Shown here piece after piece: positions 1 through 64,000 of a stretch of DNA of 64,000 nucleotides. The notes below the pieces were generated by a model that made no database searches, was not told where the DNA came from, and worked only from the letters and a program-made list of their open reading frames with translations. The DNA comes from a virus. Each line of letters starts with the position of its first letter. Positions within the stretch are counted from its first letter, which is position 1. The position numbers and the translations under genes are program-made. The stretch is taken from positions 19,985 to 83,984 of the IMG/VR virus record IMGVR_UViG_3300002350_000003. One strand, written 5' to 3'.

Positions 1-296
1 AAACAGTTTTCTAGCCACTTTTTACCCGGAATGGTATCATCATCAATTACACACACGTATTTAGTTCTTGCATTTAAAGCTACGGCAAATCTTCCCCAGC
101 TACCATAATCAGTGTTTGATATTATTGTATTGCACTGGTTTAATATATCTCTGTCAAATTGTACATTATCAACAACATTGACCCACATCATTATATCTAT
201 ATCACTCACTGTTTGAGATTTGATGGCTTCAAACTGTTGCTTTAAAACGTGCGGCCTTTTGAATCCGCTAAGAACTATAGTAATTAGATTACTCAT
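1..296 (-). CDS. Glycosyltransferase family 2-like protein, partial (C-terminus outside window)
   Basis: The minus-strand frame starts with ATG at 296 and is still open at base 1, so about 98 N-terminal residues are visible. It begins MSNLITIVLSGFKRPHVLKQ, the usual first beta strand of a GT-A glycosyltransferase. Near residue 90 it has VIDDDTIPG, a DXD-type metal and sugar-nucleotide site. The family transfers a sugar from a nucleotide-sugar donor; the acceptor cannot be told. The ATG overlaps the stop codon of the upstream gene (ATGA at 293-296), so the two are translationally coupled. It is the last visible gene of a glycosyltransferase island. Family assignment is fairly secure; substrate is unknown. 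Confidence 0.75.
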   Translation of the reverse strand, partial: MSNLITIVLSGFKRPHVLKQQFEAIKSQTVSDIDIMMWVNVVDNVQFDRDILNQCNTIISNTDYGSWGRFAVALNARTKYVCVIDDDTIPGKKWLENC

Positions 297-1102
297 TTAA
301 TTTCTCCAATAATTTTAGTAAGTTCTGATGCTTTGTCATCAATATGTAAACTATTTAATAGTGTTTTTAGTCTGTGTAAACAAGTGTGCTTGTTTTTTAC
401 TGATGATAATAATTTTTGCCCCTTGAATATATCGTCTATTTTATCTAGATCCTTGGTGTCTTTTGTGTCAAATGTGACCTTAGTTCCACTATATATAGAA
501 TTAAAAGCTAATTGTGAACCTATATATGATCTACCCTTAAACACAATCTCTTTGTAGTTACGGAATAAAGTGTTCAAAACATGAACAGGCAAAATAAAAT
601 CTACTTTATCAGCTAACTTATGATTCCATGAAGAGTAATGATAAGTTCCATCTAATTCCACTATATCCTCTTCTTTTTCTACAAAAATCAATTTTTCTAT
701 AGAATATTCAGCATTTCCAGAATTCAAAAATATATCTGCTGATTCTAGTATTTTAATATATGAGCCATTCTTTAGCTCAAGATTGCTATTTCCAAAAAAT
801 TTAGCATTTATTTTTTTGTCACTTAATGAGGCGGCAAAATCTTCTAATGATGTAGTATCTATATTATTGATATTTATTAATAGTGATATATTTTTATTGG
901 ATAACATATAGTGTATCATATCTTTTGAAACACCGCTTATGTGAGTTATTAAAATATCCGGCTTGAAAAGATCAAATTCGTCATATATGCTGCTTCTACT
1001 ATCGAAAATCTTAGACTCGATATTTATCTTAGAGAGGGCAGCATTGATATAAAACGGCTCAGTATTCCAAGGTGTGCTGTAATCAGATATTAAAAATTTC
1101 AT
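293..1102 (-). CDS. Hypothetical protein of the glycosyltransferase island, possibly GT-B-like
   Basis: The 269-residue protein begins MKFLISDYSTPWNTEPFYIN and has an alternating strand/helix pattern like the N-terminal Rossmann half of GT-B glycosyltransferases, including DILITHISGVS near residue 50. The C-terminal part (GRSYIGSQLAFNSIYSGTKV, about residues 193-212) looks like a conserved closing segment, but I see no clear nucleotide-sugar motif. A RBS (AAAGGAT) precedes the ATG. It overlaps the nucleotidyltransferase gene upstream by 20 bases and the GT2 gene downstream by 4. The glycan-related role is inferred from context only. Confidence 0.6.
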   Translation of the reverse strand: MKFLISDYSTPWNTEPFYINAALSKINIESKIFDSRSSIYDEFDLFKPDILITHISGVSKDMIHYMLSNKNISLLININNIDTTSLEDFAASLSDKKINAKFFGNSNLELKNGSYIKILESADIFLNSGNAEYSIEKLIFVEKEEDIVELDGTYHYSSWNHKLADKVDFILPVHVLNTLFRNYKEIVFKGRSYIGSQLAFNSIYSGTKVTFDTKDTKDLDKIDDIFKGQKLLSSVKNKHTCLHRLKTLLNSLHIDDKASELTKIIGEIK

Positions 1103-1844
1103 GATTATCCTTTATAGTGTGATAAGTTTTGATGTTATTTATTTTATAGATCGGAAATTTGTTTTCGATGCAAGAAATGGAGTAATCATTTTTGATAATG
1201 TCGTTTATAGCTTCAAAGATAAACTTTTTCTTACTATCTTGATGATTCAAAAATTTTCGTAATGTGTCTATTACCTCTGCACCGTTTAAATATAATAGCT
1301 CTGACCAAGTTTTATATGCACCAAAAGAAAAATGCTCTGCTATATTTTGAGAGTTTACATTTATGCCAATCTCTAGGTTTTCGCATGGGTTTCGTTCAAC
1401 AACGGCACATATTTTATTAGTATCTATTAGCGATAAAGCTTTTTTGTTTATTAATAGACTCCCATCCACGACAAGAATTTTCTCATTAAAAGTATTATTA
1501 ATTGCTATTCTGAAGCCCTCACATGAATTGCAAGATCCAAATACTTGATTTTCAACTATTCTTATATTAAGATTTTTATACTTTGAGCGTATATACTTTG
1601 ATATCTTTTCACCATCAAACCCAATGCAAACTATTATTTCGCTATTTGGGAAACATTTTTTAATGCATTCTATTTGTATATCTATTAACACTTTCTTATT
1701 TATTTGAATCAATGATACTGGACCATAAGATTTCATTCTATATCCCGGCAGATCACATAGCATTATTATTGTAACAAAATCATGTATTTTTTCTTCGGCC
1801 TGTTTTTTGATTATTGTTCGTTTTTTCTTTATTATTCTTACCAT
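1083..1844 (-). CDS. Nucleotidyltransferase-like protein (NTP_transferase fold)
   Basis: The 253-residue protein resembles small sugar-phosphate or phosphocholine nucleotidyltransferases. After a basic N-terminus, residues about 40-75 contain GPVSLIQINKKVLIDIQIE followed by SEIIVCIGFDGEKI, the first Rossmann unit of the fold. ILVVDGSLLIN near residue 125 matches the position of the metal-binding Asp segment. The usual GxGxRL nucleotide loop is not clear (MKSYGPVSLI stands in its place), so catalytic competence is uncertain. It would activate a sugar or alcohol phosphate for the neighbouring glycosyltransferases. The ATG follows the upstream stop directly (TAAATG). Confidence 0.5.
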   Translation of the reverse strand: MVRIIKKKRTIIKKQAEEKIHDFVTIIMLCDLPGYRMKSYGPVSLIQINKKVLIDIQIECIKKCFPNSEIIVCIGFDGEKISKYIRSKYKNLNIRIVENQVFGSCNSCEGFRIAINNTFNEKILVVDGSLLINKKALSLIDTNKICAVVERNPCENLEIGINVNSQNIAEHFSFGAYKTWSELLYLNGAEVIDTLRKFLNHQDSKKKFIFEAINDIIKNDYSISCIENKFPIYKINNIKTYHTIKDNHEIFNI

Positions 1845-2570
1845 TTAGAACTCAATATATAAGTTGTTATTTTTTATTTGTTGTTCTACTTCTGGGTATT
1901 TATTTTCGAAATCTAAATACAATTCTGGATATAGTATTTTAAAAGCTAATGTTGATATAGCTGTTTTCGATCCACTCTTAAATATTAGACCTCTCCCAAG
2001 ATCCTCATTTATAATAGTATCAATATCTAGTATAAATTTTTCTATTCCTATGTAATTAGTTTCATCTACTATGGTATGAAATGCACTAGCAGACTTGAGT
2101 AATGTCAAGTATATGTATTCGGCCTTATTAATGTACATAGAGACAAATATGTTATGATCAGTATAAACTAGATTTTTGATTTTCTCTTTTTTGTCATCAG
2201 AAATTTGATATGAATGAAACAACTTTAGTATGTATTTTTTATTGATTGTTGATAAAAGTGATTGAATATATTCCATCATTTCATCATCTATATTATCGCA
2301 ATTAATTAAAATATCACAGGTTATTGAAGATTCAAGCCTTGCTTTGCTTAAATCCTTTTGTCCATTATTCCAATCCTTAGTTTTGTATAGGTTACATATT
2401 CTATTTATTACAAAAAACTCTTTTTCGTTATCATAGGCTTCTATAATATCCTTTTTGAATTTTTCTATCCGATTAGCTTCACATGCAACCTGAGTGTTAT
2501 CTTCGTATATGGCAAAGATACATTCTTTACAGCTAGTTTGGCTAATTGTGCCTGACGGCATGTAATTCAT
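1845..2570 (-). CDS. Hypothetical protein with N-terminal cysteine cluster
   Basis: I do not recognise the 241-residue protein. It begins MNYMPSGTISQTSCKECIFA, with CxxC at about residues 14-17, a third Cys in TQVACEANRIEKF and a fourth in FFVINRICNLYKT. This four-Cys arrangement could bind zinc or an iron-sulfur cluster. The rest is charged and probably alpha/beta. Start 2570 is supported by AAGGA eight bases upstream. It overlaps the methyltransferase-like gene by 29 bases and sits among glycosyltransferases, so a surface-glycan role is possible but not shown. Confidence 0.6.
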   Translation of the reverse strand: MNYMPSGTISQTSCKECIFAIYEDNTQVACEANRIEKFKKDIIEAYDNEKEFFVINRICNLYKTKDWNNGQKDLSKARLESSITCDILINCDNIDDEMMEYIQSLLSTINKKYILKLFHSYQISDDKKEKIKNLVYTDHNIFVSMYINKAEYIYLTLLKSASAFHTIVDETNYIGIEKFILDIDTIINEDLGRGLIFKSGSKTAISTLAFKILYPELYLDFENKYPEVEQQIKNNNLYIEF

Positions 2571-2958
2571 ATGTCGATCCTTTCAAAAACATTTTTTCAG
2601 TTTTGATGCCTAATGCATCTAATCTATCAGATAGATTTTTGCAGTCATAAATAGCTTTTCTGTTATATACGACCTCATTGAATACATCGCAGTCAAGAAC
2701 CTTATTTATCATATCCATGCATAGACAATTTGCATCAACCCCAGTAATTAAGAGATTACCATTCATTCTAAGTAATTGTCTTATCTTTCCAAGAAAATTA
2801 TTGATGTTATTGTGTGGTACTTGCTCTATGGTATTTATCATCACGATAGAACTGATAGAATTATCTGGTACATCTAAATTGATCATACCATTTTCTATCA
2901 TAACTGGATTATAACCATCTACGCAGTCAGATATATCGTTTAATATCTGTATCTTCAT
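2542..2958 (-). CDS. Short SAM-dependent methyltransferase-like protein
   Basis: At 138 residues this resembles the middle of a class I methyltransferase of the Methyltransf_11 type. LDVPDNSISSIVMINTIEQV (about 28-47) matches the post-motif segment D-x-S-x-D-x-V, and the helix LGKIRQLLRMNGNLLITG matches the strand that follows. The N-terminal GxGxG SAM loop is missing, so it is either a truncated family member or a partner subunit without catalysis. It starts 4 bases inside the end of the upstream GT4 gene. Its position suggests modification of a sugar or lipid-linked intermediate (inference). Confidence 0.5.
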   Translation of the reverse strand: MKIQILNDISDCVDGYNPVMIENGMINLDVPDNSISSIVMINTIEQVPHNNINNFLGKIRQLLRMNGNLLITGVDANCLCMDMINKVLDCDVFNEVVYNRKAIYDCKNLSDRLDALGIKTEKMFLKGSTYELHAVRHN

Positions 2959-3947
2959 TTTGTTGATTCCTCATAGGCTTCATCGAACAACTTATTCCAA
3001 TTATTTACAAACTGTGTTTCTGAAAAATTATCTTCTATAGTTTTTCTAGCATTAGCACCGATTTTTTCTCTTAGGCTTTTATCATTTAATAGTAATTCTA
3101 GATATGACCTTAACTCACCCTCGTTATTTGAGATAAAGCCATTTTCTCCATTCTTGATTATCTTTGGTATCATGCACGTTGCCGTGGAAACAACAGCACA
3201 CCCACAGGACATAGCCTCTAGCAAAGACATGGGTATTGGACTAAGAGTTGAACTATTAAAATATACAGCGCACTGATTATATGAATCGACCAAATCATTT
3301 ATACTTTTAGCAGCTTCTGAAAGCCCTTCTGTATCTCCTATTAGTTTTGTATTTAGTCCACTTGTTATTCTTTTCCACCCGGAGAAATTCAAACAATAAT
3401 CTCTTTTAACAAAGTCATTAGCAACTGTTAAAATTGTATTATTTTTTTCAATGTCTTTGACACTAAAGGTGCTGGTATCTAATCCATGATGAATAACTTT
3501 TCCATCTAACTCCCAAGCAGATCTAGAAAAATCCGATATAAAAACATTTATGTCGCCATTCATACTCCGCATTTCTTCAATTTGCTTTTGTGCCATTGAA
3601 TTAGGGGTTGGTAAGGTGTGTTCTAAACATATGATTGGCAATCCAAGCTGCCTATTTATATTTTGAGCCATTTGAAACTGTCCAAATTTGCTCTGAACAA
3701 GAATCATATCAAAATTTAAATAATCACACAATTGATTTTCTGGTAGAATATGATAATTTGCTGGAATATCTGTTTGATTTGAATTCCACTTTTTCATGTT
3801 TGAAATATTCAACGCATAAAACTCATGATTTGTTTTACATAGCCCTGTCTCATACCTTTCGTGAGTAGGAAAAGTAAGAATATTATACTTATCCTTTTTT
3901 GGACTATTTGCTAGACTAATAATTCTATTTGTTGTATTATTCAGCAT
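2955..3947 (-). CDS. Glycosyltransferase family 4 (GT-B fold)
   Basis: The 330-residue protein has the C-terminal GT4 signature: after KVIHHGLDTSTF (about 153-164) comes SLLEAMSCGCAVVST (about 245), the conserved E-x7-E/EAxxCG nucleotide-sugar site. The usual closing helices follow (ARKTIEDNFSETQFVNNW). The family makes glycosidic bonds with retention from UDP/GDP-sugars. The N-terminal acceptor domain is short. A RBS (AAGGAA) precedes the ATG. It overlaps the upstream GT4 gene by 11 bases. Acceptor unknown. Confidence 0.85.
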   Translation of the reverse strand: MLNNTTNRIISLANSPKKDKYNILTFPTHERYETGLCKTNHEFYALNISNMKKWNSNQTDIPANYHILPENQLCDYLNFDMILVQSKFGQFQMAQNINRQLGLPIICLEHTLPTPNSMAQKQIEEMRSMNGDINVFISDFSRSAWELDGKVIHHGLDTSTFSVKDIEKNNTILTVANDFVKRDYCLNFSGWKRITSGLNTKLIGDTEGLSEAAKSINDLVDSYNQCAVYFNSSTLSPIPMSLLEAMSCGCAVVSTATCMIPKIIKNGENGFISNNEGELRSYLELLLNDKSLREKIGANARKTIEDNFSETQFVNNWNKLFDEAYEESTK

Positions 3948-5052
3948 TTAGTATTTCCTTTATAATATTTCCCACATTTTCATAAGAAAACTTTTCTGCA
4001 CACTCTAGCCCTTTTGTTTTATCTATATTACCCCTATTGTCATAATAGAATCTCATGGCAGATTTTATCTCTTGCTCATCTGGAGTAAACCACAATTCCC
4101 TACCGGTAAAAATATTGGGAAAAGCAGAATCAGAATGTTCACAAACAGACTGTACCCCATTTATTAGTGTTCCATGATTTCTATCTAAGATATATTCTTT
4201 TGGTCCACCCTCATTGCTACATATTGGAGTATTGCCAAAGCACATAGCATCAAATGAAGGAATAGACCACCCTTCACCGTGAGTTGTGTTGACCATACAA
4301 TCACAAGATTTATGTAATATATCTATCTCTTCTGAAGTCATTTCGTCTGATATTATGATTTCTTCATGATAATCTTCAATCTTAGGATAGATTCTTAGAG
4401 TCTTTTTAATTGAATCACACATACTTTTTACATGATTTTTTAAATCTGTTGAATTTACTCCAAATTTCTTAATCTTAAGAACCAACGAAACCGGCTCATA
4501 TGCATGAAATTCGCTATGAAAAGATTTGATAACTGATTCTATATTTTTTCTTTCATTTATATCTGCAATATAATAAAATTTGAAGCTGCTATTTTTAGCT
4601 CCAAAATTAACTCTCGTCTTTATGTCTTTTTTGTATCTACTAATATCAAATGCGTGTGGAACGTATTTTACATTACTAAAGCCATCTTTTTTCATATTAT
4701 GCAATTGAGTATTATTTGGAACCCATATTTCATCAACAAGACTCAGGCTTGTTTTCCAAGGATTGTATTTTAAAGTATTAGACTCACCAACATAGTAGGC
4801 AATATTCTTTTTGAACTTAGAAGTTCCAACTATATGGTGTGGTAATAGGTGCTGGATGCAAAAATCAATATTGTCTAAAGACTTTTTTTCTAGCTCTGTT
4901 ATCTTATCTGGTATACTAAATGGTTTTGGTGTTAGTTTTACATTCCTACAAACTACATCTATACCAGCTGAATCTATAGCATGTATTAAATCTATAGCTG
5001 CTTTTGACCAGCCGCTACTTTCTTTATAATGTCCTATATATAATAATTTCAT
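3937..5052 (-). CDS. Glycosyltransferase family 4 (GT-B fold)
   Basis: The 371-residue protein opens MKLLYIGHYKESSGWSKAA, a typical GT-B first strand and loop. It has DEIWVPNNTQLHNMKKDGF (acceptor domain end), VPHAFDISRY and, near residue 265, GEGWSIPSFDAMCFGNTPI, the GEGxxxPxxE/D nucleotide-sugar motif of GT4 enzymes. Asp replaces the more common Glu. It starts 4 bases inside the next GT gene upstream (ATGA-type overlap), showing one transcription unit. Donor and acceptor cannot be inferred. Confidence 0.85.
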   Translation of the reverse strand: MKLLYIGHYKESSGWSKAAIDLIHAIDSAGIDVVCRNVKLTPKPFSIPDKITELEKKSLDNIDFCIQHLLPHHIVGTSKFKKNIAYYVGESNTLKYNPWKTSLSLVDEIWVPNNTQLHNMKKDGFSNVKYVPHAFDISRYKKDIKTRVNFGAKNSSFKFYYIADINERKNIESVIKSFHSEFHAYEPVSLVLKIKKFGVNSTDLKNHVKSMCDSIKKTLRIYPKIEDYHEEIIISDEMTSEEIDILHKSCDCMVNTTHGEGWSIPSFDAMCFGNTPICSNEGGPKEYILDRNHGTLINGVQSVCEHSDSAFPNIFTGRELWFTPDEQEIKSAMRFYYDNRGNIDKTKGLECAEKFSYENVGNIIKEILNAE

Positions 5053-6719
5053 GTCATCCCTCTAGCTTTCAGCATTTCGATTCTTTTGTTTTCCCAAAAA
5101 TTTCTTCTTTGGCATAAATAAGCCATTTGATCATAAGCGGTATTAAAATCAAATGCATTTCTGCTATTTTTTCCATCAAACATAGATGAATTTTCATTAA
5201 AATACATTCCACCAGTTGTGGATGTAGAACTTTGATATGTCAAATCTCTTATCATCCTTGATTCAAAGTATGAATTTAATCTTTCTGGTTCTCCTAGCAC
5301 TTCCGCAATGAGCCATCTAGCAATATCTTTATGCGGTATGTTATTAGGTAATTTTTCTGGCTTTGGTTTTGGGGTAGATATCCTTGGTTGATTTTTCCAA
5401 TTATCAAAATCTTCTGATATTTCTATACTATCAAAGAAACTTTCCCAAGCACTTCCGCTCTTATCCCACTGATAATGCTTTAGAAACGCTTGTCTGGTAT
5501 CAAAACCTAGTCTTCTTCTTATACTGACAGGCTGTTCGAAAAACTCTTTAAACTTTTGAGCGGCTAATATATTGTCTGGAACCGCTCTAAAACATCCAGT
5601 TTCAAGTTCTTTGTATAAAGCTTTTGGAGTAAGTGGAGTTCCACCAAGATTTCTGACTACACTTTCCATAGCAGAATAATCTGTGGCCATTACTGGTACT
5701 CCACATGCGGCGGCTTCTACTTGTGGTAATCCAAAACCCTCACAATTAGCATACTGAACATATAGATCAAACAAGTTTATGATCTTAGAAAGTTCTTCAT
5801 ATTCTACGCCGTGCTTTACGTTAGACAAAGATGAACCAAATTGACCAGTATATGGAGATTGTGTAATAGCACCCTTAAATAAAGATGGGAAAGGTTTTCC
5901 AGTTTGTCCACATATATATGTAAAATATACTTTAGATGATAGCTGGTATTGCTGTAATAACTCTGGAATGTCCCAACCTAAGTCGGGGTAACTTGTATGA
6001 CAATATAAATAATAATTACTGCTATCTTCTACGCTGTCTAATAAAAGTCTAAATGCTTGAAATAAATCTGGATATAATTTTCTTCGCTGGTTTCTCATCA
6101 CTGTTCCAATAATTTTAGCATCTGGATTAATTCCCATTGATGCTCTAAGTCCAGCCTTATCTTCTATTGGTTGATAAGCACTGTGTGCAGACGGAGGAGA
6201 AATGCCAATATAGTTTATCTTACCGCCAGACTGTTGTTTCAATACCTCGCCAGCCCACTCAGAATATGTTAAACAGGCATCAGCGGATTCATATGTTGAT
6301 ACCCACTGCCTAGCCTGCGGTCTAGCATCTACTGTGGGCATAATGCACCATTTAAAATTTCTTCTAAAGGGCGACCGTTCAGCAAAATCAAGCATCCAAA
6401 AATCTCGTATATCGCATACAACGTCTGGTAAAAAGTCTAAACATACATGCTCAAACATTGTTTCTCCAAACTGAGCCATTGGATTTTGTGCGTATTGATC
6501 TTTTTCTTCTTGTGAGCAGGAATTGTCTGGAACAACTCCATAAAATTTCCAAGGTATATTTGATGCTCTTGGGTCGCTTCTTTCGCCATATGAAGCCATT
6601 TCCGCAATATCATACTTGCCAGTGCTGTATAAATAATTGAGTATTTCTCTTGTGTAAGTAGCATAACCAGTATTTAAAAATGTTGCTTCACTGCAAAATA
6701 ATATTCTGGGTTTTCTCAT
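5049..6719 (-). CDS. Large glycosyltransferase family 4-like protein
   Basis: At 556 residues this is longer than most single-domain GT4 enzymes. The first strand is RILFCSEATFLNTGYATYTRE. The middle has SADACLTYSEWAGEVLKQQ, and the C-terminal Rossmann domain has CEGFGLPQVEAAACGVPVMA (about residues 330-349), a strong GT4 donor-site signature. A C-terminal extension of about 130 residues after QYQWDKSGSAWESFF-type sequence is unfamiliar and may bind an acceptor or partner. It overlaps genes on both sides by 4 bases. Confidence 0.85.
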   Translation of the reverse strand: MRKPRILFCSEATFLNTGYATYTREILNYLYSTGKYDIAEMASYGERSDPRASNIPWKFYGVVPDNSCSQEEKDQYAQNPMAQFGETMFEHVCLDFLPDVVCDIRDFWMLDFAERSPFRRNFKWCIMPTVDARPQARQWVSTYESADACLTYSEWAGEVLKQQSGGKINYIGISPPSAHSAYQPIEDKAGLRASMGINPDAKIIGTVMRNQRRKLYPDLFQAFRLLLDSVEDSSNYYLYCHTSYPDLGWDIPELLQQYQLSSKVYFTYICGQTGKPFPSLFKGAITQSPYTGQFGSSLSNVKHGVEYEELSKIINLFDLYVQYANCEGFGLPQVEAAACGVPVMATDYSAMESVVRNLGGTPLTPKALYKELETGCFRAVPDNILAAQKFKEFFEQPVSIRRRLGFDTRQAFLKHYQWDKSGSAWESFFDSIEISEDFDNWKNQPRISTPKPKPEKLPNNIPHKDIARWLIAEVLGEPERLNSYFESRMIRDLTYQSSTSTTGGMYFNENSSMFDGKNSRNAFDFNTAYDQMAYLCQRRNFWENKRIEMLKARGMT

Positions 6720-7381
6720 ATAAAAAATCCTATTTCTTTATCTGTTCCGGGTGAATTTTTTCTGTAAGTTTCATATCTTGAGAAGGCTATGAGCCGGTTT
6801 TTATATACGCAGCACCACCTATTATTCATTGGAGTTTCTTGTCCTATACCTATAATTTTATCATTATCAATATAGTCATTTGATATAACCTCATCTACTG
6901 AAAGGAAGTTTTTAATATTTTTATACATATCTCTAGTAGTAAAATAGAAGGCGTCATTTGATGAGGTCGGATTCATTATGTCTAATATGCAATTTTTAAT
7001 GATTGGGTGATCTGATTCACAATATAAAAGAGCTTGAAATGTAGTATTCTGGCAAGCACCAGAATTAATGCTGAAAAATTCTATGTTATCAGAAATATAA
7101 CTTGATATTGGGGCAATATGTTCAATGTCTATATCGCAATAATAACCACCATACTTTAGTAGATAACAATATCTAAAAAAATCACCTCTTGTGCATCCAA
7201 GATTTAGGCTATTAAAAAAGTCTACATACGATGAATCGTATTCTTTTGATAAGAATGAAACAATATCATTATCTGTAAAAAAGAGTAAATTTTTATCTGA
7301 ATTCAATCTTTTGATGTTATTGAATACATAGTTAGGAATATTATCATTTCTATATGTTAGTATGATATTATTTGGTATCAT
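6716..7381 (-). CDS. Glycosyltransferase family 32-like (OCH1-type DXD enzyme)
   Basis: The 221-residue protein begins MIPNNIILTYRNDNIPNY, the characteristic opening of GT32 alpha-glycosyltransferases. It has GCTRGDFFRYCYLLKYGGYY followed by CDIDIEHI (about residues 62-90), where R-x-D and D-x-D bind metal and nucleotide sugar. The C-terminal H-P-I region (SDHPIIKNCILDI) also fits. Its ATG abuts the SSB stop (TGAATG). It is the first gene of the glycosyltransferase run after the replication genes. Confidence 0.85.
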   Translation of the reverse strand: MIPNNIILTYRNDNIPNYVFNNIKRLNSDKNLLFFTDNDIVSFLSKEYDSSYVDFFNSLNLGCTRGDFFRYCYLLKYGGYYCDIDIEHIAPISSYISDNIEFFSINSGACQNTTFQALLYCESDHPIIKNCILDIMNPTSSNDAFYFTTRDMYKNIKNFLSVDEVISNDYIDNDKIIGIGQETPMNNRWCCVYKNRLIAFSRYETYRKNSPGTDKEIGFFI

Positions 7382-7693
7382 TCAGTCCTCAATGTCGCCA
7401 TGGCAAAAATCAAATTCATTTACCCTAAATATTATTTCAGAACTATCCTTATCTGGATGTTTGGCAGAAGCACTAACCACTAATTTGGTTCCTTTTGTTG
7501 CATATTTTTCTATGGTTTCTGCACCAGTATGCCAAGCTTCACAATTTATATAAGTTGGAATTCTATTTTTTTCCCCGCTTTTAGTTTTGCGGTAAGTATA
7601 GACTACCATAGTAAATTCTGCTAAAACTACATCATTCACAACAGAAACGTTGGGATTTTCTACTAAATATCCCGTAAAAGAACATATATTCAT
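7382..7693 (-). CDS. ssb: Single-stranded DNA-binding protein (OB fold), copy 1
   Basis: The 103-residue protein fits the core SSB OB-fold: MNICSFTGYLVENPNV at the start, LAEFTMVVYTYRK (strand 2), YINCEAWHTGAETIEKYATK (about 48-67) and KLVVSASAKHPDK. It would coat single-stranded DNA for the replisome. There is no acidic flexible C-terminal tail like that which recruits partners in bacterial SSB beyond the short GDIED end. GGAGATTTGA precedes the ATG. It lies just downstream of the split polymerase genes. A second, divergent SSB is at 41389-41721. Confidence 0.85.
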   Translation of the reverse strand: MNICSFTGYLVENPNVSVVNDVVLAEFTMVVYTYRKTKSGEKNRIPTYINCEAWHTGAETIEKYATKGTKLVVSASAKHPDKDSSEIIFRVNEFDFCHGDIED

Positions 7694-7744
7694 TCAAATC
7701 TCCTATCTTAATATATTAGCAACGACTGATCAAAAAAACAACCG

Positions 7745-9316
7745 TTAAATTTCATGAATCTTATCTACTATAAATGATGTATCTTTATCACTTACTGACC
7801 CACAGAAAATTAAGTTGTTTCCTTCATATAGAATATATTTATACTTTTCACGGGTCTTTGGAAATACTATAACACTGTCTAATATGCACGTATCATCCTC
7901 TATAGTCAAAAATGACATGACCTGACCCTTAGATTCGCCTTTATTGATGGTATAATCTGATAGTCTTTGAATGTTGGCAACTACGCACATATCCTTACCC
8001 TTCTTGCCATTGATTATTTCTTTGCAAGTTGTGTTAGCAGCAGAAGTGTCAGAAGTCTCAACCTTCGTCATTGTAACTGGACATCCTAGAAATTTGACCT
8101 CTTGATCTATAATCCAAGTTGGATCGTCTTCTAGATCATACGGTGGACTTACTAATAGTTGTATTTCATTTTCTATAGCCTGCTTCCTGTCAGCTTTGCT
8201 AGTTCCACCACCATCTTTTTTAGTCGGTGCTAAATCTCTCAAGCAATCCACAAAGGAACTCCACTTTTTATCACTATAATGATTTAATATCCAAGTCTGT
8301 TCTGCTTTGGTGAGAGTTCTATAAATTTCATAATCATAGAGAGCTTTGTTTCTAGTAACACTGCTCTTGAAATTTCTAAAGAATCCTATTGAGGCTAAAG
8401 CCTTGAATGCAGTAGAGCTAATATTTGATCCTATAAAAAGCAAGATTTCAAGCCAAGTAAATTCCTTTACTGGTTTACTCAAAGTCTTTTCAGCTTCATT
8501 TATAGTTTCTATTAACTTATCTCCGGTCGCACCCGTTAGTGACTTTACATCCTTAATACCAAAGTATATCTTACCACGCTTAATATTGAACTTTCTTTCA
8601 AAGTTGGTTAAGCTTGGAGTTCTTGTCTCAATATCAAATAGTTTTGCCTCAGATATCAATTCATAAACTTCTTGATGAGGGTCTTGCTTTTCATTCGCGT
8701 AGAACAGGTAAGACAAAAAGAATTCCTTGGTGTTATGAGCCTTAAAGTATGCACTCCAATAAGAACATACAGCATATGAAACACTGTGGGATTTATTAAA
8801 TGCGTATCTTGATGATTTCTCAATCCATCCGAAAATTTCTTCTGCGTTCTCCTTACTTACAATTCCAACACGCTCTGCCCCCGCTATGAATGATTTTTTG
8901 ACTTCATTCATGAGGTCAGCCTTTTTCTTTCCAATGGCCTTACGAAGAACGTCTGCCTCTTGTAAATTGAAACCAGCGATTTTCTCTGCTATACGCATAG
9001 ACTGCTCTTGATATACAAGAACTCCATATGTTGGCTTTAGAATCTCTTCAAGTGCTGGATGAAGATATGTTACTTCTTCTCTACCGTGCTTACGGTCTAC
9101 ATAATGCTGGGTCATGCTTTTCCCATCAACAATTGCTTTCAAAGTTCCCGGCCTAATGATAGCAATTAGTGCTGATAGTTCTTCAATATTATTTGGTGCA
9201 ACTTTTTTAGACCATGATTTTCCAAGGTTACTTTCTAATTGAAAGATTCCCTTAGTCTTGCCTTCTGCGAACAGTTGCCAAGTTGTTTTATCATTATAGT
9301 CTAAATTATTTAACAT
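7745..9316 (-). CDS. dnaE: DNA polymerase III alpha subunit, C-terminal half (split DnaE)
   Basis: The 523-residue protein continues DnaE exactly where the upstream gene stops. It opens with the GIFQLES element (about residues 23-29), then IIRPGTLK, the thumb/finger segments YGVLVYQEQSMRIAEKIAGF and ADVLRKAIGKKK, and FNKSHSVSYA. A C-terminal OB-fold ends the protein (residues about 430-523). These are the fingers, clamp-binding and OB regions; it lacks the palm aspartates. I chose ATG 9316, which has GGAAA upstream, over 9346. Gene order is N-half, exonuclease, C-half, with overlaps. The two halves must assemble into one polymerase. Confidence 0.9.
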   Translation of the reverse strand: MLNNLDYNDKTTWQLFAEGKTKGIFQLESNLGKSWSKKVAPNNIEELSALIAIIRPGTLKAIVDGKSMTQHYVDRKHGREEVTYLHPALEEILKPTYGVLVYQEQSMRIAEKIAGFNLQEADVLRKAIGKKKADLMNEVKKSFIAGAERVGIVSKENAEEIFGWIEKSSRYAFNKSHSVSYAVCSYWSAYFKAHNTKEFFLSYLFYANEKQDPHQEVYELISEAKLFDIETRTPSLTNFERKFNIKRGKIYFGIKDVKSLTGATGDKLIETINEAEKTLSKPVKEFTWLEILLFIGSNISSTAFKALASIGFFRNFKSSVTRNKALYDYEIYRTLTKAEQTWILNHYSDKKWSSFVDCLRDLAPTKKDGGGTSKADRKQAIENEIQLLVSPPYDLEDDPTWIIDQEVKFLGCPVTMTKVETSDTSAANTTCKEIINGKKGKDMCVVANIQRLSDYTINKGESKGQVMSFLTIEDDTCILDSVIVFPKTREKYKYILYEGNNLIFCGSVSDKDTSFIVDKIHEI

Positions 9317-9986
9317 ACAAATTTCCGTCAGCAAAAGCCTTATCAAAGTTCATGTTTTGGTATACCGCACGATGAGTTTTCATAAGCTTAATAAATATAT
9401 TTGCTTCATCTTTAACGTCCTGTAGAGCATCGTGAGCATTGTCAAAACTTAAGCCCATTCTCTCACGCAAAGAATCCATGCTTATAGATCTAACACTGGG
9501 ATCGCTTTCAGTCCAAGCAAATACACTATCCATGATATCTATCTTATAGACTCTACTGAATAGTTTTTGCTGCTCTCTCTCTTTGTCCCAAGGTCCAAAA
9601 TCTCTACATAGTCTGTTTATTATGTGCATATCGAAGCCAATTATATTAAAACCAACAGGGATAGGATTAAAAAATGGTTCACCCTTCCAGTTGTATTGAT
9701 CAACAAATTTTGTAAATTTATTCCATACGGACTTTAAGGATGGTGCTAATTCTAATTGCTCCCTTGTCTTCTTTGTTATCTTTAGAGCTTCATCTTGTAT
9801 GGGGTCAAATCCAGCCGCTATAGCTTTTTCATCATCAAAAATAGGCTTAATTTCACTGTTGAATTGCCCCTTCATCTGCAATGTTCTTCCATCTAAGGCA
9901 ATAGCGGCGATTTGTGTTGGTTGAGTACGATGTGGATTGCGTGATCCTGTTTCAAAATCAAATATAATATAGTCTCTATTAGCCAT
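9306..9986 (-). CDS. DnaQ-like DEDDh 3'-5' exonuclease (proofreading)
   Basis: The 226-residue protein has the three exonuclease motifs: FDFETGS at residues 9-15 (D10, E12), NIIGFDMHIINRLC near 115 (the second Asp) and HDALQDVKDEANIF near 185 (His and last Asp, DEDDh type). It would proofread for the polymerase, like DnaQ/epsilon. It lies between the two halves of dnaE, overlapping the N-half stop by 8 bases and the C-half start by 11, so the three products are made in order from one message. No clamp-binding motif is obvious. Confidence 0.9.
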   Translation of the reverse strand: MANRDYIIFDFETGSRNPHRTQPTQIAAIALDGRTLQMKGQFNSEIKPIFDDEKAIAAGFDPIQDEALKITKKTREQLELAPSLKSVWNKFTKFVDQYNWKGEPFFNPIPVGFNIIGFDMHIINRLCRDFGPWDKEREQQKLFSRVYKIDIMDSVFAWTESDPSVRSISMDSLRERMGLSFDNAHDALQDVKDEANIFIKLMKTHRAVYQNMNFDKAFADGNLYVK

Positions 9987-11604
9987 TAGATACTCCTGTT
10001 AGTTCTTCAATCTTCATAATTTTATCTAGCAAATTGATTCCTAGAACGTCAAACTTTACGTGGCCCAGTGCCTCTAAGTCTGCCATTTCAAGTCCAGCCA
10101 CCTTTTCTGACGAGCCTTTTTGTTTTACCATTGGGCATACCTTTTGAAGTGGCTCTGCTGAAATTACCACACCGGCAGCGTGTTTGCCTTGAGTTTTAAA
10201 TGTTCCCTCTATCTGAATAGCTTGTTCAAAATATTCAGCATACTCTCCCTCAAGTTTTCCATCTTCTGATATTCTACAGAAATCTCTTAGATCCTCAGAG
10301 TTATTAATCAAAGCCCACTTAATAATAGATCGATCTTCATCATCCATTTCTGCTAATTGATCTGAGATTCTTGCTTCGTCTGGTATACAGTTACTTATAG
10401 CATTCATTTCAGAGAATGAGCAAGCCTCATTAACACGTAAAACTTCCTTAATAGCACTCTTTCCTTGAAGTCTTCCAAACGTTAACATTTGGCTAACTCG
10501 ACTATTCCCATACTTATCTTTTAGATATGCAATAATTTCATCACGCTTAGTACCGGGAACGTCTATATCAATATCTGGTAGAGATATATGATCAGCACTG
10601 TTTCTTCCAGCGTTATAAAATCGTGCAAATAGAAGGTCAAACTCTATTGGGTCAATCTTCGTTATGCCAATTAAATATGAGATTAAACATCCTGCGGCAG
10701 ATCCTCTACCGGGACCAGATAGCCAACCCATATCATTAACGTGCTTTATAATATCACGAACAATAAGAAAATATCCGAATAGATTAGCATCTTTAATAAC
10801 ATCAAACTCTTCCTTGAATCTACTCAAATACTTCTGCTTATCTTCTTCGTTTGATACCTTGTTTTGATCTATTAATATTTTCTTCCAGCCAATACGACAT
10901 AGTTCCTTGAGATAATCTTCTTCTGATGCCCCTTTTGGACATTCAAATTTAGGCAACATTGGCTTGCTGAGAATATCGTAGTCTTCACACTGGTCATAAA
11001 TCTCTTTTAGTTTAGATGAGTCTAAGCCCTTAGATTCGTCTTTGTCTTTAACGTAGAAAGAGTCTTGCATAAAATATACCAATTTATCCATATGCTCTTG
11101 GGGATATTTTGAGTCTACATTTATACCACCGCTGTTGTCTGGCCTAATGCATTTCTTTATTTTTGGTAGCGTAGTCTTCATATCAGAACATAATAATATT
11201 CTGTGAAGTTTGGCATCTTCCCTATTTGTATAATAACTAATAGGCATTGATTCAGTAGGAGCATTATAGACACTAATCAAATTTTTACTGATATTTGTGT
11301 TGTCATATTGCTCTGGTAATTTACCATTTTCATCTAGTGATGAAACCATCTCAATTAACTCGTACCACCCATCTTTATTCTTAGCAAAAAGTGTAGCAAA
11401 ATCAAATGAGCATCCAATGATGGGCTTTATACCCTGTTTTTTGCAGGCTTTATAAAAAGCAACTGCACCAGATAATGTTTTATAATCACAAATACCACAT
11501 GCTGGATATCCATTATACTTACATTTTTTAGCCAATTCTTCTGGCTTTGAATAACCTTTGAGCAAACTGTAATGGGTATAATTCTTCAACGGGAACCAGT
11601 TCAT
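9979..11604 (-). CDS. dnaE: DNA polymerase III alpha subunit, N-terminal half with palm (split DnaE)
   Basis: The 541-residue protein holds a PHP-like domain and the whole palm. Residues 8-70 align with the DnaE PHP start (THYSLLKG, GICDYKTLSGAVAFY), but the metal-binding HxH is reduced, so PHP catalysis is probably lost. SGPGRGSAAG is at 297-306, the catalytic PDIDID at 343-348, and the third palm Asp in VKFDVLG (D519). It ends 22 residues after that Asp, in a linker present in intact DnaE. AAGGAAATAT precedes the ATG. A perfect sigma70 -10 lies upstream. Confidence 0.9.
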   Translation of the reverse strand: MNWFPLKNYTHYSLLKGYSKPEELAKKCKYNGYPACGICDYKTLSGAVAFYKACKKQGIKPIIGCSFDFATLFAKNKDGWYELIEMVSSLDENGKLPEQYDNTNISKNLISVYNAPTESMPISYYTNREDAKLHRILLCSDMKTTLPKIKKCIRPDNSGGINVDSKYPQEHMDKLVYFMQDSFYVKDKDESKGLDSSKLKEIYDQCEDYDILSKPMLPKFECPKGASEEDYLKELCRIGWKKILIDQNKVSNEEDKQKYLSRFKEEFDVIKDANLFGYFLIVRDIIKHVNDMGWLSGPGRGSAAGCLISYLIGITKIDPIEFDLLFARFYNAGRNSADHISLPDIDIDVPGTKRDEIIAYLKDKYGNSRVSQMLTFGRLQGKSAIKEVLRVNEACSFSEMNAISNCIPDEARISDQLAEMDDEDRSIIKWALINNSEDLRDFCRISEDGKLEGEYAEYFEQAIQIEGTFKTQGKHAAGVVISAEPLQKVCPMVKQKGSSEKVAGLEMADLEALGHVKFDVLGINLLDKIMKIEELTGVSNG

Positions 11605-11640
11605 ATATTTCCTTATTCAAAATCAAGAGATCAACAACTT

Positions 11641-11669
11641 ATTATACCGCCTTGGGGGCCATAAGTCAA
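11641..11669 (-). promoter_or_regulatory. Sigma70-type promoter for the split-polymerase operon
   Basis: On the minus strand TTGACT (11664-11669) is followed by a 17-base spacer and TATAAT (11641-11646). The predicted transcript starts about 30 bases upstream of the dnaE N-half ATG at 11604. Hexamers and spacing are near consensus. Confidence 0.85.
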
Positions 11670-11679
11670 TATGACCCCC
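11654..11679 (-). other. GC-rich inverted repeat overlapping the promoter (terminator stem or operator)
   Basis: On the minus strand GGGGGTCAT and ATGGCCCCC form a stem with one mismatch around an 8-base loop. The promoter -35 falls in the loop. It follows the stop of the gene at 11693, so it could be a weak terminator, but there is no T-run. The overlap with -35 and spacer also fits an operator. Confidence 0.5.
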
Positions 11680-11692
11680 ATTCAAAATTTAA

Positions 11693-12679
11693 TTACCAAC
11701 TCTTACACGCCCAATATCGACTTTTCCACTTTGGACCCGGATTATCACAATTGTGTCTAGCTCTGAAACTCTTACGTCTTTCTGGAATGTTTTTCTTAAT
11801 TGTCATATTTGGATCGCCAAATCTAACAATAACAACATTTCCACTCTCATTTTTGACGTATACTGCAAACTTTTTAGGACCATTAGAAGTTCTAAATGGT
11901 TTATTAAGAGTAACTTTTCTTCCTTGGTACTCGCTGCCTTCACCCATATACATTAAGACTCTGCCATCTTTTTCGTAATAGCCTTTGCGTCTGTATGTAT
12001 AAACTTCTCCAGTTTTTGTATCTTGATATTCATATGAACCTTCTGTTTCTTCTTCATCGTCGCCGGTATATTCATCTTCGTATTTCCCCGGTTCATAGTA
12101 TTTAACGAAATCATATACATTTTGTATATAGATTTCTGCTTTGGAAATCATATCCTTAGTCCAATCTTGGAATTCTACTGACAACTGCATAACTTTTAAT
12201 TTTGTGACTATTTCCATAAGCTGATCGTGCATTTTTTGTATTTGCTCAAGAGCCATTTCATCACCACCATCAGATTGAGCTTTTTTCCAAGCTTCTGGAT
12301 CTGGACGATCTTTGTCGCCCCTTTTTGCTGGCTTGTAGTTTTTACCTTCACGTTCTTTTTTCTTACGTATATTTTCCCATAAGCCGGGTTTTTCTGCTGC
12401 AATATCATACTCTTCTACTTCTTCGCCAAAGTCTTCATACTCTGCTTGAGTTGGGATATAAAAATTTTCTTCTGTGATTTCTTCTTCGTATCCATAATTT
12501 TCCATTTGCAATTTAAAATCAGCCGCTTCTACGCACCCACAATCTGCGGTAGCTTGACCAATACAAATTGCCACTCTTTGAGAATTATCTGGATATTCTT
12601 TTTTCATAACTTCGCTACCCATGCATCGTGCTACGAACTTATCTTTGTCTTCATCTTTATTTCTTTTAGGAAGTGGCAT
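11693..12679 (-). CDS. Hypothetical acidic protein with conserved basic/Cys C-terminal domain
   Basis: The 328-residue protein starts at ATG 12679 (TTGGAGAC upstream) rather than 12691. The first 45 residues (MPLPKRNKDEDKDKFVARC, then PDNSQRVAICIGQ) form a small motif with conserved Cys. The middle is strongly acidic and helical. The last 60 residues contain FGDPNMTIKKNIPERRKSFR and CDNPGPKWKSRYWACKSW, a recognisable conserved module in large phage proteins, but I cannot assign its function. It precedes the strong promoter of the polymerase operon. Confidence 0.65.
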   Translation of the reverse strand: MPLPKRNKDEDKDKFVARCMGSEVMKKEYPDNSQRVAICIGQATADCGCVEAADFKLQMENYGYEEEITEENFYIPTQAEYEDFGEEVEEYDIAAEKPGLWENIRKKKEREGKNYKPAKRGDKDRPDPEAWKKAQSDGGDEMALEQIQKMHDQLMEIVTKLKVMQLSVEFQDWTKDMISKAEIYIQNVYDFVKYYEPGKYEDEYTGDDEEETEGSYEYQDTKTGEVYTYRRKGYYEKDGRVLMYMGEGSEYQGRKVTLNKPFRTSNGPKKFAVYVKNESGNVVIVRFGDPNMTIKKNIPERRKSFRARHNCDNPGPKWKSRYWACKSW

Positions 12680-13538
12680 AATTGTCTCCAAGTATTAGTT
12701 TTTTAGCGTCGTTAAAAATGTTATCTAAGCTTTCTCTGGGTATTCTATTTCTAAAATAGTTGTAAGCACCCAACACCATTATGTCATTTGGATCTTTAGT
12801 TATTTCTAGCCATCCAACGAAATAATTCCAAACCCTGTCCTCTAAGACTAGTCTATATTTAACACCTTCTGGTCTACCAAATCTATGTAACCATCCTAGT
12901 TGTGGTAAGCATATTGCCCGTCCACCATTTCTTCTAAATTTTTCGTGTATATATCCTTCTTCTCCACCAAATCCTTTGAAGTGCTTATTAAAGCCTAGCC
13001 AGTTTTTTGTCTCGCATGAAAAAAGTCCAAGCCCCATCATTGGTATATCAAAAGGTTCTCCCTTTTCGTAAGCTTCTGTATTTGTCCCCCATGTTCCAAA
13101 CATATCTCCACGCCAAGCGGGATCAAATTGAGTTGAATAACTAACTTGATCGTCATATATCATTGGTCCTTGTATTATATCTTTGCAGTCTGGATTACTT
13201 TCATAGTATTTTAATAGCGATTCTATTGCACCGGGCTTGATTAAAACGTGGCAGTCAATAGATATTGCATATTTACCAGACGAGTTAGAAAATATTTCAT
13301 TTCTTACTGCTGTACTAGCCTTTTCTTCATATGGTATATATTTTACGTGATTTCTAAGCCACCCAGATACGTCTTTAACAGCCTGCCCGTGCTTTCCTGT
13401 TGGATTATTGTCTATAATTATTATCTCATAGTCAATATTTTTTAGTATCTCTTGGTACATTACTAACGATTGAGTGGTAAAATACACTCCATCAAAATCG
13501 TCATATGTAGCCATTCCTATTGTAAGTAATTTACTCAT
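12666..13538 (-). CDS. Glycosyltransferase family 2-like protein
   Basis: The 290-residue protein opens MSKLLTIGMATYDDFDGVYF, then EIIIIDNNPTG near residue 45 and YAISIDCHVLIKPGAIESLL near 95. The last is the DXD region, with Cys replacing the middle acid (IDCHV). GLGLFSCETKNWLGFNKHFK and FGGEEGYIHEKF near 185-205 fit the ED/GT2 acceptor region. I chose ATG 13538 (AAGGAAAT upstream) over a TTG 15 bases earlier. It stands among replication genes, away from the main glycosyltransferase island. Confidence 0.8.
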   Translation of the reverse strand: MSKLLTIGMATYDDFDGVYFTTQSLVMYQEILKNIDYEIIIIDNNPTGKHGQAVKDVSGWLRNHVKYIPYEEKASTAVRNEIFSNSSGKYAISIDCHVLIKPGAIESLLKYYESNPDCKDIIQGPMIYDDQVSYSTQFDPAWRGDMFGTWGTNTEAYEKGEPFDIPMMGLGLFSCETKNWLGFNKHFKGFGGEEGYIHEKFRRNGGRAICLPQLGWLHRFGRPEGVKYRLVLEDRVWNYFVGWLEITKDPNDIMVLGAYNYFRNRIPRESLDNIFNDAKKLILGDNYATS

Positions 13539-13549
13539 ATTTCCTTTTC

Positions 13550-14572
13550 TCAACCGGGAGCAGAATAGAATCCAATATCAAATCCTGACCTTGTACAATC
13601 CTTTATGGTTTGTTCCATACCATTAGTTTTTATGCTATTCTCTATATATATACACATGTTCTGGTCGGTTTCGGGCCACTTGTTTTTGCAATAATGGCAC
13701 AATTTAGTGCATTTCCAGTTCTCTCTATTGGGCGAAATTGGCTGTGGTTTTTCATTCTTTTTGATGTCTAGAAACCTTTCCTTTAGCATCTCCAAGAACC
13801 TTTTTTCATCAGCTTTATCAAAACACATCGAAAATGGACCACCATCCTTAATAAAAAAGATACTCATTATTGACTGCTTGTACTGGGGGAAGAGCTTAGA
13901 AATTGCATAATTATATAGCAATAACTGAGGATCTGAACATAGCTTACCATATGTCTTTTCCTCGCCGGTTGCCCAATCTAGCCTACGACCTGTCTTCCAA
14001 TCTATTACTTCAATAATACCTTCTTCTGTTTCTGTTACTAAGTCAATAGTACCCTTAATAGCAAGCTGCCCTTTTATCTTTTGACCATTTACTTCATACT
14101 CATAGAAAGCCCAATCTTCATCGATTGGTATATCAAAGTGAGGCTCTGCCGCCACTATTTTCCTTAGTCTTGGATCAAACTGACCATTGTTATATCTAAC
14201 AGCGTCAAAACACATTTTTAAACAATCTTCTCTATCTTTTTTGGTAAATTTATTATGAGAAGATCTATTAGAATAATAATCAAAACTAAGATTTAAAAGT
14301 TTATCTATTATCTTATCTGTCAAAAATTCATTTTTATCAATGATAATAGACCCTAAAGCATCATCTTGAAATTGTATTTTTTTGATCTTTAGATTTTGTT
14401 GAATTTTTTCTTTGGTTTTAGCTAATATTTCCATAACCTTGTGGACAATAGTACCCATATCTGCACGTTTACCAGACGGTTGATTAAATCCTAAGTTATA
14501 AGTAATAAAATAACTCATTTGACAATATTCATATTGGTTATATGAAGAACTTCTAATATAAGTACATAACAT
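13550..14572 (-). CDS. Cas4/RecB-like PD-(D/E)XK nuclease with iron-sulfur cysteines
   Basis: The 340-residue protein has an N-terminal Cys in YEYCQMSYF (about residue 17) and three clustered C-terminal Cys in CTKLCHYCKNKWPETDQNMC. This layout holds a 4Fe-4S cluster in Cas4 and AddB-type nucleases. The nuclease core has GTIVHKVMEIL (the His of motif I), IEVIDWKTGRRL (D-x-K, about residue 190) and DPQLLLYNYAIS (motif QxxxY). It would resect or trim DNA ends in recombination. AGGAAC precedes the ATG. It is not beside a CRISPR array. Confidence 0.85.
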   Translation of the reverse strand: MLCTYIRSSSYNQYEYCQMSYFITYNLGFNQPSGKRADMGTIVHKVMEILAKTKEKIQQNLKIKKIQFQDDALGSIIIDKNEFLTDKIIDKLLNLSFDYYSNRSSHNKFTKKDREDCLKMCFDAVRYNNGQFDPRLRKIVAAEPHFDIPIDEDWAFYEYEVNGQKIKGQLAIKGTIDLVTETEEGIIEVIDWKTGRRLDWATGEEKTYGKLCSDPQLLLYNYAISKLFPQYKQSIMSIFFIKDGGPFSMCFDKADEKRFLEMLKERFLDIKKNEKPQPISPNRENWKCTKLCHYCKNKWPETDQNMCIYIENSIKTNGMEQTIKDCTRSGFDIGFYSAPG

Positions 14573-15256
14573 TTATTGTTCCTTTGTTATTAATTTGCAT
14601 AGCTCTATAAATCTCTCTTGACTTAATTCCCACTTCATTTTATTTATATCTTTGTGTAACCACTGGATATTGTCTGTCGTATACCCTAGATCACTGTTTA
14701 TTCTGTCTAATGATGCGGTTTGTACTGTTGGTTTTTCTCCAAACTTTGGGAATTGTAATTCTAATCCAGACAAAGAACATTTTCTATTTTGCATTTTAAA
14801 TTGTTGCCATAGATCATCAACAGTAATTTGAAAATTAATCTTTCTTTTTTTCGCTCCATGCTTTAATGAATAAAAATACCTTGCTGGTATAGTGTGATGT
14901 TTTCTATTATTTTCTATTGCTATTTGGAATTTTGAACTTTTAGTGTGTTCTCTCTCTGTAATTCCATGTTTTTCTAGAGCCTTTTTTACTATAGCTTTTC
15001 TTTGAAATCCTGCAAGTATAGCTACGTCTTTTAGACTTAAATTTTGTTTGATATAATACTCTTCAAGGAATTCTTTGGTCAATATTTTAGAACTATCTTT
15101 TAAGTTAGATCTATACAGGCCATATTTTTTTATATATTGACTTATTGAATTATGAGAATTGATATTGAATTCTTTAGCTATTTGGTTAATGCTCTTTCTT
15201 TGTTTAATATAATGCTCTTCAAGAAATTCTTTGGTTAAAAGATCTTTTGGTTTCAT
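14573..15256 (-). CDS. HNH-type homing endonuclease with helix-turn-helix repeats
   Basis: The 227-residue protein starts at ATG 15256 (AAGGAG upstream). Two N-terminal repeats read LTKEFLEE(H/Y)YIKQ, each followed by a helix-turn-helix-like segment (NQIAKEFNI, KDVAILAGF), typical DNA-recognition modules of phage homing enzymes. The C-terminal half has CSLSGLELQF, then ASLDRINSDLGYTTDNIQWL, the HNH variant of freestanding phage endonucleases. It separates the nuclease gene from dNMP kinase and has its own upstream GTGTATA motif, both signs of insertion. Confidence 0.8.
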   Translation of the reverse strand: MKPKDLLTKEFLEEHYIKQRKSINQIAKEFNINSHNSISQYIKKYGLYRSNLKDSSKILTKEFLEEYYIKQNLSLKDVAILAGFQRKAIVKKALEKHGITEREHTKSSKFQIAIENNRKHHTIPARYFYSLKHGAKKRKINFQITVDDLWQQFKMQNRKCSLSGLELQFPKFGEKPTVQTASLDRINSDLGYTTDNIQWLHKDINKMKWELSQERFIELCKLITKEQ

Positions 15257-15289
15257 ATTATGCTCCTTAGTGAAGGACTTTAGTACATA

Positions 15290-15301
15290 ATATGTATACA
15301 C
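15290..15301 (-). promoter_or_regulatory. GTGTATA-type motif upstream of HNH gene
   Basis: The minus strand reads GTGTATACATAT, 34 bases before the ATG at 15256. It matches motifs before four other genes in this window. No sigma70 -35 hexamer lies at the right distance. Confidence 0.4.
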
Positions 15302-15309
15302 ATAAAATA

Positions 15310-16050
15310 CTAATTTCTCCAAAAGGTATTATTCTTGAGTTCGTCACATAGAACTTCTAGTGTCATATTATGATTATCAATTACTGTATCAAAATTGTGC
15401 CAATCAAATCTGTCGCTATCTAATGATGATTCTGATTCAGAATCACTATTGAACATGTTCCTAGTTAATCTTATAACTATTCCGCCATTGTCCTTGATAG
15501 CCTTGACTTCGTTTGGGAATCTAACATCTGGAACAATAGCCAACTGAGAATCTTCATTTAGTATTTTGTTTATTGTTGCGTGTACCCAAGCATCTGACTT
15601 AACCCGTCTTATTATTTTAGTTCCAAAGTATTCTAAAAACTCTCTATGAGTCATATTTCCAGTTTTATTTGTTGGGGTTGGCATTTCTTCCCATAGAAAT
15701 GGGGTATGTTCATTCTTTTGATCGTCAGTGCCATATACATTCTTAGAATTGAGTCCAAATAAATTAACTGACATGTCTTTCAAGTAATCTGCGAAATGGT
15801 ACACCTTGACATAAGGCCACAATTCTTTTTCTGCATACTCAATAAAAATTGAGTCTTTTCTAGTAACATCAAATATTCCATATCCACTTGTTCCAGTTAT
15901 ATCCTGAGTATTTATTAGTAGGTTGCCATCGTCGCTGATAGCAAAATCATTAATCATAGACCTTTCTTTCAGCACTTGGCCATTAATATAATTCGCTACT
16001 GTGTTTTTACCAGACTGTTTTCTACCAGAAATCCCAATAATTTTAACCAT
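15310..16050 (-). CDS. Deoxynucleoside monophosphate kinase
   Basis: The 246-residue protein begins with MVKIIGISGRKQSGKNTVAN, a P-loop (residues 6-17) of the type in phage T4 gp1-like dNMP kinases. It converts dNMPs to dNDPs in the cytoplasm. Supporting segments are KDMSVNLFGLNSKNVYGTDD and TNKTGNMTHREFLEYFGTKI, and VPDVRFPNEVKAIKDNGGI near residue 170, the family's conserved D-x-R-F-x-N-E. It overlaps the primase stop by 8 bases and sits in a replication block. Confidence 0.85.
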   Translation of the reverse strand: MVKIIGISGRKQSGKNTVANYINGQVLKERSMINDFAISDDGNLLINTQDITGTSGYGIFDVTRKDSIFIEYAEKELWPYVKVYHFADYLKDMSVNLFGLNSKNVYGTDDQKNEHTPFLWEEMPTPTNKTGNMTHREFLEYFGTKIIRRVKSDAWVHATINKILNEDSQLAIVPDVRFPNEVKAIKDNGGIVIRLTRNMFNSDSESESSLDSDRFDWHNFDTVIDNHNMTLEVLCDELKNNTFWRN

Positions 16051-17083
16051 TTATTGTTCCCCTAACCTGTGGTATGATAATATTCTGTATTTGTTCGACT
16101 CTCATCTCGCCAACGTCTTTGGTTGGTATTTTGGGGAAAGATAACTTATACATTCTACCCAATTGTCTTTGGAGTTGAACTTTTGCCTCTCGACCCGCTT
16201 GATCATTGTCTAGTAAGACTATTATATGAGTGAGGGGCATTTTAGACAGTTTTAATTCTTGTTCTTTGCTAAGATTCCTACCAAAAAGACTCATTGACTG
16301 AGTAATACCAGCTTCATATAGTCTCCAAACATCGCCCTGTCCTTCTACTAGAAATAATGATGATGTTTGTTTAACACTTTCTATAGCTCGGTGATAGTTA
16401 TAAAAGAAATATCTCTTATCAAACCCCTTTGGGTCTAGAAGAAACTTTGGGCTTCTATATTCTTTTATAGACCTTGCTATACAAGCTATTACTTTATCGC
16501 CCGTATCATTATGAATGGGGACTACTGATCTTTCGTATAATTTTGATCCACGATCATAACAATCTCCAACATCAAAATGAACTAAAGTTTCTGGTTTGAA
16601 TCCCCTAGATATAAAATATTGTGACGGTGTTTTTACGCATTCTTCTATTTCAATTGCTGGATAATTATCATCTAGTTTAACTTTAGAGTTTATTGTGTTT
16701 ACTAGTTTATTAAAGTCATCTTCTTTTATTGGTTCTTTAACAATAGTTTTTTGAGATGAGCTTCTATCTTTTTTGATACCTAGAAAATCACACGCCCATT
16801 TTAGAGCATCAGAAAATTCAGCCTCTACTCCAATCTCCTTTGAAAGTGATCCTCTTATAACTCCAAATATATCATTCCTGTATTGTTGCTGACAATCTCT
16901 AGTCCAGCATTTCCATATGCCTTTATCTTTAGAGAATGAGAATGCTCTTGGGTTATCGCTGCCTTCGTGGACAGGACAATTACAATAGATGTTATCTCCC
17001 AAAACTTCGTATTTCATACCTAGTTTTGAGAATACTTCTTCTGATTGCTCGTTAAGACTATTCTTGATCTTCTGCAAGTCCAT
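16043..17083 (-). CDS. dnaG: DNA primase (DnaG-like, zinc finger plus TOPRIM)
   Basis: The 346-residue protein makes RNA primers for the replisome. It has an N-terminal CHC2-type zinc finger: CNCPVHEGSDN then GIWKCWTRDC (about 34-63). The TOPRIM domain follows: SLFLVEGQGDVWRLYEAGI near residue 245 and HIIVLLDNDQAGREA near 290 (metal-binding E and DxD). It lacks the long C-terminal helicase-binding domain of cellular DnaG (about 580 residues). The start lies 26 bases inside the dnaB gene, tying it to helicase expression. Confidence 0.9.
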   Translation of the reverse strand: MDLQKIKNSLNEQSEEVFSKLGMKYEVLGDNIYCNCPVHEGSDNPRAFSFSKDKGIWKCWTRDCQQQYRNDIFGVIRGSLSKEIGVEAEFSDALKWACDFLGIKKDRSSSQKTIVKEPIKEDDFNKLVNTINSKVKLDDNYPAIEIEECVKTPSQYFISRGFKPETLVHFDVGDCYDRGSKLYERSVVPIHNDTGDKVIACIARSIKEYRSPKFLLDPKGFDKRYFFYNYHRAIESVKQTSSLFLVEGQGDVWRLYEAGITQSMSLFGRNLSKEQELKLSKMPLTHIIVLLDNDQAGREAKVQLQRQLGRMYKLSFPKIPTKDVGEMRVEQIQNIIIPQVRGTING

Positions 17084-18524
17084 TAATTTTTAGCTTATCT
17101 AATGTATTCTGATCTACCATACCAGTATCTCCAACTGGTTGATTCTTAAATTCATTACGTGTTTTAAGTTCTCTTAACTTGGCGTGAGATCCCTGCATTA
17201 CCATGTTGATATAATCACCATCGTCCAAACCTCCACCATGCCTTGAAACAATTGGCACAAGCTTCCTATTGCCAGCATTTGGCCCATCTTCTGCTAGTTC
17301 TTCTGGAGATTTGATTTTGAATATACTGAATGATGTACATAGCCAAATCAATCTGTCCGATCCAGAAACAGCGTCTGTGCTTTCTTTTGTTATGCCGTCA
17401 CGGTTCAATTGTACAAAGGACAAGCATGGTATGTCAAGCTTGACGCAAAGATTATGTAGCGATGTAATCTGAAAACCAAGTGCTTGGTACTCTTGTATAT
17501 TATTAGTAATAGAAGTGGATGACATTAACTTAAGATAATCATATATAATAAGACAGTTATTTGTCTTGCCATTATCACCCATCTTGACTTCTTGCATAAC
17601 CCAACGTTTAATTAGGTTAAGTATTTGTTCAAATGGTTTTCCAGCAACGCTAACATAACTATAAGGTATAGACTCAATCTTTTCAATTGCTTCCATTACC
17701 TTGCGTCGTTTTTCTTCATCTTCTGTAAACTTACCAGTGGCTACTTCATTGATTGGAACTCCACTTATGTTTGCCAATAGTCTATTTAAATGATCTTCCT
17801 TACTCATTTCAGTATCTAACATCAATACTGGAACTCCACCAGAAGATACATTTAATGCTACATTATCAGCGAACACGCTTTTCCCAACTTTGGGTCGTGC
17901 TGATATTAAATCAACACACTTCCTTCGCAATCCACCGCCAATTGCTTCATCATACTTGTTGAAGCCGGTTGGAATGCCTATAATGTCACATTTATTTTCT
18001 TCTAGAAACTGTATATAATCTTTGGCATCCTTGCCAATCTTTTCTGGAAGATCGCCGCTATCATCTTCCCTTAAGAAATCAGTAACTGGATTCTCCAGTA
18101 TTTGTATAATCTCATTTATAGACTCAGCACCAGTAACACTATCTACATCTTTATGAATTTTTGCAGTAAGACCTTTTATCTTACGTGCAAATTCAAACTT
18201 CTTCATCTGTATTGCAAAGCTAAACACATTATCTTTGTTGATTGGGAAGTCCATTAAAGACTTAATATACTTCAACTCTTGATCTGTGTTTATGCTTTCA
18301 GAAAGATTCAACTGATCTGCTGCCGACAGTATTGATGGTATATCTACTTTCTGATCGTTGAGAATAACCTTTTCAATGCACTTAAACAATATTTGATTAT
18401 TCAAATGTCCGAAAGTATCTTGACTCACTACGTCAGATATAGCTACATATCCATCTATACCGTGCTGCAATAGTCCAGCTAAAACGGCTCTTTCTGATCC
18501 AATATCAGTTAGTTTAACTTCCAT
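17058..18524 (-). CDS. dnaB: Replicative DNA helicase (DnaB family)
   Basis: The 488-residue protein has the DnaB N-terminal helical domain (GSERAVLAGLLQHGIDGYV) and a RecA-like motor domain: PTGFNKYDEAIGGGLRRK, the Walker A ARPKVGKSVF near residue 220, LMLDTEMSKEDHLNRLLA, Walker B CLIIYDYLKLM near 335 and VQLNRDG. It unwinds DNA ahead of the polymerase. I chose ATG 18524, one base after the upstream stop (TAATATG) and matching the family N-terminus; earlier ATGs at 18566 and 18602 overlap the upstream gene and lack a RBS. Confidence 0.9.
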   Translation of the reverse strand: MEVKLTDIGSERAVLAGLLQHGIDGYVAISDVVSQDTFGHLNNQILFKCIEKVILNDQKVDIPSILSAADQLNLSESINTDQELKYIKSLMDFPINKDNVFSFAIQMKKFEFARKIKGLTAKIHKDVDSVTGAESINEIIQILENPVTDFLREDDSGDLPEKIGKDAKDYIQFLEENKCDIIGIPTGFNKYDEAIGGGLRRKCVDLISARPKVGKSVFADNVALNVSSGGVPVLMLDTEMSKEDHLNRLLANISGVPINEVATGKFTEDEEKRRKVMEAIEKIESIPYSYVSVAGKPFEQILNLIKRWVMQEVKMGDNGKTNNCLIIYDYLKLMSSTSITNNIQEYQALGFQITSLHNLCVKLDIPCLSFVQLNRDGITKESTDAVSGSDRLIWLCTSFSIFKIKSPEELAEDGPNAGNRKLVPIVSRHGGGLDDGDYINMVMQGSHAKLRELKTRNEFKNQPVGDTGMVDQNTLDKLKINGLAEDQE

Positions 18525-18525
18525 A

Positions 18526-18945
18526 TTATTTGCCGGTGCATCGATTGCAACGGTAGTAATCTCCATGAACAAACTTGGGATCTTCCTTGAATGATTTTCC
18601 ACAAACGTGGCACTCTACTTCTACTCTTTTATGTGGTTGACGGCGACGGGGTGTTCTCTCAAACTGTGGAGTTTCTACATCCTTAAACTCGCCCGTGTCT
18701 TTCCACTCGTTCTTTCTGGCTCTCACGGCTTCTTTTCTCCTAGTATTAGAATTACTATCCTGCTTAAAAACAGTAAAATCTTCATTCACGCTTGCAGGAG
18801 GCGTGGAAGATTGTATTTTCTTTATGCTTTCCTTTTTCACTTCTTTTGGAACGCTGGCTACGGTTGGACTATCACCAACTAGTGCTTTTAATAAAGCTTG
18901 CTTTTGCTCATCGTTAAGCATATTTATAAAATCGTTCATACTCAT
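18526..18945 (-). CDS. Hypothetical protein with C-terminal zinc finger
   Basis: The 139-residue protein starts MSMNDFINMLNDEQKQALLK, with a disordered, lysine-rich middle. The C-terminus has CHVCGKSFKEDPKFVHGDYY then RCNRCTGK, a CxxC-x(n)-CxxC zinc ribbon. It lies directly upstream of dnaB with a shared operon, so an accessory role in replication (loader or ssDNA contact) is possible, but I recognise no family. Confidence 0.6.
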   Translation of the reverse strand: MSMNDFINMLNDEQKQALLKALVGDSPTVASVPKEVKKESIKKIQSSTPPASVNEDFTVFKQDSNSNTRRKEAVRARKNEWKDTGEFKDVETPQFERTPRRRQPHKRVEVECHVCGKSFKEDPKFVHGDYYRCNRCTGK

Positions 18946-19418
18946 GATCGTTTACCTTTCTCAAGTAGTATATCGGCTTTTCTCTTTAGTTCAAATACTT
19001 TACCATCTAATGATTGTAGCCTAGCCTCTGCTACTTCTCTCATATTTTCTAGCGATGCAGCATATGAATTACTATTAGCTAATATGTGCTTCTTAGATTC
19101 GTGCTTAGTATACTGACCAAACTCTTGACTATTCTTAACAATTAGCTTTTCCATTTGATCATTGCACCAGTTCAATGCCACTTTATTCTTACTTATTTCG
19201 TCTTGAATGTAGGTAGCGTAACCATATAAAAGATATGCGGCATCAAATAGTTCTGTTTGTGTTAACTTCCTAAGTTGATCAGAGGACATATCTGCTACAA
19301 ACAAATATTCTTCTCTAAAAGAAGAGAACTTTGTATTACTCAAATTTATATAGTCATTAATTGATGCTATATATTCTGCTAACTTATCAGATGCCTTTAA
19401 TTCTTTGTCGCCACTCAT
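18942..19418 (-). CDS. Hypothetical coiled-coil protein in recombination block
   Basis: The 158-residue protein is largely helical and charged, with a C-terminal coiled coil (VAEARLQSLDGKVFELKRKA). No catalytic motif is visible. Its place between the RecA-like recombinase/nuclease pair and dnaB, and its size, resemble the position of mediator proteins such as T4 UvsY. That is inference from context; the UvsY signature is not recognisable. It overlaps the nuclease gene by 32 bases. Confidence 0.55.
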   Translation of the reverse strand: MSGDKELKASDKLAEYIASINDYINLSNTKFSSFREEYLFVADMSSDQLRKLTQTELFDAAYLLYGYATYIQDEISKNKVALNWCNDQMEKLIVKNSQEFGQYTKHESKKHILANSNSYAASLENMREVAEARLQSLDGKVFELKRKADILLEKGKRS

Positions 19419-19809
19419 CGTCGCTTTCTGAATATTTTAGGGTTATTAGTTCAATTCCATTCAACTCACACCAGTTTATCTTATCATCGTCACGAACTTG
19501 ACCTTTTATGAAGTCTGCTTTGCTCCTATGAAAGAATGGATTGTACTCATAGTGCTGCTCTCCATGAACCTCAACCCCCAGTTTAATAGAAGGAATATAA
19601 AAGTCAAGGTACAGTACAGATTTTCTATGTAAGGCTGTGCTTCCCGGTAACTTTACTTCTTCTAGTATTCTATAACTATTGTAGATTTCTTTTAGTAAGT
19701 TTCTAGCCCGAATATGATATTTAGATCGCTTACGCTTGTCATCATTAAAAACATCATATCCAGTTAGATTCCACGCATATTCTTTACCATTTATGCCGGT
19801 AACTTTCAA
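19387..19809 (-). CDS. PD-(D/E)XK-type endonuclease (DUF559/Vsr-like fold)
   Basis: The 140-residue protein has LYLDFYIPSIKLGVEVHGEQ near residues 66-85, the D-x(n)-E-x-H/K core of small restriction-like nucleases. It is followed by EYNPFFHRSKADFIKGQVRD and KINWCELNGIELITL, the final helix-strand pair. It could resolve or nick recombination intermediates. It overlaps the recA-like gene stop by 4 bases (ATGA), placing it in the recombination operon. Resolvase versus repair nuclease cannot be decided. Confidence 0.75.
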   Translation of the reverse strand: MKVTGINGKEYAWNLTGYDVFNDDKRKRSKYHIRARNLLKEIYNSYRILEEVKLPGSTALHRKSVLYLDFYIPSIKLGVEVHGEQHYEYNPFFHRSKADFIKGQVRDDDKINWCELNGIELITLKYSESDDEWRQRIKGI

Positions 19810-20912
19810 TGAAGCTCCTTTATCTTGTTATAAATAAATGATGAAATTGCTAGATTGCCATTCAAGAATTCTGCTACGTTGTTAACGCCTTGAAACTTAA
19901 AGAATCTTTCTATTTCGTCTGGAGTCTTGCCTATCTGGTTTTCTTCTAGCACCTTAGAAACAATGGGATTTTCTGGTTCATCTACGGCACACTGTATAGT
20001 ATACCAAGCACCAGCCGCTTTGATAAGTCTAAACTCACAGGCAATCTGAATTATCTCTTGTACTTCGTCAACTCCAACCCCGTACTTAATCCAACTTTCT
20101 GCTGTACTATTTGGCCTACCGCCAGCGGTTGATGTTTTTATTACCCAGTTTGCTATCTGACCAACGTGTACACCAGTATCTTTTGGAACTTGCCACTTTC
20201 CGCGATGGGTGATCACCATGTTTGTACCGGCTTGATATTGTAACATGTTTCCACAATCTGCCATCTTTTGTGGTGCATATGGAGATCCGCCAGTATTAGC
20301 AATATTATGAGTAATACAAATTAATATAGTCTTATTCTTCATAAGCGTACCACTAATACGCTTGAAAAACATGGAGAGTAATCTTGGCAAAGCATTTCTT
20401 ACGCCCGTTCTAACTTCTCCCTCTAGCTCACACGCTGGAACCATATTAGATAGTGAGTCTGTAATTATGAGGCAACCGGGATCATTGTTAATATAAAACT
20501 CAATAATGTTTAAGAAGTCTTCTGCTGATAGAACTCTCTCATCAGTTGATTCTATAATGATAATATTATCTGGTTCTAGACCTTTAATACCATCAAAGTT
20601 TTGCTTAGATAGTCTACCCTCTGTGTTTATATAAATGATTCTTTTGTTGAGCTTTTGACACTTGGCAGCAAAATGTAATGCTGTTGTGGTTTTTCCGCTT
20701 TTTGGATCTCCCGTCATTACTACTACAGATCCTTCTCTTAGCCCACCGCCCAAAGCAATATCAAGGGCTGGAGATATTCCTATAACTCCCAGACTATTTA
20801 TATTTTGAAGAACTTCTGTTCCACTCCTAACAACATCGCCATACTTACTTACTATAGAATTACTAACCGCATCTTCTGAAAACTTACCTGTTATCTTTTT
20901 GGTTTTGCTCAT
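19806..20912 (-). CDS. RecA/UvsX-family recombinase
   Basis: The 368-residue protein is a RecA-fold ATPase. Walker A is MTGDPKSGKTT near residues 66-76, Walker B is CLIITDSLSNM near 152. QPQ-like loop 1 is replaced by EGEVRTGVRNALPRLLSMFF, and QYQAGTNMVITHRG then GGRPNSTAESWIKYGVGVDE match loop 2 and the C-terminal strands. It would promote strand exchange in phage recombination-dependent replication. It lacks the C-terminal domain of bacterial RecA but has a helical tail. Overlaps on both sides show operon membership. Confidence 0.85.
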   Translation of the reverse strand: MSKTKKITGKFSEDAVSNSIVSKYGDVVRSGTEVLQNINSLGVIGISPALDIALGGGLREGSVVVMTGDPKSGKTTTALHFAAKCQKLNKRIIYINTEGRLSKQNFDGIKGLEPDNIIIIESTDERVLSAEDFLNIIEFYINNDPGCLIITDSLSNMVPACELEGEVRTGVRNALPRLLSMFFKRISGTLMKNKTILICITHNIANTGGSPYAPQKMADCGNMLQYQAGTNMVITHRGKWQVPKDTGVHVGQIANWVIKTSTAGGRPNSTAESWIKYGVGVDEVQEIIQIACEFRLIKAAGAWYTIQCAVDEPENPIVSKVLEENQIGKTPDEIERFFKFQGVNNVAEFLNGNLAISSFIYNKIKELH

Positions 20913-21424
20913 AAATTCCTCAGTTGGTTCAACGTTGTCCTTTTTGTATTATAGCCGCTAGACGATCTAGTTTCAAGCGGTGTATTTTCTTCTTTAACTT
21001 CAAGATTAACTTGGGGTTTATTTTGTTCTTCTTCAATCTTCTTTTGATATTTGGCAATTACTTTTTCTGCTTCTGGGCTAATCTTATATCCTCTTCCATT
21101 TTGCACACCAAGTACCAGTAGCCTATCAAAGTCTTTTGATTTTATAGCTTGCAATATAGCTTCTTCGCTATATTTCTTTTTAAGCTGAACCGCAGCACCG
21201 TGCTGTTTCTTCCACAACCAATGTAGTGGATCACCTTTAGTCCAGAACTTATATGAAGGTTTACCCAAGTTCAATTTTTCAGATCTTCTCAAAACTATAT
21301 ATTCTGCAACATATGCTTCAAAAGTACAGTATTCACCAGTATGAATATGCTTGTATTTATGAGTTTCTGACCATTCTTTTTGATACGTCTGATTAAATAA
21401 TTGCGGCTTATCTTTGTTTGACAT
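20909..21424 (-). CDS. Hypothetical protein upstream of recombinase
   Basis: The 171-residue protein is basic with Trp-rich patches (FWTKGDPLHWLWKKQHGAAV near residue 60) and a charged, disordered C-terminus ending in NTKRTTLNQLRNL. The basic/aromatic composition suggests nucleic-acid binding. It is not recognised. It overlaps the recombinase start by 4 bases, so a partner role is possible. Confidence 0.55.
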   Translation of the reverse strand: MSNKDKPQLFNQTYQKEWSETHKYKHIHTGEYCTFEAYVAEYIVLRRSEKLNLGKPSYKFWTKGDPLHWLWKKQHGAAVQLKKKYSEEAILQAIKSKDFDRLLVLGVQNGRGYKISPEAEKVIAKYQKKIEEEQNKPQVNLEVKEENTPLETRSSSGYNTKRTTLNQLRNL

Positions 21425-21836
21425 AGTTATAAATTATCGCCTCTTCAAAACATTGATCAATATTATCTTCTTCTTCAAGCTGTTTTATCAGCTCTGGAAT
21501 AACCCAGATACTTTTTTCAACTCTAGATTCAAACACTTTTCCAACAGTATAAGTTTGCCTCTCTGACTGCCCAAAAGAAGCAAGGATAGATCTTGTTAGA
21601 TAAACACCGTCTGAGTTGCATGTATCAACTTCAATGGAATTAGATCTATACTGTAGACCAACTTTGGTTACACCCAGATTTTTTTGTTTACAATAATCTT
21701 TAAGCTCTAACCACTCTGAATACTCTCTTAAGTATATTTCTTCATTGTTTGTCAGGGTTGCTCTTATCCAAGTATTGTACTTGTTTTTTTTATATTCTTC
21801 TAGCCAATCTTGATATGATCTTATGAAATTTATCAT
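21408..21836 (-). CDS. Hypothetical protein
   Basis: The 142-residue protein begins MINFIRSYQDWLEEYKKNKY and has the segment VDTCNSDGVYLTRSILASFG in the middle, mixed alpha/beta by eye. It ends with an acidic helix (LEEEDNIDQCFEEAIIYNYV). I see no motif of a known family. It overlaps neighbours by 4 and 17 bases within the replication operon. Confidence 0.55.
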   Translation of the reverse strand: MINFIRSYQDWLEEYKKNKYNTWIRATLTNNEEIYLREYSEWLELKDYCKQKNLGVTKVGLQYRSNSIEVDTCNSDGVYLTRSILASFGQSERQTYTVGKVFESRVEKSIWVIPELIKQLEEEDNIDQCFEEAIIYNYVKQR

Positions 21837-22117
21837 CTTATTTTAGTAACACATTCGTGCTTTATTGGAGTAACTTTTCTTTTTTCATCTATCATTGTAG
21901 ATGCACTTTCTGTCATTATAGTAGCACCGTTCTGACGAGCAAACTGCTGATCGATCAATGTTTTTGGTGGTTCTACTTTATTTTTCTTGATATGTTTTTC
22001 TATAGCTCCAGAAGCTCTATCTAAATCTGTTGCTATTTGTTCTATTGATTGTCCAGACTTAAATTTTTCTTCAACATAAAAAGCTTCTGCTTTTCCAAGT
22101 GGTCCTGTTTTAGCCAT
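21833..22117 (-). CDS. Small helix-turn-helix protein
   Basis: The 94-residue protein contains AEAFYVEEKFKSGQSIEQIA then DLDRASGAIEKHIKK (residues 10-45), a resolvase-like helix-turn-helix that usually binds DNA. The C-terminus is polar. It may be a small regulator or a DNA-binding accessory of the recombination operon. Overlaps by 4 bases downstream and 8 upstream. Confidence 0.6.
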   Translation of the reverse strand: MAKTGPLGKAEAFYVEEKFKSGQSIEQIATDLDRASGAIEKHIKKNKVEPPKTLIDQQFARQNGATIMTESASTMIDEKRKVTPIKHECVTKIR

Positions 22118-22457
22118 TGATGAAACTCCTTTGCGCTCTAGTCATATATAGTGAGTTCTTGCTTTTCAAATACGATGTATAATAATTGTATGTTTGTTGA
22201 CTTACGGGCTTATACTCTAATCTTAGATTAGACTCTCTATGACTGTCTGCTCCATAAGGATCATAAGGTTGATTATTGAATGTGATGATGGCATATTTCA
22301 TCTGAACCCTACCTTCACCCATGTCGGTAGTAATAGTCTTAGCAAAAACTCGTTCAGATTCATCTGTGATGGATCTGCCAAGTTTGTTTAACAATACTTC
22401 ATGAATTTCTTTCTTATCAATATTTTCAAAACTATCTGATGAGCTAATAAACTTCAT
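22110..22457 (-). CDS. Hypothetical protein
   Basis: The 115-residue protein begins MKFISSSDSFENIDKKEIHE and contains RVQMKYAIITFNNQPYDPYG, a beta-rich middle. It ends with a Tyr-rich helix (SQQTYNYYTSYLKSKNSLYM). No family recognised. It starts 4 bases inside the zinc-ribbon gene, so it belongs to the same unit. Confidence 0.55.
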   Translation of the reverse strand: MKFISSSDSFENIDKKEIHEVLLNKLGRSITDESERVFAKTITTDMGEGRVQMKYAIITFNNQPYDPYGADSHRESNLRLEYKPVSQQTYNYYTSYLKSKNSLYMTRAQRSFING

Positions 22458-22804
22458 TTTTCACCTGTCATTATATATTTAGTTCTTTGGGTTTCTGACA
22501 TTTTATTTATTTCTTTTTTGGAGGCAGACCCCAATGAAGAAAAGTGCGAGTCATTACCCACACTCTTCTTCGATTGGGCTTCTATCTCAGACTTCTCGTA
22601 GTGACCTTTTTTAGACCAATTTCTATCCGCGAGACTTCCAATAGTCTTAGGTTCTGACATAAAAGAAGCTATGCCACCATATATTACCCTTCTCAGACCT
22701 TCTTTTCCACAATTTGTACATTGAGTCAAAGCATCATCTTTTATAGATTGGTAAACGTCCTTCATTTCATGCGAACATTCATCACAAACGTAGTCATATA
22801 GCAT
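22454..22804 (-). CDS. FmdB-like zinc ribbon protein
   Basis: The 116-residue protein begins MLYDYVCDECSHEMKDVYQS with CTNCGKEGLRRVIYGG at about 33-48. Two CxxC pairs in this spacing are the FmdB/CxxC-type zinc ribbon often found in phages. The rest is polar and ends with TQRTKYIMTGEK. Such proteins may contact nucleic acid or RNA polymerase; the role here is unknown. It follows the PhoH gene by 7 bases. Confidence 0.7.
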   Translation of the reverse strand: MLYDYVCDECSHEMKDVYQSIKDDALTQCTNCGKEGLRRVIYGGIASFMSEPKTIGSLADRNWSKKGHYEKSEIEAQSKKSVGNDSHFSSLGSASKKEINKMSETQRTKYIMTGEK

Positions 22805-22811
22805 TTTTTCC

Positions 22812-23504
22812 TCAAGATTCTAGAGCGTGTAAAACCGCTCCTAATATTCCATTTCTTTGTATATCTTGATAACCTAAACCGCAAATACCAATACCATTGA
22901 TATTACTTAATTTATCTATACATTCTAATAATCCATTACCACGATACAAGTCTGTTTGTTTTGTATCGCCATTGATCATAACCTTAGAATTCTCGCCCAT
23001 TCTTGTTATAAACATTTTAATCTGCTCTAATGTGCAATTTTGGGCTTCATCTAAAATCATATATGCATTATGGAATGTTGATCCTCTCATTGTTTCTAAC
23101 GGCTCAAATCTTATTCTTCTAGTATTATAGTACAAGCCAAACTTATCTCTGCCTAGAAAATATTTAAGATTTTCTTCCATAGGCTGTAAGTATGGTTTAA
23201 TTTTGTCCCCAAGTTCTCCCGGTAAAGAACCAATATCTTTGCCAGTGCAAACTAAGGGTCTTGTTACTATAATGGATTCTATCTTATCCTTCATAAGATG
23301 TTCAGCAGCTATACCGGCAGCAATAAAAGATTTGCCAGTACCAGATGGGCCAGTGCAAAAAATAATATCATTCTCAACAATAGATAAGATATATTCTTTT
23401 TGATTGTCTGTTTTAGCTATTAAAACATTTTCTTTAGGAGTTTGCTTTTTATTTTTTTTGTTGTTATTATTCTTTCTCGGATTGTTATTTGCCGCTGCTG
23501 CCAA
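22812..23504 (-). CDS. phoH: PhoH-like ATPase
   Basis: The 230-residue protein has a basic, Asn-rich N-terminus (about 25 residues), then the PhoH core: FCTGPSGTGKSFIAAGIA (Walker A near 52), IIVTRPLVCTGKDIGSLPGE near 78, and AYMILDEAQNCTLEQIKMF (Walker B near 150). MINGDTKQTDL follows as sensor-like motif. PhoH proteins are RNA-associated ATPases common in phages and often linked to nucleotide stress; the precise role is unknown. It overlaps the dUTPase end by 20 bases. Confidence 0.9.
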   Translation of the reverse strand: MAAAANNNPRKNNNNKKNKKQTPKENVLIAKTDNQKEYILSIVENDIIFCTGPSGTGKSFIAAGIAAEHLMKDKIESIIVTRPLVCTGKDIGSLPGELGDKIKPYLQPMEENLKYFLGRDKFGLYYNTRRIRFEPLETMRGSTFHNAYMILDEAQNCTLEQIKMFITRMGENSKVMINGDTKQTDLYRGNGLLECIDKLSNINGIGICGLGYQDIQRNGILGAVLHALES

Positions 23505-23904
23505 AGCCGTTGTCTCCTCGTTGCGAGGAACCTAACGTTTCATGGACCTCCATACTTACGCGAGGAACCTCTTGGAATATAATCTGAGCGATTCTATCCC
23601 CGGTATTTATACCTACAACTTCATCAGAAGTGTTGTATAAGCATACCATTATTTCTCCTCTATATCCGCTATCCACTACCCCTGCTAAAACATCAATTCC
23701 ATGTTTAACTGATAGTCCCGATCTGGGCCAAATTAAACCGGCAAAGTGTTCTGGCATTTGTATTGCTATCCCCGTTCTGACAGTCTTACGTTGTTTTGGT
23801 GGTATGACGGTATCAAGCACTGAGTATAAGTCAAATCCTGCGTCATTTATATTAGCTTTTGTTGGAACTTTGGCATTATTATCAAGTAATTGAACAGAAA
23901 TCAT
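23485..23904 (-). CDS. dut: dUTPase (trimeric)
   Basis: The 139-residue protein contains the five trimeric dUTPase motifs: NDAGFDLYS (motif I, near 21), PRSGLSVKHGIDVLAGVVD (motifs II and III, near 61-79), GDRIAQIIF (IV) and the C-terminal RGDNGFGSSG (V) that closes the active site. It hydrolyses dUTP to dUMP, keeping uracil out of phage DNA and supplying thymidylate synthase (ThyX, 48008-48643). It is overlapped by RNR beta gene by 4 bases. Confidence 0.92.
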   Translation of the reverse strand: MISVQLLDNNAKVPTKANINDAGFDLYSVLDTVIPPKQRKTVRTGIAIQMPEHFAGLIWPRSGLSVKHGIDVLAGVVDSGYRGEIMVCLYNTSDEVVGINTGDRIAQIIFQEVPRVSMEVHETLGSSQRGDNGFGSSGK

Positions 23905-24980
23905 AGATCGAATCCTCCTAGGTCAACATCCTCTAAGTCATTCTTACTAGCACCAATCTTATATGAAGTAATTTCATGCTCTTGTGGTGCAACTTGTACT
24001 GATTCACTATTCATCCAAGGGTCAGTCCATCCAGATATTGGGTTTCTACAACCCTTATCGTATGGTAGTCCTATATTCTTTCTTCTGGTCATACATAGCC
24101 AATCAATGTATTCAGCCATTACCTTTTCATTTAAGCCAATGATTGATCCATCTTTAAATAGATATTCTGCCCATGCTTTTTCCTCATTTGCTGCGGATTC
24201 AAACATTGCTACGGCTTCTTCTTGGCATTCTTCTGCTATCTTTACAAATCCCTCTTCTGGAACATTATGAAGAATCTTAATAATTTCCTGAGTATTATAA
24301 AGATGTAATGCCTCATCGCGTTTTATTAGTTTAATAATGTCTGCATTACCGATCATTTTCTTATTTTCTGCAAACGCGAATGCAGAAATAAATGAGACAT
24401 AAAATCTAACTGCTTCAAGTATGTTAACGCTAATGAGAGTTAGGTAAATCTGCTTTTTTATATCTTTAACTTTGCCGGAATGACCTACTTCTCGTAAAGC
24501 GTTATATTCTTTTATTGCTACATTAGCTCGTTTGAGAATTTCTTTGTCTGTTAAACAGCTATCTAATATTTCACTAGGATTATTATATACGTTCTTAATA
24601 ATATATGTATAGCTGTAACTATGAATTTGTTCGAAAAATTGCCAAACATTCATACAAGCTTCTAATTCTGGATTAGAAACATACTGATTGAAGCTTGGAA
24701 CACCCCTACAAATAACTGAATCAAGCATAGTTTGATATTTAAGATTAGATGTGAAAATAAATCTTTCATTCTCACTCATAATATCATCATTTTTGAAGTC
24801 ATTACGATCTTTCTTCAGTTCTATTTCTTCTGGACGCCAAAAGAATTCAATTTGTTTCTTATATAAATCAAAAAATACTGGATATTTAAATTTATCATAT
24901 CTCTGTAATGATAAGTTTTCGCCTAAAAATAATGGTTGCTTCAAGTAGTCAACGTTTTTAGTATTTAATATTGTTTTCAT
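23901..24980 (-). CDS. nrdB: Ribonucleotide reductase beta subunit (class I)
   Basis: The 359-residue protein carries the diiron/tyrosyl-radical ferritin-like core: EFFWRPEEIEL near 48-58, SNLKYQTMLDSVICRG near 80, FEQIHSYSYTYII near 115 (iron ligands E and H) and RDEALHL near 232. The C-terminus LEDVDLGGFDL fits the peptide that docks on NrdA. It works with NrdA to reduce ribonucleotides to dNTP precursors. An HNH gene separates it from nrdA, overlapping the start by 23 bases. Confidence 0.9.
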   Translation of the reverse strand: MKTILNTKNVDYLKQPLFLGENLSLQRYDKFKYPVFFDLYKKQIEFFWRPEEIELKKDRNDFKNDDIMSENERFIFTSNLKYQTMLDSVICRGVPSFNQYVSNPELEACMNVWQFFEQIHSYSYTYIIKNVYNNPSEILDSCLTDKEILKRANVAIKEYNALREVGHSGKVKDIKKQIYLTLISVNILEAVRFYVSFISAFAFAENKKMIGNADIIKLIKRDEALHLYNTQEIIKILHNVPEEGFVKIAEECQEEAVAMFESAANEEKAWAEYLFKDGSIIGLNEKVMAEYIDWLCMTRRKNIGLPYDKGCRNPISGWTDPWMNSESVQVAPQEHEITSYKIGASKNDLEDVDLGGFDL

Positions 24981-25428
24981 GTTCCAATCTTCTTTCTATA
25001 GCTTTATTTATATCATCAAAAAAGCCTAACTCTTTGCGTTTACCATTAATTTGTATTCTTACTTGCCACTTTTTTCTTATTTTATTCCAAGAAATACCTC
25101 TATACCCACTAGTTGAATCTTTTCTAACATGTGAATTACTTTGATTAATTTCTTGTGTGACATCTCGTAAATTATTAATACAATTATTCTGTTTATTTCT
25201 ATCAATGTGATCTATTTGATTTTTAGGCCATTCATCATAATACAAATACCATGCCAATCTGTGTGCTTTATATCTTTTATATCCTACTGATATTACTATA
25301 TACCCCTTATTATCAATAGTACCTGCGATATCTCCCGCCTTTGTATATCCCAAATTAGGATTTATTTTCCAGAATATATTTCCAGTGTTGGGGTCATATA
25401 ATAACATTTCTTTTAAATTATATTGCAC
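24958..25428 (-). CDS. HNH homing endonuclease inserted between nrdA and nrdB
   Basis: The 156-residue protein has YDPNTGNIFWK near the start, HRLAWYLYYDEWPKNQIDHI then NNCINNLRDVTQEINQSN (HNH core), and an AP2-like DNA-binding C-terminus (GYRGISWNKIRKKWQVRI). I propose a GTG start at 25428, one base out of phase with the nrdA stop region, with GAGGGTGG upstream. The next ATG is at 25407. Such genes spread by cutting uninterrupted alleles. It sits exactly in the nrdA-nrdB junction. Confidence 0.85.
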   Translation of the reverse strand: MQYNLKEMLLYDPNTGNIFWKINPNLGYTKAGDIAGTIDNKGYIVISVGYKRYKAHRLAWYLYYDEWPKNQIDHIDRNKQNNCINNLRDVTQEINQSNSHVRKDSTSGYRGISWNKIRKKWQVRIQINGKRKELGFFDDINKAIERRLEHENNIKY

Positions 25429-27652
25429 AAGAACCACCCTCACAGGTAGATAACAAATCTTTTTCAGTATTACCATCAGAATCTGGCGTATTGCAATAAT
25501 AAAAGTTCTTTACACCATATTTATACCCCTGTATCTGATCTTTGATCAAAATACTCAAAGGAATATTGCCGTCAGGATAATGGGAATAATTATAGTATAA
25601 ATTAACACTTATGCTCATATCAACAAATTTTTGTAACACTGCACAAATATTTAATATTGCTTTGTTGTTTGGCATTTCCCACGCTAAAGTATAGTAATTT
25701 TTACGAGAAGCATAATTTGGCACTAATTGCTTGAGGATGCCGTTCTTAGCCTTTTTATAAGACATGAGGCTACGGACAGGTTCAATTCCATTTGTGCTGT
25801 TCTGGATGACGCTAGAGGACTCACAGGGCATTATAGCAGTCAGAGTAGAGTGTCTTAGACCATGAATTTTGATCCTAGCTCTCAAACCCTCCCAATCCAT
25901 AATATACTCTGGCTTAACCAGTTCGTCAACTGTTTTTTTGTACCAATCGATTGGAAGCAATCCGCGAGAATATTTAGTCTCATTAAATTTATTACATGGA
26001 CCCTTGAGTTCAGCAAGTTTGCAGGACTCATTTAGTAAGTACCACTGAATTTTTTCCATGATTTCATGAACTAATCTTAATGTTTCGGCATCATCATATT
26101 TTAGCTTGTGCTTTGCTAAAAATGCAGCAAAATTAGTAATACCAATTCCAAGTGATCTACGATTCTTTGTAAAGTTTTCACCAGCCGCTACTGGATAATC
26201 TTGATAATCAATAATAGATTCTAAAGACTTTACAGCAATAGAGCAAGCTTTTTCTATGTCCTTGTTATCTTCCAGTTCAAGTAGGTTTAATGCTGACAGA
26301 ATACAAATACCAATTTCGCCTTCTTTGTCATCTATAGATGATATTGGTTTAGTTGGATGGATAATTTCTTGACATAGATTACTCATGTAAACTGGGGCAT
26401 CCCATGATCCATGCTCATTAGCATTATCAATATTCATAACATAAATGCGACCAGTTTCTAATCTCTCTTTGGTAAAAATTTCAGCAAGCTTTCTTGCGTT
26501 AATTTTCTTCTTCATCTTTACGTAGCGAGCGTTTTCATATTTTTCATATAGCTTTTTGAAGTCTTCATTATTGTTCATAGAACTATAAAGACCACCAGTT
26601 TCATGAGGACTCATTAGTGTAATGTCTTCATTTTTAATTAAACGCTCATAGAATAACTTGTTAAACTGAACAGAATAATCTAGCTTTCTTACTCTATTAT
26701 CGTCAGTTCCCGCGTTATTCTTTAATGTCATTATATCTTCAATTTCATAGTGCCAAAATGGAATATGCACAGTAGCAGAACCACCACGAATACCATTCTG
26801 ACTTGTTGCTTTAACCGTTGACTCAAATATCTTTAAGTATGGGATAAGACCAGTATGAATTACTTCGCCGCCCCTAATGCTAGAGTTAATTGGGCGAATG
26901 CGGCCAATATTTAAACCAATGCCAGCCCTTCTTGCAGTATACTTTCCAACAGCGTGTACGCTTGAAAATATAGAATCAAGATCATCTTCAACGTCTACTA
27001 GAACACAGCTAGCAAACTGTTTGATTTTAGTTCTTACTCCAGCCATGATTGGAGTTGGAAGATTAATCTTAAATGTAGAGAAACATTCATATGCCTCTTC
27101 TACTTCCTCTACGGTATCAAATAAAGACATAGCGATTGCTACATAAGCAAACTGTGGTGTTTCATACATCTGTCCAGTAGACCTATTCTTAATAAGATAC
27201 TTATCTATCATTTGCTGTAATCCAGCATAAGTATATAAATAATCTCTATCATGATCCACGAACTTTTCAATCTGATCTATTTGTTCTTTACTCCACTTTG
27301 ATAATAGAGTTTCATCATATATTTCAGCTTTTACATTACTAGATATATGAGACAACAAACTTGGTGGAGCATCATGGTTTTCCCAGAGATCTTTTCTAAG
27401 GGACATATTCAATAGTCTAGATGCAACATATTGATAGTTTGGCTTGCTGGGAGAAGTTAGATCGTTAGCAGACTTGATTAAGATTTGATGGATTTCTTCT
27501 GTGGTTATTCCATCTTTTAAAGAGAGGTTAGCATTCATCTCTATATCTGACCAAGAAACGTTAGCGATGTCTTTTATCGCCCACTCTACAACCTTATGAA
27601 TCTTCTCAACTGTATAGACTTCGAAACTACCGTTCCTTTTTTGAACGCGCAT
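25418..27652 (-). CDS. nrdA: Ribonucleotide reductase alpha subunit (class I)
   Basis: The 744-residue protein has an N-terminal ATP-cone (MRVQKRNGSFEVYTVEKIHK), the catalytic region with QFASCVLVDVEDDL (first redox Cys, near 210), YMSNLCQEI near 425 (the N-x-C-x-E triad) and PCESSSVIQNSTNGIEPVR near 612. The C-terminus CEGGSCAI holds the swinging CxxxxC pair that re-reduces the active site. It reduces NDPs to dNDPs with NrdB. AGAGGGG precedes the ATG. Overlaps the HNH gene by 11 bases. Confidence 0.93.
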   Translation of the reverse strand: MRVQKRNGSFEVYTVEKIHKVVEWAIKDIANVSWSDIEMNANLSLKDGITTEEIHQILIKSANDLTSPSKPNYQYVASRLLNMSLRKDLWENHDAPPSLLSHISSNVKAEIYDETLLSKWSKEQIDQIEKFVDHDRDYLYTYAGLQQMIDKYLIKNRSTGQMYETPQFAYVAIAMSLFDTVEEVEEAYECFSTFKINLPTPIMAGVRTKIKQFASCVLVDVEDDLDSIFSSVHAVGKYTARRAGIGLNIGRIRPINSSIRGGEVIHTGLIPYLKIFESTVKATSQNGIRGGSATVHIPFWHYEIEDIMTLKNNAGTDDNRVRKLDYSVQFNKLFYERLIKNEDITLMSPHETGGLYSSMNNNEDFKKLYEKYENARYVKMKKKINARKLAEIFTKERLETGRIYVMNIDNANEHGSWDAPVYMSNLCQEIIHPTKPISSIDDKEGEIGICILSALNLLELEDNKDIEKACSIAVKSLESIIDYQDYPVAAGENFTKNRRSLGIGITNFAAFLAKHKLKYDDAETLRLVHEIMEKIQWYLLNESCKLAELKGPCNKFNETKYSRGLLPIDWYKKTVDELVKPEYIMDWEGLRARIKIHGLRHSTLTAIMPCESSSVIQNSTNGIEPVRSLMSYKKAKNGILKQLVPNYASRKNYYTLAWEMPNNKAILNICAVLQKFVDMSISVNLYYNYSHYPDGNIPLSILIKDQIQGYKYGVKNFYYCNTPDSDGNTEKDLLSTCEGGSCAI

Positions 27653-27678
27653 AATCCCCTCTTTCTTTTAATCAACTA

Positions 27679-28317
27679 TCAATATTCGTTAAAAAGTTTT
27701 CTAAACAATCTTTCAAGTATAAACTTTAATATAACGGGCAAAACAACATAGATTAGCAAGAATGATAGTATAACAGACCCATGAATTACTTCTGGATCTT
27801 GTTTTACATTAGACATTACGAAGTCTTTGCAGTCTCTTTTTAGTTGCCTCTTGCTATATTTGTCACACTCCGCAAAGTTCATTCCGCCTTGGCTAGCTAT
27901 TGTAGCCCATTCGTTGCCATACTGCAAACATTTTTTGGCTAAAAAGTTTCTTTCTTCGTCTGCGTATTCAGCATCAATCTGAGCTTCTATGTCGCTAGTG
28001 TCGAAAGAACCACCAAACAGAGTTTCTGAGTTTTCATCATAGGAAAACTTGATATCTGGAAGGTATCTCAACTTTAGTGTACCACCATCTTTACCCAAAG
28101 TCAAGCCCTGTACGTAAGCACTTAACTTTATGTACTTTTTCCAAGTGACTTTTGGGAGAGATTCAGTAAATGAAAGAATGATATTTTCAGAGGTATCTTT
28201 TATGACTTTAATATCTAATGGTTGGGGGAAACTTATATTTAGATTTTTAATGTCATAACCATTCTTTGAAAAGATAAAATCAACAATCTGTTTAATTTGT
28301 AAAATTGGTATTGCCAT
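27679..28317 (-). CDS. Hypothetical protein with C-terminal membrane anchor
   Basis: The 212-residue protein has a soluble part with VTWKKYIKLSAYVQGLTLGK in beta-rich context, an acidic middle, and a hydrophobic C-terminal helix (residues about 183-203, VILSFLLIYVVLPVILKFIL) followed by basic residues. It is likely anchored in the inner membrane with the bulk on one side. Family not recognised. It starts a group of four small envelope genes (27679-29355). Confidence 0.6.
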   Translation of the reverse strand: MAIPILQIKQIVDFIFSKNGYDIKNLNISFPQPLDIKVIKDTSENIILSFTESLPKVTWKKYIKLSAYVQGLTLGKDGGTLKLRYLPDIKFSYDENSETLFGGSFDTSDIEAQIDAEYADEERNFLAKKCLQYGNEWATIASQGGMNFAECDKYSKRQLKRDCKDFVMSNVKQDPEVIHGSVILSFLLIYVVLPVILKFILERLFRKLFNEY

Positions 28318-28318
28318 A

Positions 28319-28786
28319 TTAATTTTTCTGTATTAGTGACCAAGCCAAGCCCATAAATCTATCTGAGATTTTATTTTTTTCTTCATCTGTTAGTTTATGA
28401 TTGTCATCACCACCAGCGGCAGAAGTAATTAAATCTATGATAGCGACATCTAAATCTTTATACTTATCGTTCATAGCCCCTTCAAAGAATCCACTTGCAG
28501 ATAATGCTAGCACATCATTTACTTGTTGTAACTGAGCGTCATAGGTTTTTACCCTACTAGCAAACTCTTGACTATATATAGCCATCTTTGCTCTATCGGT
28601 AGGGTCAGTAATTAATGATGATACCGGTTTAACAAGTTCTATTATTTCATCGCTTGGGCGATCTATATTTAGAATAGCAACATCGGGCTTTGGAAAAACT
28701 GGAATTAAATTTAATACCGGTTTGTATAAAGCTAAACCTAGTAAAACTAGTGCTATAAGATTTCTAACCTTAAGAAACTTTTCCAT
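28319..28786 (-). CDS. Hypothetical membrane-anchored protein
   Basis: The 155-residue protein starts at ATG 28786 (GAGGAC upstream). Residues about 7-22 are hydrophobic (VRNLIALVLLGLALY), a signal anchor, followed by a soluble helical domain with an acidic middle. No family motif seen. It overlaps the next small membrane gene by 17 bases. Confidence 0.6.
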   Translation of the reverse strand: MEKFLKVRNLIALVLLGLALYKPVLNLIPVFPKPDVAILNIDRPSDEIIELVKPVSSLITDPTDRAKMAIYSQEFASRVKTYDAQLQQVNDVLALSASGFFEGAMNDKYKDLDVAIIDLITSAAGGDDNHKLTDEEKNKISDRFMGLAWSLIQKN

Positions 28787-29045
28787 CGTTGTCCTCAATT
28801 ACTTTGTTTAATAGTGGAAATACTTCGTCTAATTTCTCAGACGCTACGGTTAAATGGTATTCATCGCATTTATTTTTTAGCTGATACCATAAACTAACTA
28901 TTTCCAAAAATCCCTCTTCTTTGTTCTCTACAACTTTGACTTTAGACTTAGCAAATAATCTAGATACCCAGTATGGAATATCTACAAAGTTAGTTGCTAA
29001 TATAAGTAAAGCAATTACAATCAACCAAACATTCCACGATTCCAT
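28770..29045 (-). CDS. Small single-span membrane protein
   Basis: The 91-residue protein has a hydrophobic segment at residues 5-20 (NVWLIVIALLILATNF) and a charged cytoplasmic or periplasmic tail. Not recognised. It is five bases after a lipoprotein gene, and may form a complex with the adjacent membrane proteins. Confidence 0.6.
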   Translation of the reverse strand: MESWNVWLIVIALLILATNFVDIPYWVSRLFAKSKVKVVENKEEGFLEIVSLWYQLKNKCDEYHLTVASEKLDEVFPLLNKVIEDNDGKVS

Positions 29046-29049
29046 CTTA

Positions 29050-29355
29050 TTACCTCTTTAAATTAGTGGTCTTTGCATGAAATGGACACACTGTTTTATG
29101 ACCATCTCCTTGAACTATTATTCCCGTGCCTTTGCAAACGCATTTGGCTGGGTCTGGATCAGTATCCACAACGGGCTGTGGTTTTGGATCTACCTTAAAA
29201 ACCTCTTTTTCTGCGTTATCAAAAGCTGCTTTACACTTCTCTTGCCACTCCGTTACGTAAGAAGAGTACATATTTGTTATATCTTCTGGATTGACAGAAA
29301 ACATATTATTTGAGCATCCAGCTAATAATAATGCTAATAGTATATATTTATTCAT
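29050..29355 (-). CDS. Putative lipoprotein with Cys-rich C-terminus
   Basis: The 101-residue protein begins MNKYILLALLLAGCSNNMFS: a short signal with lipobox LLAGC at residues 10-14, so Cys14 should be lipidated. The C-terminal region CVCKGTGIIVQGDGHKTVCP is a CxCxGxG zinc-finger-like motif as in DnaJ. Outer- or inner-membrane lipoproteins of this size in phages may act in lysis or exclusion; the function here is unknown. Confidence 0.65.
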   Translation of the reverse strand: MNKYILLALLLAGCSNNMFSVNPEDITNMYSSYVTEWQEKCKAAFDNAEKEVFKVDPKPQPVVDTDPDPAKCVCKGTGIIVQGDGHKTVCPFHAKTTNLKR

Positions 29356-29363
29356 TGTAATTC

Positions 29364-30662
29364 CTAGTATAAAGTGAATGAAGACAAATCAATTGTTGTT
29401 ACAGTATATGAACTACCAGATCTATTATTTCTTGTCCAAAGTAGATTCATATTAGTATTTAATGTACTTATAAAATTACTATAGAATGGTCCACTGTCTG
29501 GTCCGGTCCATGTTATTATCAAAACCAATTGATTATTGATGATTAAAAATGATGGGTTACCACTATCTCCACCGATTATTGATTCATGAAATAATATTCT
29601 ATTTGGGTATGTATTATAATAACTATTATTGGGATCAAGATAATTTTGTGTTGGTTGCTGTGTATATGCGGAACTGCCCGTTGGGTCCACGTATAGAAAT
29701 TCTTTTACTAAAGCTTTTTCTTCTTGATCTAAAGATAGCATTGGAAGTCTGTAGATGGTATAAGTACCACTTTTATTTCTATAAATTGTAGGTAAATATA
29801 TAGACCAATTAGAAGGAAGTAATTTGGCAAAACTAATGGAATTTGGTACGTCAGAATCTAAAAGTCCCAAATAAATATCACTAGTCAATGTTGGCATTTT
29901 GTCTATTAATGTTCTTTCTATAACGACATTATCATTAGTAACAAATCTAACTTTAGCCCCGATATCTATTTCATAATGAGTAGCAAAAACTAAGTGACTT
30001 GGGCTAATTAGAGTTCCAGCTCTAGTATTTGATCCAGTTGTATTCCAAGGACTTATGCAAGTTAAATCTAAATCATAAGCCCAACAATTAGTATTTCTAA
30101 CGTATGTAGAAGTTGAATGGTTTTGAGTACTATAAATATCTTTTGCTATAGTTGGGTTTTTATTTAATAGTCTATTATCGACGCTATCAGAACAATTTTT
30201 TGCTAAACTACCAGATGTAAATTCACAAAAAGCATCTATTTGTCCACCTATATTACAATTGACATTTACTTCTGCAATGTTAAAATCAGATGTATTTATT
30301 CCACTTGCTATAATTTTTACTGCTCTTTTAGAAGTGCTTCCCGTTGGCACTCCAGAACATATATAGTTGTTAGGATTTAAATTTGATAAAATACTGTTAT
30401 CTGTACTATATACAGTAACTGATATATCATCTTGTTTATATAATATTATATTAAAATCAGTTATAGTAGATGAATTAGTAGATCTGAATACTGTAGCGTC
30501 ATAATTCGTAGTATAACCAGAGCCAGTAGAAACTAATATCCTATCTTGGGGCTGTGCTGTGATTTTTACTCTATCTCCACCAATATCTGGTTTTTTAAAC
30601 AGATAAGATGAATTCTCAGATATAGAACCACAATTGAGAGGTATATTTTGAGCTTCTATCAT
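29364..30662 (-). CDS. Trypsin-like serine protease of tail module, copy B
   Basis: The 432-residue protein has a beta-rich N-terminal half, then a chymotrypsin-fold domain: CISPWNTTGSNTRAGTLISP, LVFATHYEID (catalytic His), SDIYLGLLDSDVPNSISFAK (Asp) and GGDSGNPSFLI (Ser, near residue 365). It is paralogous to 31976-33187. There is no signal peptide, so if it is exposed it would be by virion assembly. The gene starts at the last base of the fibre stop (30662), pairing protease with fibre. Substrate unknown. Confidence 0.75.
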   Translation of the reverse strand: MIEAQNIPLNCGSISENSSYLFKKPDIGGDRVKITAQPQDRILVSTGSGYTTNYDATVFRSTNSSTITDFNIILYKQDDISVTVYSTDNSILSNLNPNNYICSGVPTGSTSKRAVKIIASGINTSDFNIAEVNVNCNIGGQIDAFCEFTSGSLAKNCSDSVDNRLLNKNPTIAKDIYSTQNHSTSTYVRNTNCWAYDLDLTCISPWNTTGSNTRAGTLISPSHLVFATHYEIDIGAKVRFVTNDNVVIERTLIDKMPTLTSDIYLGLLDSDVPNSISFAKLLPSNWSIYLPTIYRNKSGTYTIYRLPMLSLDQEEKALVKEFLYVDPTGSSAYTQQPTQNYLDPNNSYYNTYPNRILFHESIIGGDSGNPSFLIINNQLVLIITWTGPDSGPFYSNFISTLNTNMNLLWTRNNRSGSSYTVTTIDLSSFTLY

Positions 30663-31966
30663 TATGGTGTTCCATAGCTAGCTTGACAGTAATTTACTGC
30701 CGCTACCCATCTAATATTTTTAGTTGCTAATCCAGTAACTCTAATAGACAATCCTCCATTTGTAGCATCTGCTGCTACGCTGGCTAAAGCCGAAGTCATA
30801 CCAGCATCTTTCCAGCTTGTTTCAGTGGGTGTTTCAATCAAAGCGGTAGTACTAGCACCAACCCCTCTTTTAATACCTCCAACAAAATTCCATACGGCTG
30901 AAGAAGTATCCGTGTCATTATAAGCACTAATTTGTATGTTAAAATTTACCGTAGTTTTATCTGGTAAAAATATAAAATTTCTTGAAGTCGTGTTACTTGG
31001 AGATGTTACTAGAGATGCAGATCCATTTGCCGTTAAAATTACATTTGATGTATTACTTGAGGTTTCAGTTCTTAGCACTATGGTTGATCGCTGTGCATCT
31101 CCAGCAGAAGCAAAACTACCACCAGCCTGTGCCACTTCTCCATATAAAGTAGTTTTTGCGGATATACCACCTAAAATAGATGAATATATTCCGCTAGCAA
31201 TATTGTTTTGACCGTTAATGATGCTAGAATAGTTAGCAGTTGCTGTGTTTTGATTCCCATTTCCAATAAAAGTATAATCTGAAATAGCAGAATGACCAAA
31301 TCCATTTATAATAGAAGAATAAGTTCCTCTGCTCATATTAAAAGTTCCATTACATATCAACCCATAGTTAGGAGACGTTACAGTATTTCTTAAACCAGTG
31401 ATTATGGTAGCGTTACTAGAGGCTGGTGATCCAGCAGTATTTCTATCTCCATTAAGAATAGATGTATAAACACCGCTACCAACACAGCCATTACCAGATA
31501 AAATTGTTATATTATAACCACTTGCAGTACAAGTATTAGCGTGATAAATACCATTATAGTTAAAACTTGAACCAAGCAGTGATGAAATTATTGAGTTTCC
31601 TGATCCCAAGCATAGATTTCCGCTTCCTAATATATTGTTAAATTTTGTAGTATTATTACCAGAGATTTCAACTATTGGGGATGAGATTACTATTCCGCCA
31701 ACTGTAGATCCATCACCAACATATAGTTTTTTAGTATCGGTTGTCCATAACGGTTCTGCTACCGATGGAGTTACCAATAGTCTTTCTGAATCAAGACCCT
31801 GCTTTAATTGCAAAGTTGCAGCTTGATTTAGTACAGAACTTCTTAATGTGCTGGCAGAAACTTTTTTTGTTATTGCTTGATCATTTGGGCTATCCACCAT
31901 AACAAAAAGATCATCATCTGTTACAGATGATACTGATGGTAACTGCGTTATTTTTACAACACCCAT
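30662..31966 (-). CDS. Tail fibre/receptor-binding-like protein B with head-like repeats
   Basis: The 434-residue protein begins MGVVKITQLPSVSSVTDDDL, then PLWTTDTKKLYVGDGSTVG near 73, an N-terminal module like that of tail fibres and major tropism determinants. Residues about 130-270 repeat S-I-(I/L)-N/G-G motifs (SGVYTSILNGDRNTAG, ANYSSIINGQNNIASGIYSS), resembling trimeric adhesin head repeats. The C-terminus is beta-rich. It probably trimerises and binds host surface. It shares the N-terminus with 33189-34694. TTAGGAG precedes the ATG. Confidence 0.75.
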   Translation of the reverse strand: MGVVKITQLPSVSSVTDDDLFVMVDSPNDQAITKKVSASTLRSSVLNQAATLQLKQGLDSERLLVTPSVAEPLWTTDTKKLYVGDGSTVGGIVISSPIVEISGNNTTKFNNILGSGNLCLGSGNSIISSLLGSSFNYNGIYHANTCTASGYNITILSGNGCVGSGVYTSILNGDRNTAGSPASSNATIITGLRNTVTSPNYGLICNGTFNMSRGTYSSIINGFGHSAISDYTFIGNGNQNTATANYSSIINGQNNIASGIYSSILGGISAKTTLYGEVAQAGGSFASAGDAQRSTIVLRTETSSNTSNVILTANGSASLVTSPSNTTSRNFIFLPDKTTVNFNIQISAYNDTDTSSAVWNFVGGIKRGVGASTTALIETPTETSWKDAGMTSALASVAADATNGGLSIRVTGLATKNIRWVAAVNYCQASYGTP

Positions 31967-31975
31967 ATTAAACTC

Positions 31976-33187
31976 CTAATAAGATAAAAAAGATGAAAGA
32001 TCTATTTCAGTTAGTTGATACCCACCGCCAAGCTGAGACATCATTGTGTTGATAGCATTTTTTCTTTGAGTTATAAATGTACCCAAACTAGAACTAGTCC
32101 AAACTGTAAGAACTACTAATTGATTGTTAATTATTAGAAATGATGGACTACCAGAATCTCCGCCAATAATATCTTCATAAAATGATAATCTAAAAGAATT
32201 TGTCGGGCGCATCAGTACAACTTGATTAGATATTGCATATAAATCAGCAACCATAGCTTTTTTTTCTTGATCCGTTATTAAAACTGGAAGTTTTATTGGA
32301 TGAGAAATAGAAGGTAAATACGATGTCCAGTTTTCTGGCAAAATTTTAGCAAATGATATACTATTAGGAACATCAGAATTTAATACACCAATAGTTATAT
32401 CTGGATAATATGGAGTGTATGAAGGATCTGTTTGCAATGTTTCAATAGTTCTATTAATAACAATATTGTCTGATGTGACATATCTTATTGTTGTTCCTAC
32501 TGGTGGTTGATAGTGGGCGGCAAATAAAACATGACGAGGAGAAATAAGTACTCCCGCCATATTATTGCCACCATATGAGTTCCATGGACTTATGCACGTT
32601 AAATCTATGTCTGAAACCCAACATCCTGTATTTCTAATATAAATATTAGATGAGTTGTTTATATTAGAAAAAATAGGTTTTGAGTAACCGGGAACTTTGT
32701 TGCTTATACGACTGTCGATGGCATCAGTAGTATTTTTTGCTAATGAATTATTAGCCCAACTGTTAAAAGAGTCTATATTTCCAGAATATGTTTTTTGAGC
32801 ATACAGTCCTATTGCTGATGTTTCACCATCATTAGATATTGCTGTAATAGTACAATATCCATCATTCTGATACGTAGCTATTCCACCATTATTATTTATA
32901 GTTAATACAGATGGATTGGATGATGAAAATTTAACAAGGCTATTGAATGTAGATTGATTGAATATATTTTGTATAGTAAAATCTGTAACATATTCAGCAC
33001 TAGTTTGCCTATTGAGCATTTTATCTTTATCATAAGCTATAGAATTAGAGCCAGACACTGTAATTCTATTTATGACATTACCTACAATGTCAAAAGATCT
33101 ATCGCTAATCCTTTTTTTAGCATAATTATTGAAGTTTACGGTTGATGCTAAACCGCAGTTAATTGGATGATTTACAGATGGATACAT
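31976..33187 (-). CDS. Trypsin-like serine protease of tail module, copy A
   Basis: The 403-residue protein contains an N-terminal Ig-like segment (VKFSSSNPSVLTINNNGGIA near 90, like bacterial Ig-like group 2 folds), then the protease: CISPWNSYGGNNMAGVLISP, VLFAAHYQPP (His), PDITIGVLNSDVPNSISFAK (Asp) and IIGGDSGSPSFLI (Ser near 340). It is about 40 percent similar by eye to 29364-30662, including exact blocks. It follows the LRR fibre by one base. The pair suggests duplication of a fibre-protease unit. Confidence 0.75.
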   Translation of the reverse strand: MYPSVNHPINCGLASTVNFNNYAKKRISDRSFDIVGNVINRITVSGSNSIAYDKDKMLNRQTSAEYVTDFTIQNIFNQSTFNSLVKFSSSNPSVLTINNNGGIATYQNDGYCTITAISNDGETSAIGLYAQKTYSGNIDSFNSWANNSLAKNTTDAIDSRISNKVPGYSKPIFSNINNSSNIYIRNTGCWVSDIDLTCISPWNSYGGNNMAGVLISPRHVLFAAHYQPPVGTTIRYVTSDNIVINRTIETLQTDPSYTPYYPDITIGVLNSDVPNSISFAKILPENWTSYLPSISHPIKLPVLITDQEKKAMVADLYAISNQVVLMRPTNSFRLSFYEDIIGGDSGSPSFLIINNQLVVLTVWTSSSLGTFITQRKNAINTMMSQLGGGYQLTEIDLSSFLSY

Positions 33188-33188
33188 A

Positions 33189-34694
33189 TTAGTTAGTAGT
33201 TAGTGTTACTCCTCTGGTTACTAATGCTTTTGCACTAGAGCCAGCTTTAATGATAGTGGCTGTGCCAGCACCAGTTGCTGTTTGAGATGATATAGTATAA
33301 GTAAATTGATTACTATTAGTTACCGTAATAACAGCATACCTGTTTGCATTTGTAGCTGTTGTAATTCCACTGACTCTTAATACATCTCCACTGAGATATC
33401 CATGATTAGTTAAATTTACAGTACAAGTTGTACCAGAACAAACGAAATTTGAACCATTGGTAGTAATACTGCCTAAATTTGAAGGAGATGCGCTAGACCC
33501 TCCACTAATATTGATACTTCTTGCATTAGGAGATCCATAAGATGTTGTTCCATTAGTTCCATCCATGTATGCGAATGTTGCTAATAAATTATCAACACTA
33601 CTTTGATTTAGCGAAGCATTAGTTATAGACACATTCAAACCACAACTTTTCCATGTTCCAAGAGAAGGAAGAGTTAGTGTTTGTAAAACGGGGGTTGTGA
33701 ATGTTATGGTACTAGAAAAAGAACTCCCTACCGCTACTATCGATGGAATAGATATTGATGTCATAGAAGACGAAGAGATATTAAAATTTCCACCGTTGCT
33801 AGTAACAACATACTGTAATGATGGTAGAGATAAAGAGCTTAAGCTGTTTGCTGTTAAATTAAAATAATCAATAGTATTTAATAATGGTAAGCTTATTGAT
33901 GTCAAGTTTGAGCCAGTAAATAATAAATATTTTGCATAAGTGAGCTTTGGCATTTGAAAAGACGTTAGAGCATTTGCTGTTAATCCAAAATTCCCAGTAA
34001 TATGTACAATTTCTGGTAATGACAGAGTTGTTAAACTATTCATCGTAGTAGAATCAAACAAATTTCCATTTATATATTTAAAATTATTTAGTAATATGCT
34101 TGTAAGATTAGTGACAGTACCCATAGTAGAAAATAAATTACCGGTAAGACCTTCTATGTTGGATGAAATAGTAGCTATTCTACCATCAACAAAATCTTGA
34201 TTATTATAGAGGGGCCACGAACCTTCAACCCACGGTCCTGTTCCTGTTAACACATTTCCATTTATTGTCATTATGTTTTTAGGAAAAGTAATAAGGGCTG
34301 CATTCCTTGAATATATTGGAGTAGACCCTGTGATAGTCGTCGTTAGTGCAGGTATGCTTTCAGAAAAACTTATTGGCACACCTCCTTGTGTAATACCATC
34401 ACCCATTCGTAATACTTTGGAGTCGGTAGCCCATAAAGGCTCACCTTCTAATGGAGTTATTGCATTAACTTCTGCTAATGTTCCTCTACGAATTTGTAAA
34501 TTAGCTGGAGATGTAATATCAACCCACTGATTATTGCGGCGACCATATGTAATAGTGCCAGATGGTGCATCAACATCCTTCCATAATATTTTTTTAGTTA
34601 CAGGTGTTCCATCTGGATTATCTACCATTACCAAAACATCGTCTGGAGTTATAGAGGAACTAGATGGTAATTGGTGTATTCTTGTGACAACCAT
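33189..34694 (-). CDS. Tail fibre-like protein A with leucine-rich repeats
   Basis: The 501-residue protein begins MVVTRIHQLPSSSSITPDDV, followed by LQIRRGTLAEVNAITPLEGE and LWATDSKVLRMGDGITQGG, the same N-terminal module as 30662-31966. Residues about 190-350 form LRR-like repeats (LTSISLPLLNTIDYFNLTA, LSSLSLPSLQYV), as in BspA-type receptor-binding proteins. A C-terminal beta domain has NHGYLSGDVLRVSGI and SNQFTYTISSQ. It likely recognises the host surface. Followed directly by its protease partner. Confidence 0.75.
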   Translation of the reverse strand: MVVTRIHQLPSSSSITPDDVLVMVDNPDGTPVTKKILWKDVDAPSGTITYGRRNNQWVDITSPANLQIRRGTLAEVNAITPLEGEPLWATDSKVLRMGDGITQGGVPISFSESIPALTTTITGSTPIYSRNAALITFPKNIMTINGNVLTGTGPWVEGSWPLYNNQDFVDGRIATISSNIEGLTGNLFSTMGTVTNLTSILLNNFKYINGNLFDSTTMNSLTTLSLPEIVHITGNFGLTANALTSFQMPKLTYAKYLLFTGSNLTSISLPLLNTIDYFNLTANSLSSLSLPSLQYVVTSNGGNFNISSSSMTSISIPSIVAVGSSFSSTITFTTPVLQTLTLPSLGTWKSCGLNVSITNASLNQSSVDNLLATFAYMDGTNGTTSYGSPNARSINISGGSSASPSNLGSITTNGSNFVCSGTTCTVNLTNHGYLSGDVLRVSGITTATNANRYAVITVTNSNQFTYTISSQTATGAGTATIIKAGSSAKALVTRGVTLTTN

Positions 34695-34695
34695 C

Positions 34696-34944
34696 TTAAA
34701 CTCCTAATATGCCAGAAGATCCGGTAGTATAATAAGTAACGTCATCAAATCTATCTTTTAGTCTGTTTTCTATAGCTGTATATGAATAAGATTTCTCATA
34801 TTCAAATGGACTTATAAGAGCTTGATAATTGCCACTCCCACTAACTGGCTTTCCGAACCAGCAATATACAACGGCTGAACCGTTTTGAATTGTTTCTCTA
34901 CCAGAAACTACATTAGTGATTACATCTGTTGTTGAAATTGGCAT
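34696..34944 (-). CDS. Hypothetical small protein upstream of tail fibre
   Basis: The 82-residue protein begins MPISTTDVITNVVSGRETIQ and ends with GSSGILGV. The composition (polar, Gly/Ser/Tyr-rich, no Cys beyond VYCWF) suits a small virion component. It lies one base upstream of the LRR fibre gene. Not recognised. Confidence 0.55.
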   Translation of the reverse strand: MPISTTDVITNVVSGRETIQNGSAVVYCWFGKPVSGSGNYQALISPFEYEKSYSYTAIENRLKDRFDDVTYYTTGSSGILGV

Positions 34945-34957
34945 ATTTTACCCCTTT

Positions 34958-35875
34958 TTAGAATTGATCTTTTAATGTCCAAATTACTTTTCTTGGAGGA
35001 AAGCCGTCTACATCACTAAATACCCAAGAGCCATTCTGTGCTAACATTTCTGCTGCATCTCGTTCTCTTATCCAGAAACTTCCATCTGGTTGATCTAAAC
35101 GCTTCTCACCATTATTCCAAACCCCCCAAGAGTTTTGGACTAAGAATAGTGTTTCATTATAAATTTCATGAGTATCATCCATCCCAATCCAAGCCATCGC
35201 GTGACCCCATGATCCAGATCGGGCGGCAATACCATTCTTATCTCTTCTAGAACTAAATCCAGAATTACTGCATACACTAATAGAATAACCGTTGGCTATT
35301 GCATCTCTGGCTTGATCTATTGTGTTAATTAAACTGATAGTCTTAACTTGATGTTTCTTTGCTGCTTTTACTAATTCTTCTGGAACACCAGTACGACCCC
35401 ATCTGCCACCAATAGCACTATATGTTGAAAGATCATAATCTCCGTACTTTTGACGAAGTAATATTCCTCCATTTTGGTGGACGAATTTAGCAGCACCACC
35501 ACAAGTCATACCTTCACCGCCGTGTCCGCGTGAACCATAAATACCTTCAGTAGCACCACGGGCCACAAACTCTTCTCGTTGTCCATTTATAATTTCACAA
35601 CTGCGTGTAATATCTACGCTATTTCGCGTTGCATGTGAAACACAATCTCCTTGGACTTGCCTTTCTGATGGACCAAAAGAGGGATCAAACTTCAAGAGAG
35701 ACTTAAACGGTAGGGATAGTTTTCCTTTTCCAGTACCATATAAATCATGTGCTGCCACACCAAATAGTGGATGTGGCAGTTCTCCTAAGAGCTTGTCCAA
35801 CTCTTTTGGGTCACAGTATGATCCTACAAAGCCATCTTTATAGGCTTTTAATAAATCTTTCGGTGTCTTGAACAT
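34958..35875 (-). CDS. Papain-like (C1 family) cysteine protease
   Basis: The 305-residue protein has the catalytic residues of papain-like enzymes in order: QGDCVSHATRNS (Gln and Cys, near 78-81), SGSWGHAMAWIGMD (His near 225) and LVQNSWGVWNNG (Asn near 248). It lacks a signal peptide and propeptide. I chose ATG 35875 over a GTG codon before it. It may process virion proteins or act in lysis; its neighbours are a holin-like protein and the tail module. A C1 protease in this spot is unusual. Confidence 0.8.
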   Translation of the reverse strand: MFKTPKDLLKAYKDGFVGSYCDPKELDKLLGELPHPLFGVAAHDLYGTGKGKLSLPFKSLLKFDPSFGPSERQVQGDCVSHATRNSVDITRSCEIINGQREEFVARGATEGIYGSRGHGGEGMTCGGAAKFVHQNGGILLRQKYGDYDLSTYSAIGGRWGRTGVPEELVKAAKKHQVKTISLINTIDQARDAIANGYSISVCSNSGFSSRRDKNGIAARSGSWGHAMAWIGMDDTHEIYNETLFLVQNSWGVWNNGEKRLDQPDGSFWIRERDAAEMLAQNGSWVFSDVDGFPPRKVIWTLKDQF

Positions 35876-36096
35876 CACTTTGAGTTATCCTTTGCCCATT
35901 TAACTACTGTGTTAATTAATACTACTGTAACAGGCACAATTAGTGCTGTCATGCTACCAAGATCAAGCTTAGTTAGATTTTCGCCAATATATGTTAATAG
36001 TGCGGCTAAACCAACTAATGCTGCGTTCTTACCAACTGAAATAAGATCAGTTGTATTTAATGAGAATGCTTTTGAACCTACTTTTAGATCTAACAT
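35875..36096 (-). CDS. Holin-like small membrane protein
   Basis: The 73-residue protein has two hydrophobic segments, about residues 24-41 (AALVGLAALLTYIGE) and 48-64 (MTALIVPVTVVLINTVV), and a charged C-terminus (KWAKDNSK), the class II holin topology. It overlaps the papain-like protease start by one base. Holins control release of lytic enzymes; no endolysin was recognised in the window. A tail-assembly membrane protein is the alternative. Confidence 0.55.
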   Translation of the reverse strand: MLDLKVGSKAFSLNTTDLISVGKNAALVGLAALLTYIGENLTKLDLGSMTALIVPVTVVLINTVVKWAKDNSK

Positions 36097-36097
36097 C

Positions 36098-36691
36098 TTA
36101 TATCTCCTTGAGTTGAGAAATGCTTATTAAAAATCCACCATGCTCCTTGTCATTTATCCTATATGGAAATCCCATCATTTTTACTATCTTATCATCTACT
36201 GTTTGTACTGTTTTGACTAATTTTCTATTCATTTTTAAGCAAGATTTCAATTCATCAAAAAGATCTTCTCTATCTTCTTCTTTTATATAATTGAGCCAAT
36301 CATAACCTTCTACACTGTTAATAACTTCTTGTGTTAATTCATAAAAATTATTATTGGTCCAAGTTAGTCTACCATGATCATCTGTTTCAAATAATGCCGC
36401 ATCATTATAGTGAAGTGCGGCTTTTGTTCTTTGTTCTATAACTTTTTGTCTTTTTTCCATCCTATTAACGGTAGATCTTAAGTCTACAATAGCGTCTTTT
36501 AGGCTATTTCCACCATTAGTTGTTAGTTCTTTTTTGATTGTTTCTAATGATCTACCAACTTCTTCCTGCCCTTTAACAAATTTAACTGTTGGTTTTATTA
36601 CCTTGACCCACATTAAGCTAAAAAATGTTCCTAGACCACCAATGATAGTAAATATAAAGGTGATATGTTCTGGACTTTTTATGTCTAGCAT
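36098..36691 (-). CDS. Membrane-anchored PAS-domain protein
   Basis: The 197-residue protein has an N-terminal transmembrane helix (residues 11-29, ITFIFTIIGGLGTFFSLMW), a coiled coil (residues about 40-85) and a C-terminal PAS-like domain: ALFETDDHGRLTWTNNNFYE then GYDWLNYIKEEDREDLFDEL (about 97-145). PAS domains sense ligands or redox state in bacteria. There is no output domain, so the signal may pass through the coiled coil or membrane. It sits one base upstream of the holin-like gene. Confidence 0.7.
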   Translation of the reverse strand: MLDIKSPEHITFIFTIIGGLGTFFSLMWVKVIKPTVKFVKGQEEVGRSLETIKKELTTNGGNSLKDAIVDLRSTVNRMEKRQKVIEQRTKAALHYNDAALFETDDHGRLTWTNNNFYELTQEVINSVEGYDWLNYIKEEDREDLFDELKSCLKMNRKLVKTVQTVDDKIVKMMGFPYRINDKEHGGFLISISQLKEI

Positions 36692-36714
36692 AATTGCCTC
36701 CGTAGGAAAAAGAA

Positions 36715-36753
36715 GGATAAAGTGCCTTAAGATTTCTCAAAAGGCACTTATCC
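36715..36753 (-). terminator. Rho-independent terminator
   Basis: On the minus strand GGATAAGTGCCTT pairs with AAGGCACTTTATCC (one bulge), followed by TTCTTTTT. It lies after the gene at 36766-37383 and would end or thin its transcript before the membrane/protease genes. Confidence 0.85.
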
Positions 36754-36765
36754 AAAAATAACGAC

Positions 36766-37383
36766 TTATTCGTTACTATCTTTAGCCTTGTAGGCAACAT
36801 TACGAGTTGGTAAAGCTGCTCCAAATCTATAGGTAAGTTCACCGGGAACTGCTCTACTAGTACTTGCAGCATCATCAACGGCTGGGAAGTTACCGCTGGT
36901 AGCTCTATAAGTTACAGCAGTACCAGCACCAGTACCTCTGGTAAGACCGGGGAAATTGCCACTAGATGGAGTTGCAAGAACATTAAATGTTCTTGTAGCA
37001 TATGAACCAAACTGAGTAGTCTTTAGATTCTTATTAACTACGGCTTCTGTAGCACCACCGGGGATAGTTAAAATAGTTGAAGATGATCCATTGATTTTAC
37101 CAGCATTGGTATCACCAGCGGCCATTAATAGAAATTCGCTACCAGCGGGTGGAGTATATGCAAAAGTGCCACCCTCTTTTGCCCTTGTTACACCGTGTGG
37201 ATCACGAAAATTATTTGGGGCTGTAGGTGTATCTTCAGTTACAACTGTACCATAGCCCGGAACGTCAGCTAAATTGTTGATAAGTGATAGATCTGTTAGA
37301 TTTTCACTAACAGCACCGCCATTTAGAACAACGCCACCGTCATTATTGTATGCATTTGCAGAAACTGCTTTTTGGGATGCCAT
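36766..37383 (-). CDS. Probable abundant structural protein (hypothetical)
   Basis: The 205-residue protein has no Cys, no Trp and is Gly/Ala/Thr-rich. C-terminal repeats include SGNFPGLTRGTG and SGNFPAVDDAAS. N-terminal segment MASQKAVSANAYNNDGGVVL fits a virion decoration or tail protein. Its own GTGTATATAAT motif is upstream and a strong terminator downstream, so it is one well-expressed unit. AAAAGGAGAATAAT precedes the ATG. No family recognised. Confidence 0.6.
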   Translation of the reverse strand: MASQKAVSANAYNNDGGVVLNGGAVSENLTDLSLINNLADVPGYGTVVTEDTPTAPNNFRDPHGVTRAKEGGTFAYTPPAGSEFLLMAAGDTNAGKINGSSSTILTIPGGATEAVVNKNLKTTQFGSYATRTFNVLATPSSGNFPGLTRGTGAGTAVTYRATSGNFPAVDDAASTSRAVPGELTYRFGAALPTRNVAYKAKDSNE

Positions 37384-37454
37384 ATTATTCTCCTTTTATT
37401 AAATAAAATTTGCAAAGTAATAATTCCGCATCCTTTTATAGTCCAGTTCCTAAA

Positions 37455-37465
37455 ATTATATACAC
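37455..37465 (-). promoter_or_regulatory. GTGTATA-type motif upstream of structural gene
   Basis: The minus strand reads GTGTATATAAT, 72 bases before the ATG at 37383. It recurs before other genes in this window and could be a promoter element for the sigma-like protein encoded immediately upstream. Confidence 0.45.
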
Positions 37466-37467
37466 AT

Positions 37468-37944
37468 TTAACAGAATTTATCTTTTATGTTGTCTGCAAG
37501 TTTGTGGATTTTACGTCTAATACTTTCCCTATTTTTACCACGTTTTTCAGATATTTCTGCTATAGTCATATTGCTAAGTCTATCTTCAATCAAATCCCTA
37601 TCTTCTGAATTCTTAAACTCGTCCATTAGATCAATACTAAAAAATGGATCTGTATTGGATGCTATATTTTGGTGCAACATTCCAAAAGACTTATTTTTAT
37701 TGGCAAACTTAATCTCCTTCATGCACTCAATAAACACGCCCTTATATAGATAAGTTGTAAATTTAGCTCCCTTTTCTGCATTGTAGTTAACGAATGTTTT
37801 CCATAACGCATTAAGTTGGCAAGTCTTTATAGAATCAGCATCTAATTGATTTCTAAATCTCTTAGAAGCCTTATTCATAATTTTAACAATATTTTCATCC
37901 TTAAGGGCAACCTGTATCTTATCATCTATGCAATTACTCATCAT
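37468..37944 (-). CDS. Sigma70-family-like RNA polymerase sigma factor
   Basis: The 158-residue protein has a region-2-like segment (FVNYNAEKGAKFTTYLYKGV, about residues 50-70; compare xKFxTYA in sigma region 2) with basic helix VFIECMKEIKF after it, and a C-terminal helix-turn-helix (LSNMTIAEISEKRGKNRESI near 125-145) like region 4. The size fits phage late sigma factors such as T4 gp55 (185 residues). It would redirect host RNA polymerase. ATG 37944 has GGAG six bases upstream. Confidence 0.65.
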   Translation of the reverse strand: MMSNCIDDKIQVALKDENIVKIMNKASKRFRNQLDADSIKTCQLNALWKTFVNYNAEKGAKFTTYLYKGVFIECMKEIKFANKNKSFGMLHQNIASNTDPFFSIDLMDEFKNSEDRDLIEDRLSNMTIAEISEKRGKNRESIRRKIHKLADNIKDKFC

Positions 37945-38389
37945 CAAATTCTCCTTTTATAAGTTCTTGTTCAATATCAAATCTTATATTCTGAAAATCA
38001 AACATCTGTCCTATACCAACAAAAAATCTATAACGACTAAAGATTTTTAGTATCTCAATACCGGGCATTTTATTGAGTTTATTTTTTATGGCTGGTGTAA
38101 TATCGAAGTTTGTGTGACCAATCCAGCAGTCAAAATTAGCTAACATAGATATATCATCTATTACCTGCGGAGTGAGTGGCAACATCTTATGCAAAGCTGC
38201 TGACATCATATCTTTTTTATTGTCTTCATCTTCATATGATTCGTCTTCATCATCGTCATCGTCTTCTTCACCCAAAATATCTTCTTCTGCTTCTGGCATC
38301 ATATTCTGTATTATATTCTGTAATATGGGGCATGATAATTGTTTTTCAATATAATCTTCATATTTTTGCCATCCTATTTTTTTAGACAT
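37934..38389 (-). CDS. Hypothetical protein with acidic stretch
   Basis: The 151-residue protein has a run of about 25 acidic residues near 35-60 (EEDDDDDEDESYEDEDN) between two helical parts. The C-terminal part has FDCWIGHTNFDITPAIKNKL. The acidic block could mimic nucleic acid or bind a basic partner. It overlaps the sigma factor start by 11 bases. No family recognised. Confidence 0.5.
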   Translation of the reverse strand: MSKKIGWQKYEDYIEKQLSCPILQNIIQNMMPEAEEDILGEEDDDDDEDESYEDEDNKKDMMSAALHKMLPLTPQVIDDISMLANFDCWIGHTNFDITPAIKNKLNKMPGIEILKIFSRYRFFVGIGQMFDFQNIRFDIEQELIKGEFDDE

Positions 38390-38398
38390 ATATGACTC

Positions 38399-38770
38399 CT
38401 ATTTTGTGAAAACTTCAGACGGTTTTATACAAGGTTCATCCGCCTTACTATCTTTATGCCCATTTATGATTTTTGCTTTAGTATCTTTACTAATAAGATT
38501 GAAAATTTTAATTAGACAATCTTCTCTACCTTCTTCTACAAGGGCATTTTTTACTATATTCATAGTTTCTAGTATCGCCCTATCTTCTGCTAAAGTGTCG
38601 ATTATATAACACAGTGATTCAATAGATTCATCACTATAATCCTCCAGTTCTACATCCACTATCGTAGAATCTGAACCTTTAGAAACTATATAACTTATTT
38701 TTGCTAAAACTTCATTAGGTTCTGAAACTTGTTCATTATCTGGTTTTTTCTTGAAGAAATTAAATAACAT
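38399..38770 (-). CDS. Hypothetical protein
   Basis: The 123-residue protein begins MLFNFFKKKPDNEQVSEPNE and ends with CIKPSEVFTK. It is mostly helical with a run VDVELEDYSDESIESLCYII. No family motif. It overlaps the GT4 gene downstream end by 11 bases. Confidence 0.5.
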   Translation of the reverse strand: MLFNFFKKKPDNEQVSEPNEVLAKISYIVSKGSDSTIVDVELEDYSDESIESLCYIIDTLAEDRAILETMNIVKNALVEEGREDCLIKIFNLISKDTKAKIINGHKDSKADEPCIKPSEVFTK

Positions 38771-39833
38771 TTAATATTTTTCTCCCGGTGTTTTTCCAGC
38801 TAAAATTTTTAGCAGTTGTAATTCCATATTCGTTAACAGTTAAACTATTAGTTATATTTAGTTCATGGATATTTTGCATATATTTTATAGCAATATTTTT
38901 GGCCCTATTATCTATCCTAGCCCAATTACCTTGACCGTGAAACCATTTACCGTCATATGCAGTTTCGGTTTCTTCTATAGGTATTAACAATGCATTATTA
39001 GAGTTACAAAATTCTGTATGGGCAGAATAATCTGTGGCTATTACACGTTTTCCACAAGCCATCATTTCTAATAGCTCTAAATTCCACCCCTCTGCTCTTG
39101 CTGGAAATATTCCACAATGAGTTTGGGACATTATATTATACACTTCTTGCTGAGTGTTCTGTCGTGGAATAATATGTATTTTAGATCCCAGTTTAGACTT
39201 TTTATATAGATTTATCCATTCATTTTGTTCCTGCTCTGTGCAGAAAGGATTTTCGCACATCATGAATAGTTCTACATTATCATCTTCGTTAAACGCTGAG
39301 TTAAATATATCAACTAATACATCATGCCCCTTTCTTATTTCCCATTTACCACAATTAAAAAATCTTGTTGGACTATTTTGTGGCATTTCAGACGGCTGAA
39401 AAATAGATGAATCAACACCCAGCGGGACTACTATAACGTTAGATTCTTCAATAGTTGTATTATTTAATACTATTTTCTTAGCCCATTCTGAACATACAAA
39501 CACTCTATCTAAAGATTGAAGTTGATGCTTTTCAAAATCATTAAACTTATCCAACTCAAATATCGGAAACCCTATTCTGGTTCCTTTGCCAGCAAATTGT
39601 GCCATATCATGTTGATGCCATATTTTAATACATGGGGCATTATAATCATAAAACTGAGAATTTTTTATACATTTAGAGATTATGTCGGCATCTTCTTGAT
39701 TTGTTACTTGAGGTTGTCCTATCATGAATAAAGAAACTTCTATGGATTTAGATAGTTCTTTGATAATGTTTAAGGATGATACGCCGTAACCAAGCTGATT
39801 AATTGGGGCCATTACATTAATTTTAGTATTCAT
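38760..39833 (-). CDS. Glycosyltransferase family 4 (GT-B fold)
   Basis: The 357-residue protein opens MNTKINVMAPINQLGYGVSS (GT-B first loop). It has RVFVCSEWAKKIVLNNTTIE, IVVPLGVDSSIFQPSE, FFNCGKWEIRKGHDVLVDIF and AEGWNLELLEMMACGKRVIA near 265, the GT4 donor-site motif. It acts on an unknown acceptor. It sits away from the island but in the same orientation. Confidence 0.87.
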   Translation of the reverse strand: MNTKINVMAPINQLGYGVSSLNIIKELSKSIEVSLFMIGQPQVTNQEDADIISKCIKNSQFYDYNAPCIKIWHQHDMAQFAGKGTRIGFPIFELDKFNDFEKHQLQSLDRVFVCSEWAKKIVLNNTTIEESNVIVVPLGVDSSIFQPSEMPQNSPTRFFNCGKWEIRKGHDVLVDIFNSAFNEDDNVELFMMCENPFCTEQEQNEWINLYKKSKLGSKIHIIPRQNTQQEVYNIMSQTHCGIFPARAEGWNLELLEMMACGKRVIATDYSAHTEFCNSNNALLIPIEETETAYDGKWFHGQGNWARIDNRAKNIAIKYMQNIHELNITNSLTVNEYGITTAKNFSWKNTGRKILNVI

Positions 39834-40383
39834 AGTTTATTTTGTTATTCCTAAAAAAGAACCATCGTTTTAGTTTTGTTACGTCTTCTTCTTGATTTAT
39901 ATAGCTAAGATAGTTTAATACCTCGCTCAGAGAATTAAATATATGTTCGTGTGGCAACATAAAGAATAACCAATTGGGTGCTTGGCTTTTACCCTGTTCG
40001 CACCATATTAAAACTGGCTTTTTCTCCCTATTAGCTGTTACTATCTCTTCGTATGTTCCACAAGCATGAATATTAAGATCAATATGAGCAATAATGAAGT
40101 CAGATATATCTACACATCGCAAATCTGCACTGCGTATTATACCAAATTTCTCTTTGATCTTTTCATACTTTTCTGTCTCTTTGTAGTATTCTATCCAGTG
40201 CCTAGTCTCTTCATCTTCAATAACCCCATTGATTGGTTTGTCGCACGGGTCAATGACAGTTACCCCTAGTTCGTTTAGATATGGAGTTATTCGCTTACGC
40301 CAAGTAGTTCCACCGTCTGGAACTCTATCCATAGCACCAACTAAATAAACTCTCATGCCAACTAAGTTATTTATTGAATCCAT
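39823..40383 (-). CDS. Nucleoside 2-deoxyribosyltransferase-like protein
   Basis: The 186-residue protein begins with MRVYLVGAMDRVPDGGTTWR near 10-29, the opening strand and loop of nucleoside deoxyribosyltransferase-fold enzymes. It has DFIIAHIDLNIHACGTYEEI (about 105-124), with conserved D, G-T and catalytic-type E. Such enzymes move deoxyribose between bases. It lies next to a deaminase gene, suggesting handling of a non-standard nucleoside (inference). ATG 40383 has GGAG upstream. Confidence 0.65.
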   Translation of the reverse strand: MDSINNLVGMRVYLVGAMDRVPDGGTTWRKRITPYLNELGVTVIDPCDKPINGVIEDEETRHWIEYYKETEKYEKIKEKFGIIRSADLRCVDISDFIIAHIDLNIHACGTYEEIVTANREKKPVLIWCEQGKSQAPNWLFFMLPHEHIFNSLSEVLNYLSYINQEEDVTKLKRWFFFRNNKINYEY

Positions 40384-40774
40384 TGTCTATGCTCCACCAT
40401 ACTTTGTTAATACCTAGAGATCTCATTATTCTATCACACTTATCGCACGGCTGACTACATCTTAATTCGCCACGCTTATTTAGTCTTATAATAACCATTT
40501 TGAGGCTATTATCTATATAATATTTACCCCATAAACGAGATATTAGATCAGTTTCTGCGTGAAAGTAAGGGTATTCACTATCTGTATTGAACCTTTTAGC
40601 TAATACTAGTGCTTGAGTATGGGTTTTCTCTGGATTGTTTTGCCCTATTGCAAGAAGTTTATTTTTCTTGTATCCAAAAGCAAAGTGAAAAAATTTATTC
40701 TTAGTTTGTCTTTCCTCTTTGGCTTTAGGTAAAAGGCTCAGTGCTATTTCAAGTGATTGATCTATTATATTCAT
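40367..40774 (-). CDS. Cytidine/deoxycytidylate deaminase-family protein
   Basis: The 135-residue protein has the zinc site of the deaminase superfamily: YFHAETDLISRLWG near 70 (H-A-E) and RCSQPCDKCDRIMRSLGI near 105 (P-C-x2-C). It differs from the canonical dCMP deaminase at 42490-42915. The N-terminus contains FAFGYKKNKLLAIGQNNPEK. The substrate is uncertain. Its pairing with the deoxyribosyltransferase-like gene suggests a nucleoside-modification role. Confidence 0.75.
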   Translation of the reverse strand: MNIIDQSLEIALSLLPKAKEERQTKNKFFHFAFGYKKNKLLAIGQNNPEKTHTQALVLAKRFNTDSEYPYFHAETDLISRLWGKYYIDNSLKMVIIRLNKRGELRCSQPCDKCDRIMRSLGINKVWWSIDNGFNK

Positions 40775-41271
40775 GAGAAATCTATAGTATTGATAGTAAT
40801 AAGCTTGATAAATTCTTGAATACTAGTTACTTTATGATTATCAAAAGCTTGTTTGGTTTTCTGTTTTGCTTCTGTCTTTTTGTATCCAAGTGCTACAAGC
40901 GAACTAATACAATCATTGTAAAGTTGCTCATCTCGTACTGGTTTTGGTTTAGGGGTTGTTGTTGTTGGTGTAATAGTAGGTATGGTTGCCGGTTGATTAA
41001 TGACGGGGTTATTTTTCTTAGGTTTGGGCTTATCTGCAACGGTGCGTTTTGGTACACTCTTGACAGCACAGCTTTGTGTTGGTACAACCTTTACTTGTTT
41101 TGGTTTTTCAATATACGTGTAGTCTTCTACATATCCAATAACAAACTTATCTAGCTTGTTGAAGCTAATTGATTTGCCCTCAATGTATGCCTTATATGTA
41201 TAAAAAATTGTTAAGCAAATGATAACAAATGCCCAAAAATTTCCAACGCTAGGATGTGGCTGTGGGTTCAT
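40771..41271 (-). CDS. Membrane-anchored protein with RuvA C-terminal-like domain
   Basis: The 166-residue protein has one N-terminal membrane helix (residues 11-27, NFWAFVIICLTIFYTYK), a long Pro/Thr/Lys-rich linker (about residues 60-115) and a C-terminal helical domain CISSLVALGYKKTEAKQKTK, like the RuvA/UBA domain that contacts RuvB. RuvA-like domains on membrane stalks occur in other phages; function unknown. It is directly downstream of promoter 41289-41316. Confidence 0.6.
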   Translation of the reverse strand: MNPQPHPSVGNFWAFVIICLTIFYTYKAYIEGKSISFNKLDKFVIGYVEDYTYIEKPKQVKVVPTQSCAVKSVPKRTVADKPKPKKNNPVINQPATIPTITPTTTTPKPKPVRDEQLYNDCISSLVALGYKKTEAKQKTKQAFDNHKVTSIQEFIKLITINTIDFS

Positions 41272-41288
41272 AATTTTTTCCTACTGTG

Positions 41289-41316
41289 ATCATACCATAA
41301 CTATCGTCACAGTCAA
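41289..41316 (-). promoter_or_regulatory. Sigma70-type promoter
   Basis: On the minus strand TTGACT (41311-41316), a 16-base spacer and TATGAT (41289-41294). The start would be about 12 bases before the ATG at 41271, with the RBS GGAAAA in between, so it drives the RuvA-like gene and those downstream. It follows a strong terminator directly. Confidence 0.8.
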
Positions 41317-41327
41317 GACGCAAACTT

Positions 41328-41363
41328 AAAAAAAATGGCCCGAAGCACAAGGCGACGGGCCAT
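41328..41363 (-). terminator. Rho-independent terminator after SSB copy 2
   Basis: On the minus strand ATGGCCCG pairs with CGGGCCAT (8 bp, 13-base loop), followed by eight T. A promoter lies just downstream, so the terminator separates two transcription units. Confidence 0.9.
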
Positions 41364-41388
41364 TCCTTAGACAGATTGACTATCCATT

Positions 41389-41721
41389 TCACTCTTTAGA
41401 GTCTTGCCCTACAATTCCAGACGGGCCTAAAGAAATTTCATCTGCCATTACGCAGATAGAGTTCTTTTGATTCCCATCCTTATCTTGATAATCATCAATT
41501 TTTAGCTTCCCTTGAACGCCAACCAATCTGCCCTTCTTTAGATGATCCTTTAATGCTTCAGCCATTTTTCCAAAACATAGGATATTTAAGAATAGAGTAT
41601 CTTCATTGCGACGATCATTCACGGCCATACGAAACTTTGCCATAGCAGTACCCTTTTGGGTTGTGCTTAATTCCGCATCCTTTGTTAATCTGCCACAACC
41701 TAACCATGTATTAATATTCAT
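41389..41721 (-). CDS. ssb: Single-stranded DNA-binding protein (OB fold), copy 2
   Basis: The 110-residue protein fits the bacterial SSB core: MNINTWLGCGRLTKDAELST, AMAKFRMAVNDRRNEDTLFL then NILCFGKMAEALKDHLKKGR and LVGVQGKLKIDDYQDKDGNQ. It is closer to bacterial SSB than copy 1 (7382-7693). TTGGAGG precedes the ATG. A strong terminator follows. Two SSBs in one phage may serve different DNA substrates. Confidence 0.9.
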   Translation of the reverse strand: MNINTWLGCGRLTKDAELSTTQKGTAMAKFRMAVNDRRNEDTLFLNILCFGKMAEALKDHLKKGRLVGVQGKLKIDDYQDKDGNQKNSICVMADEISLGPSGIVGQDSKE

Positions 41722-41725
41722 GCTA

Positions 41726-42043
41726 TCATACCTCCAATGCTGAACGAATTCTACCTCTTACTACCTGTGTATTGCCACGATTATAAGTGCCTAGTGTAGC
41801 ACTGTATACGTTTCTAGCAATTGATCGCGGAATACCCAGAAGTCGAGCAGCGAACTCTGTATCTTCACGATTATTACGAAAAAATCCAAACCCAGACTTG
41901 TGTGCTAAAGCAGTAATTGGATTTAATGTTACACCCTTGTAGTGACCACTTTGAATGGTGGCAACAACACGATTATGATTAATATCCCAATGATATGCAT
42001 CAGCTAGGTTTGATAGTCTGTCAAAAAATTCAGTATAATTCAT
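41726..42043 (-). CDS. Hypothetical protein
   Basis: The 105-residue protein starts at ATG 42043 (GGAG upstream). It reads MNYTEFFDRLSNLADAYHWD and has GHYKGVTLNPITALAHKSGF near 35-55, and a helical RRLLGIPRS-like region (AARLLGIPRSIARNVYSA). Its small size and conserved patches are typical of phage proteins of unknown role. It ends five bases before the SSB ATG. Confidence 0.5.
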   Translation of the reverse strand: MNYTEFFDRLSNLADAYHWDINHNRVVATIQSGHYKGVTLNPITALAHKSGFGFFRNNREDTEFAARLLGIPRSIARNVYSATLGTYNRGNTQVVRGRIRSALEV

Positions 42044-42044
42044 A

Positions 42045-42224
42045 TCAATCTCCTTCTTCATTGCTATTTAATTCTTCGAAAACTTGAACATCTTTAACGC
42101 CATTTTGCACATAAGCCTTTAGTTGCTCAATCTCATTTTGAATTAAAGCCTGCTGCTTTGTCAATTCTTCAATCCTTTGAGCAACATTTTGCAAATGTGC
42201 TTTTGCCATTTCTACAACCGTCAT
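42045..42224 (-). CDS. Small coiled-coil protein
   Basis: The 59-residue protein starts at ATG 42224 (AAGGAG upstream). It reads MTVVEMAKAHLQNVAQRIEE, then LTKQQALIQNEIEQLKAYVQ, a likely two-heptad coiled coil. The acidic tail EELNSNEEGD ends it. Not recognised. Confidence 0.55.
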   Translation of the reverse strand: MTVVEMAKAHLQNVAQRIEELTKQQALIQNEIEQLKAYVQNGVKDVQVFEELNSNEEGD

Positions 42225-42280
42225 ATCTTTTTCTCCTTGTTCTTTCACCTTGTTATACCCATTAGTACTGTCAAAAACAA

Positions 42281-42493
42281 TCATGGTTTTTGTTCATATG
42301 TCATATAATCTAAAACTTGAAGATGAGTCCAATTAGGTTGATAATTGTCATCTGTTCCAAGTCTAGCAATATCTATATATTCACTTTCTAGCCTGACTAC
42401 TAGTTCTGCAAGAAATTCTAGCTTGTTTGAGTAAACACATTCCTCTATCATATCTAGAGTCTCTTTTACTGTGCGTTTATTATTAGTACTCAT
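42281..42493 (-). CDS. Hypothetical protein
   Basis: The 70-residue protein starts at ATG 42493, overlapping the dCMP deaminase end by 4 bases. It reads MSTNNKRTVKETLDMIEECV and is helical. It has WTHLQVLDYMTYEQKP at its C-terminus. No family recognised. Confidence 0.5.
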   Translation of the reverse strand: MSTNNKRTVKETLDMIEECVYSNKLEFLAELVVRLESEYIDIARLGTDDNYQPNWTHLQVLDYMTYEQKP

Positions 42494-42915
42494 GTTTGAT
42501 ACTCCACACATTCGACATCAGATTCATGAAATAATTCCCTTGATAATTCAAAGTCTTTTTCCCATCTATCTATTTTGTTTACGAATGAAACTATTCTGCT
42601 TATTCCTGACTGTATTATTAAACCAGCACATCTTGGACATGGCATAAATGGGTAAGTATATAAAGTACATCCTTCTACAGATTTATTAGCAAATAAGATT
42701 GCATTTATCTCGCCGTGTACAATAATATTATACTTTGTATCTCTCTCTTTCAGTCTATCATTATCTTCTATATGTTTAGGAAAACCATTATATCCAACAG
42801 AGACTATTCTATTATTTTTATCAACTATGACAGCACCAACTTTAGTCGATGGATCTTTAGACCATCCAGAAATAAATTTAGCTAAATCAAGAAACCTATA
42901 ATCCCATTTAGACAT
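42490..42915 (-). CDS. dCMP deaminase
   Basis: The 141-residue protein begins MSKWDYRFLDLAKFISGWSK and has PSTKVGAVIVDKNNRIVSVG, IIVHGEINAILFANK (HxE) and FMPCPRCAGLIIQSGI (PCxxC), the complete zinc site of the dCMP/CMP deaminase family. It converts dCMP to dUMP for ThyX. The ATG lies at 42915 next to the upstream stop. Nearby genes are GMP reductase and methyltransferase-like. Confidence 0.88.
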   Translation of the reverse strand: MSKWDYRFLDLAKFISGWSKDPSTKVGAVIVDKNNRIVSVGYNGFPKHIEDNDRLKERDTKYNIIVHGEINAILFANKSVEGCTLYTYPFMPCPRCAGLIIQSGISRIVSFVNKIDRWEKDFELSRELFHESDVECVEYQT

Positions 42916-43481
42916 TATAATTCCCAAACTATTTGATAGCCATCAAAAATAGGATCTATACCTATGTTCTTCATAAATTGTTTAACGTATTTACCTTTAC
43001 CGTGTCCATTTTCAAAATTGTCATCTACAGCAATTATAGTTCCGGCAGAACATGAAGGCCAAATACATAACAATTCCATAATATGGTGCATAGATGATGG
43101 GTGAGGATTGTTATGATCAAAATCGTAAGAATCTAGATACAAAAGATCTACTGTTTTGTTTATTTCTCTCAACTGTTTATTCATATGAAATAAATAAGAA
43201 ACTGAATCAGAACATATAAGACTTATATTTTTAGTTATACTTTTTGCTAATTCTATATTATATGGATTTATATCTATTGAATAACATTGACCTTTATTGT
43301 CTTGAATAAACTTATCAAATATTACAGTTGACATTCCAGCACCGTAATCATTTACTTGTCTTACACAGCCAGTTTCTATAATCAACGGACTATCTTTTTT
43401 TGATAATTTGTCAATCATCAATTGAAAAGATTCTTTGCGTAATCCATTATTGTTTATTATTTCTTGTAATTCCAGTTCCAT
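42915..43481 (-). CDS. SAM-dependent methyltransferase-like protein
   Basis: The 188-residue protein has IIETGCVRQVNDYGAGMSTV near 34-53, an extended version of the SAM-binding loop, CYSIDINPYNIELAKSI near 66 (acidic strand-2 residue) and VDLLYLDSYDFDHNNPH near 112. It resembles class I methyltransferases that act on small molecules or sugars. The substrate is unknown. It overlaps GMP reductase by one base. Confidence 0.65.
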   Translation of the reverse strand: MELELQEIINNNGLRKESFQLMIDKLSKKDSPLIIETGCVRQVNDYGAGMSTVIFDKFIQDNKGQCYSIDINPYNIELAKSITKNISLICSDSVSYLFHMNKQLREINKTVDLLYLDSYDFDHNNPHPSSMHHIMELLCIWPSCSAGTIIAVDDNFENGHGKGKYVKQFMKNIGIDPIFDGYQIVWEL

Positions 43482-44524
43482 TAAATGCTCCTATCAAAGT
43501 GTACCCTATTAACTTTAACAAATTCTGCACATTTTGGAAGGTCTTTTATACTATCTGCCCCAACATATGCACAAGCACTTCTGATACCACCCAATATATC
43601 ATCAATGACATCTGATACCTCACCCTTATATTCTACCGTCTTAACGCGACCTTCACTGGCCCTATAATTTTTAATTCCACCATATTTTTCCTGTGCTGCA
43701 TGGGAACTCATCCCATAGAATGTTAAAACCCTACTACCGTTTATATGACTCCATTCTCCACTGCATTCCTCTGTACCAGCAATCATGCCTCCAAGCATAA
43801 CAAAGTCTGCACCAGCAGCAAATGCTTTTACAACGTCTGCTGGAGTCCTACAGCCACCATCTGCACAAATTAGACCCAAGTGCTTGTGTTGTGCTTTTAA
43901 TCCATGGGCAGCGTGAGAGCATTCATTAATTGCTGATAATTGAGGATATCCTACTCCAGCTTTTAGTCTTGTTGTACATGCTGATCCCGGCCCAATTCCA
44001 ACCTTAACAATATCAACGCCACCGTGAAGAATTAATTCATGAACCATTTCGGGAGTACATACATTGCCAGCCATTATAACGGGCCTAGTTCCAAACTTCT
44101 CCCTTATTTTTGCACAGTGGTCTACAAACTTATCTGTATATCCATTAGCAACATCAATACAGATATTTGGTATATCTTCTATTCTATCAACTATCTTCCT
44201 AAGTTTGCTGACTTCTTCATCATTAATTCCCATGCTATACCAAAATGTATTTAGATCTTGGAGATTTTCTATATAATCTTCTATATTATAATGTTTGTGT
44301 AGGCATGTGATACAATTTTTCTTTGATAGAGATTCTGCCATTTCGAATGTGCCAGTGGTATCCATATTCGCGGCCATTATAGGAACACCACTCCACTCCA
44401 AAGATGAGTGAAAAAATTTAAACGTTCTTTTTACATCGACCAAGGACCGTGAGGCGGCTCGGGATCTCTGTGGAACGAGTAATACATCATCGAAATCAAG
44501 TTTTGTATCGTTATTAATATTCAT
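43481..44524 (-). CDS. guaC: GMP reductase (GuaC-like, IMPDH family)
   Basis: The 347-residue protein, the length of E. coli GuaC, has FDDVLLVPQRS, PIMAANMDTTGTFEMA, CLHKHY, VGIGPGSACTTRLKAGVGYP (catalytic Cys183), DGGCRTPADVVKAFAAGADF, VMLGGMIAGTEE, FYGMSSHAAQEKYGG and GGIRSACAYVGA. It lacks the CBS domains of IMPDH. It converts GMP to IMP with NADPH. SD GGAG. Unusual in a phage. It sits with dCMP deaminase and rII genes. Confidence 0.9.
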   Translation of the reverse strand: MNINNDTKLDFDDVLLVPQRSRAASRSLVDVKRTFKFFHSSLEWSGVPIMAANMDTTGTFEMAESLSKKNCITCLHKHYNIEDYIENLQDLNTFWYSMGINDEEVSKLRKIVDRIEDIPNICIDVANGYTDKFVDHCAKIREKFGTRPVIMAGNVCTPEMVHELILHGGVDIVKVGIGPGSACTTRLKAGVGYPQLSAINECSHAAHGLKAQHKHLGLICADGGCRTPADVVKAFAAGADFVMLGGMIAGTEECSGEWSHINGSRVLTFYGMSSHAAQEKYGGIKNYRASEGRVKTVEYKGEVSDVIDDILGGIRSACAYVGADSIKDLPKCAEFVKVNRVHFDRSI

Positions 44525-44536
44525 TATTTACTCCAA

Positions 44537-44570
44537 GAAAAAACCGACAGGGGAATTTCTTCCCCCATCG
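44537..44570 (-). terminator. Rho-independent terminator after rIIB-like gene
   Basis: On the minus strand CCGATGGGGG pairs with CCCCTGTCGG around a short loop, followed by six T. It lies between the rIIB-like stop (44585) and the guaC RBS. Confidence 0.9.
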
Positions 44571-44584
44571 GATTTAACACACAA

Positions 44585-45454
44585 TCAAACACTAACAGCC
44601 TGCCTACGCTTGGAAAGAACTCTATTAAGTCTATCCATCTTTGCCGTAACCTCAACAACCCAATCCCGGTTACGCTTCTTACGATTAACATGTTCAATAT
44701 CATCACCGGTCATATGAACAACCTTATCGAAAATGCTATCAAATTCAGATACAACTTCATATCGACAAGTGCGAAGCTTTTGAAACTTAGAGTCATTTGG
44801 TACGCTAACAACATCGCGTGGATTAACCTTGCAAATCATTAGACGATTGCCACCGCCATCATTATCGTTATCAATATCAATGCCGCCATAACTCTTAGCA
44901 TAATCAATAGCACCAACGTGTAGACCCTTACCACAACCGTTGTCACGATTGCTGTCTACCTTACTACGCTGGACTTCGCAAATAGAACCAACGCGATTGT
45001 CAAAAGTGCCGGAATAAATATCCTTGTAGTCTTCGCGTACAGCCTTATAGGACAAGAAACAACCATCATATGTGATAGGCATGTTCTTGTTTTCCATAAA
45101 GTCGAACAACTCAATAACAGCATGGTCAGATGGATTCTGACTAAGATTATCAAGGAAATTCAACATAGGCTCAAAAGGAAAACCTTGCTTAATCATATCA
45201 AGGATTGTTCCAGTAAACATATCGGGCATCTTAATTCCATCCCAACTCAAGCCACCATCTTGGCAATTTACATATCCATCGCAGTAAGCATTAACATGCG
45301 AAATGATATCGTAAGAAGCCTCAAAGTGTTCGACATTGTTATTCTTAAGATGATTAATTAACTTATTATAGTTAGGGTGGGACTTGCCGAAGCAGTATGC
45401 CTGACCACTAACAACCGCAGTAACAGTACCGTCATTTGCAATAATGTATTTCAT
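44585..45454 (-). CDS. rIIB: RIIB-like protein
   Basis: The 289-residue protein matches T4 rIIB-type features: DGCFLSYKAVREDYKDIYSG then GKGLHVGAIDYAKSYGG near 180, and RLMICKVNPRDVVSVPNDSK. The N-terminus begins MKYIIANDGTVTAVVSGQAY. rII proteins act at the membrane to counter host exclusion systems, with RIIA. It directly follows rIIA. RBS AAGGAG precedes the ATG, and a TATAAT lies upstream. Confidence 0.82.
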   Translation of the reverse strand: MKYIIANDGTVTAVVSGQAYCFGKSHPNYNKLINHLKNNNVEHFEASYDIISHVNAYCDGYVNCQDGGLSWDGIKMPDMFTGTILDMIKQGFPFEPMLNFLDNLSQNPSDHAVIELFDFMENKNMPITYDGCFLSYKAVREDYKDIYSGTFDNRVGSICEVQRSKVDSNRDNGCGKGLHVGAIDYAKSYGGIDIDNDNDGGGNRLMICKVNPRDVVSVPNDSKFQKLRTCRYEVVSEFDSIFDKVVHMTGDDIEHVNRKKRNRDWVVEVTAKMDRLNRVLSKRRQAVSV

Positions 45455-45473
45455 GTTATGTCTCCTTAAACTT

Positions 45474-45479
45474 ATTATA
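45474..45479 (-). promoter_or_regulatory. Candidate -10 element upstream of rIIB
   Basis: TATAAT on the minus strand, 20 bases before the rIIB ATG. No good -35 hexamer at 16-18 bases (CTGTTC lies at 17). Weak. Confidence 0.35.
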
Positions 45480-45482
45480 GCG

Positions 45483-47615
45483 TCACAGTGAGTTAAGAAC
45501 AGTTTGGGCCTTCAGGCCCGATTCAATAGTATCGATATAGTCAGCAACAAGCTTCCTATCAGCATCATTCCAAGGAATCGAAAGCAGTCTGAGCATAGGA
45601 TACTTCTTCATTTCCTTGTCAAACTTGCTAGCGAACTTATTATCATCGAGTTTCACATCGCTAAAACTAACCTTCTCAACATTGGGCAACATCTTTGACA
45701 TGCTGTAAATCATATTCATTTCTGTTGCAATGTTATTAATGTTGGAGCAATATTCGTTGTATTCATTAATGATGTTCTTGACTTCGCTATTAGAAGTCAT
45801 CGTAATGATATCCTTCCATCGATCATATCGCTCATTTGAAAGTGGAACCCTACGATTAACATTAATAATATTTTGCTTGTTGGTCTTTGTGGCATGATCA
45901 AAAACTTTTTCAAGTACGTTAACACCACGGGTCCAGTTACCACGCTCATCAAGCTTCCTATTCTTTACAACGGATGGCTTGACAATATAAAACGTAGCAT
46001 CTTCAACCATGTCAGAGTGATTCTTGCAAACATATTCAAGTACATTTTCAAGAAAACTGACATCAACTTCGTGAGAATCAATTTCAACAGAACCCTTAGA
46101 CTCTGTGAAATAGTGAGCATTCTCATACTTTACGCTCATGTTGCAATCCTCAAAGCGACCAGTTTCTTCATTGAAAACCCGTGCCTGTACAACTGGACCA
46201 GAGTTTGTAAACCCATAACTAGAACGATTGTAATTAACTTTATCAAGAGTTGAAGTCAAGACAACATCTGTCCGATCAGCATCACCAAGGATACCATACA
46301 AACGGCAGTTGTCAATAGTCTCGCTTTCCTTAAGCTTGTAGACATAGCAAGCCTGAGAGCCACCGTTCTCTTTCATGTACTGACGAATTCGACTAACTCC
46401 ACCCCTAGTAAGGTTATCAATAAAAAACTTTGTGTGAGTATTAAAGACAATACGCTCAACACCGTACTTAATATCAACCTTAGAACGATACTGGGACTTT
46501 TCCATCAAGTTAATACCACTATCTTTAGCATTGATATACTCTCCAGCAACGCTATCAAAAAGCTTCATATCATTCCAAGTGATAGACTTTTGAAGAGACT
46601 GAACAGCAGTATTGATAGACGAACACTGATTGCTAATCTGAACATACTTCATACGGGCCTTAAACAAAGAAGGCTGGCTAGCAATTTGTTCTTCAATCTT
46701 AACAGCAATCTCGTTAATGATATTATCAATCATGCTAAGAATATTCTTTTTAGTGTCTCGACTATATGAAAGAGACTCACGACTAGGAGTAATGTCAACA
46801 TCTCCAATATTCACAAAGATTCTCAGTCCGTTAGAATACTCAATAAATTCACGATGACGTTGGAAAGACTTGTCACCATTAGCAGTAAACTGGTTAACGT
46901 CAATTGGGTATGAGATCTGACCCATCACAATAAGATTCTCTCTGGCATTGTCATCAAAGTACCAGTTGGTTCCAGCCAGAACCTTATCAATGCTACGGAA
47001 TGAGGGCTTATAAGCCACAAAGTTTGGCTTTACCTTGAAATGTTCATAAACATGGTGCGATTCATGTTGAAATCGGTTGATATCATACTCATTCACATTG
47101 ATAGAAACCTTGATACCATTCTGTTCGCTGGTATCAGACTCGTCCATCAAAGAGAAGACGGGACTGCCGCTCTCATCCTTATAGGCAGTATAAAGCCTAC
47201 GAGTACCATCAAGATAAGCCTCAACGGTAAAACTATCGGAGTATGCAAAGGGAGCCTTGCTACCCAGACCAAGACAACCAACCGCATCATTGCTATTATT
47301 TCGGGTGCTACGGAAATACGTAGTATAGAGTTGCATACAGTTTTCATGATCCATGCTAGTGCCGTAGTCACGAATAGAGAATACGGGCGAGATGGCGGTG
47401 GGGATATGAACGTCAAAAGGTACGTTTGCCTTGCCAGCCTCAACGTGAGAATCGTAGGCATTAGTAGAGAGTTCACGAACAACTGCGAGAATCTTGTTAG
47501 AATAAAGACCGTCAGAAAGGATAAAGAATGCCTTAGACGATGCTTCGATGCTGAACTTGGACTCTTCAAACTGACCGGACTTCTCAATAACGTTCGTACT
47601 AGCGTGAAGTTTCAT
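45483..47615 (-). CDS. rIIA: RIIA-like protein (GHKL ATPase domain)
   Basis: The 710-residue protein matches T4 rIIA: an N-terminal GHKL ATPase with VVRELSTNAYDSH (N box, E48 to N52), FSIRDYGTSMDHE (D83-x-G85) and GCLGLGSKAPF (residues 113-123). It begins MKLHASTNVIEKSGQFEESK. Long helical C-terminal half. rIIA/rIIB together mediate resistance to superinfection exclusion and affect lysis timing in T4. A near-perfect sigma70 promoter (47661-47688) is upstream, implying early expression. Confidence 0.9.
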   Translation of the reverse strand: MKLHASTNVIEKSGQFEESKFSIEASSKAFFILSDGLYSNKILAVVRELSTNAYDSHVEAGKANVPFDVHIPTAISPVFSIRDYGTSMDHENCMQLYTTYFRSTRNNSNDAVGCLGLGSKAPFAYSDSFTVEAYLDGTRRLYTAYKDESGSPVFSLMDESDTSEQNGIKVSINVNEYDINRFQHESHHVYEHFKVKPNFVAYKPSFRSIDKVLAGTNWYFDDNARENLIVMGQISYPIDVNQFTANGDKSFQRHREFIEYSNGLRIFVNIGDVDITPSRESLSYSRDTKKNILSMIDNIINEIAVKIEEQIASQPSLFKARMKYVQISNQCSSINTAVQSLQKSITWNDMKLFDSVAGEYINAKDSGINLMEKSQYRSKVDIKYGVERIVFNTHTKFFIDNLTRGGVSRIRQYMKENGGSQACYVYKLKESETIDNCRLYGILGDADRTDVVLTSTLDKVNYNRSSYGFTNSGPVVQARVFNEETGRFEDCNMSVKYENAHYFTESKGSVEIDSHEVDVSFLENVLEYVCKNHSDMVEDATFYIVKPSVVKNRKLDERGNWTRGVNVLEKVFDHATKTNKQNIINVNRRVPLSNERYDRWKDIITMTSNSEVKNIINEYNEYCSNINNIATEMNMIYSMSKMLPNVEKVSFSDVKLDDNKFASKFDKEMKKYPMLRLLSIPWNDADRKLVADYIDTIESGLKAQTVLNSL

Positions 47616-47660
47616 AATTGCTAATCTCCTAAAAAGTGCTTAAGTGCTGTGTGTACTTTG

Positions 47661-47688
47661 AGTATACCAGAGTTATCGGCAGTGTCAA
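47661..47688 (-). promoter_or_regulatory. Strong sigma70-type promoter for rIIA
   Basis: On the minus strand TTGACA (47683-47688), 16-base spacer, TATACT (47661-47666). The leader of about 40 bases leads to the RBS TAGGAG and ATG 47615. Confidence 0.9.
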
Positions 47689-47708
47689 GCGGCCAGTTTA
47701 ATTTTTTT

Positions 47709-48011
47709 TCAACGGTTGTCTTCTACACAGAAAGATATGGGTTCTAATGCAAAGTCAACTAAATGACCATCAATATATTCTGCCCATTCATCAATAAAAG
47801 ATCCTATGGTATCTATATCATCTGTGCAATATCTATATGAATTATAATCGTTTATAGAATCATCCCAAATCACTATAGAGTCATTGGTCACTTCTACATT
47901 CTTTATATTTTCTTTGAAGTGCTTTGCTGCTAATAACTCAAGTGGTGAATACCTATTATCACGCATAGCACGAATAATATCACTTTCACTCATTTCAAGC
48001 TTGATTTTCAT
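47709..48011 (-). CDS. Hypothetical acidic protein
   Basis: The 100-residue protein starts at ATG 48011 (ATGA overlap with ThyX). MKIKLEMSESDIIRAMRDNR then a beta-rich acidic C-terminus (DDIDTIGSFIDEWAEYI). No family recognised. Translationally coupled to thyX. Confidence 0.5.
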   Translation of the reverse strand: MKIKLEMSESDIIRAMRDNRYSPLELLAAKHFKENIKNVEVTNDSIVIWDDSINDYNSYRYCTDDIDTIGSFIDEWAEYIDGHLVDFALEPISFCVEDNR

Positions 48012-48643
48012 TTCCAATCCAAAGCCTCACTAATTGTAGGGAATTGTTGTACAAAAATTTCTTTGCATCCATTCGCTATATCCATATGTTCCTTCTGAGT
48101 ACCGCTTTTTTCTCTTAGTGCTATATACGTAATCCATGATCTGACATTTCCAGAAACATAAAGTCTGGTAGGAGTTGCTAGTGGTAATACAAACCTAGCA
48201 CACTCTTTAGCCACCCCGTCTTTAATCATGTCATCGTATATTGATTTTGTTTTAGCGAAATGCTCACGAATTTTTGTATTCCATTTAACTCGTACTTCAT
48301 CGCTAATGTCATCTATACTGTTTTGTCTATTTTTAGTATCTTGACGGCGAAGTTCAAATAACGGAATGTCTTCTGCTAACAATGCTGTATCGGCATAACG
48401 TTGGCTAAACTCTTGAAAAGTAAAGCTTCTGTGTCTTAGAATCTGAGCAGCAATACCTCTTGTTGTATTAATTTCAACAGTCATAAAGCCGTGCTCAAAA
48501 ATACTCCAATGCTGATGCTCAATACAATATTTCAAAAGTTTAGCATAGTTATCGTTATCTTGTCCTTTTGGATTTGATACTCTAGCACAATATGCCATTA
48601 ATTTTTCTGCATCGGGAGTAACGCTAATTAATTTTACATTCAT
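48008..48643 (-). CDS. thyX: Flavin-dependent thymidylate synthase (ThyX)
   Basis: The 211-residue protein has the ThyX motif as ILRHRSFTFQEFSQRYAD (residues 68-85; RHRxxS-x5-RY). HWSIFEHGFMTVEINT (about 45-60) and ECARFVLPLATPTRLYV (about 145) complete the active site. It converts dUMP to dTMP with FAD and methylenetetrahydrofolate. Fits with dCMP deaminase and dUTPase, which make dUMP. Overlaps downstream gene by 4 bases. Confidence 0.93.
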   Translation of the reverse strand: MNVKLISVTPDAEKLMAYCARVSNPKGQDNDNYAKLLKYCIEHQHWSIFEHGFMTVEINTTRGIAAQILRHRSFTFQEFSQRYADTALLAEDIPLFELRRQDTKNRQNSIDDISDEVRVKWNTKIREHFAKTKSIYDDMIKDGVAKECARFVLPLATPTRLYVSGNVRSWITYIALREKSGTQKEHMDIANGCKEIFVQQFPTISEALDWK

Positions 48644-49140
48644 GTTTTTTCTCTATTAAATTTATCTGTTCTAGTTTCCCACCAAAAATGCGCCATTGTT
48701 GTATCGCCATCAAAATATATTGGACAAAAATCTGGACGAAAAACGCTATTAAGATCACAGGCTATGCAAGTAAAAAATAATTGAGATCTTGGATAACCAT
48801 AATCTAAAAGTTTTTGTTCTATTTTCTTAAAATTATTTCCACTGAGACATCCGCTATCTACTACAATTAAGATATAGTATGGATCTAATTGATTTGGATG
48901 AATAAATGCTTCAAACTCATCTTTATATGGAATATTAACGGGTTCTATATCTATAGGCTCATCTTTATTTGATAATTTATGAGATATTAATTGAGCCACA
49001 AGCCCAGAATATTCATAACTTAATTGTAATATACCTATGCGACTAGACAAGTTAATAAGACTATTATGACGAATTTCATCGCATATTTTATCTATACATT
49101 TGGTTTCCCATTCTCTATCAATAAATAAACTATTTTTCAT
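48640..49140 (-). CDS. Phosphoribosyltransferase-like protein
   Basis: The 166-residue protein has YYILIVVDSGCLSGNNFKKI near residue 90, resembling the PRPP loop (hydrophobic strand, D-x(2)-C/T-x-S/T-G) of type I phosphoribosyltransferases, and a C-terminal DTTMAHFWWE like the closing (V/A)xFPWE of that family. The PRPP-binding acidic pair is D-S instead of D-D/E, so activity is uncertain. It precedes ThyX, supporting a nucleotide-salvage role. Confidence 0.5.
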   Translation of the reverse strand: MKNSLFIDREWETKCIDKICDEIRHNSLINLSSRIGILQLSYEYSGLVAQLISHKLSNKDEPIDIEPVNIPYKDEFEAFIHPNQLDPYYILIVVDSGCLSGNNFKKIEQKLLDYGYPRSQLFFTCIACDLNSVFRPDFCPIYFDGDTTMAHFWWETRTDKFNREKT

Positions 49141-49345
49141 TATACTCTCTTTGGTGATCTAGCCACTTACCATTCGTATGATGATTAAATATTGCCCTAG
49201 CCAGTTTACTAACGCTTGGAGCAGCACCGCTACCGCTAATAGAATTATCACTAGATTTTGCCCAATAATACTGAGCATCGTCTTTATCTTTAATAGTCTC
49301 ATATCCAAGACCTTTGGCCCACGATCTTATTTCTGTCCAAGTCAT
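49130..49345 (-). CDS. Hypothetical small protein
   Basis: The 71-residue protein reads MTWTEIRSWAKGLGYETIKD and then QYYWAKSSDNSISGSG, ending with WLDHQREYNEK. It is a small folded protein by appearance, family not recognised. Overlaps PRT-like gene by 11 bases and next gene by 4. Confidence 0.5.
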   Translation of the reverse strand: MTWTEIRSWAKGLGYETIKDKDDAQYYWAKSSDNSISGSGAAPSVSKLARAIFNHHTNGKWLDHQREYNEK

Positions 49346-49689
49346 TTTTGTAATTGGTCTTCTGACCTTACCTTTTGCTTGTGGGAATACCCACTAGAAA
49401 ATCCAGACATAAATGCTTCTTTTAAAAGCGGAATATCACTCTTCATTATGTTCTGGTTTTGTAGCCAATCGATGAACATTTTATCTTCGTCGCAAAGTTC
49501 TGGCCCACATAATTCATTATACCTATACTTTATGGTATTAAACATACTGTCTATGCATATAAAGTAGAAGTCATCTTTTATACAAGAATTTTCAAAATTC
49601 TGATGCCATCCAGATATTACCACAATATCTCCAGAATGGGTGTAAATTTTATCACCAATTTTTATACGCAAGGCTTCTTTAAATATCAT
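49342..49689 (-). CDS. Hypothetical protein
   Basis: The 115-residue protein begins MIFKEALRIKIGDKIYTHSG and is beta-rich at its N-terminus, then helical with FIDWLQNQNIMKSDIPLLKE. Not recognised. Overlaps the glycosyltransferase-like gene by 11 bases. Confidence 0.5.
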   Translation of the reverse strand: MIFKEALRIKIGDKIYTHSGDIVVISGWHQNFENSCIKDDFYFICIDSMFNTIKYRYNELCGPELCDEDKMFIDWLQNQNIMKSDIPLLKEAFMSGFSSGYSHKQKVRSEDQLQK

Positions 49690-50326
49690 ATAATTTTTCT
49701 TTTGCTATTATCTCATAATATTCTGGAGTAAATTCGCCTTTTCTCATAGCTTCATTGTACCAAGGCGTATCTTGTTTGTCAAACAGTATTCTGTGTTGCA
49801 TACTGCTATTTAATCTTTTAGACCCATTTACCTCAAATTCCCAAGGGTTTTCTGAACCGTGGTTGATCAAGCAAGATTTAAAAAACTCTTTATTCCATAT
49901 AGAAGCTTGCATTGATATTGTATATAAACTATGCTGACGCAATGCATACATGTTTCCTATTATATGAAACTTATTATATAATCTACTATCTTCATGAATT
50001 CCTAATCTATTTATTCCCTGCCGACATATTTGAATATACATATCAAATTGTGACTTTGGTATAGTTTTTCTCAAAAAATAATCATCCTGTAACCATAATA
50101 CGTACTCTGTATCGACTCTATCTAGAGCATACTTTAGACAATCTGAATAAGGTATTTTGCCCGGTAAAATAGATTTAAAACCATAGTCGTTAAATTCTAG
50201 GGTTTCTGATAAAAAATATCTTGGAATATCTATATTGTGGTCCCAGTATCTGTTGAATAATAGACCAAATTTGTTCCATAGGAAATTGTATTTATCGCAA
50301 GTGCCGACTAATAAAGTAATGTCCAT
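49679..50326 (-). CDS. Glycosyltransferase-like protein (GT-A type)
   Basis: The 215-residue protein begins MDITLLVGTCDKYNFLWNKF and has TEYVLWLQDDYFLRKTI near 72-89, a DXD-type site in a GT-A fold. It is compact (phage-size). The acceptor is unknown. It lies downstream of a strong promoter at 50887-50915 that reads across the plus-strand gene. Confidence 0.7.
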   Translation of the reverse strand: MDITLLVGTCDKYNFLWNKFGLLFNRYWDHNIDIPRYFLSETLEFNDYGFKSILPGKIPYSDCLKYALDRVDTEYVLWLQDDYFLRKTIPKSQFDMYIQICRQGINRLGIHEDSRLYNKFHIIGNMYALRQHSLYTISMQASIWNKEFFKSCLINHGSENPWEFEVNGSKRLNSSMQHRILFDKQDTPWYNEAMRKGEFTPEYYEIIAKEKLYDI

Positions 50327-50336
50327 ATTGATTTTC

Positions 50337-50345
50337 GTGTATAAT
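50337..50345 (+). promoter_or_regulatory. GTGTATAAT motif upstream of plus-strand gene
   Basis: The plus strand reads GTGTATAAT 43 bases before ATG 50388. No -35 hexamer is placed correctly. Same core as motifs before four minus-strand genes. Confidence 0.45.
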
Positions 50346-50387
50346 TGTAATGAGTACTCGATTTTAGAACCTTATAAGGAGATTTTT

Positions 50388-50756
50388 ATGCCTTTTTCAC
50401 CAACACAATCTGGTAACATGTTTCCCGGCAGAAACGTATTCTTCCCCGGCATTATAGCTGGTCCATCTACTGTCACTGGTACTAGTGGCATATTCATCCC
50501 ATTTGCCGCATTAGAAAGTTATAATGTTGGTAATAGTGGTGAAATCGGAGAATTAGTATATTCAATAGTAGATAAGTTTGTAACTGGTTTAAACAATTTA
50601 TCTGGTGTTCCTACGCTTGCAGATGATCTCCCAAGTAAGTTTAGTGCTTCAAGACAAACATCGTTAACTTCAGATAACACTGCCACAAAAACATACTCAA
50701 TGAGTTTTGATCTTAATGTTTCAAGTGCCAAGTATGATCTACAAAGCGAAGCATGA
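50388..50756 (+). CDS. Lone plus-strand gene, hypothetical (possible virion protein)
   Basis: The 122-residue protein starts at ATG 50388 with AAGGAG seven bases upstream. It reads MPFSPTQSGNMFPGRNVFFP then GIIAGPSTVTGTSGIFIPFA, Gly/Pro/Ser-rich with no Cys, as in structural proteins. It is one of only two rightward genes in the window. It has its own GTGTATAAT motif and strong terminator. No family recognised. A minus-strand promoter at 50887-50915 would transcribe it antisense. Confidence 0.7.
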   Translation: MPFSPTQSGNMFPGRNVFFPGIIAGPSTVTGTSGIFIPFAALESYNVGNSGEIGELVYSIVDKFVTGLNNLSGVPTLADDLPSKFSASRQTSLTSDNTATKTYSMSFDLNVSSAKYDLQSEA

Positions 50757-50796
50757 TGGATAGGGTTTGATAGAGAACATACGTATGTTTGGTTAA

Positions 50797-50828
50797 GAGG
50801 GCGAACTTTTAGTTCGCTCTCTTTTTTT
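50797..50828 (+). terminator. Rho-independent terminator of plus-strand gene
   Basis: On the plus strand GAGGGCGAAC pairs with GTTCGCTCTC (one mismatch) around TTTTA, followed by seven T. The stop of the convergent protease gene (50809) lies in the loop. Confidence 0.9.
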
Positions 50829-51573
50829 GTATATGTGTCTTGATCCAATCTAAGAAGTTACTAATCCTCGTATGACAACCATCATCATTATACGTTGAGT
50901 CTGGCTTTTTGTCAAGGGTTGTGACACAAGAATTTATACCAGCCAATTTGCCATCTATAAATAAACCGCCGCCGCTATCCCCGCTACCTATTAAGAATTC
51001 AAGCTCTGTTCTATTTAATATAGAAGGACTGCAAATTAAAAGATCATTTTCTATTCTATCTATTTTATTTGATCCGCCCCTTTTTTTCTTGTCTCCATTC
51101 TGTATTCCAGTTATAAAAGTACCAGTTTTACCATAGCCAGCAATAGCGCATATTTTGTCAACTTCATTTGATTCTTCGTATAGCTTTGGATAAAATTCAA
51201 GCTCTATGTCTGATGTTGTATGACATAATGCTATATCTGCAAATCCAAATTGCTTCTCTTCAAAGTTTTCATGGCATATAATTTCATCTATAACTATGAT
51301 CTGTTTTTTCTTTTCGCTGTGTAAGAAAGCAAACTTAGAGTCTTTCACAACATGAGCCGCCGTTAATACCCAACGAGAATCTATAGCAACAGCAGAGGCT
51401 GAGAATAAACCATCATTATTATAAGAACCCATTATCTCTAATACGCAATCAAATTTTTTACCATATTCAATATATTTTTCATCTGGAGTATTGGGGTCTA
51501 TTGTGCCAGCATATATATTAGATATTAAACCAATAAGAAATCCAACTACGAGGTTGTTGATAAGTTTGTTCAT
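50809..51573 (-). CDS. Secreted trypsin-like serine protease (S1 family)
   Basis: The 254-residue protein starts best at ATG 51573, giving a signal peptide (NLVVGFLIGLISNIYAG, cleavage after AYA). The triad is complete: WVLTAAHVV (His), FADIALCHT (Asp) and GSGDSGGGLFIDG (Ser near residue 200), with Cys residues near the C-terminus (INSCVTT, DDGCHTR). It should be exported to the periplasm or beyond. It has no resemblance beyond fold to the two tail-module proteases. It overlaps an HNH gene by 56 bases. Confidence 0.85.
   Translation of the reverse strand: MNKLINNLVVGFLIGLISNIYAGTIDPNTPDEKYIEYGKKFDCVLEIMGSYNNDGLFSASAVAIDSRWVLTAAHVVKDSKFAFLHSEKKKQIIVIDEIICHENFEEKQFGFADIALCHTTSDIELEFYPKLYEESNEVDKICAIAGYGKTGTFITGIQNGDKKKRGGSNKIDRIENDLLICSPSILNRTELEFLIGSGDSGGGLFIDGKLAGINSCVTTLDKKPDSTYNDDGCHTRISNFLDWIKTHIQKKRAN
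50887..50915 (-). promoter_or_regulatory. Perfect sigma70 promoter inside protease gene
   Basis: On the minus strand TTGACA (50910-50915), 17-base spacer, TATAAT (50887-50892). Both hexamers are exact. Transcription would run through the end of the protease gene, antisense to 50388-50756, into 49679-50326 and the genes below. Confidence 0.75.
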
Positions 51574-51880
51574 TATATGGCCTATTCTTGATTTTGAGTG
51601 ATATTTGTTCACAGTCAGTGACTACATTTGTATTCCAGCTTTTGTAGTCCATCAAATGGCCCAATAATAGATGACAATCAGAGCATAATGTGATTAAATT
51701 ATCTGGATTTAATTCATTACTTGGATCTAAATGATATGGTATTATGTGATGAACTTGTAGATCGTTTTTTCTCCTACACGCCTGACAAATTGATTGATGT
51801 TTTAAATGTTCCTTCCTGACGTTAGACCACTTGGGCGATCTAGAATAGTCAGATATTTTATCTCTTAACCAATTAAACAT
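51518..51880 (-). CDS. HNH endonuclease (small, McrA-like)
   Basis: The 120-residue protein has SPKWSNVRKEHLKHQSICQA, then CRRKNDLQVHHIIPYHLDPS and ELNPDNLITLCSDCHLLLG: CxxC ... HH ... N ... CxxC-H, the canonical HNH zinc layout. It resembles phage HNH nucleases near packaging genes or mobile HNH genes. It overlaps the protease gene and has a GTGTATA motif upstream. Confidence 0.88.
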   Translation of the reverse strand: MFNWLRDKISDYSRSPKWSNVRKEHLKHQSICQACRRKNDLQVHHIIPYHLDPSNELNPDNLITLCSDCHLLLGHLMDYKSWNTNVVTDCEQISLKIKNRPYNEQTYQQPRSWISYWFNI

Positions 51881-51909
51881 AATTTTCCCATAAGATTAAA
51901 AAAACCCTT

Positions 51910-51921
51910 ATATATATACAC
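51910..51921 (-). promoter_or_regulatory. GTGTATA-type motif upstream of HNH/protease genes
   Basis: GTGTATATATAT on the minus strand, 30 bases before ATG 51880 and directly after the terminator of the upstream gene. Confidence 0.5.
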
Positions 51922-51926
51922 TAAAT

Positions 51927-51954
51927 AAAAAAGGGGGCAGCTTTCGCCACCCCC
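51927..51954 (-). terminator. Rho-independent terminator with GAAA tetraloop
   Basis: On the minus strand GGGGGTGGC GAAA GCTGCCCCC forms a 9-bp stem (two wobble pairs), followed by six T. It ends transcription of 51984-52277. Confidence 0.92.
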
Positions 51955-51983
51955 TGATTCATTACTTATTAGGTAACTATTGT

Positions 51984-52277
51984 TCACTCTTCACGAACAA
52001 AAGCCACGCCAAATTCACCCGGTGCTACGGGAGGTACAGTATCAACAGCAGTAAACTCCACGGTGGCTGGCGAACTTACATTGCCAGCATCGTCAACGTC
52101 TACTAAGGTTAAAACAACACTATCATTATCTGAGAATGATAGCTCACCAAAACTGGTGGTATTTGCTGGGAAGGGCGATGTTGAACGAACTTCACCATTA
52201 ACAGCCACTGAAAGTCTACGCTCTGAAACGTCACTATCAACAACTGGGCCAGCGGTTACATTATAAACTAGTGCCAT
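51984..52277 (-). CDS. Ig-like/beta-sandwich small protein
   Basis: The 97-residue protein starts at ATG 52277 (AGAGAGGAA upstream). It reads MALVYNVTAGPVVDSDVSER, RLSVAVNGEVRSTSPFP and VVLTLVDVDDAGNVSSPATV, a seven-strand pattern as in Ig-like phage decoration domains. Likely on the virion or a tail surface. The 127 bases upstream hold no gene or clear promoter. A strong terminator follows. Confidence 0.6.
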   Translation of the reverse strand: MALVYNVTAGPVVDSDVSERRLSVAVNGEVRSTSPFPANTTSFGELSFSDNDSVVLTLVDVDDAGNVSSPATVEFTAVDTVPPVAPGEFGVAFVREE

Positions 52278-52404
52278 AGAAAATTCCTCTCTGTATAAAA
52301 AATCACACTTAAATGCTATAGGATAGATACTACGCATATCCATCTTTCGCAAAACTTTTAGATATCTATTAAATAGTCTGTCATTTAGCCATAAAAACAT
52401 AAAT

Positions 52405-52575
52405 CTACTCTGCTTTGTATGTTAGCTCATCTACCTTTTCCATTATTATACTCATCTTGTGCTCATTTACACTGTGGCTCTGATTAATTTCATTAAGTAT
52501 GTCAATATATAGTAAATTTACCGATAAAGATGATACTAATATTGAAAGTAATAATGCTACAAATGTATATTTCAT
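52405..52575 (-). CDS. Small signal-anchored protein
   Basis: The 56-residue protein starts at ATG 52575 (AAGGAG upstream). MKYTFVALLLSILVSSLSVN is a hydrophobic leader, followed by a charged helix. It is probably membrane-anchored or exported. Function unknown. Confidence 0.55.
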   Translation of the reverse strand: MKYTFVALLLSILVSSLSVNLLYIDILNEINQSHSVNEHKMSIIMEKVDELTYKAE

Positions 52576-52610
52576 GAATAAACTCCTTAAGGTGGGATAT
52601 TTTAGGTAGG

Positions 52611-52814
52611 CTACCATTTTATACACCAACCGGGGGGTTTATCGTTGTCTAAAATGGCTTTTCTTTCTTCTCTAAGTAGGGCTATTTCTTTTCTTTGGGT
52701 TTTTACTTCCAGTTTTAATGATTCTACTATATTTTTAAGGGATTCTATATCCCTCAACAGTTTATTTATATAGTCATCTATATCTACTGGAAAGTCATTT
52801 ATATTAATCTTCAT
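52611..52814 (-). CDS. Small coiled-coil protein
   Basis: The 67-residue protein reads MKININDFPVDIDDYINKLL, then a long coiled coil (ESLKLEVKTQRKEIALLREE), ending KPPGWCIKW. It overlaps the HNH gene by 11 bases. Not recognised. Confidence 0.5.
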   Translation of the reverse strand: MKININDFPVDIDDYINKLLRDIESLKNIVESLKLEVKTQRKEIALLREERKAILDNDKPPGWCIKW

Positions 52815-53373
52815 CTATTGATCCATAATGTTTTACTGCCGCCCTAGCATTTTGCTTGTGGGTTACTCTCTCTAAATTATCAAGGCTATTATTAGACTTA
52901 TTGTGATCTATATGATTGACGATGAATAACTCTCTTAGAAATACTTTGATAGATTCTGGAGTCTTTTTATAGTCTTTTGCATTAATTTCTTTTGGTAGAT
53001 TTTGATCAAATGGCTTCCAGCTATCAATTACTAATTTATGAACTCGACAATTTAATGATTGTCTTTTAGCTCCATATCTTCCTTTTGAGCTATATTCATA
53101 ATCAAAAGTACCACAATCAAATGAAATATCCACCTTATTATATCCTTGCTTACATATACGAGGTTTTAAAAGTTTTTTATATGAAGTATCAATAATGCAA
53201 ATACGATAACCACTTTTTTCCTCATTAATTCTTTTAAAATGAGAGTATATATTACCACTTTTTGAAACGCTGTATTCTTTTATTGGAATTCCATTCAAGA
53301 TTACTGTGGTTAACTCTTCTTCATCGTCTACTTGATCTTCTGAAAAATCAAACTCTAGTTGATTCATTTGCAT
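52804..53373 (-). CDS. HNH homing endonuclease
   Basis: The 189-residue protein starts at ATG 53373 (GGGAGG seven bases upstream). The N-terminus has IKEYSVSKSGNIYS (NUMOD4-like). The C-terminus has RVHKLVIDSWKP and VNHIDHNKSNNSLDNLERVT, the HNH core with N-H-I-D-H. It separates a small gene from the coiled-coil gene, consistent with mobile insertion near the tRNA/tmRNA cluster. Confidence 0.85.
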   Translation of the reverse strand: MQMNQLEFDFSEDQVDDEEELTTVILNGIPIKEYSVSKSGNIYSHFKRINEEKSGYRICIIDTSYKKLLKPRICKQGYNKVDISFDCGTFDYEYSSKGRYGAKRQSLNCRVHKLVIDSWKPFDQNLPKEINAKDYKKTPESIKVFLRELFIVNHIDHNKSNNSLDNLERVTHKQNARAAVKHYGSIDED

Positions 53374-53638
53374 ATAAAGCCCTCCCAAGTGCTATTCTAA
53401 CACCAAGTTTCTTATCATAGTTATCTTCTGTGCTACAAATAGCAAGTCCATGAAAACGTTCGCCAGTAGGAGAATCAATAATAACTTCGGTAGAGCCACC
53501 CTTGGTATCTGGGCCAATAATTCCATCAGTATAACCATAGACTCTCTTACCGTTTTGCCAAGCATGATATCCATTATAAAGACGGTTGTGAAAAACTTTT
53601 ACTTTGTATCCATTGTCTTGCAATTCTTTGACAGTCAT
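53348..53638 (-). CDS. Hypothetical protein
   Basis: The 96-residue protein reads MTVKELQDNGYKVKVFHNRL then NGKRVYGYTDGIIGPDTKGG and EVIIDSPTGERFHGLAICST, an alpha/beta pattern. It ends with IALGRALYANESTRV. Not recognised. Just downstream of the tRNA-Ser. Confidence 0.55.
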   Translation of the reverse strand: MTVKELQDNGYKVKVFHNRLYNGYHAWQNGKRVYGYTDGIIGPDTKGGSTEVIIDSPTGERFHGLAICSTEDNYDKKLGVRIALGRALYANESTRV

Positions 53639-53663
53639 TATTCAACCTTTCATAAAAAAGTAA

Positions 53664-53750
53664 CGGAAGAAGTAGGATTCGAACCCACGGAAGTTTTTAC
53701 GCTTCTTCTGATTAGTAATCAGATGCATTAGTCCACTCTGCCATTCTTCC
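53664..53750 (-). tRNA. tRNA-Ser (anticodon ACU)
   Basis: An 87-base type II tRNA. Acceptor GGAAGAA pairs with TTCTTCC; anticodon stem TCTGA/TCAGA has loop TTACTAA, so the anticodon is ACU for AGU. The variable arm is GAAG...CTTC. The T arm is GTGGG TTCGAAT CCTAC. Discriminator G, no encoded CCA. A34 is unusual: bacterial AGY readers have GCU. Confidence 0.88.
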
Positions 53751-53755
53751 TACTA

Positions 53756-53784
53756 ATTGTATCTCTATTAGTTGCTATTGTCAA
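53756..53784 (-). promoter_or_regulatory. Strong sigma70 promoter for tRNA-Ser
   Basis: On the minus strand TTGACA (53779-53784), 17-base spacer, TACAAT (53756-53761). The predicted start is at the tRNA 5' end, so little processing is needed. The -35 begins just after the tmRNA 3' end. Confidence 0.88.
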
Positions 53785-53785
53785 G

Positions 53786-54133
53786 TGGAGGCGGCGAGAA
53801 TCGAACTCGCGTCCAGAATAATTTCAATATAAACATCTACATCCTTAGTTAGTTGTTCTCGCACAGCTAACAAAGCTAACAGAATTATCTGTGTCAGATT
53901 GAATACAATCATTACCCCCATTTATGTTTGGTGAGGATACCATATCCGATTATCGGAGTCAGCATGATTGGGCAATACGGTTCATGCCACCGCACTCTTG
54001 CCTAACTAGGTCAGGCAGCGAGAGCGAAACGAGTTTCGCCAACTAACATTTTAATCGACTTTTATACTGGCCGGTCGATTAACCAGTGGATGCCATCTAT
54101 ATATCCGTTTACCTGTCGATACCTTTCGCCCCC
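53786..54133 (-). ncRNA. ssrA: Transfer-messenger RNA (tmRNA)
   Basis: A 348-base RNA. The 5' end GGGGGCG pairs with CGCCTCC at the 3' end and gives a G3-U70 wobble, the alanine identity element. The T arm is GCGAG TTCGATT CTCGC. The tag ORF (54040 to 54011) follows TTAGTT and encodes GETRFALAA and a stop (TGA). Ends ALAA like bacterial tags. CCA is not encoded. It rescues stalled ribosomes by trans-translation; rare in phages. Confidence 0.92.
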
Positions 54134-54475
54134 TTATTTTAAGAAGTTTATTAAACCGCTTGGCCCATTATAGCCAATCTTCCTTCCCTTCTCTTTACCG
54201 TTTTCGAAAACCACAAAGGCAGGGATCGTCTTTATATTGTAGCCTTCAACGATGTCTTTGTCAACATCAAAATCTACGTCTACGATGGTATAATTTTTTA
54301 CAATCTCTGATAGTTGTGGGTCATTCTTCATATCATTCTTAGCTATGTGGCAGTATTTACACCAATCGGCGGAAAATATGATTAAAACCTTTTCGTTTGT
54401 ATTATCAAAAGCAAAAACAGAAGCGATAGATATTAAACACGAAATCAAAAGGATAGATACTAGTGTATTTCTCAT
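54134..54475 (-). CDS. Exported thioredoxin-like protein
   Basis: The 113-residue protein has a signal peptide (LVSILLISCLISIASVFA) and a thioredoxin fold: VLIIFSADWCKYCHIAKND (CxxC near 39-42), TIVDVDFDVDKDIVEGYNIK and TIPAFVVFENGKEKG with the cis-Pro. It would act in the periplasm on disulfides. Its end abuts the tmRNA 5' end. A GTGTATA motif lies 42 bases upstream, and a sigma70 promoter is inside it. Confidence 0.85.
   Translation of the reverse strand: MRNTLVSILLISCLISIASVFAFDNTNEKVLIIFSADWCKYCHIAKNDMKNDPQLSEIVKNYTIVDVDFDVDKDIVEGYNIKTIPAFVVFENGKEKGRKIGYNGPSGLINFLK
54236..54264 (-). promoter_or_regulatory. Sigma70-type promoter inside thioredoxin gene, for tmRNA
   Basis: On the minus strand TTGACA (54259-54264), 17-base spacer, TACAAT (54236-54241). 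Predicted start about 95 bases before the tmRNA 5' end. Confidence 0.7.
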
Positions 54476-54516
54476 GCTATAACCCTCCAGTTGGTAAATA
54501 ATATATTCTACCTTGA

Positions 54517-54528
54517 ATATATATACAC
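54517..54528 (-). promoter_or_regulatory. GTGTATA-type motif upstream of thioredoxin
   Basis: GTGTATATATAT on the minus strand, 42 bases before ATG 54475; identical to the motif at 51910-51921. Confidence 0.5.
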
Positions 54529-54535
54529 TTTTTAA

Positions 54536-54724
54536 TCAATCATTATTATCAACACCACCCTCGTATGTTAACTTGGGTATTAAATCATCATTTGTTTGTT
54601 CTACCTTTTTGATGGTGATCACCAAGAATGTATCTCCTTGGTGATTTCCACCATCCAGTAATTTTTTCAGAGCATTACATACCTTTTCGCATGTAAGTTC
54701 TGGATTTATTTTAAAGCAAATCAT
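54536..54724 (-). CDS. Hypothetical small protein
   Basis: The 62-residue protein reads MICFKINPELTCEKVCNALK, then a beta strand FLVITIKKVEQTND and an acidic tail. Two Cys near residues 12-16. Not recognised. Overlaps a 30-residue membrane peptide gene by 4 bases. Confidence 0.5.
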   Translation of the reverse strand: MICFKINPELTCEKVCNALKKLLDGGNHQGDTFLVITIKKVEQTNDDLIPKLTYEGGVDNND

Positions 54725-54813
54725 CTTTTCTCAATTTGACAGATTATTACTGTGACTATTGCACATATAATATATACTATACCCAATATTGTCCAAGCGG
54801 TTGGTTCATTCAT
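54721..54813 (-). CDS. Very small membrane peptide (30 residues)
   Basis: ATG at 54813, stop at 54721. MNEPTAWTILGIVYIICAIV then TVIICQIEKR: one hydrophobic span of about 19 residues. The 4- and 8-base overlaps with flanking genes support it as real. Function unknown. Confidence 0.5.
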   Translation of the reverse strand: MNEPTAWTILGIVYIICAIVTVIICQIEKR

Positions 54814-55018
54814 TTAAATCGACCTCAATTTCTGCACCATCAAATACCCAATGATCTATACTATCTATATAGTTGTGGGTTGGAATTGGTTCATTTACAA
54901 TTTTGAATTTAACGTCAAAAATTCCACTTATTCCTTGATTTTGATAAAGATACTTTATAATAGCATCCTTAACATCTTCATCGCTCATAGTTATATGAGT
55001 CTTGTTATTAATCTTCAT
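54806..55018 (-). CDS. Hypothetical small protein
   Basis: The 70-residue protein starts at ATG 55018 (GGAG upstream). MKINNKTHITMSDEDVKDAI, then YQNQGISGIFDVKFKIVNEP and an acidic end. Not recognised. Confidence 0.55.
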   Translation of the reverse strand: MKINNKTHITMSDEDVKDAIIKYLYQNQGISGIFDVKFKIVNEPIPTHNYIDSIDHWVFDGAEIEVDLNE

Positions 55019-55205
55019 GGTTCTCCATAACAAATTTTTTGCTTTGCTCATTAAATAGTTTAGATATTAGATAGAATCTTTCATTTTCTAAGTATTGAAT
55101 TTGTTCGTTTATGAAATCTATTCGTTTCTTAGTATCTTGTATACCTATACTGTTTTCGTACTTTTCTTTCATATACTCATTTAGTTGTTGTTCTCTTTTA
55201 CTCAT
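55008..55205 (-). CDS. Small coiled-coil protein
   Basis: The 65-residue protein reads MSKREQQLNEYMKEKYENSI and RIDFINEQIQYLENERFYLI, helical throughout, likely a coiled coil. Not recognised. Confidence 0.5.
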   Translation of the reverse strand: MSKREQQLNEYMKEKYENSIGIQDTKKRIDFINEQIQYLENERFYLISKLFNEQSKKFVMENHED

Positions 55206-55341
55206 TGGTTATTGCCTTTAGCTTTTTTGTGATATTCTCTATAGTTTTAATAACCGGTGCTGTTAATGCATAGTCTTTTTTATATGCCTGTATAGCATCT
55301 ATAATCTTCCAAGCCTCATTTTTAGAAATATCAATGTTCAT
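55198..55341 (-). CDS. Small protein (47 residues)
   Basis: ATG at 55341, stop at 55198. MNIDISKNEAWKIIDAIQAY then KKDYALTAPVIKTIENITKK, a two-helix domain of the kind frequent among phage small genes. It overlaps genes on both sides by 4-8 bases. Function unknown. Confidence 0.5.
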   Translation of the reverse strand: MNIDISKNEAWKIIDAIQAYKKDYALTAPVIKTIENITKKLKAITNE

Positions 55342-55541
55342 ACAAATAACCTGTCCTTTAGCAATTCTGCAATAGTTTCATTAATATTTATTCCGTTTAC
55401 AACTATATCTTTGTTAGAATCATATTCATCAATTTCCATATATTTCATGGCATTATTGAAACACCAAAAGATAGCAAACTTTTGTTCTTTTGTGAGATTA
55501 CCATTCATTTCTATAAATTCCCGGTTGTAATCTTGGCTCAT
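55338..55541 (-). CDS. Hypothetical small protein
   Basis: The 67-residue protein may start at 55541 or at ATG 55508 (MNGNLTKEQKFAIFWCFNNA); neither has a strong RBS. Acidic C-terminus. Not recognised. Confidence 0.45.
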   Translation of the reverse strand: MSQDYNREFIEMNGNLTKEQKFAIFWCFNNAMKYMEIDEYDSNKDIVVNGININETIAELLKDRLFV

Positions 55542-55857
55542 AAGGTTTAACAGTCCATCCCATCATCATTAAATCTAATTTAATTTCATCAGTAACAACC
55601 CCTTCGTTGCCAGAACAATACCAATCCATATATTCTCCACTATTGATTATATCAGCTACTATGCCGCCAGACATTCTCCATGAGCAAGTCCACTCTTTAT
55701 CACCATAAAAGAATCTGTTATTGCACAAAGCCCCATATAGGTCTGTGCAATAGACTTGGCTATTAATACATTTGGCTACTATACGTTCATTATTAATGAG
55801 ATCATATTCTAAGTCTGGCTTATCAAAAACTGCTTTTAGTGTACCATTTAAGTCCAT
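55498..55857 (-). CDS. Hypothetical protein
   Basis: The 119-residue protein reads MDLNGTLKAVFDKPDLEYDL and has CSWRMSGGIVADIINSGEYM near 57-76 and an N-x-R-F-F-Y-G element. It ends with WTVKPYEPRLQPGIYRNEW. Trp-rich patches. Not recognised. Confidence 0.55.
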   Translation of the reverse strand: MDLNGTLKAVFDKPDLEYDLINNERIVAKCINSQVYCTDLYGALCNNRFFYGDKEWTCSWRMSGGIVADIINSGEYMDWYCSGNEGVVTDEIKLDLMMMGWTVKPYEPRLQPGIYRNEW

Positions 55858-56579
55858 AGCGAACTCCTAATCTTAATTAGTTCAATTAGTTTTTCAGTAT
55901 CTTCTTCGTCATACTTATGCTCCATCTCATCAATTTTGCGATAGTAATACTTTCCGTCTTTTTCTTTAGTGAACAGATCATATGGATTCGCCCTGTAGTC
56001 TCTATCTAGCCACCAATTGTAAAGTTCCAAAATCTTTTGAGAGGCTATTGCTTGTGCTGTTGCCTTATTGTAATCTTCATCATCTGGATTAAAACCATTA
56101 TCTTCATTAAGTTTAAGGTCACAGGCCCAATTTAAATAGTCTAATCCTGCTTGTTTGCATCTTCCGTTAACAAACTTATAGTTACGCTCTGGATATGCTT
56201 TCATCAAATGAGCCTGATCACTCTCAACAAAAAGAACTAACTCATTAAAAAGACCATGAAGAATACGATAGTCAAGATCATAATACTTCCCCGGCTTTAG
56301 TCCTGTTCGTAAATAATGAAGTTTGTCAATATATCTGTTACGAACATAAACTTCTATGGTATAGTAAATATCCATAGGAAGATGCACAATGTCCTGTAAA
56401 AAGTTTAGAACTTCTTCAGCAATCCAGTGTCGTAAAGGGTGTTTTGTTTTAGATTCTTGTCTCCAAGTTTCCCATTCATCTAAACCTAATGCTAATGGCT
56501 TAGTGTTTCCCCTAATAAGGTCAGCGAAATGTGAGCAACTCCAGTAATTAATTCGGGATTGTTTTATAATTTTAAACAT
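55848..56579 (-). CDS. Hypothetical conserved phage protein
   Basis: The 243-residue protein is the largest in this array. It reads MFKIIKQSRINYWSCSHFAD, then a helical middle (LPMDIYYTIEVYVRNRYIDK, PGKYYDLDYRILHGLFNELV) and an acidic C-terminus. It resembles uncharacterised phage early proteins in pattern, but I assign no function. Confidence 0.6.
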   Translation of the reverse strand: MFKIIKQSRINYWSCSHFADLIRGNTKPLALGLDEWETWRQESKTKHPLRHWIAEEVLNFLQDIVHLPMDIYYTIEVYVRNRYIDKLHYLRTGLKPGKYYDLDYRILHGLFNELVLFVESDQAHLMKAYPERNYKFVNGRCKQAGLDYLNWACDLKLNEDNGFNPDDEDYNKATAQAIASQKILELYNWWLDRDYRANPYDLFTKEKDGKYYYRKIDEMEHKYDEEDTEKLIELIKIRSSLWT

Positions 56580-56800
56580 TATAGATCAATATTCACTTCA
56601 TAATTGTTAAGTATTCTGTAAAACTCTTCTCTTATTTTGACTACAGCATCACGGGCATCTGTAAATGGATCACCATATTTTTCCCATGTGCGTAATGCTT
56701 CGCTTAAATCCCATAATACTTTTTGCATACGGATTGCTTGATTCATTACGTCATACTCACGCTGATCTTCTGGAAGATCAAATTCAAATGTAGCTTTCAT
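56579..56800 (-). CDS. Hypothetical small protein
   Basis: The 73-residue protein reads MKATFEFDLPEDQREYDVMN then QKVLWDLSEALRTWEKYGDP, helical with conserved aromatic residues. Overlaps the 243-residue gene by one base. Confidence 0.55.
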   Translation of the reverse strand: MKATFEFDLPEDQREYDVMNQAIRMQKVLWDLSEALRTWEKYGDPFTDARDAVVKIREEFYRILNNYEVNIDL

Positions 56801-56801
56801 A

Positions 56802-57050
56802 TTATTCCTTAAATTTAACCATTAAATATGTACCAAGAAACGCTCCAGACGCTAGCGGGATTAAGTAATAAATGTTCTTACTATATGATACTACGCCAAA
56901 TGCCAGTAGACTGTAGATTATACTAGTCAAAACTGCTGCTGTAAAGGCCCGCTTTTTGTTAACGCTCATAATGTACCAAGCGTATAACATATCAATTGCA
57001 ACATAAGTAACAAAGATTGTTAGTGCGGTTATGTAAGAAAAATCATTCAT
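56802..57050 (-). CDS. Small multi-span membrane protein
   Basis: The 82-residue protein has about three hydrophobic segments (residues 5-25, 33-55, 60-78), including ITALTIFVTYVAIDMLYAWY and LIPLASGAFLGTYLMVK. Possibly an inner-membrane protein. Function unknown. Confidence 0.6.
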   Translation of the reverse strand: MNDFSYITALTIFVTYVAIDMLYAWYIMSVNKKRAFTAAVLTSIIYSLLAFGVVSYSKNIYYLIPLASGAFLGTYLMVKFKE

Positions 57051-57331
57051 GGGAAATATCTCTTTCCATTTAAAGGATCATGATCATATGGGTAATTGAA
57101 TCCCCCTAAAACTTTTCGTTTTTTATCTTTGATAAAATGTAATACTTCAGTAAAACAATCTTCACACAAATCAATATCATACTCCATACCATCATCCTTG
57201 CAACCATAACCCCAAGTAGCACCAAGACTAGCCCATGATGGCCCCATATTTATGGTATCACAAGATTGACCACAGCAATCGCAAATGACATTATCAATTG
57301 CTTTTCTAATTTCTTCTTTGTATGTTTTCAT
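57047..57331 (-). CDS. Zinc-binding small protein
   Basis: The 94-residue protein has CDCCGQSCDTINMGPS near 18-33 and YGCKDDGMEYDIDLCEDCFT near 43-62, CxxC pairs fitting one or two zinc sites. Conserved C-terminus YPYDHDPLNGKRYFP. Small phage zinc proteins often bind host factors; role unknown. Confidence 0.65.
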   Translation of the reverse strand: MKTYKEEIRKAIDNVICDCCGQSCDTINMGPSWASLGATWGYGCKDDGMEYDIDLCEDCFTEVLHFIKDKKRKVLGGFNYPYDHDPLNGKRYFP

Positions 57332-57423
57332 CTTTTAACTTTACTTACTATGTAAAGTATAGATCGTGCCAATAATATGCCACAACATACTTCAAATATT
57401 TTAAGCAGACTTGCTGACAACAT
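57328..57423 (-). CDS. Very small membrane peptide (31 residues)
   Basis: ATG at 57423, stop at 57328, overlapping the next gene by 4 bases. MLSASLLKIFEVCCGILLAR then SILYIVSKVKR: amphipathic or membrane helix. Function unknown. Confidence 0.4.
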   Translation of the reverse strand: MLSASLLKIFEVCCGILLARSILYIVSKVKR

Positions 57424-57550
57424 CATATTTAACGTCCTGTTGATGAATCTTTGGCTTTTTATAGCCCATAAATACTTGGCTAGTAATAACCCCCATACCA
57501 GTTATGAGAGTTACTACTATACCCACGATAAATATGGTAAAATTGTTCAT
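57401..57550 (-). CDS. Small membrane protein (49 residues)
   Basis: ATG at 57550. MNNFTIFIVGIVVTLITGMG is one hydrophobic span, followed by YKKPKIHQQDVKYDVVSKSA. Overlaps the 52-residue gene by 4 bases. Function unknown. Confidence 0.5.
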   Translation of the reverse strand: MNNFTIFIVGIVVTLITGMGVITSQVFMGYKKPKIHQQDVKYDVVSKSA

Positions 57551-57705
57551 TTGAATAAATTTCCTAAAGAAAGTATACTTGGAACCCACAATCCTACGAA
57601 TAGTGCCTGTTGCCTATTAAGGTCACTATCTCCTGCAAACCATAGTGTAACACTAAAAACAAAACTAGCAAATGCGGCAACAATAAAATAATTTCGACTG
57701 TTCAT
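57547..57705 (-). CDS. Small membrane protein (52 residues)
   Basis: ATG at 57705, stop at 57547. MNSRNYFIVAAFASFVFSVT is one hydrophobic span; a second weak span is LFVGLWVPSILSL. RBS-like AAAAGGAAT lies upstream. Function unknown. Confidence 0.5.
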   Translation of the reverse strand: MNSRNYFIVAAFASFVFSVTLWFAGDSDLNRQQALFVGLWVPSILSLGNLFK

Positions 57706-57719
57706 AATATTCCTTTTTG

Positions 57720-57902
57720 TTAAATTTGAAACCCCTTTAATATATCTAATATTCGTCGGGCTAACGCAGCGCCGCCGACAATTCTACCATCAGTATAATC
57801 TTCACCATATCCAGCAGAAGATTCGTGATCTTTTTGATCTTGAACTTTTTCACTACACAGTTTGATAATCTCAAGTATTCTATCTTTTTGTTTCTGATTC
57901 AT
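57720..57902 (-). CDS. Hypothetical small protein
   Basis: The 60-residue protein reads MNQKQKDRILEIIKLCSEKV and GRIVGGAALARRILDILKGF, helical. Not recognised. Overlaps next gene by 23 bases. Confidence 0.5.
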   Translation of the reverse strand: MNQKQKDRILEIIKLCSEKVQDQKDHESSAGYGEDYTDGRIVGGAALARRILDILKGFQI

Positions 57903-58071
57903 TTATATTAATACCTTGATTGTATCCTTCGTCATATGCTGCTTTTAGCCAATCTTTTATTTGTAACCAATTATCCACAGGATCTTTGGGGCATTTTACA
58001 AGATCATCGTATATTCTCTCCATTCGTAAAGAAAATGATTCGACTTCTTCTAGCCATTCATTAAAAGTCAT
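57880..58071 (-). CDS. Hypothetical small protein
   Basis: The 63-residue protein reads MTFNEWLEEVESFSLRMERI and WLKAAYDEGYNQGININESE. Its ATG overlaps the -10 of a consensus promoter (58070-58097). If that promoter is used, the transcript begins inside this gene, with later starts such as Met17. Confidence 0.5.
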   Translation of the reverse strand: MTFNEWLEEVESFSLRMERIYDDLVKCPKDPVDNWLQIKDWLKAAYDEGYNQGININESETKR

Positions 58072-58097
58072 TATACCACCGTATTGTCAGTTGTCAA
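58070..58097 (-). promoter_or_regulatory. Consensus sigma70 promoter overlapping a start codon
   Basis: On the minus strand TTGACA (58092-58097), 16-base spacer, TATAAT (58070-58075). Exact hexamers. The -10 overlaps the ATG of the gene at 58071. Confidence 0.7.
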
Positions 58098-58484
58098 CTC
58101 TCCATTACGAACAACATAATAAATAGGCTTGCCGGATGATCTAACATATTTTCGTCCACCATCAATCATATTACCATTATCAAATGCTTTATAATCGTGA
58201 TGGAATTGAGAATATTGTAAATTACCATCATCGTCTTCTATCATGCCAAAAGTTAGTGATTCTACGCCATCAGCATTACTAATGTAAGCTTTTCCATAAT
58301 GCGGTCTTAATGAAAAATATCTGTTACCAAAATCTGGATGTGGAGTTTCCCTATAAAATATATCTGCTGGATTGTCATCGCTATTTATATCAGTAGTGCA
58401 AACATATTTAATAGGAACACCATCTCTTTGAGAATAATGCTCTACAATCTTATTTATATCGTTAATAGGAAAATGTTTTATCAT
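58071..58484 (-). CDS. Hypothetical protein
   Basis: The 137-residue protein reads MIKHFPINDINKIVEHYSQR then DIFYRETPHPDFGNRYFSLR and GRKYVRSSGKPIYYVVRNGE, beta-rich. Not recognised. Its last codons carry a promoter. Confidence 0.55.
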   Translation of the reverse strand: MIKHFPINDINKIVEHYSQRDGVPIKYVCTTDINSDDNPADIFYRETPHPDFGNRYFSLRPHYGKAYISNADGVESLTFGMIEDDDGNLQYSQFHHDYKAFDNGNMIDGGRKYVRSSGKPIYYVVRNGELTTDNTVV

Positions 58485-58645
58485 AGTAGTTTTTCTAGTT
58501 TTTTCTTAAGATCATTCATAACTTCTAATTCGATCTTCATGCATTCGGAAAGACCTTCCGGGCCACCGTGTATATCATCAAAGCTATCTTCAATTAACCA
58601 AAGTATAACATCTATCTCGTCTTCTGTCAAGACTAGGTTTTTCAT
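58481..58645 (-). CDS. Small acidic protein (54 residues)
   Basis: ATG at 58645, stop at 58481 overlapping the next ATG by 4. MKNLVLTEDEIDVILWLIED, DDIHGGPEGLSECMKIELEV, then a basic helix. Similar small helical proteins recur in this array. A promoter is inside it. Confidence 0.5.
   Translation of the reverse strand: MKNLVLTEDEIDVILWLIEDSFDDIHGGPEGLSECMKIELEVMNDLKKKLEKLL
58602..58630 (-). promoter_or_regulatory. Sigma70-type promoter inside small gene
   Basis: On the minus strand TTGACA (58625-58630), 17-base spacer, TATACT (58602-58607). Would drive 58071-58484 and beyond. Confidence 0.65.
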
Positions 58646-58830
58646 AAAATTTTGTGCTGTTTCAATATTTTATATAGATCTTTAAGCTCACTAATATCTA
58701 TTCTCAGTTCATGTGGATCGCTATTATTATAACTGAAAACTCTCACAAGATAAGGTTTGTTTTTTAATTTTTTGTTATAGTGAATTTCTATTAAGTCATA
58801 TTCAAGGACTATGGTGCGAAATAGTGTCAT
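58642..58830 (-). CDS. Hypothetical small protein
   Basis: The 62-residue protein starts at ATG 58830. MTLFRTIVLEYDLIEIHYNK, then LVRVFSYNNSDPHELRIDIS and a final helix. Not recognised. Confidence 0.5.
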   Translation of the reverse strand: MTLFRTIVLEYDLIEIHYNKKLKNKPYLVRVFSYNNSDPHELRIDISELKDLYKILKQHKIL

Positions 58831-58832
58831 AA

Positions 58833-58880
58833 TGAGATACCTAGCCAACTACTAAAAACTTCATTGGCTAGGCAATCTCA
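58833..58880 (-). terminator. Long hairpin after Cys-rich gene (probable terminator)
   Basis: On the minus strand TGAGATTGCCTAGCCAA pairs with TTGGCTAGGTATCTCA. A T-run after it is lacking; it could also block or protect RNA. Confidence 0.6.
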
Positions 58881-58886
58881 CTAAAT

Positions 58887-59096
58887 TCAGTTACAGCAAC
58901 TGCTGCCGCACTGGCGACTCTGCCTAGCCTTCTTTACAATACGAAATGGTGCTGTTAGAACACGCTTTGTTACGCTCACAACCGTTGATCCAGCCTTCCT
59001 AACTGGATTAGTCGAACATGACCCGCTGCAACAATCTGCACTAGCAAGTGTAGCAGACCCAAGAACAATTGCAACCGCACAAATTAGATTCTTCAT
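58887..59096 (-). CDS. Small secreted Cys-rich protein
   Basis: The 69-residue protein has a signal peptide (LICAVAIVLGSATLASA, cleavage after ASA) and a basic mature part with seven Cys (CCSGSC, QCGSSCC). This is a disulfide-rich or metal-binding exported peptide. It may act on the envelope, in exclusion or lysis. AAGGAG precedes the ATG. Flanked by hairpins, so it is a separate unit. Not recognised. Confidence 0.65.
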   Translation of the reverse strand: MKNLICAVAIVLGSATLASADCCSGSCSTNPVRKAGSTVVSVTKRVLTAPFRIVKKARQSRQCGSSCCN

Positions 59097-59132
59097 AAAT
59101 TCTCCTTAATTAGAAATTAAAACAAAAGAATA

Positions 59133-59170
59133 GGTAAGGCGGGCCAATGGTTAAATTATCCCGCCCTACC
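59133..59170 (-). terminator. Rho-independent terminator
   Basis: On the minus strand GGTAGGGCGGG pairs with CCCGCCTTACC, followed by a T-rich tract TATTCTTTTGTTTT. Ends 59182-59421. Confidence 0.8.
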
Positions 59171-59181
59171 ATATTCAACAA

Positions 59182-59421
59182 TTATAATTGAACAAAGAGT
59201 TCGCCTTTTGGTCTAAGCCAAGGACTAACCTTTGACAATTTTACCATCTTGTTGATTCTACCACGATTGTCTTTGTGGCGACCAATAATATGGATTTCTC
59301 CTTCAACGTCTTTTTGTGTCCAAGTATAGTTATTGATTACGCTATTTGGATCAACGTTATCATCACCGTAGATTTCACCTTGAACATGAAATTTTACAAC
59401 TCTGTCAAATATTTTAGCCAT
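59182..59421 (-). CDS. Hypothetical small beta-rich protein
   Basis: The 79-residue protein reads MAKIFDRVVKFHVQGEIYGD, VEGEIHIIGRHKDNRGRINK and SKVSPWLRPKGELFVQL. GAGAGG precedes the ATG and TATAAT lies near 59441. Not recognised. Confidence 0.55.
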   Translation of the reverse strand: MAKIFDRVVKFHVQGEIYGDDNVDPNSVINNYTWTQKDVEGEIHIIGRHKDNRGRINKMVKLSKVSPWLRPKGELFVQL

Positions 59422-59444
59422 GATACACCTCTCTTTATTTATGA

Positions 59445-59708
59445 TTATATAGTTTGTCGGGCCTTACGAGAAAATTCTGATCCTTTTCCCACTACAGATT
59501 CTACAATATGATCTTCTAAAACTTCTGGACAGAATTTATTGATTTCACTTTGTAGAGTATCAACTGGATAGTTGATTTTCTCCTTGAAGAAGTAATCTTT
59601 AAATTCTTCTAGTAGCTCTAGGTTATCCATTCTACTTGTAATGTAGTCTGTATACCTTCTAACAACATAGGGTTTATTATCTTCCGTAATTGTCATTATA
59701 CGTTTCAT
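59445..59708 (-). CDS. Small helical protein, paralogue 1
   Basis: The 87-residue protein starts at ATG 59708 (GGGAGG upstream). MKRIMTITEDNKPYVVRRYT, then YITSRMDNLELLEEFKDYFF, then EINKFCPEVLEDHIVE. It is paralogous to 59711-59956. Tandem duplication. The family, with a conserved Y-I-D/T pattern and C-terminal PEVLEDH, is common in phage early regions but unassigned. Confidence 0.6.
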   Translation of the reverse strand: MKRIMTITEDNKPYVVRRYTDYITSRMDNLELLEEFKDYFFKEKINYPVDTLQSEINKFCPEVLEDHIVESVVGKGSEFSRKARQTI

Positions 59709-59710
59709 GA

Positions 59711-59956
59711 TTACCTCCCACTCTTTGTTAAAGTGGCTGGGCCTTTCATGTCTTCCCAATTATCCACTAGCACATCTGGTGCTTCGTGTCTAATCTCTGC
59801 CTCTAACGCAGAAACGGAAGAATGATCTTTCTCGACCTCTAGATAATCTCTTAGTCTATCTTTAATCTCCATAAAGTTTAAAGATCCTAAAATATGGTCG
59901 ATATACTTACGTTGAAACTCAGTCCTATTCTGTTCTGTTAAAACTTTAGTCTTCAT
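59711..59956 (-). CDS. Small helical protein, paralogue 2
   Basis: The 81-residue protein reads MKTKVLTEQNRTEFQRKYID, then LRDYLEVEKDHSSVSALEAE and RHEAPDVLVDNWEDM, matching paralogue 1 in order of motifs. GAGGTG precedes the ATG, and a structured leader lies upstream (59957-60088). Confidence 0.6.
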   Translation of the reverse strand: MKTKVLTEQNRTEFQRKYIDHILGSLNFMEIKDRLRDYLEVEKDHSSVSALEAEIRHEAPDVLVDNWEDMKGPATLTKSGR

Positions 59957-60088
59957 AAATCACCTCATAGAAAAAGTTAGATACCTTTCTATGATTCCTT
60001 TGTTCTCCGTAGTTCCACCACAGCTAACTCAGGCTTCGTAGTAACATCGAAAGATGTTTAAGCGGCAGATTCCCACCGCATCTAAATT
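59957..60088 (-). ncRNA. Structured 5' leader, candidate riboswitch or cis-regulatory RNA
   Basis: About 130 untranslated bases upstream of paralogue 2 hold four hairpins (positions on the plus strand): 60062-60079 (GCGGT/GCCGC, 8-base loop), 60043-60058 (AACATC/GATGTT), 60007-60023 (CTGTGGT/ACTACGG) and 59966-59993 (CATAGAAA/TTTCTATG) next to the RBS GAGGTG. AGAT before the first hairpin can pair with ATCT in its loop, a possible switch. Not matched to a known class with confidence. Confidence 0.5.
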
Positions 60089-60094
60089 ATTATA
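60089..60094 (-). promoter_or_regulatory. TATAAT -10 candidate for the structured leader
   Basis: TATAAT on the minus strand immediately before the first hairpin. No good -35 at 16-18 bases (GTGTCT or TGTGTC). Confidence 0.4.
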
Positions 60095-60174
60095 GCCCCT
60101 AACCTTTTTCAGACACACTAATTTTTTCTACAGGTGTAGGATTATTTTCTTATTTTATAAGTTAGGAAAATAGT

Positions 60175-60378
60175 TCATTCTTGAGGAACAATCTTATTGT
60201 CATCAACAACACACTGTCTCAAAAGATTAACAGCAGTTTCCAATAAGGAATTGGTTGTTTTCAAATCATCAGCAAGAGTATGTTCTATATTACCACCATT
60301 AAGAAGTCCTAACATAAAAAGTCTTTCTTCATAATCAAGCAAGAACTCTTGAACATCTTTTCTGAGTTTATCGTTCAT
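60175..60378 (-). CDS. Hypothetical small protein
   Basis: The 67-residue protein reads MNDKLRKDVQEFLLDYEERL then TNSLLETAVNLLRQCVVDDN, helical. Similar in plan to 61365-61508 (LxLLE-type C-terminus). Overlaps the next gene by 4 bases. Not recognised. Confidence 0.5.
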   Translation of the reverse strand: MNDKLRKDVQEFLLDYEERLFMLGLLNGGNIEHTLADDLKTTNSLLETAVNLLRQCVVDDNKIVPQE

Positions 60379-60575
60379 TCTTCATTCTCTCTATACAAAG
60401 GATAGTCTTGTTCATTCTTTAGTAGTTTTTCGGCCAATCCCAATATCTCCCGCTCACTCCAACCACTAAAATATCCCCTCATATAAATTTGGGTCAATTC
60501 ATTACGAGGAGTATTCTCATAATATTTCTGCACAGATTCTATCCAAGTTTTGGTGGCTTGTTGTAGACGATTCAT
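60375..60575 (-). CDS. Hypothetical small protein
   Basis: The 66-residue protein reads MNRLQQATKTWIESVQKYYE, QIYMRGYFSGWSEREILGLA and LLKNEQDYPLYRENEE. Not recognised. Confidence 0.5.
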   Translation of the reverse strand: MNRLQQATKTWIESVQKYYENTPRNELTQIYMRGYFSGWSEREILGLAEKLLKNEQDYPLYRENEE

Positions 60576-60670
60576 TTGTTATACTCAACTATCCTATCTA
60601 TAAATTTTAGACATTGCATAAATGCAATAAAATAAAGAAGATAATATTCCCAACGAGGTATAGTTATCAT
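60572..60670 (-). CDS. Very small protein (32 residues)
   Basis: ATG at 60670, stop at 60572 overlapping the next start. MITIPRWEYYLLYFIAFMQC then LKFIDRIVEYNK: amphipathic/hydrophobic. Function unknown. Confidence 0.4.
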   Translation of the reverse strand: MITIPRWEYYLLYFIAFMQCLKFIDRIVEYNK

Positions 60671-60792
60671 TAGTTATTCTCCAAATATTCACAAATCATA
60701 CTACTCAAACCTATTGGCACAATTACTACAAAAAACAAAAATCCCAAAATCAATAGTGAGTATACTATAATATCCTCTTTAGTTAGTTTCAT
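60670..60792 (-). CDS. Small membrane protein (40 residues)
   Basis: ATG at 60792, stop at 60670. MKLTKEDIIVYSLLILGFLF then FVVIVPIGLSSMICEYLENN: one membrane span. Function unknown. Confidence 0.5.
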   Translation of the reverse strand: MKLTKEDIIVYSLLILGFLFFVVIVPIGLSSMICEYLENN

Positions 60793-61004
60793 TTCTTTTC
60801 CTCAAAGACTTTCATAAAATTTTCTTTCTGTTCTTTAGTGGGTCTTAAAATCACAGGGTTGTCTTTAGGATTCGCCCACAATGGAATAATATGTCCATCA
60901 GAACAGTTATTTCGATGAGCAACTGCTTGATGATATGATACAAAAACAGAATAAGAATCTGGTTGCATAACGGCCCATGCCATAGGCTCTCGTTCAATCA
61001 TCAT
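60789..61004 (-). CDS. Hypothetical small protein
   Basis: The 71-residue protein starts at ATG 61004 (or 61001), with AGGG upstream. MMIEREPMAWAVMQPDSYSV, HQAVAHRNNCSDGHIIPLWA and a basic C-terminus. Not recognised. Confidence 0.5.
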   Translation of the reverse strand: MMIEREPMAWAVMQPDSYSVFVSYHQAVAHRNNCSDGHIIPLWANPKDNPVILRPTKEQKENFMKVFEEKK

Positions 61005-61164
61005 TTCTTTTCCCTGCAAAAAAAGTTTCGTTCCATACAAATCCTAACAAAAATCCAACAGATAGCATATTAATCAAAGGATCGCTCCAAACTAAAAGAG
61101 AACATATAAAAATAGCAGTGCTAAAATAGACTATTACTACTTTATGTATTATAGTCCAATCCAT
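60994..61164 (-). CDS. Small membrane protein (56 residues)
   Basis: ATG at 61164, stop at 60994. VVIVYFSTAIFICSLLVW and INMLSVGFLLGFVW are two hydrophobic spans. Function unknown. Confidence 0.5.
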   Translation of the reverse strand: MDWTIIHKVVIVYFSTAIFICSLLVWSDPLINMLSVGFLLGFVWNETFFAGKRNDD

Positions 61165-61166
61165 AA

Positions 61167-61361
61167 TTACTTATTCTCCAAATCAGTTGGTCGATAACAA
61201 CCGCCATATACTAGCATTGTTTTATCAGCACATTGTTCCCATAACACTTCTCGTTCTTTTAGTCTACGAATCTCTGCAATTAATTGTCCAACAACTTCAT
61301 CACCAGGAGGAGGAAGCAAATGTCTACAAATATCCATGCGACCTATTTCATCTTGTTCCAT
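61167..61361 (-). CDS. Hypothetical small protein
   Basis: The 64-residue protein reads MEQDEIGRMDICRHLLPPPG, then QLIAEIRRLKEREVLWEQCA and MLVYGGCYRP. Helical middle. Not recognised. Confidence 0.5.
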   Translation of the reverse strand: MEQDEIGRMDICRHLLPPPGDEVVGQLIAEIRRLKEREVLWEQCADKTMLVYGGCYRPTDLENK

Positions 61362-61364
61362 TAG

Positions 61365-61508
61365 TTATTCTCCAATAGTTTCTTCTAACAGACTAATAGC
61401 CGTTTCTAAAAATAAATCATAATCGGCCAATCCCATAGTCTCATCATCAATAGTATTATCCCAACTAACAATAAAGTTTTTGATTCTATCCTTGAGTTCG
61501 TTAGTCAT
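61365..61508 (-). CDS. Small helical protein (47 residues)
   Basis: ATG at 61508, stop at 61365. MTNELKDRIKNFIVSWDNTI, MGLADYDLFLETAISLLEET. Similar plan to 60175-60378. Just downstream of the tRNA-Arg. Function unknown. Confidence 0.5.
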   Translation of the reverse strand: MTNELKDRIKNFIVSWDNTIDDETMGLADYDLFLETAISLLEETIGE

Positions 61509-61535
61509 TATTTTTCTCCAAATAGTTATCAATAG

Positions 61536-61607
61536 TAGCCCCAAGAGGAATTGAACCCCTAATCACTTTTTAGAAGAAAGTTGTTATATCCGTTTAACTA
61601 TGGGGCC
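61536..61607 (-). tRNA. tRNA-Arg (anticodon UCU)
   Basis: A 72-base tRNA: acceptor GGCCCCA/TGGGGCT (G1-T72 wobble), anticodon stem ACTTT/AAAGT with loop CTTCTAA, anticodon UCU for AGA/AGG. T arm AGGGG TTCAATT CCTCT. Discriminator A, no encoded CCA. AGA is common in AT-rich genes. Confidence 0.93.
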
Positions 61608-61639
61608 AAATCAAAACTTAAAACGTTTTGGTGTATTGT

Positions 61640-61668
61640 ATTATAGCGTCTACCTTATGGAATGTCAA
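61640..61668 (-). promoter_or_regulatory. Perfect sigma70 promoter for tRNA-Arg and downstream genes
   Basis: On the minus strand TTGACA (61663-61668), 17-base spacer, TATAAT (61640-61645). Exact consensus. The start is about 26 bases before the tRNA 5' end. Confidence 0.92.
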
Positions 61669-61678
61669 GGAGTTAATC

Positions 61679-62137
61679 ATGAATCTCAAACATCATTATA
61701 CAAAAGAAGTATTATCAAAAATTTGTGCAGAATCTTATAGTTATAGACAATGTTTAGAAAAAATGAATATAGTTGCAGCAGGGGGTAACTATGCTTGTCT
61801 TAAAAAACATATTGAATTGCATAATATTGACATCTCTCATTTTACACTACAGGGTTGGAATAGAGGTAAAATAATTGGTCCTAAACGTCCAATAGAAGAT
61901 TATCTTTCTAATAAAGCTGGAATACAAAGTTGGAAACTGAAACGTAGGCTCATAAAAGAAAATATTTTGGAACATAAATGCAATAATTGTAAACAAAAAA
62001 CTTGGCTTAATCAACTTATTCCAATTGAGTTACATCATAAAGATGGTAATCATTTGAATAATGAACTGTCAAATTTAGAGTTATTGTGTCCTAATTGTCA
62101 TGCTTTAACTGATAACTATCGTGCTAAAAATAAATAG
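61679..62137 (+). CDS. HNH endonuclease on the plus strand
   Basis: The 152-residue protein starts at ATG 61679 (AAGGAG upstream). It has an N-terminal helical DNA-binding part, then CNNCKQKTWLNQLIPIELHH, KDGNHLNNELSNLELLCPNC: CxxC ... HH ... N ... CxxCH, a full HNH. It is convergent with the intron-containing tRNA and its TAG stop overlaps the tRNA 3' end. A freestanding homing enzyme for that intron or site is plausible. The upstream promoter (61640-61668) faces the other way. Confidence 0.88.
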   Translation: MNLKHHYTKEVLSKICAESYSYRQCLEKMNIVAAGGNYACLKKHIELHNIDISHFTLQGWNRGKIIGPKRPIEDYLSNKAGIQSWKLKRRLIKENILEHKCNNCKQKTWLNQLIPIELHHKDGNHLNNELSNLELLCPNCHALTDNYRAKNK

Positions 62138-62403
62138 GAGTAGTCGGATTCGAACCGACACTTTAAGGATTTTCTTACTACTATAGTTTTCACTACCATT
62201 TCTGTTTGTAGTCTGGACTTTATCTTAACCATAACTTTCGTTTTAGGTTCCTGCCGTTAAGTCTCTACACCTTCATATTTCTATGCTTGGCTCGGTATTA
62301 GCAGTTAAGCCTTCACCGAATTTGACAGGTTCTACATTAAAAGTTTCCTTTTATGCACTCAAATTGTATAAGTCCTTTGCCTCTGCCGTTGGGCTATACT
62401 CCC
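62135..62403 (-). tRNA. tRNA with anticodon UAA, interrupted by a group I intron
   Basis: Exon 1 (62370-62403) and exon 2 (62135-62173) join to a 73-base tRNA. Acceptor GGGAGTA/TACTCCT, anticodon stem AAGGA/TCCTT, loop CTT plus AAAA, anticodon UAA (UUA/UUG, Leu). The variable loop is only 5 bases (AAAGT), unlike normal tRNA-Leu. T arm GTCGG TTCGAAT CCGAC. Discriminator A, no CCA. Junctions: U before the intron, G at its end. Confidence 0.8.
62174..62369 (-). other. Group I intron (196 bases, no ORF) in tRNA
   Basis: Read on the minus strand it contains group I core segments: TTCGGTGAAGG (P), ATACCGAGCCAAGC (Q), GGTGTAGAGACTTAACGG (R) and AAGATAAAGTCC (S). P1 can form from exon GGACTT and intron GAGTGC with U-G at the splice site; the last base is G. 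Layout and site match the intron of cyanobacterial tRNA-Leu(UAA). Confidence 0.85.
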
Positions 62404-62417
62404 GTGTTCACTTCTTC

Positions 62418-62446
62418 ATCATACCACTATCATCGGCTCTTGTCAA
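62418..62446 (-). promoter_or_regulatory. Strong sigma70 promoter for the intron-containing tRNA
   Basis: On the minus strand TTGACA (62441-62446), 17-base spacer, TATGAT (62418-62423). The transcript would start a few bases before the tRNA 5' end at 62403. Confidence 0.9.
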
Positions 62447-62600
62447 GTAGCTTCTTTAGTTCTTCTTCATTAGATCTTAATCTTTTTAGTTCATCTTTGG
62501 CATTTAAGACATTGAAATTAGTTATAGTCCAGTATCCTGTGCTAATAGAATTCTCGCAACATTCAATCAAATAGTCTATAGGGTTAGAGTCCTTGTTCAT
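62430..62600 (-). CDS. Hypothetical small protein
   Basis: The 56-residue protein starts at ATG 62600. MNKDSNPIDYLIECCENSIS then NAKDELKRLRSNEEELKKLL, helical. The -35 of the tRNA promoter lies in its last codons. Overlaps the next gene by 17 bases. Confidence 0.5.
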   Translation of the reverse strand: MNKDSNPIDYLIECCENSISTGYWTITNFNVLNAKDELKRLRSNEEELKKLLDKSR

Positions 62601-63024
62601 TTTTACTCCTACATGAATCACAAAGAGTGCTAATCCAACCATTTTCATTTGGACTTCCTCTGTCTCCACAAACTTCACAAATCTTATAACTCATAGCCTC
62701 TGCCATAGAAACTAATCCTTCAACATAATCATCCCCGCCACTAAAGTATATTCTAAGACCGCCAAATTTTTCTTTGATTTGATCGAACTTTACAGGAATA
62801 CAATCGTTTTTGTATTCTGGTTCAGTTTTTTGTTTATATTTTGTCTGCCAAACAATATTATTTTCGTGATTCTTAATCATAAAACAAAGAGGAGAAATAA
62901 TATCAAACCAACCATTTCCACATTCTATTCCCCATGCCATGCAACTATTTTTTATTCCAAGGTTTTTATTAGAAAAAAGTTCTGGATACTTTTCAAACAG
63001 TTGATTTTGTAGTTCTTGATCCAT
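62584..63024 (-). CDS. Conserved phage protein with zinc ribbon
   Basis: The 146-residue protein reads MDQELQNQLFEKYPELFSNK, then CMAWGIECGNGWFDIISPLC, FDQIKEKFGGLRIYFSGGDD and KICEVCGDRGSPNENGWIST ending CDSCRSK (CxxC ... CxxC). This pattern recurs in many phages, with no known function. It may bind a host protein or RNA. Confidence 0.75.
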   Translation of the reverse strand: MDQELQNQLFEKYPELFSNKNLGIKNSCMAWGIECGNGWFDIISPLCFMIKNHENNIVWQTKYKQKTEPEYKNDCIPVKFDQIKEKFGGLRIYFSGGDDYVEGLVSMAEAMSYKICEVCGDRGSPNENGWISTLCDSCRSKNEQGL

Positions 63025-63027
63025 ATT

Positions 63028-63150
63028 TTACTCCACATCATACCATTCTGGGAAAAGATCTAAATATAGTTCGCCAAATATTGGACAGTCAGTGTTTATC
63101 TGCAAATCCAATATTGGCAAACTTTGTTCACAATCGTTAGAATCAGTCAT
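63028..63150 (-). CDS. Very small acidic protein (40 residues)
   Basis: ATG at 63150, stop at 63028. MTDSNDCEQSLPILDLQINT then GELYLDLFPEWYDVE. Acidic. Overlaps the upstream gene by 8 bases. Function unknown. Confidence 0.4.
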   Translation of the reverse strand: MTDSNDCEQSLPILDLQINTDCPIFGELYLDLFPEWYDVE

Positions 63151-63448
63151 TACCACAACTTTTACGACAACAACTTCTAATGCCATTAAAGTCTAGATCA
63201 ACTGAAGGATTAGTATCTTCAGCATAAGCATAGAATGAATCTGAATACTGATCTAACTTAAATGTCTGAGTAAATGTATCAAATAATTCAGCCTGTCTCC
63301 CCTCATGCAATACTCTGATACCAAAGAGTGTGCTAGCAATATCATCACGGTCTAGATCATGTTCTAATACTAATCTTGCTAGAAGGTTTAGTTCTTCAGC
63401 AATATCATTCATAGCAGTTATCTTGTCTTCAAGCTTAAAGCGGTCCAT
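63143..63448 (-). CDS. Hypothetical protein
   Basis: The 101-residue protein reads MDRFKLEDKITAMNDIAEEL then DDIASTLFGIRVLHEGRQAE and RSCCRKSCGND. Helical with Cys-rich end. GAGGAC precedes the ATG, and a promoter (63472-63500) is just upstream. Not recognised. Confidence 0.55.
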   Translation of the reverse strand: MDRFKLEDKITAMNDIAEELNLLARLVLEHDLDRDDIASTLFGIRVLHEGRQAELFDTFTQTFKLDQYSDSFYAYAEDTNPSVDLDFNGIRSCCRKSCGND

Positions 63449-63641
63449 GTTGTCCTCTTTCTATTTCTTGTATTAAAGTTTCATAAAGTAAATCTGTCAA
63501 ATCATCTTCTTTAATTAATTGTGGGTAATACATTCTAATGGTTTCAGAATAATCATTGTCAGGCACATATTTAGCTGGTGGACTGTAATCAACAGTCGGT
63601 ATTGTGGAACTAATGATTATTAATGAACCTAACTTGATCAT
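63435..63641 (-). CDS. Hypothetical small protein
   Basis: The 68-residue protein reads MIKLGSLIIISSTIPTVDYS, SETIRMYYPQLIKEDDLTDL and QEIERGQHGPL. The N-terminus is mildly hydrophobic. A promoter lies in its last codons. Not recognised. Confidence 0.5.
   Translation of the reverse strand: MIKLGSLIIISSTIPTVDYSPPAKYVPDNDYSETIRMYYPQLIKEDDLTDLLYETLIQEIERGQHGPL
63472..63500 (-). promoter_or_regulatory. Sigma70-type promoter within 3' end of small gene
   Basis: On the minus strand TTGACA (63495-63500), 17-base spacer, TTTAAT (63472-63477). Start about 17 bases before ATG 63448. Confidence 0.65.
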
Positions 63642-63970
63642 GTATAACGCCTAGAATATTCACCCTGTATATCACTAATAAAGTCGGGATTGTCAGTAGC
63701 ATCTGGCCCAAGAATATATTCCTGCGGAACATGCTTGTAAACTCCCTTTTGCTTTGCCTCTTCCCAATCAAGACAACCAAATCTACTCCAATAAAGATAC
63801 TTGAAACCCTCATAACTTTTAGTTTCCATAAGCATCTTCTCTACCAATATACAAAGCTTCTGCTTAGTTGACTGAGGAATTCTGGTTGAAAGCATATCAT
63901 TAACTGTATTCTTGATATGTTCAAGGAATTCTACAGATACTTGCTTTCTTTTCTTATTTGCAATCTTCAT
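63638..63970 (-). CDS. Hypothetical protein
   Basis: The 110-residue protein starts at ATG 63970 (GAGGAATAAT upstream; an in-frame ATG at 63994 lacks a RBS). MKIANKKRKQVSVEFLEHIK, then YLYWSRFGCLDWEEAKQKGV and EYILGPDATDNPDFISDIQG. Basic N-terminus and Trp-rich middle. Not recognised. Overlaps the next gene by 4 bases. Confidence 0.55.
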   Translation of the reverse strand: MKIANKKRKQVSVEFLEHIKNTVNDMLSTRIPQSTKQKLCILVEKMLMETKSYEGFKYLYWSRFGCLDWEEAKQKGVYKHVPQEYILGPDATDNPDFISDIQGEYSRRYT

Positions 63971-64000
63971 ATTATTCCTCCAAAGCTGACTCATTAATAG

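Follow-up and report, generated by a model that had tools for sequence, protein, structure and literature searches.

A tmRNA gene with a GETRFALAA tag in a phage genome and its variants among related viral contigs

Transfer-messenger RNA (tmRNA) rescues stalled ribosomes and tags the peptides made on them. Phage-encoded tmRNAs are known but, to our knowledge, have hardly been tested. A survey detected tmRNA genes in 402 of the 18,146 phage genomes of a 2021 database (2.3%; PMC9004378); the word 'rare', used of phage tmRNAs in an earlier note on the DNA analysed here, is therefore right in a relative sense only. Phages described as carriers include Methylophilales phage Melnitz (PMC9004378), Chryseobacterium phage MA9V-3 (PMC13120357) and Stenotrophomonas phage Marzo (PMC8928761), and tmRNA and SmpB genes are also known from huge phages (PMC7162821). 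We analysed a stretch of 64,000 nucleotides (the window), which comes from a virus record of 83,984 bases and is nearly identical to a section of a viral contig of 158,798 bases. This large uncultured phage has an rIIA-like gene, a DNA polymerase III alpha-like gene in two parts, tail genes, a ribonucleotide reductase and a cluster of tRNAs, with no PHROGs family match for most of the structural proteins tried. The object at 53786–54133 (minus strand) is a complete phage-encoded tmRNA, of a kind already known from phages.

With other phage-encoded tmRNAs it shares the presence of a complete tmRNA gene within a phage genome; the Melnitz gene, however, is two-piece, whereas that of the window is one-piece. 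Its DNA resembles nothing in 50,697 phage records beyond short weak matches: named phages yielded no close relatives by megablast or blastn at E = 1 × 10−5, and raising E up to 10 added only such matches, mostly to tRNA-like parts. The Rfam tmRNA family RF00023 provides the broader comparison. Shared with it are a match over the full length, G3-U70 in the acceptor stem, the T arm, pseudoknot 1 (PK1), helix 5 and a tag frame ending in ALAA; the differences are that the phage has no detectable smpB, that CCA is not encoded in the window copy and that PK2–PK4 vary among relatives.

The tmRNA gene and its place in phage DNA

ARAGORN calls a single tmRNA in the window (53785–54133, minus strand, tag GETRFALAA*), and cmscan matches it to model positions 1–374, the full length, of RF00023 (108.8 bits, E = 1.4 × 10−41; gathering score 47). 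The earlier note, which had named such a covariance-model search as a check, had read a phage-encoded tmRNA with the tag GETRFALAA at 53786–54133. Both calls, the virus record and the relatives with the gene in the same place bear this out; the coordinates were right, and we add the strand, which had not been given. The gene (ssrA) lies within phage DNA and not in a host flank; it is 348 nt long to the discriminator base and begins with the 5′ strand of the acceptor, in the order of a one-piece gene and not in the circularly permuted order of the two-piece form. CCA is not encoded, because the discriminator A73 is followed by CUU.

Relatives of the tmRNA were found in 19 viral contigs besides the window's own record. 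Eleven of these hold a relative of the neighbouring thioredoxin gene, and the tmRNA mostly lies directly after it; the other eight (L019, L022, L023, L025, L028, L191, L194 and L196) came from patterns of tag and context, with L191, L194 and L196 identified by sequence pattern only and L191 read in its 5′ part only. For several relatives Rfam calls a tmRNA and ARAGORN does not. In the window, the thioredoxin-like gene (54134–54475, minus strand) encodes a protein with a thioredoxin fold (Pfam PF00085, E = 7.2 × 10−13), the motif WCKYC and a hydrophobic N-terminus; the protein is probably exported. Its TAA directly abuts the 5′ end of the tmRNA.

Given that ssrA is a common integration site of temperate phages (PMC11590407, PMC12656738), the gene could in principle be a leftover of integration, either a fragment of a host ssrA or a copy of an attachment site carried by a temperate phage. 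However, it is complete at both ends and mostly keeps one place beside the thioredoxin gene; it is also structurally constrained in diverged copies, and the tag GETRFALAA occurs in no cellular genome scanned. No match to a tyrosine integrase (PF00589) was obtained in ten related records (linear contigs, the longest of 167 kb), and we therefore consider an attachment-site leftover very unlikely.

Structure of the RNA across diverged copies

A structure including pseudoknots was written for the window copy and then counted on 13 diverged copies, so the counted structure derives from one sequence of the set. Across the copies, 93.9% of alignment cells pair, compared with 31–39% when partners are displaced by 1–3 columns. 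Two-sided changes are seen in 16 pairs (9.4 in shuffles), and the covariation score of 0.197 (0.106 in shuffles) is reached by 0 of 500 shuffles, a count that is not a probability because the shuffles ignore relatedness. Pairs were counted from alignment A3 (with flank), in which L023 is off by one base at the 5′ end, so that three acceptor pairs lose one cell apiece.

All parts of the structure lie on the minus strand. Full acceptor pairing with G3-U70 and a tRNA-like T arm, both proposed in the earlier note, were found as described: the acceptor 5′ strand GGGGGCG (54127–54133) pairs fully with CGCCUCC, and all 13 aligned copies retain G3-U70. The T arm GCGAG-UUCGAUU-CUCGC, the acceptor 3′ strand and the discriminator A occupy 53786–53810; in the 13 copies, each of the five T-stem pairs has changed on both sides while 100% of cells remain paired. 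Pseudoknot formation, on which that note had let its claim depend, is possible for PK1 (54052–54087). This element precedes the tag frame and comprises 13 pairs, ACUGG/CCAGU being interleaved with UAAUCGAC/GUCGAUUA; 100% of cells pair across the 13 copies, and ACUGG/CCAGU becomes AGUGG/CCACU in L011. Helix 5, a hairpin in which the tag frame ends, stop codon included (53995–54022), is likewise paired in 100% of cells. After the tag frame, stems compatible with PK2 (53939–53987; GCAUGA/UCAUGC with ACCGUAU/AUAUGGU) and PK4 (53848–53893; CACAG/CUGUG with GUUAG/CUAAC) are present and less constant; these candidates pair in 80–99% of cells (83% for PK4) and are weak in some relatives. The PK3 region between them (53897–53938) gives two hairpins with many compensatory changes (8 of the 12 pairs in helices 12 and 13 are changed on both sides), and a pseudoknot there is only putative.

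Two features could be taken as signs of a decayed, non-functional copy: between acceptor and D arm the window copy is one base shorter than some relatives, and the pairing of PK2 and PK4 is weak in some of them. Against this, the T stem is fully paired and covaries at all five pairs, PK1 and helix 5 are paired throughout, and every locus read has an open tag frame; we give decay almost no credence. Because most of the pairings are kept, 16 pairs change on both sides and PK1 pairs in every copy, the tmRNA is an RNA under selection and not a remnant.

The 3′ end exists in two types. Five copies (L006, L019, L022, L025 and L028) encode CCA, and their T loop of 8 bases (UUUCGAAN) lacks the usual G53-C61 pair, together with compensatory changes in the T stem; the other copies with the 3′ end read have a 7-base T loop and do not encode CCA. 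In its remaining parts L006 is close to the window copy, and the 3′ end therefore seems to have been exchanged as a block.

Tag variants, tag kinship and host

The tag reading frame (54011–54040, minus strand; coding part 94–123 within the gene in ARAGORN) is GGC GAA ACT CGT TTC GCT CTC GCT GCC TGA, and both ARAGORN and our reading agree with the earlier note that it ends in ALAA. The resume codon GGC is directly preceded by UAGUU, a context that is kept in relatives and is of the same kind as the UAGUC before the resume codon of Escherichia coli tmRNA. The LAA end is a ClpXP-binding end. Three versions of the tag were found among the loci read, namely GETRFALAA, GEVSTLALAA (L008–L010, L191, L194 and L196) and GETQLALAA (L011); all have an open frame that ends in ALAA, and the middle varies. 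GEVSTLALAA sits on more than one tmRNA backbone, with different 5′ and PK3–PK4 sequences, which suggests that the tag cassette has been exchanged by recombination among relatives.

The exact tag had no match in 84,980 cellular species and none in 396 Bacteroidota genomes scanned separately. A less strict pattern was derived from the DNA that codes for the tag; among the matches listed (at least 120), 117 record titles name a Bacteroidota taxon, and the remaining 3 (Candidatus Minthosoma and Candidatus Colicola) are presumably Bacteroidales too. The tags among these listed matches are GETNYALAA, GETRYALAA, GETSYALAA and a few others. GETRFALAA is one residue away from common Bacteroidota tags, with Phe for the Tyr of GETRYALAA, and its coding stretch is almost identical to the commonest GETRYALAA form, from which it differs at 3 of 36 positions (TTAATTGGCGAAACTCGTTACGCTCTCGCTGCTTGA versus TTAGTTGGCGAAACTCGTTTCGCTCTCGCTGCCTGA). 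Over the whole molecule, identity to the best-scoring Bacteroidota tmRNAs is about 65–68%, slightly above that to E. coli, and a transfer of the whole gene is therefore not shown.

Although the tag suggests a Bacteroidota host, we consider such a host doubtful, because the phage uses Shine–Dalgarno sites and Bacteroidota rarely do. Shine–Dalgarno-like sites precede 33 of the 59 window ORFs (8.4 in shuffles); the controls gave 0 of 30 for a Cellulophaga phage and 20 of 41 (versus 8.7) for a Pelagibacter phage. TTGACA promoters, of which the window has 13 (4.8 in simple shuffles), also contradict a Bacteroidota host. The ribonucleotide reductase is nearest to those of pelagiphages and cyanophages (about 55% identity), and comparisons of rIIA, DNA polymerase and structural proteins indicated no clear host. 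For Melnitz likewise, tmRNA kinship does not match the host (PMC9004378). From a Bacteroidota-like tag in the company of gene signals unlike those of the Bacteroidota phage control, we infer that the tag may have crossed phyla. The earlier note proposed that products could be labelled with a tag other than that of the host, which may be the case. More tentative, and on balance rather doubtful, is the proposal that the tmRNA or at least its tag cassette came from a Bacteroidota bacterium and is now used in a host of another phylum, with the swapping of cassettes reflecting selection on the foreign tag; if so, infected cells would tag rescued peptides with a sequence new to the adaptors of the host. 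Three findings were less expected: a tag unmatched in the cellular species scanned yet Bacteroidota-like, signals unlike those of a Bacteroidota phage, and another tag on more than one backbone.

Proposed function and neighbouring features

We interpret the locus as a working phage tmRNA gene that acts with host factors to free ribosomes during infection, with a probability of roughly 0.87. What the analysis establishes for this reading is that the gene is present, that its structure is conserved and that it contains a tag frame; in addition, no SmpB gene was detected in ten related records (linear contigs), SmpB being found in ten control genomes. The tmRNA therefore most likely works through the SmpB of the host.

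The RNA would be transcribed during infection, probably either from a promoter-like site within the thioredoxin gene or by transcription continuing from upstream. This site, TTGACA-17-TACAAT at 54236–54264 (minus strand), was found by a consensus scan and precedes the tmRNA by about 100 nt. Five relatives (L007–L011) have the same two hexamers with differing spacers; the hexamers also encode conserved residues, and its role as a promoter is therefore only plausible. Host RNase P would trim the 5′ end, the CCA-adding enzyme of the host would complete the 3′ end, and host AlaRS would charge the molecule with alanine by way of G3-U70. Together with host SmpB and EF-Tu, the tmRNA would then enter ribosomes that have stalled on broken mRNAs, whether of the phage or of the host; translation would switch to the tmRNA frame at GGC, A-GETRFALAA would be added to the stalled peptide and the ribosome would be freed. 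The LAA end would direct the tagged product to ClpXP-type proteases, and the benefit to the phage would presumably lie in the supply of ribosomes during infection.

A different role, as a regulator or decoy, would have the tmRNA compete for host SmpB, or the foreign tag protect or redirect products instead of sending them along the usual protease route. The varying middle of the tag beside a constant ALAA, and the absence of the tag from the cellular genomes scanned, are consistent with such a role. A decoy, however, would need neither the resume codon nor the open frame nor the LAA end, all of which are kept, and we consider this role unlikely. Within this lineage, otherwise related molecules differ naturally in their tag (three versions), in their T loop (two types) and in whether CCA is encoded; such variants would permit tests of how a phage profits from having a tmRNA and of whether the tag sequence itself is under selection.

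A second promoter-like TTGACA-17-TACAAT (consensus scan; 53756–53784, minus strand) lies directly after the tmRNA and before a tRNA-Ser (53664–53750, minus strand; ARAGORN and Rfam), which neighbours the tmRNA in several relatives and has the anticodon ACT, with an unusual A34. The larger related contig has two tRNA-Ser (ACT) genes (L189:3177–3263 and L189:18286–18372), and they are kept in several relatives. The tRNA is possibly a variant whose anticodon loop evades tRNA-cutting defences (compare PMC10264068), or it may have merely diverged.

The window also contains a group I intron (RF00028, 58.7 bits; 62135–62403, minus strand) within a tRNA gene. Joined on paper, the exons form a 73-base tRNA with the anticodon TAA, called as tRNA-Leu by ARAGORN; the long variable arm usual in tRNA-Leu is missing. 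The intron lies between U34 and A35, which we take to be the place of the intron in cyanobacterial tRNA-Leu(UAA); in L191 and L023, intron-less tRNAs with the same anticodon are called. Elsewhere on the minus strand, the DNA polymerase III alpha-like gene (7745–11604) is divided into two ORFs, with a 226-aa ORF between them (9306–9986) that is perhaps a mobile element or homing endonuclease, and Pfam identifies an IMP dehydrogenase/GMP reductase gene (43481–44524) and a trypsin-like protease gene (50809–51612).
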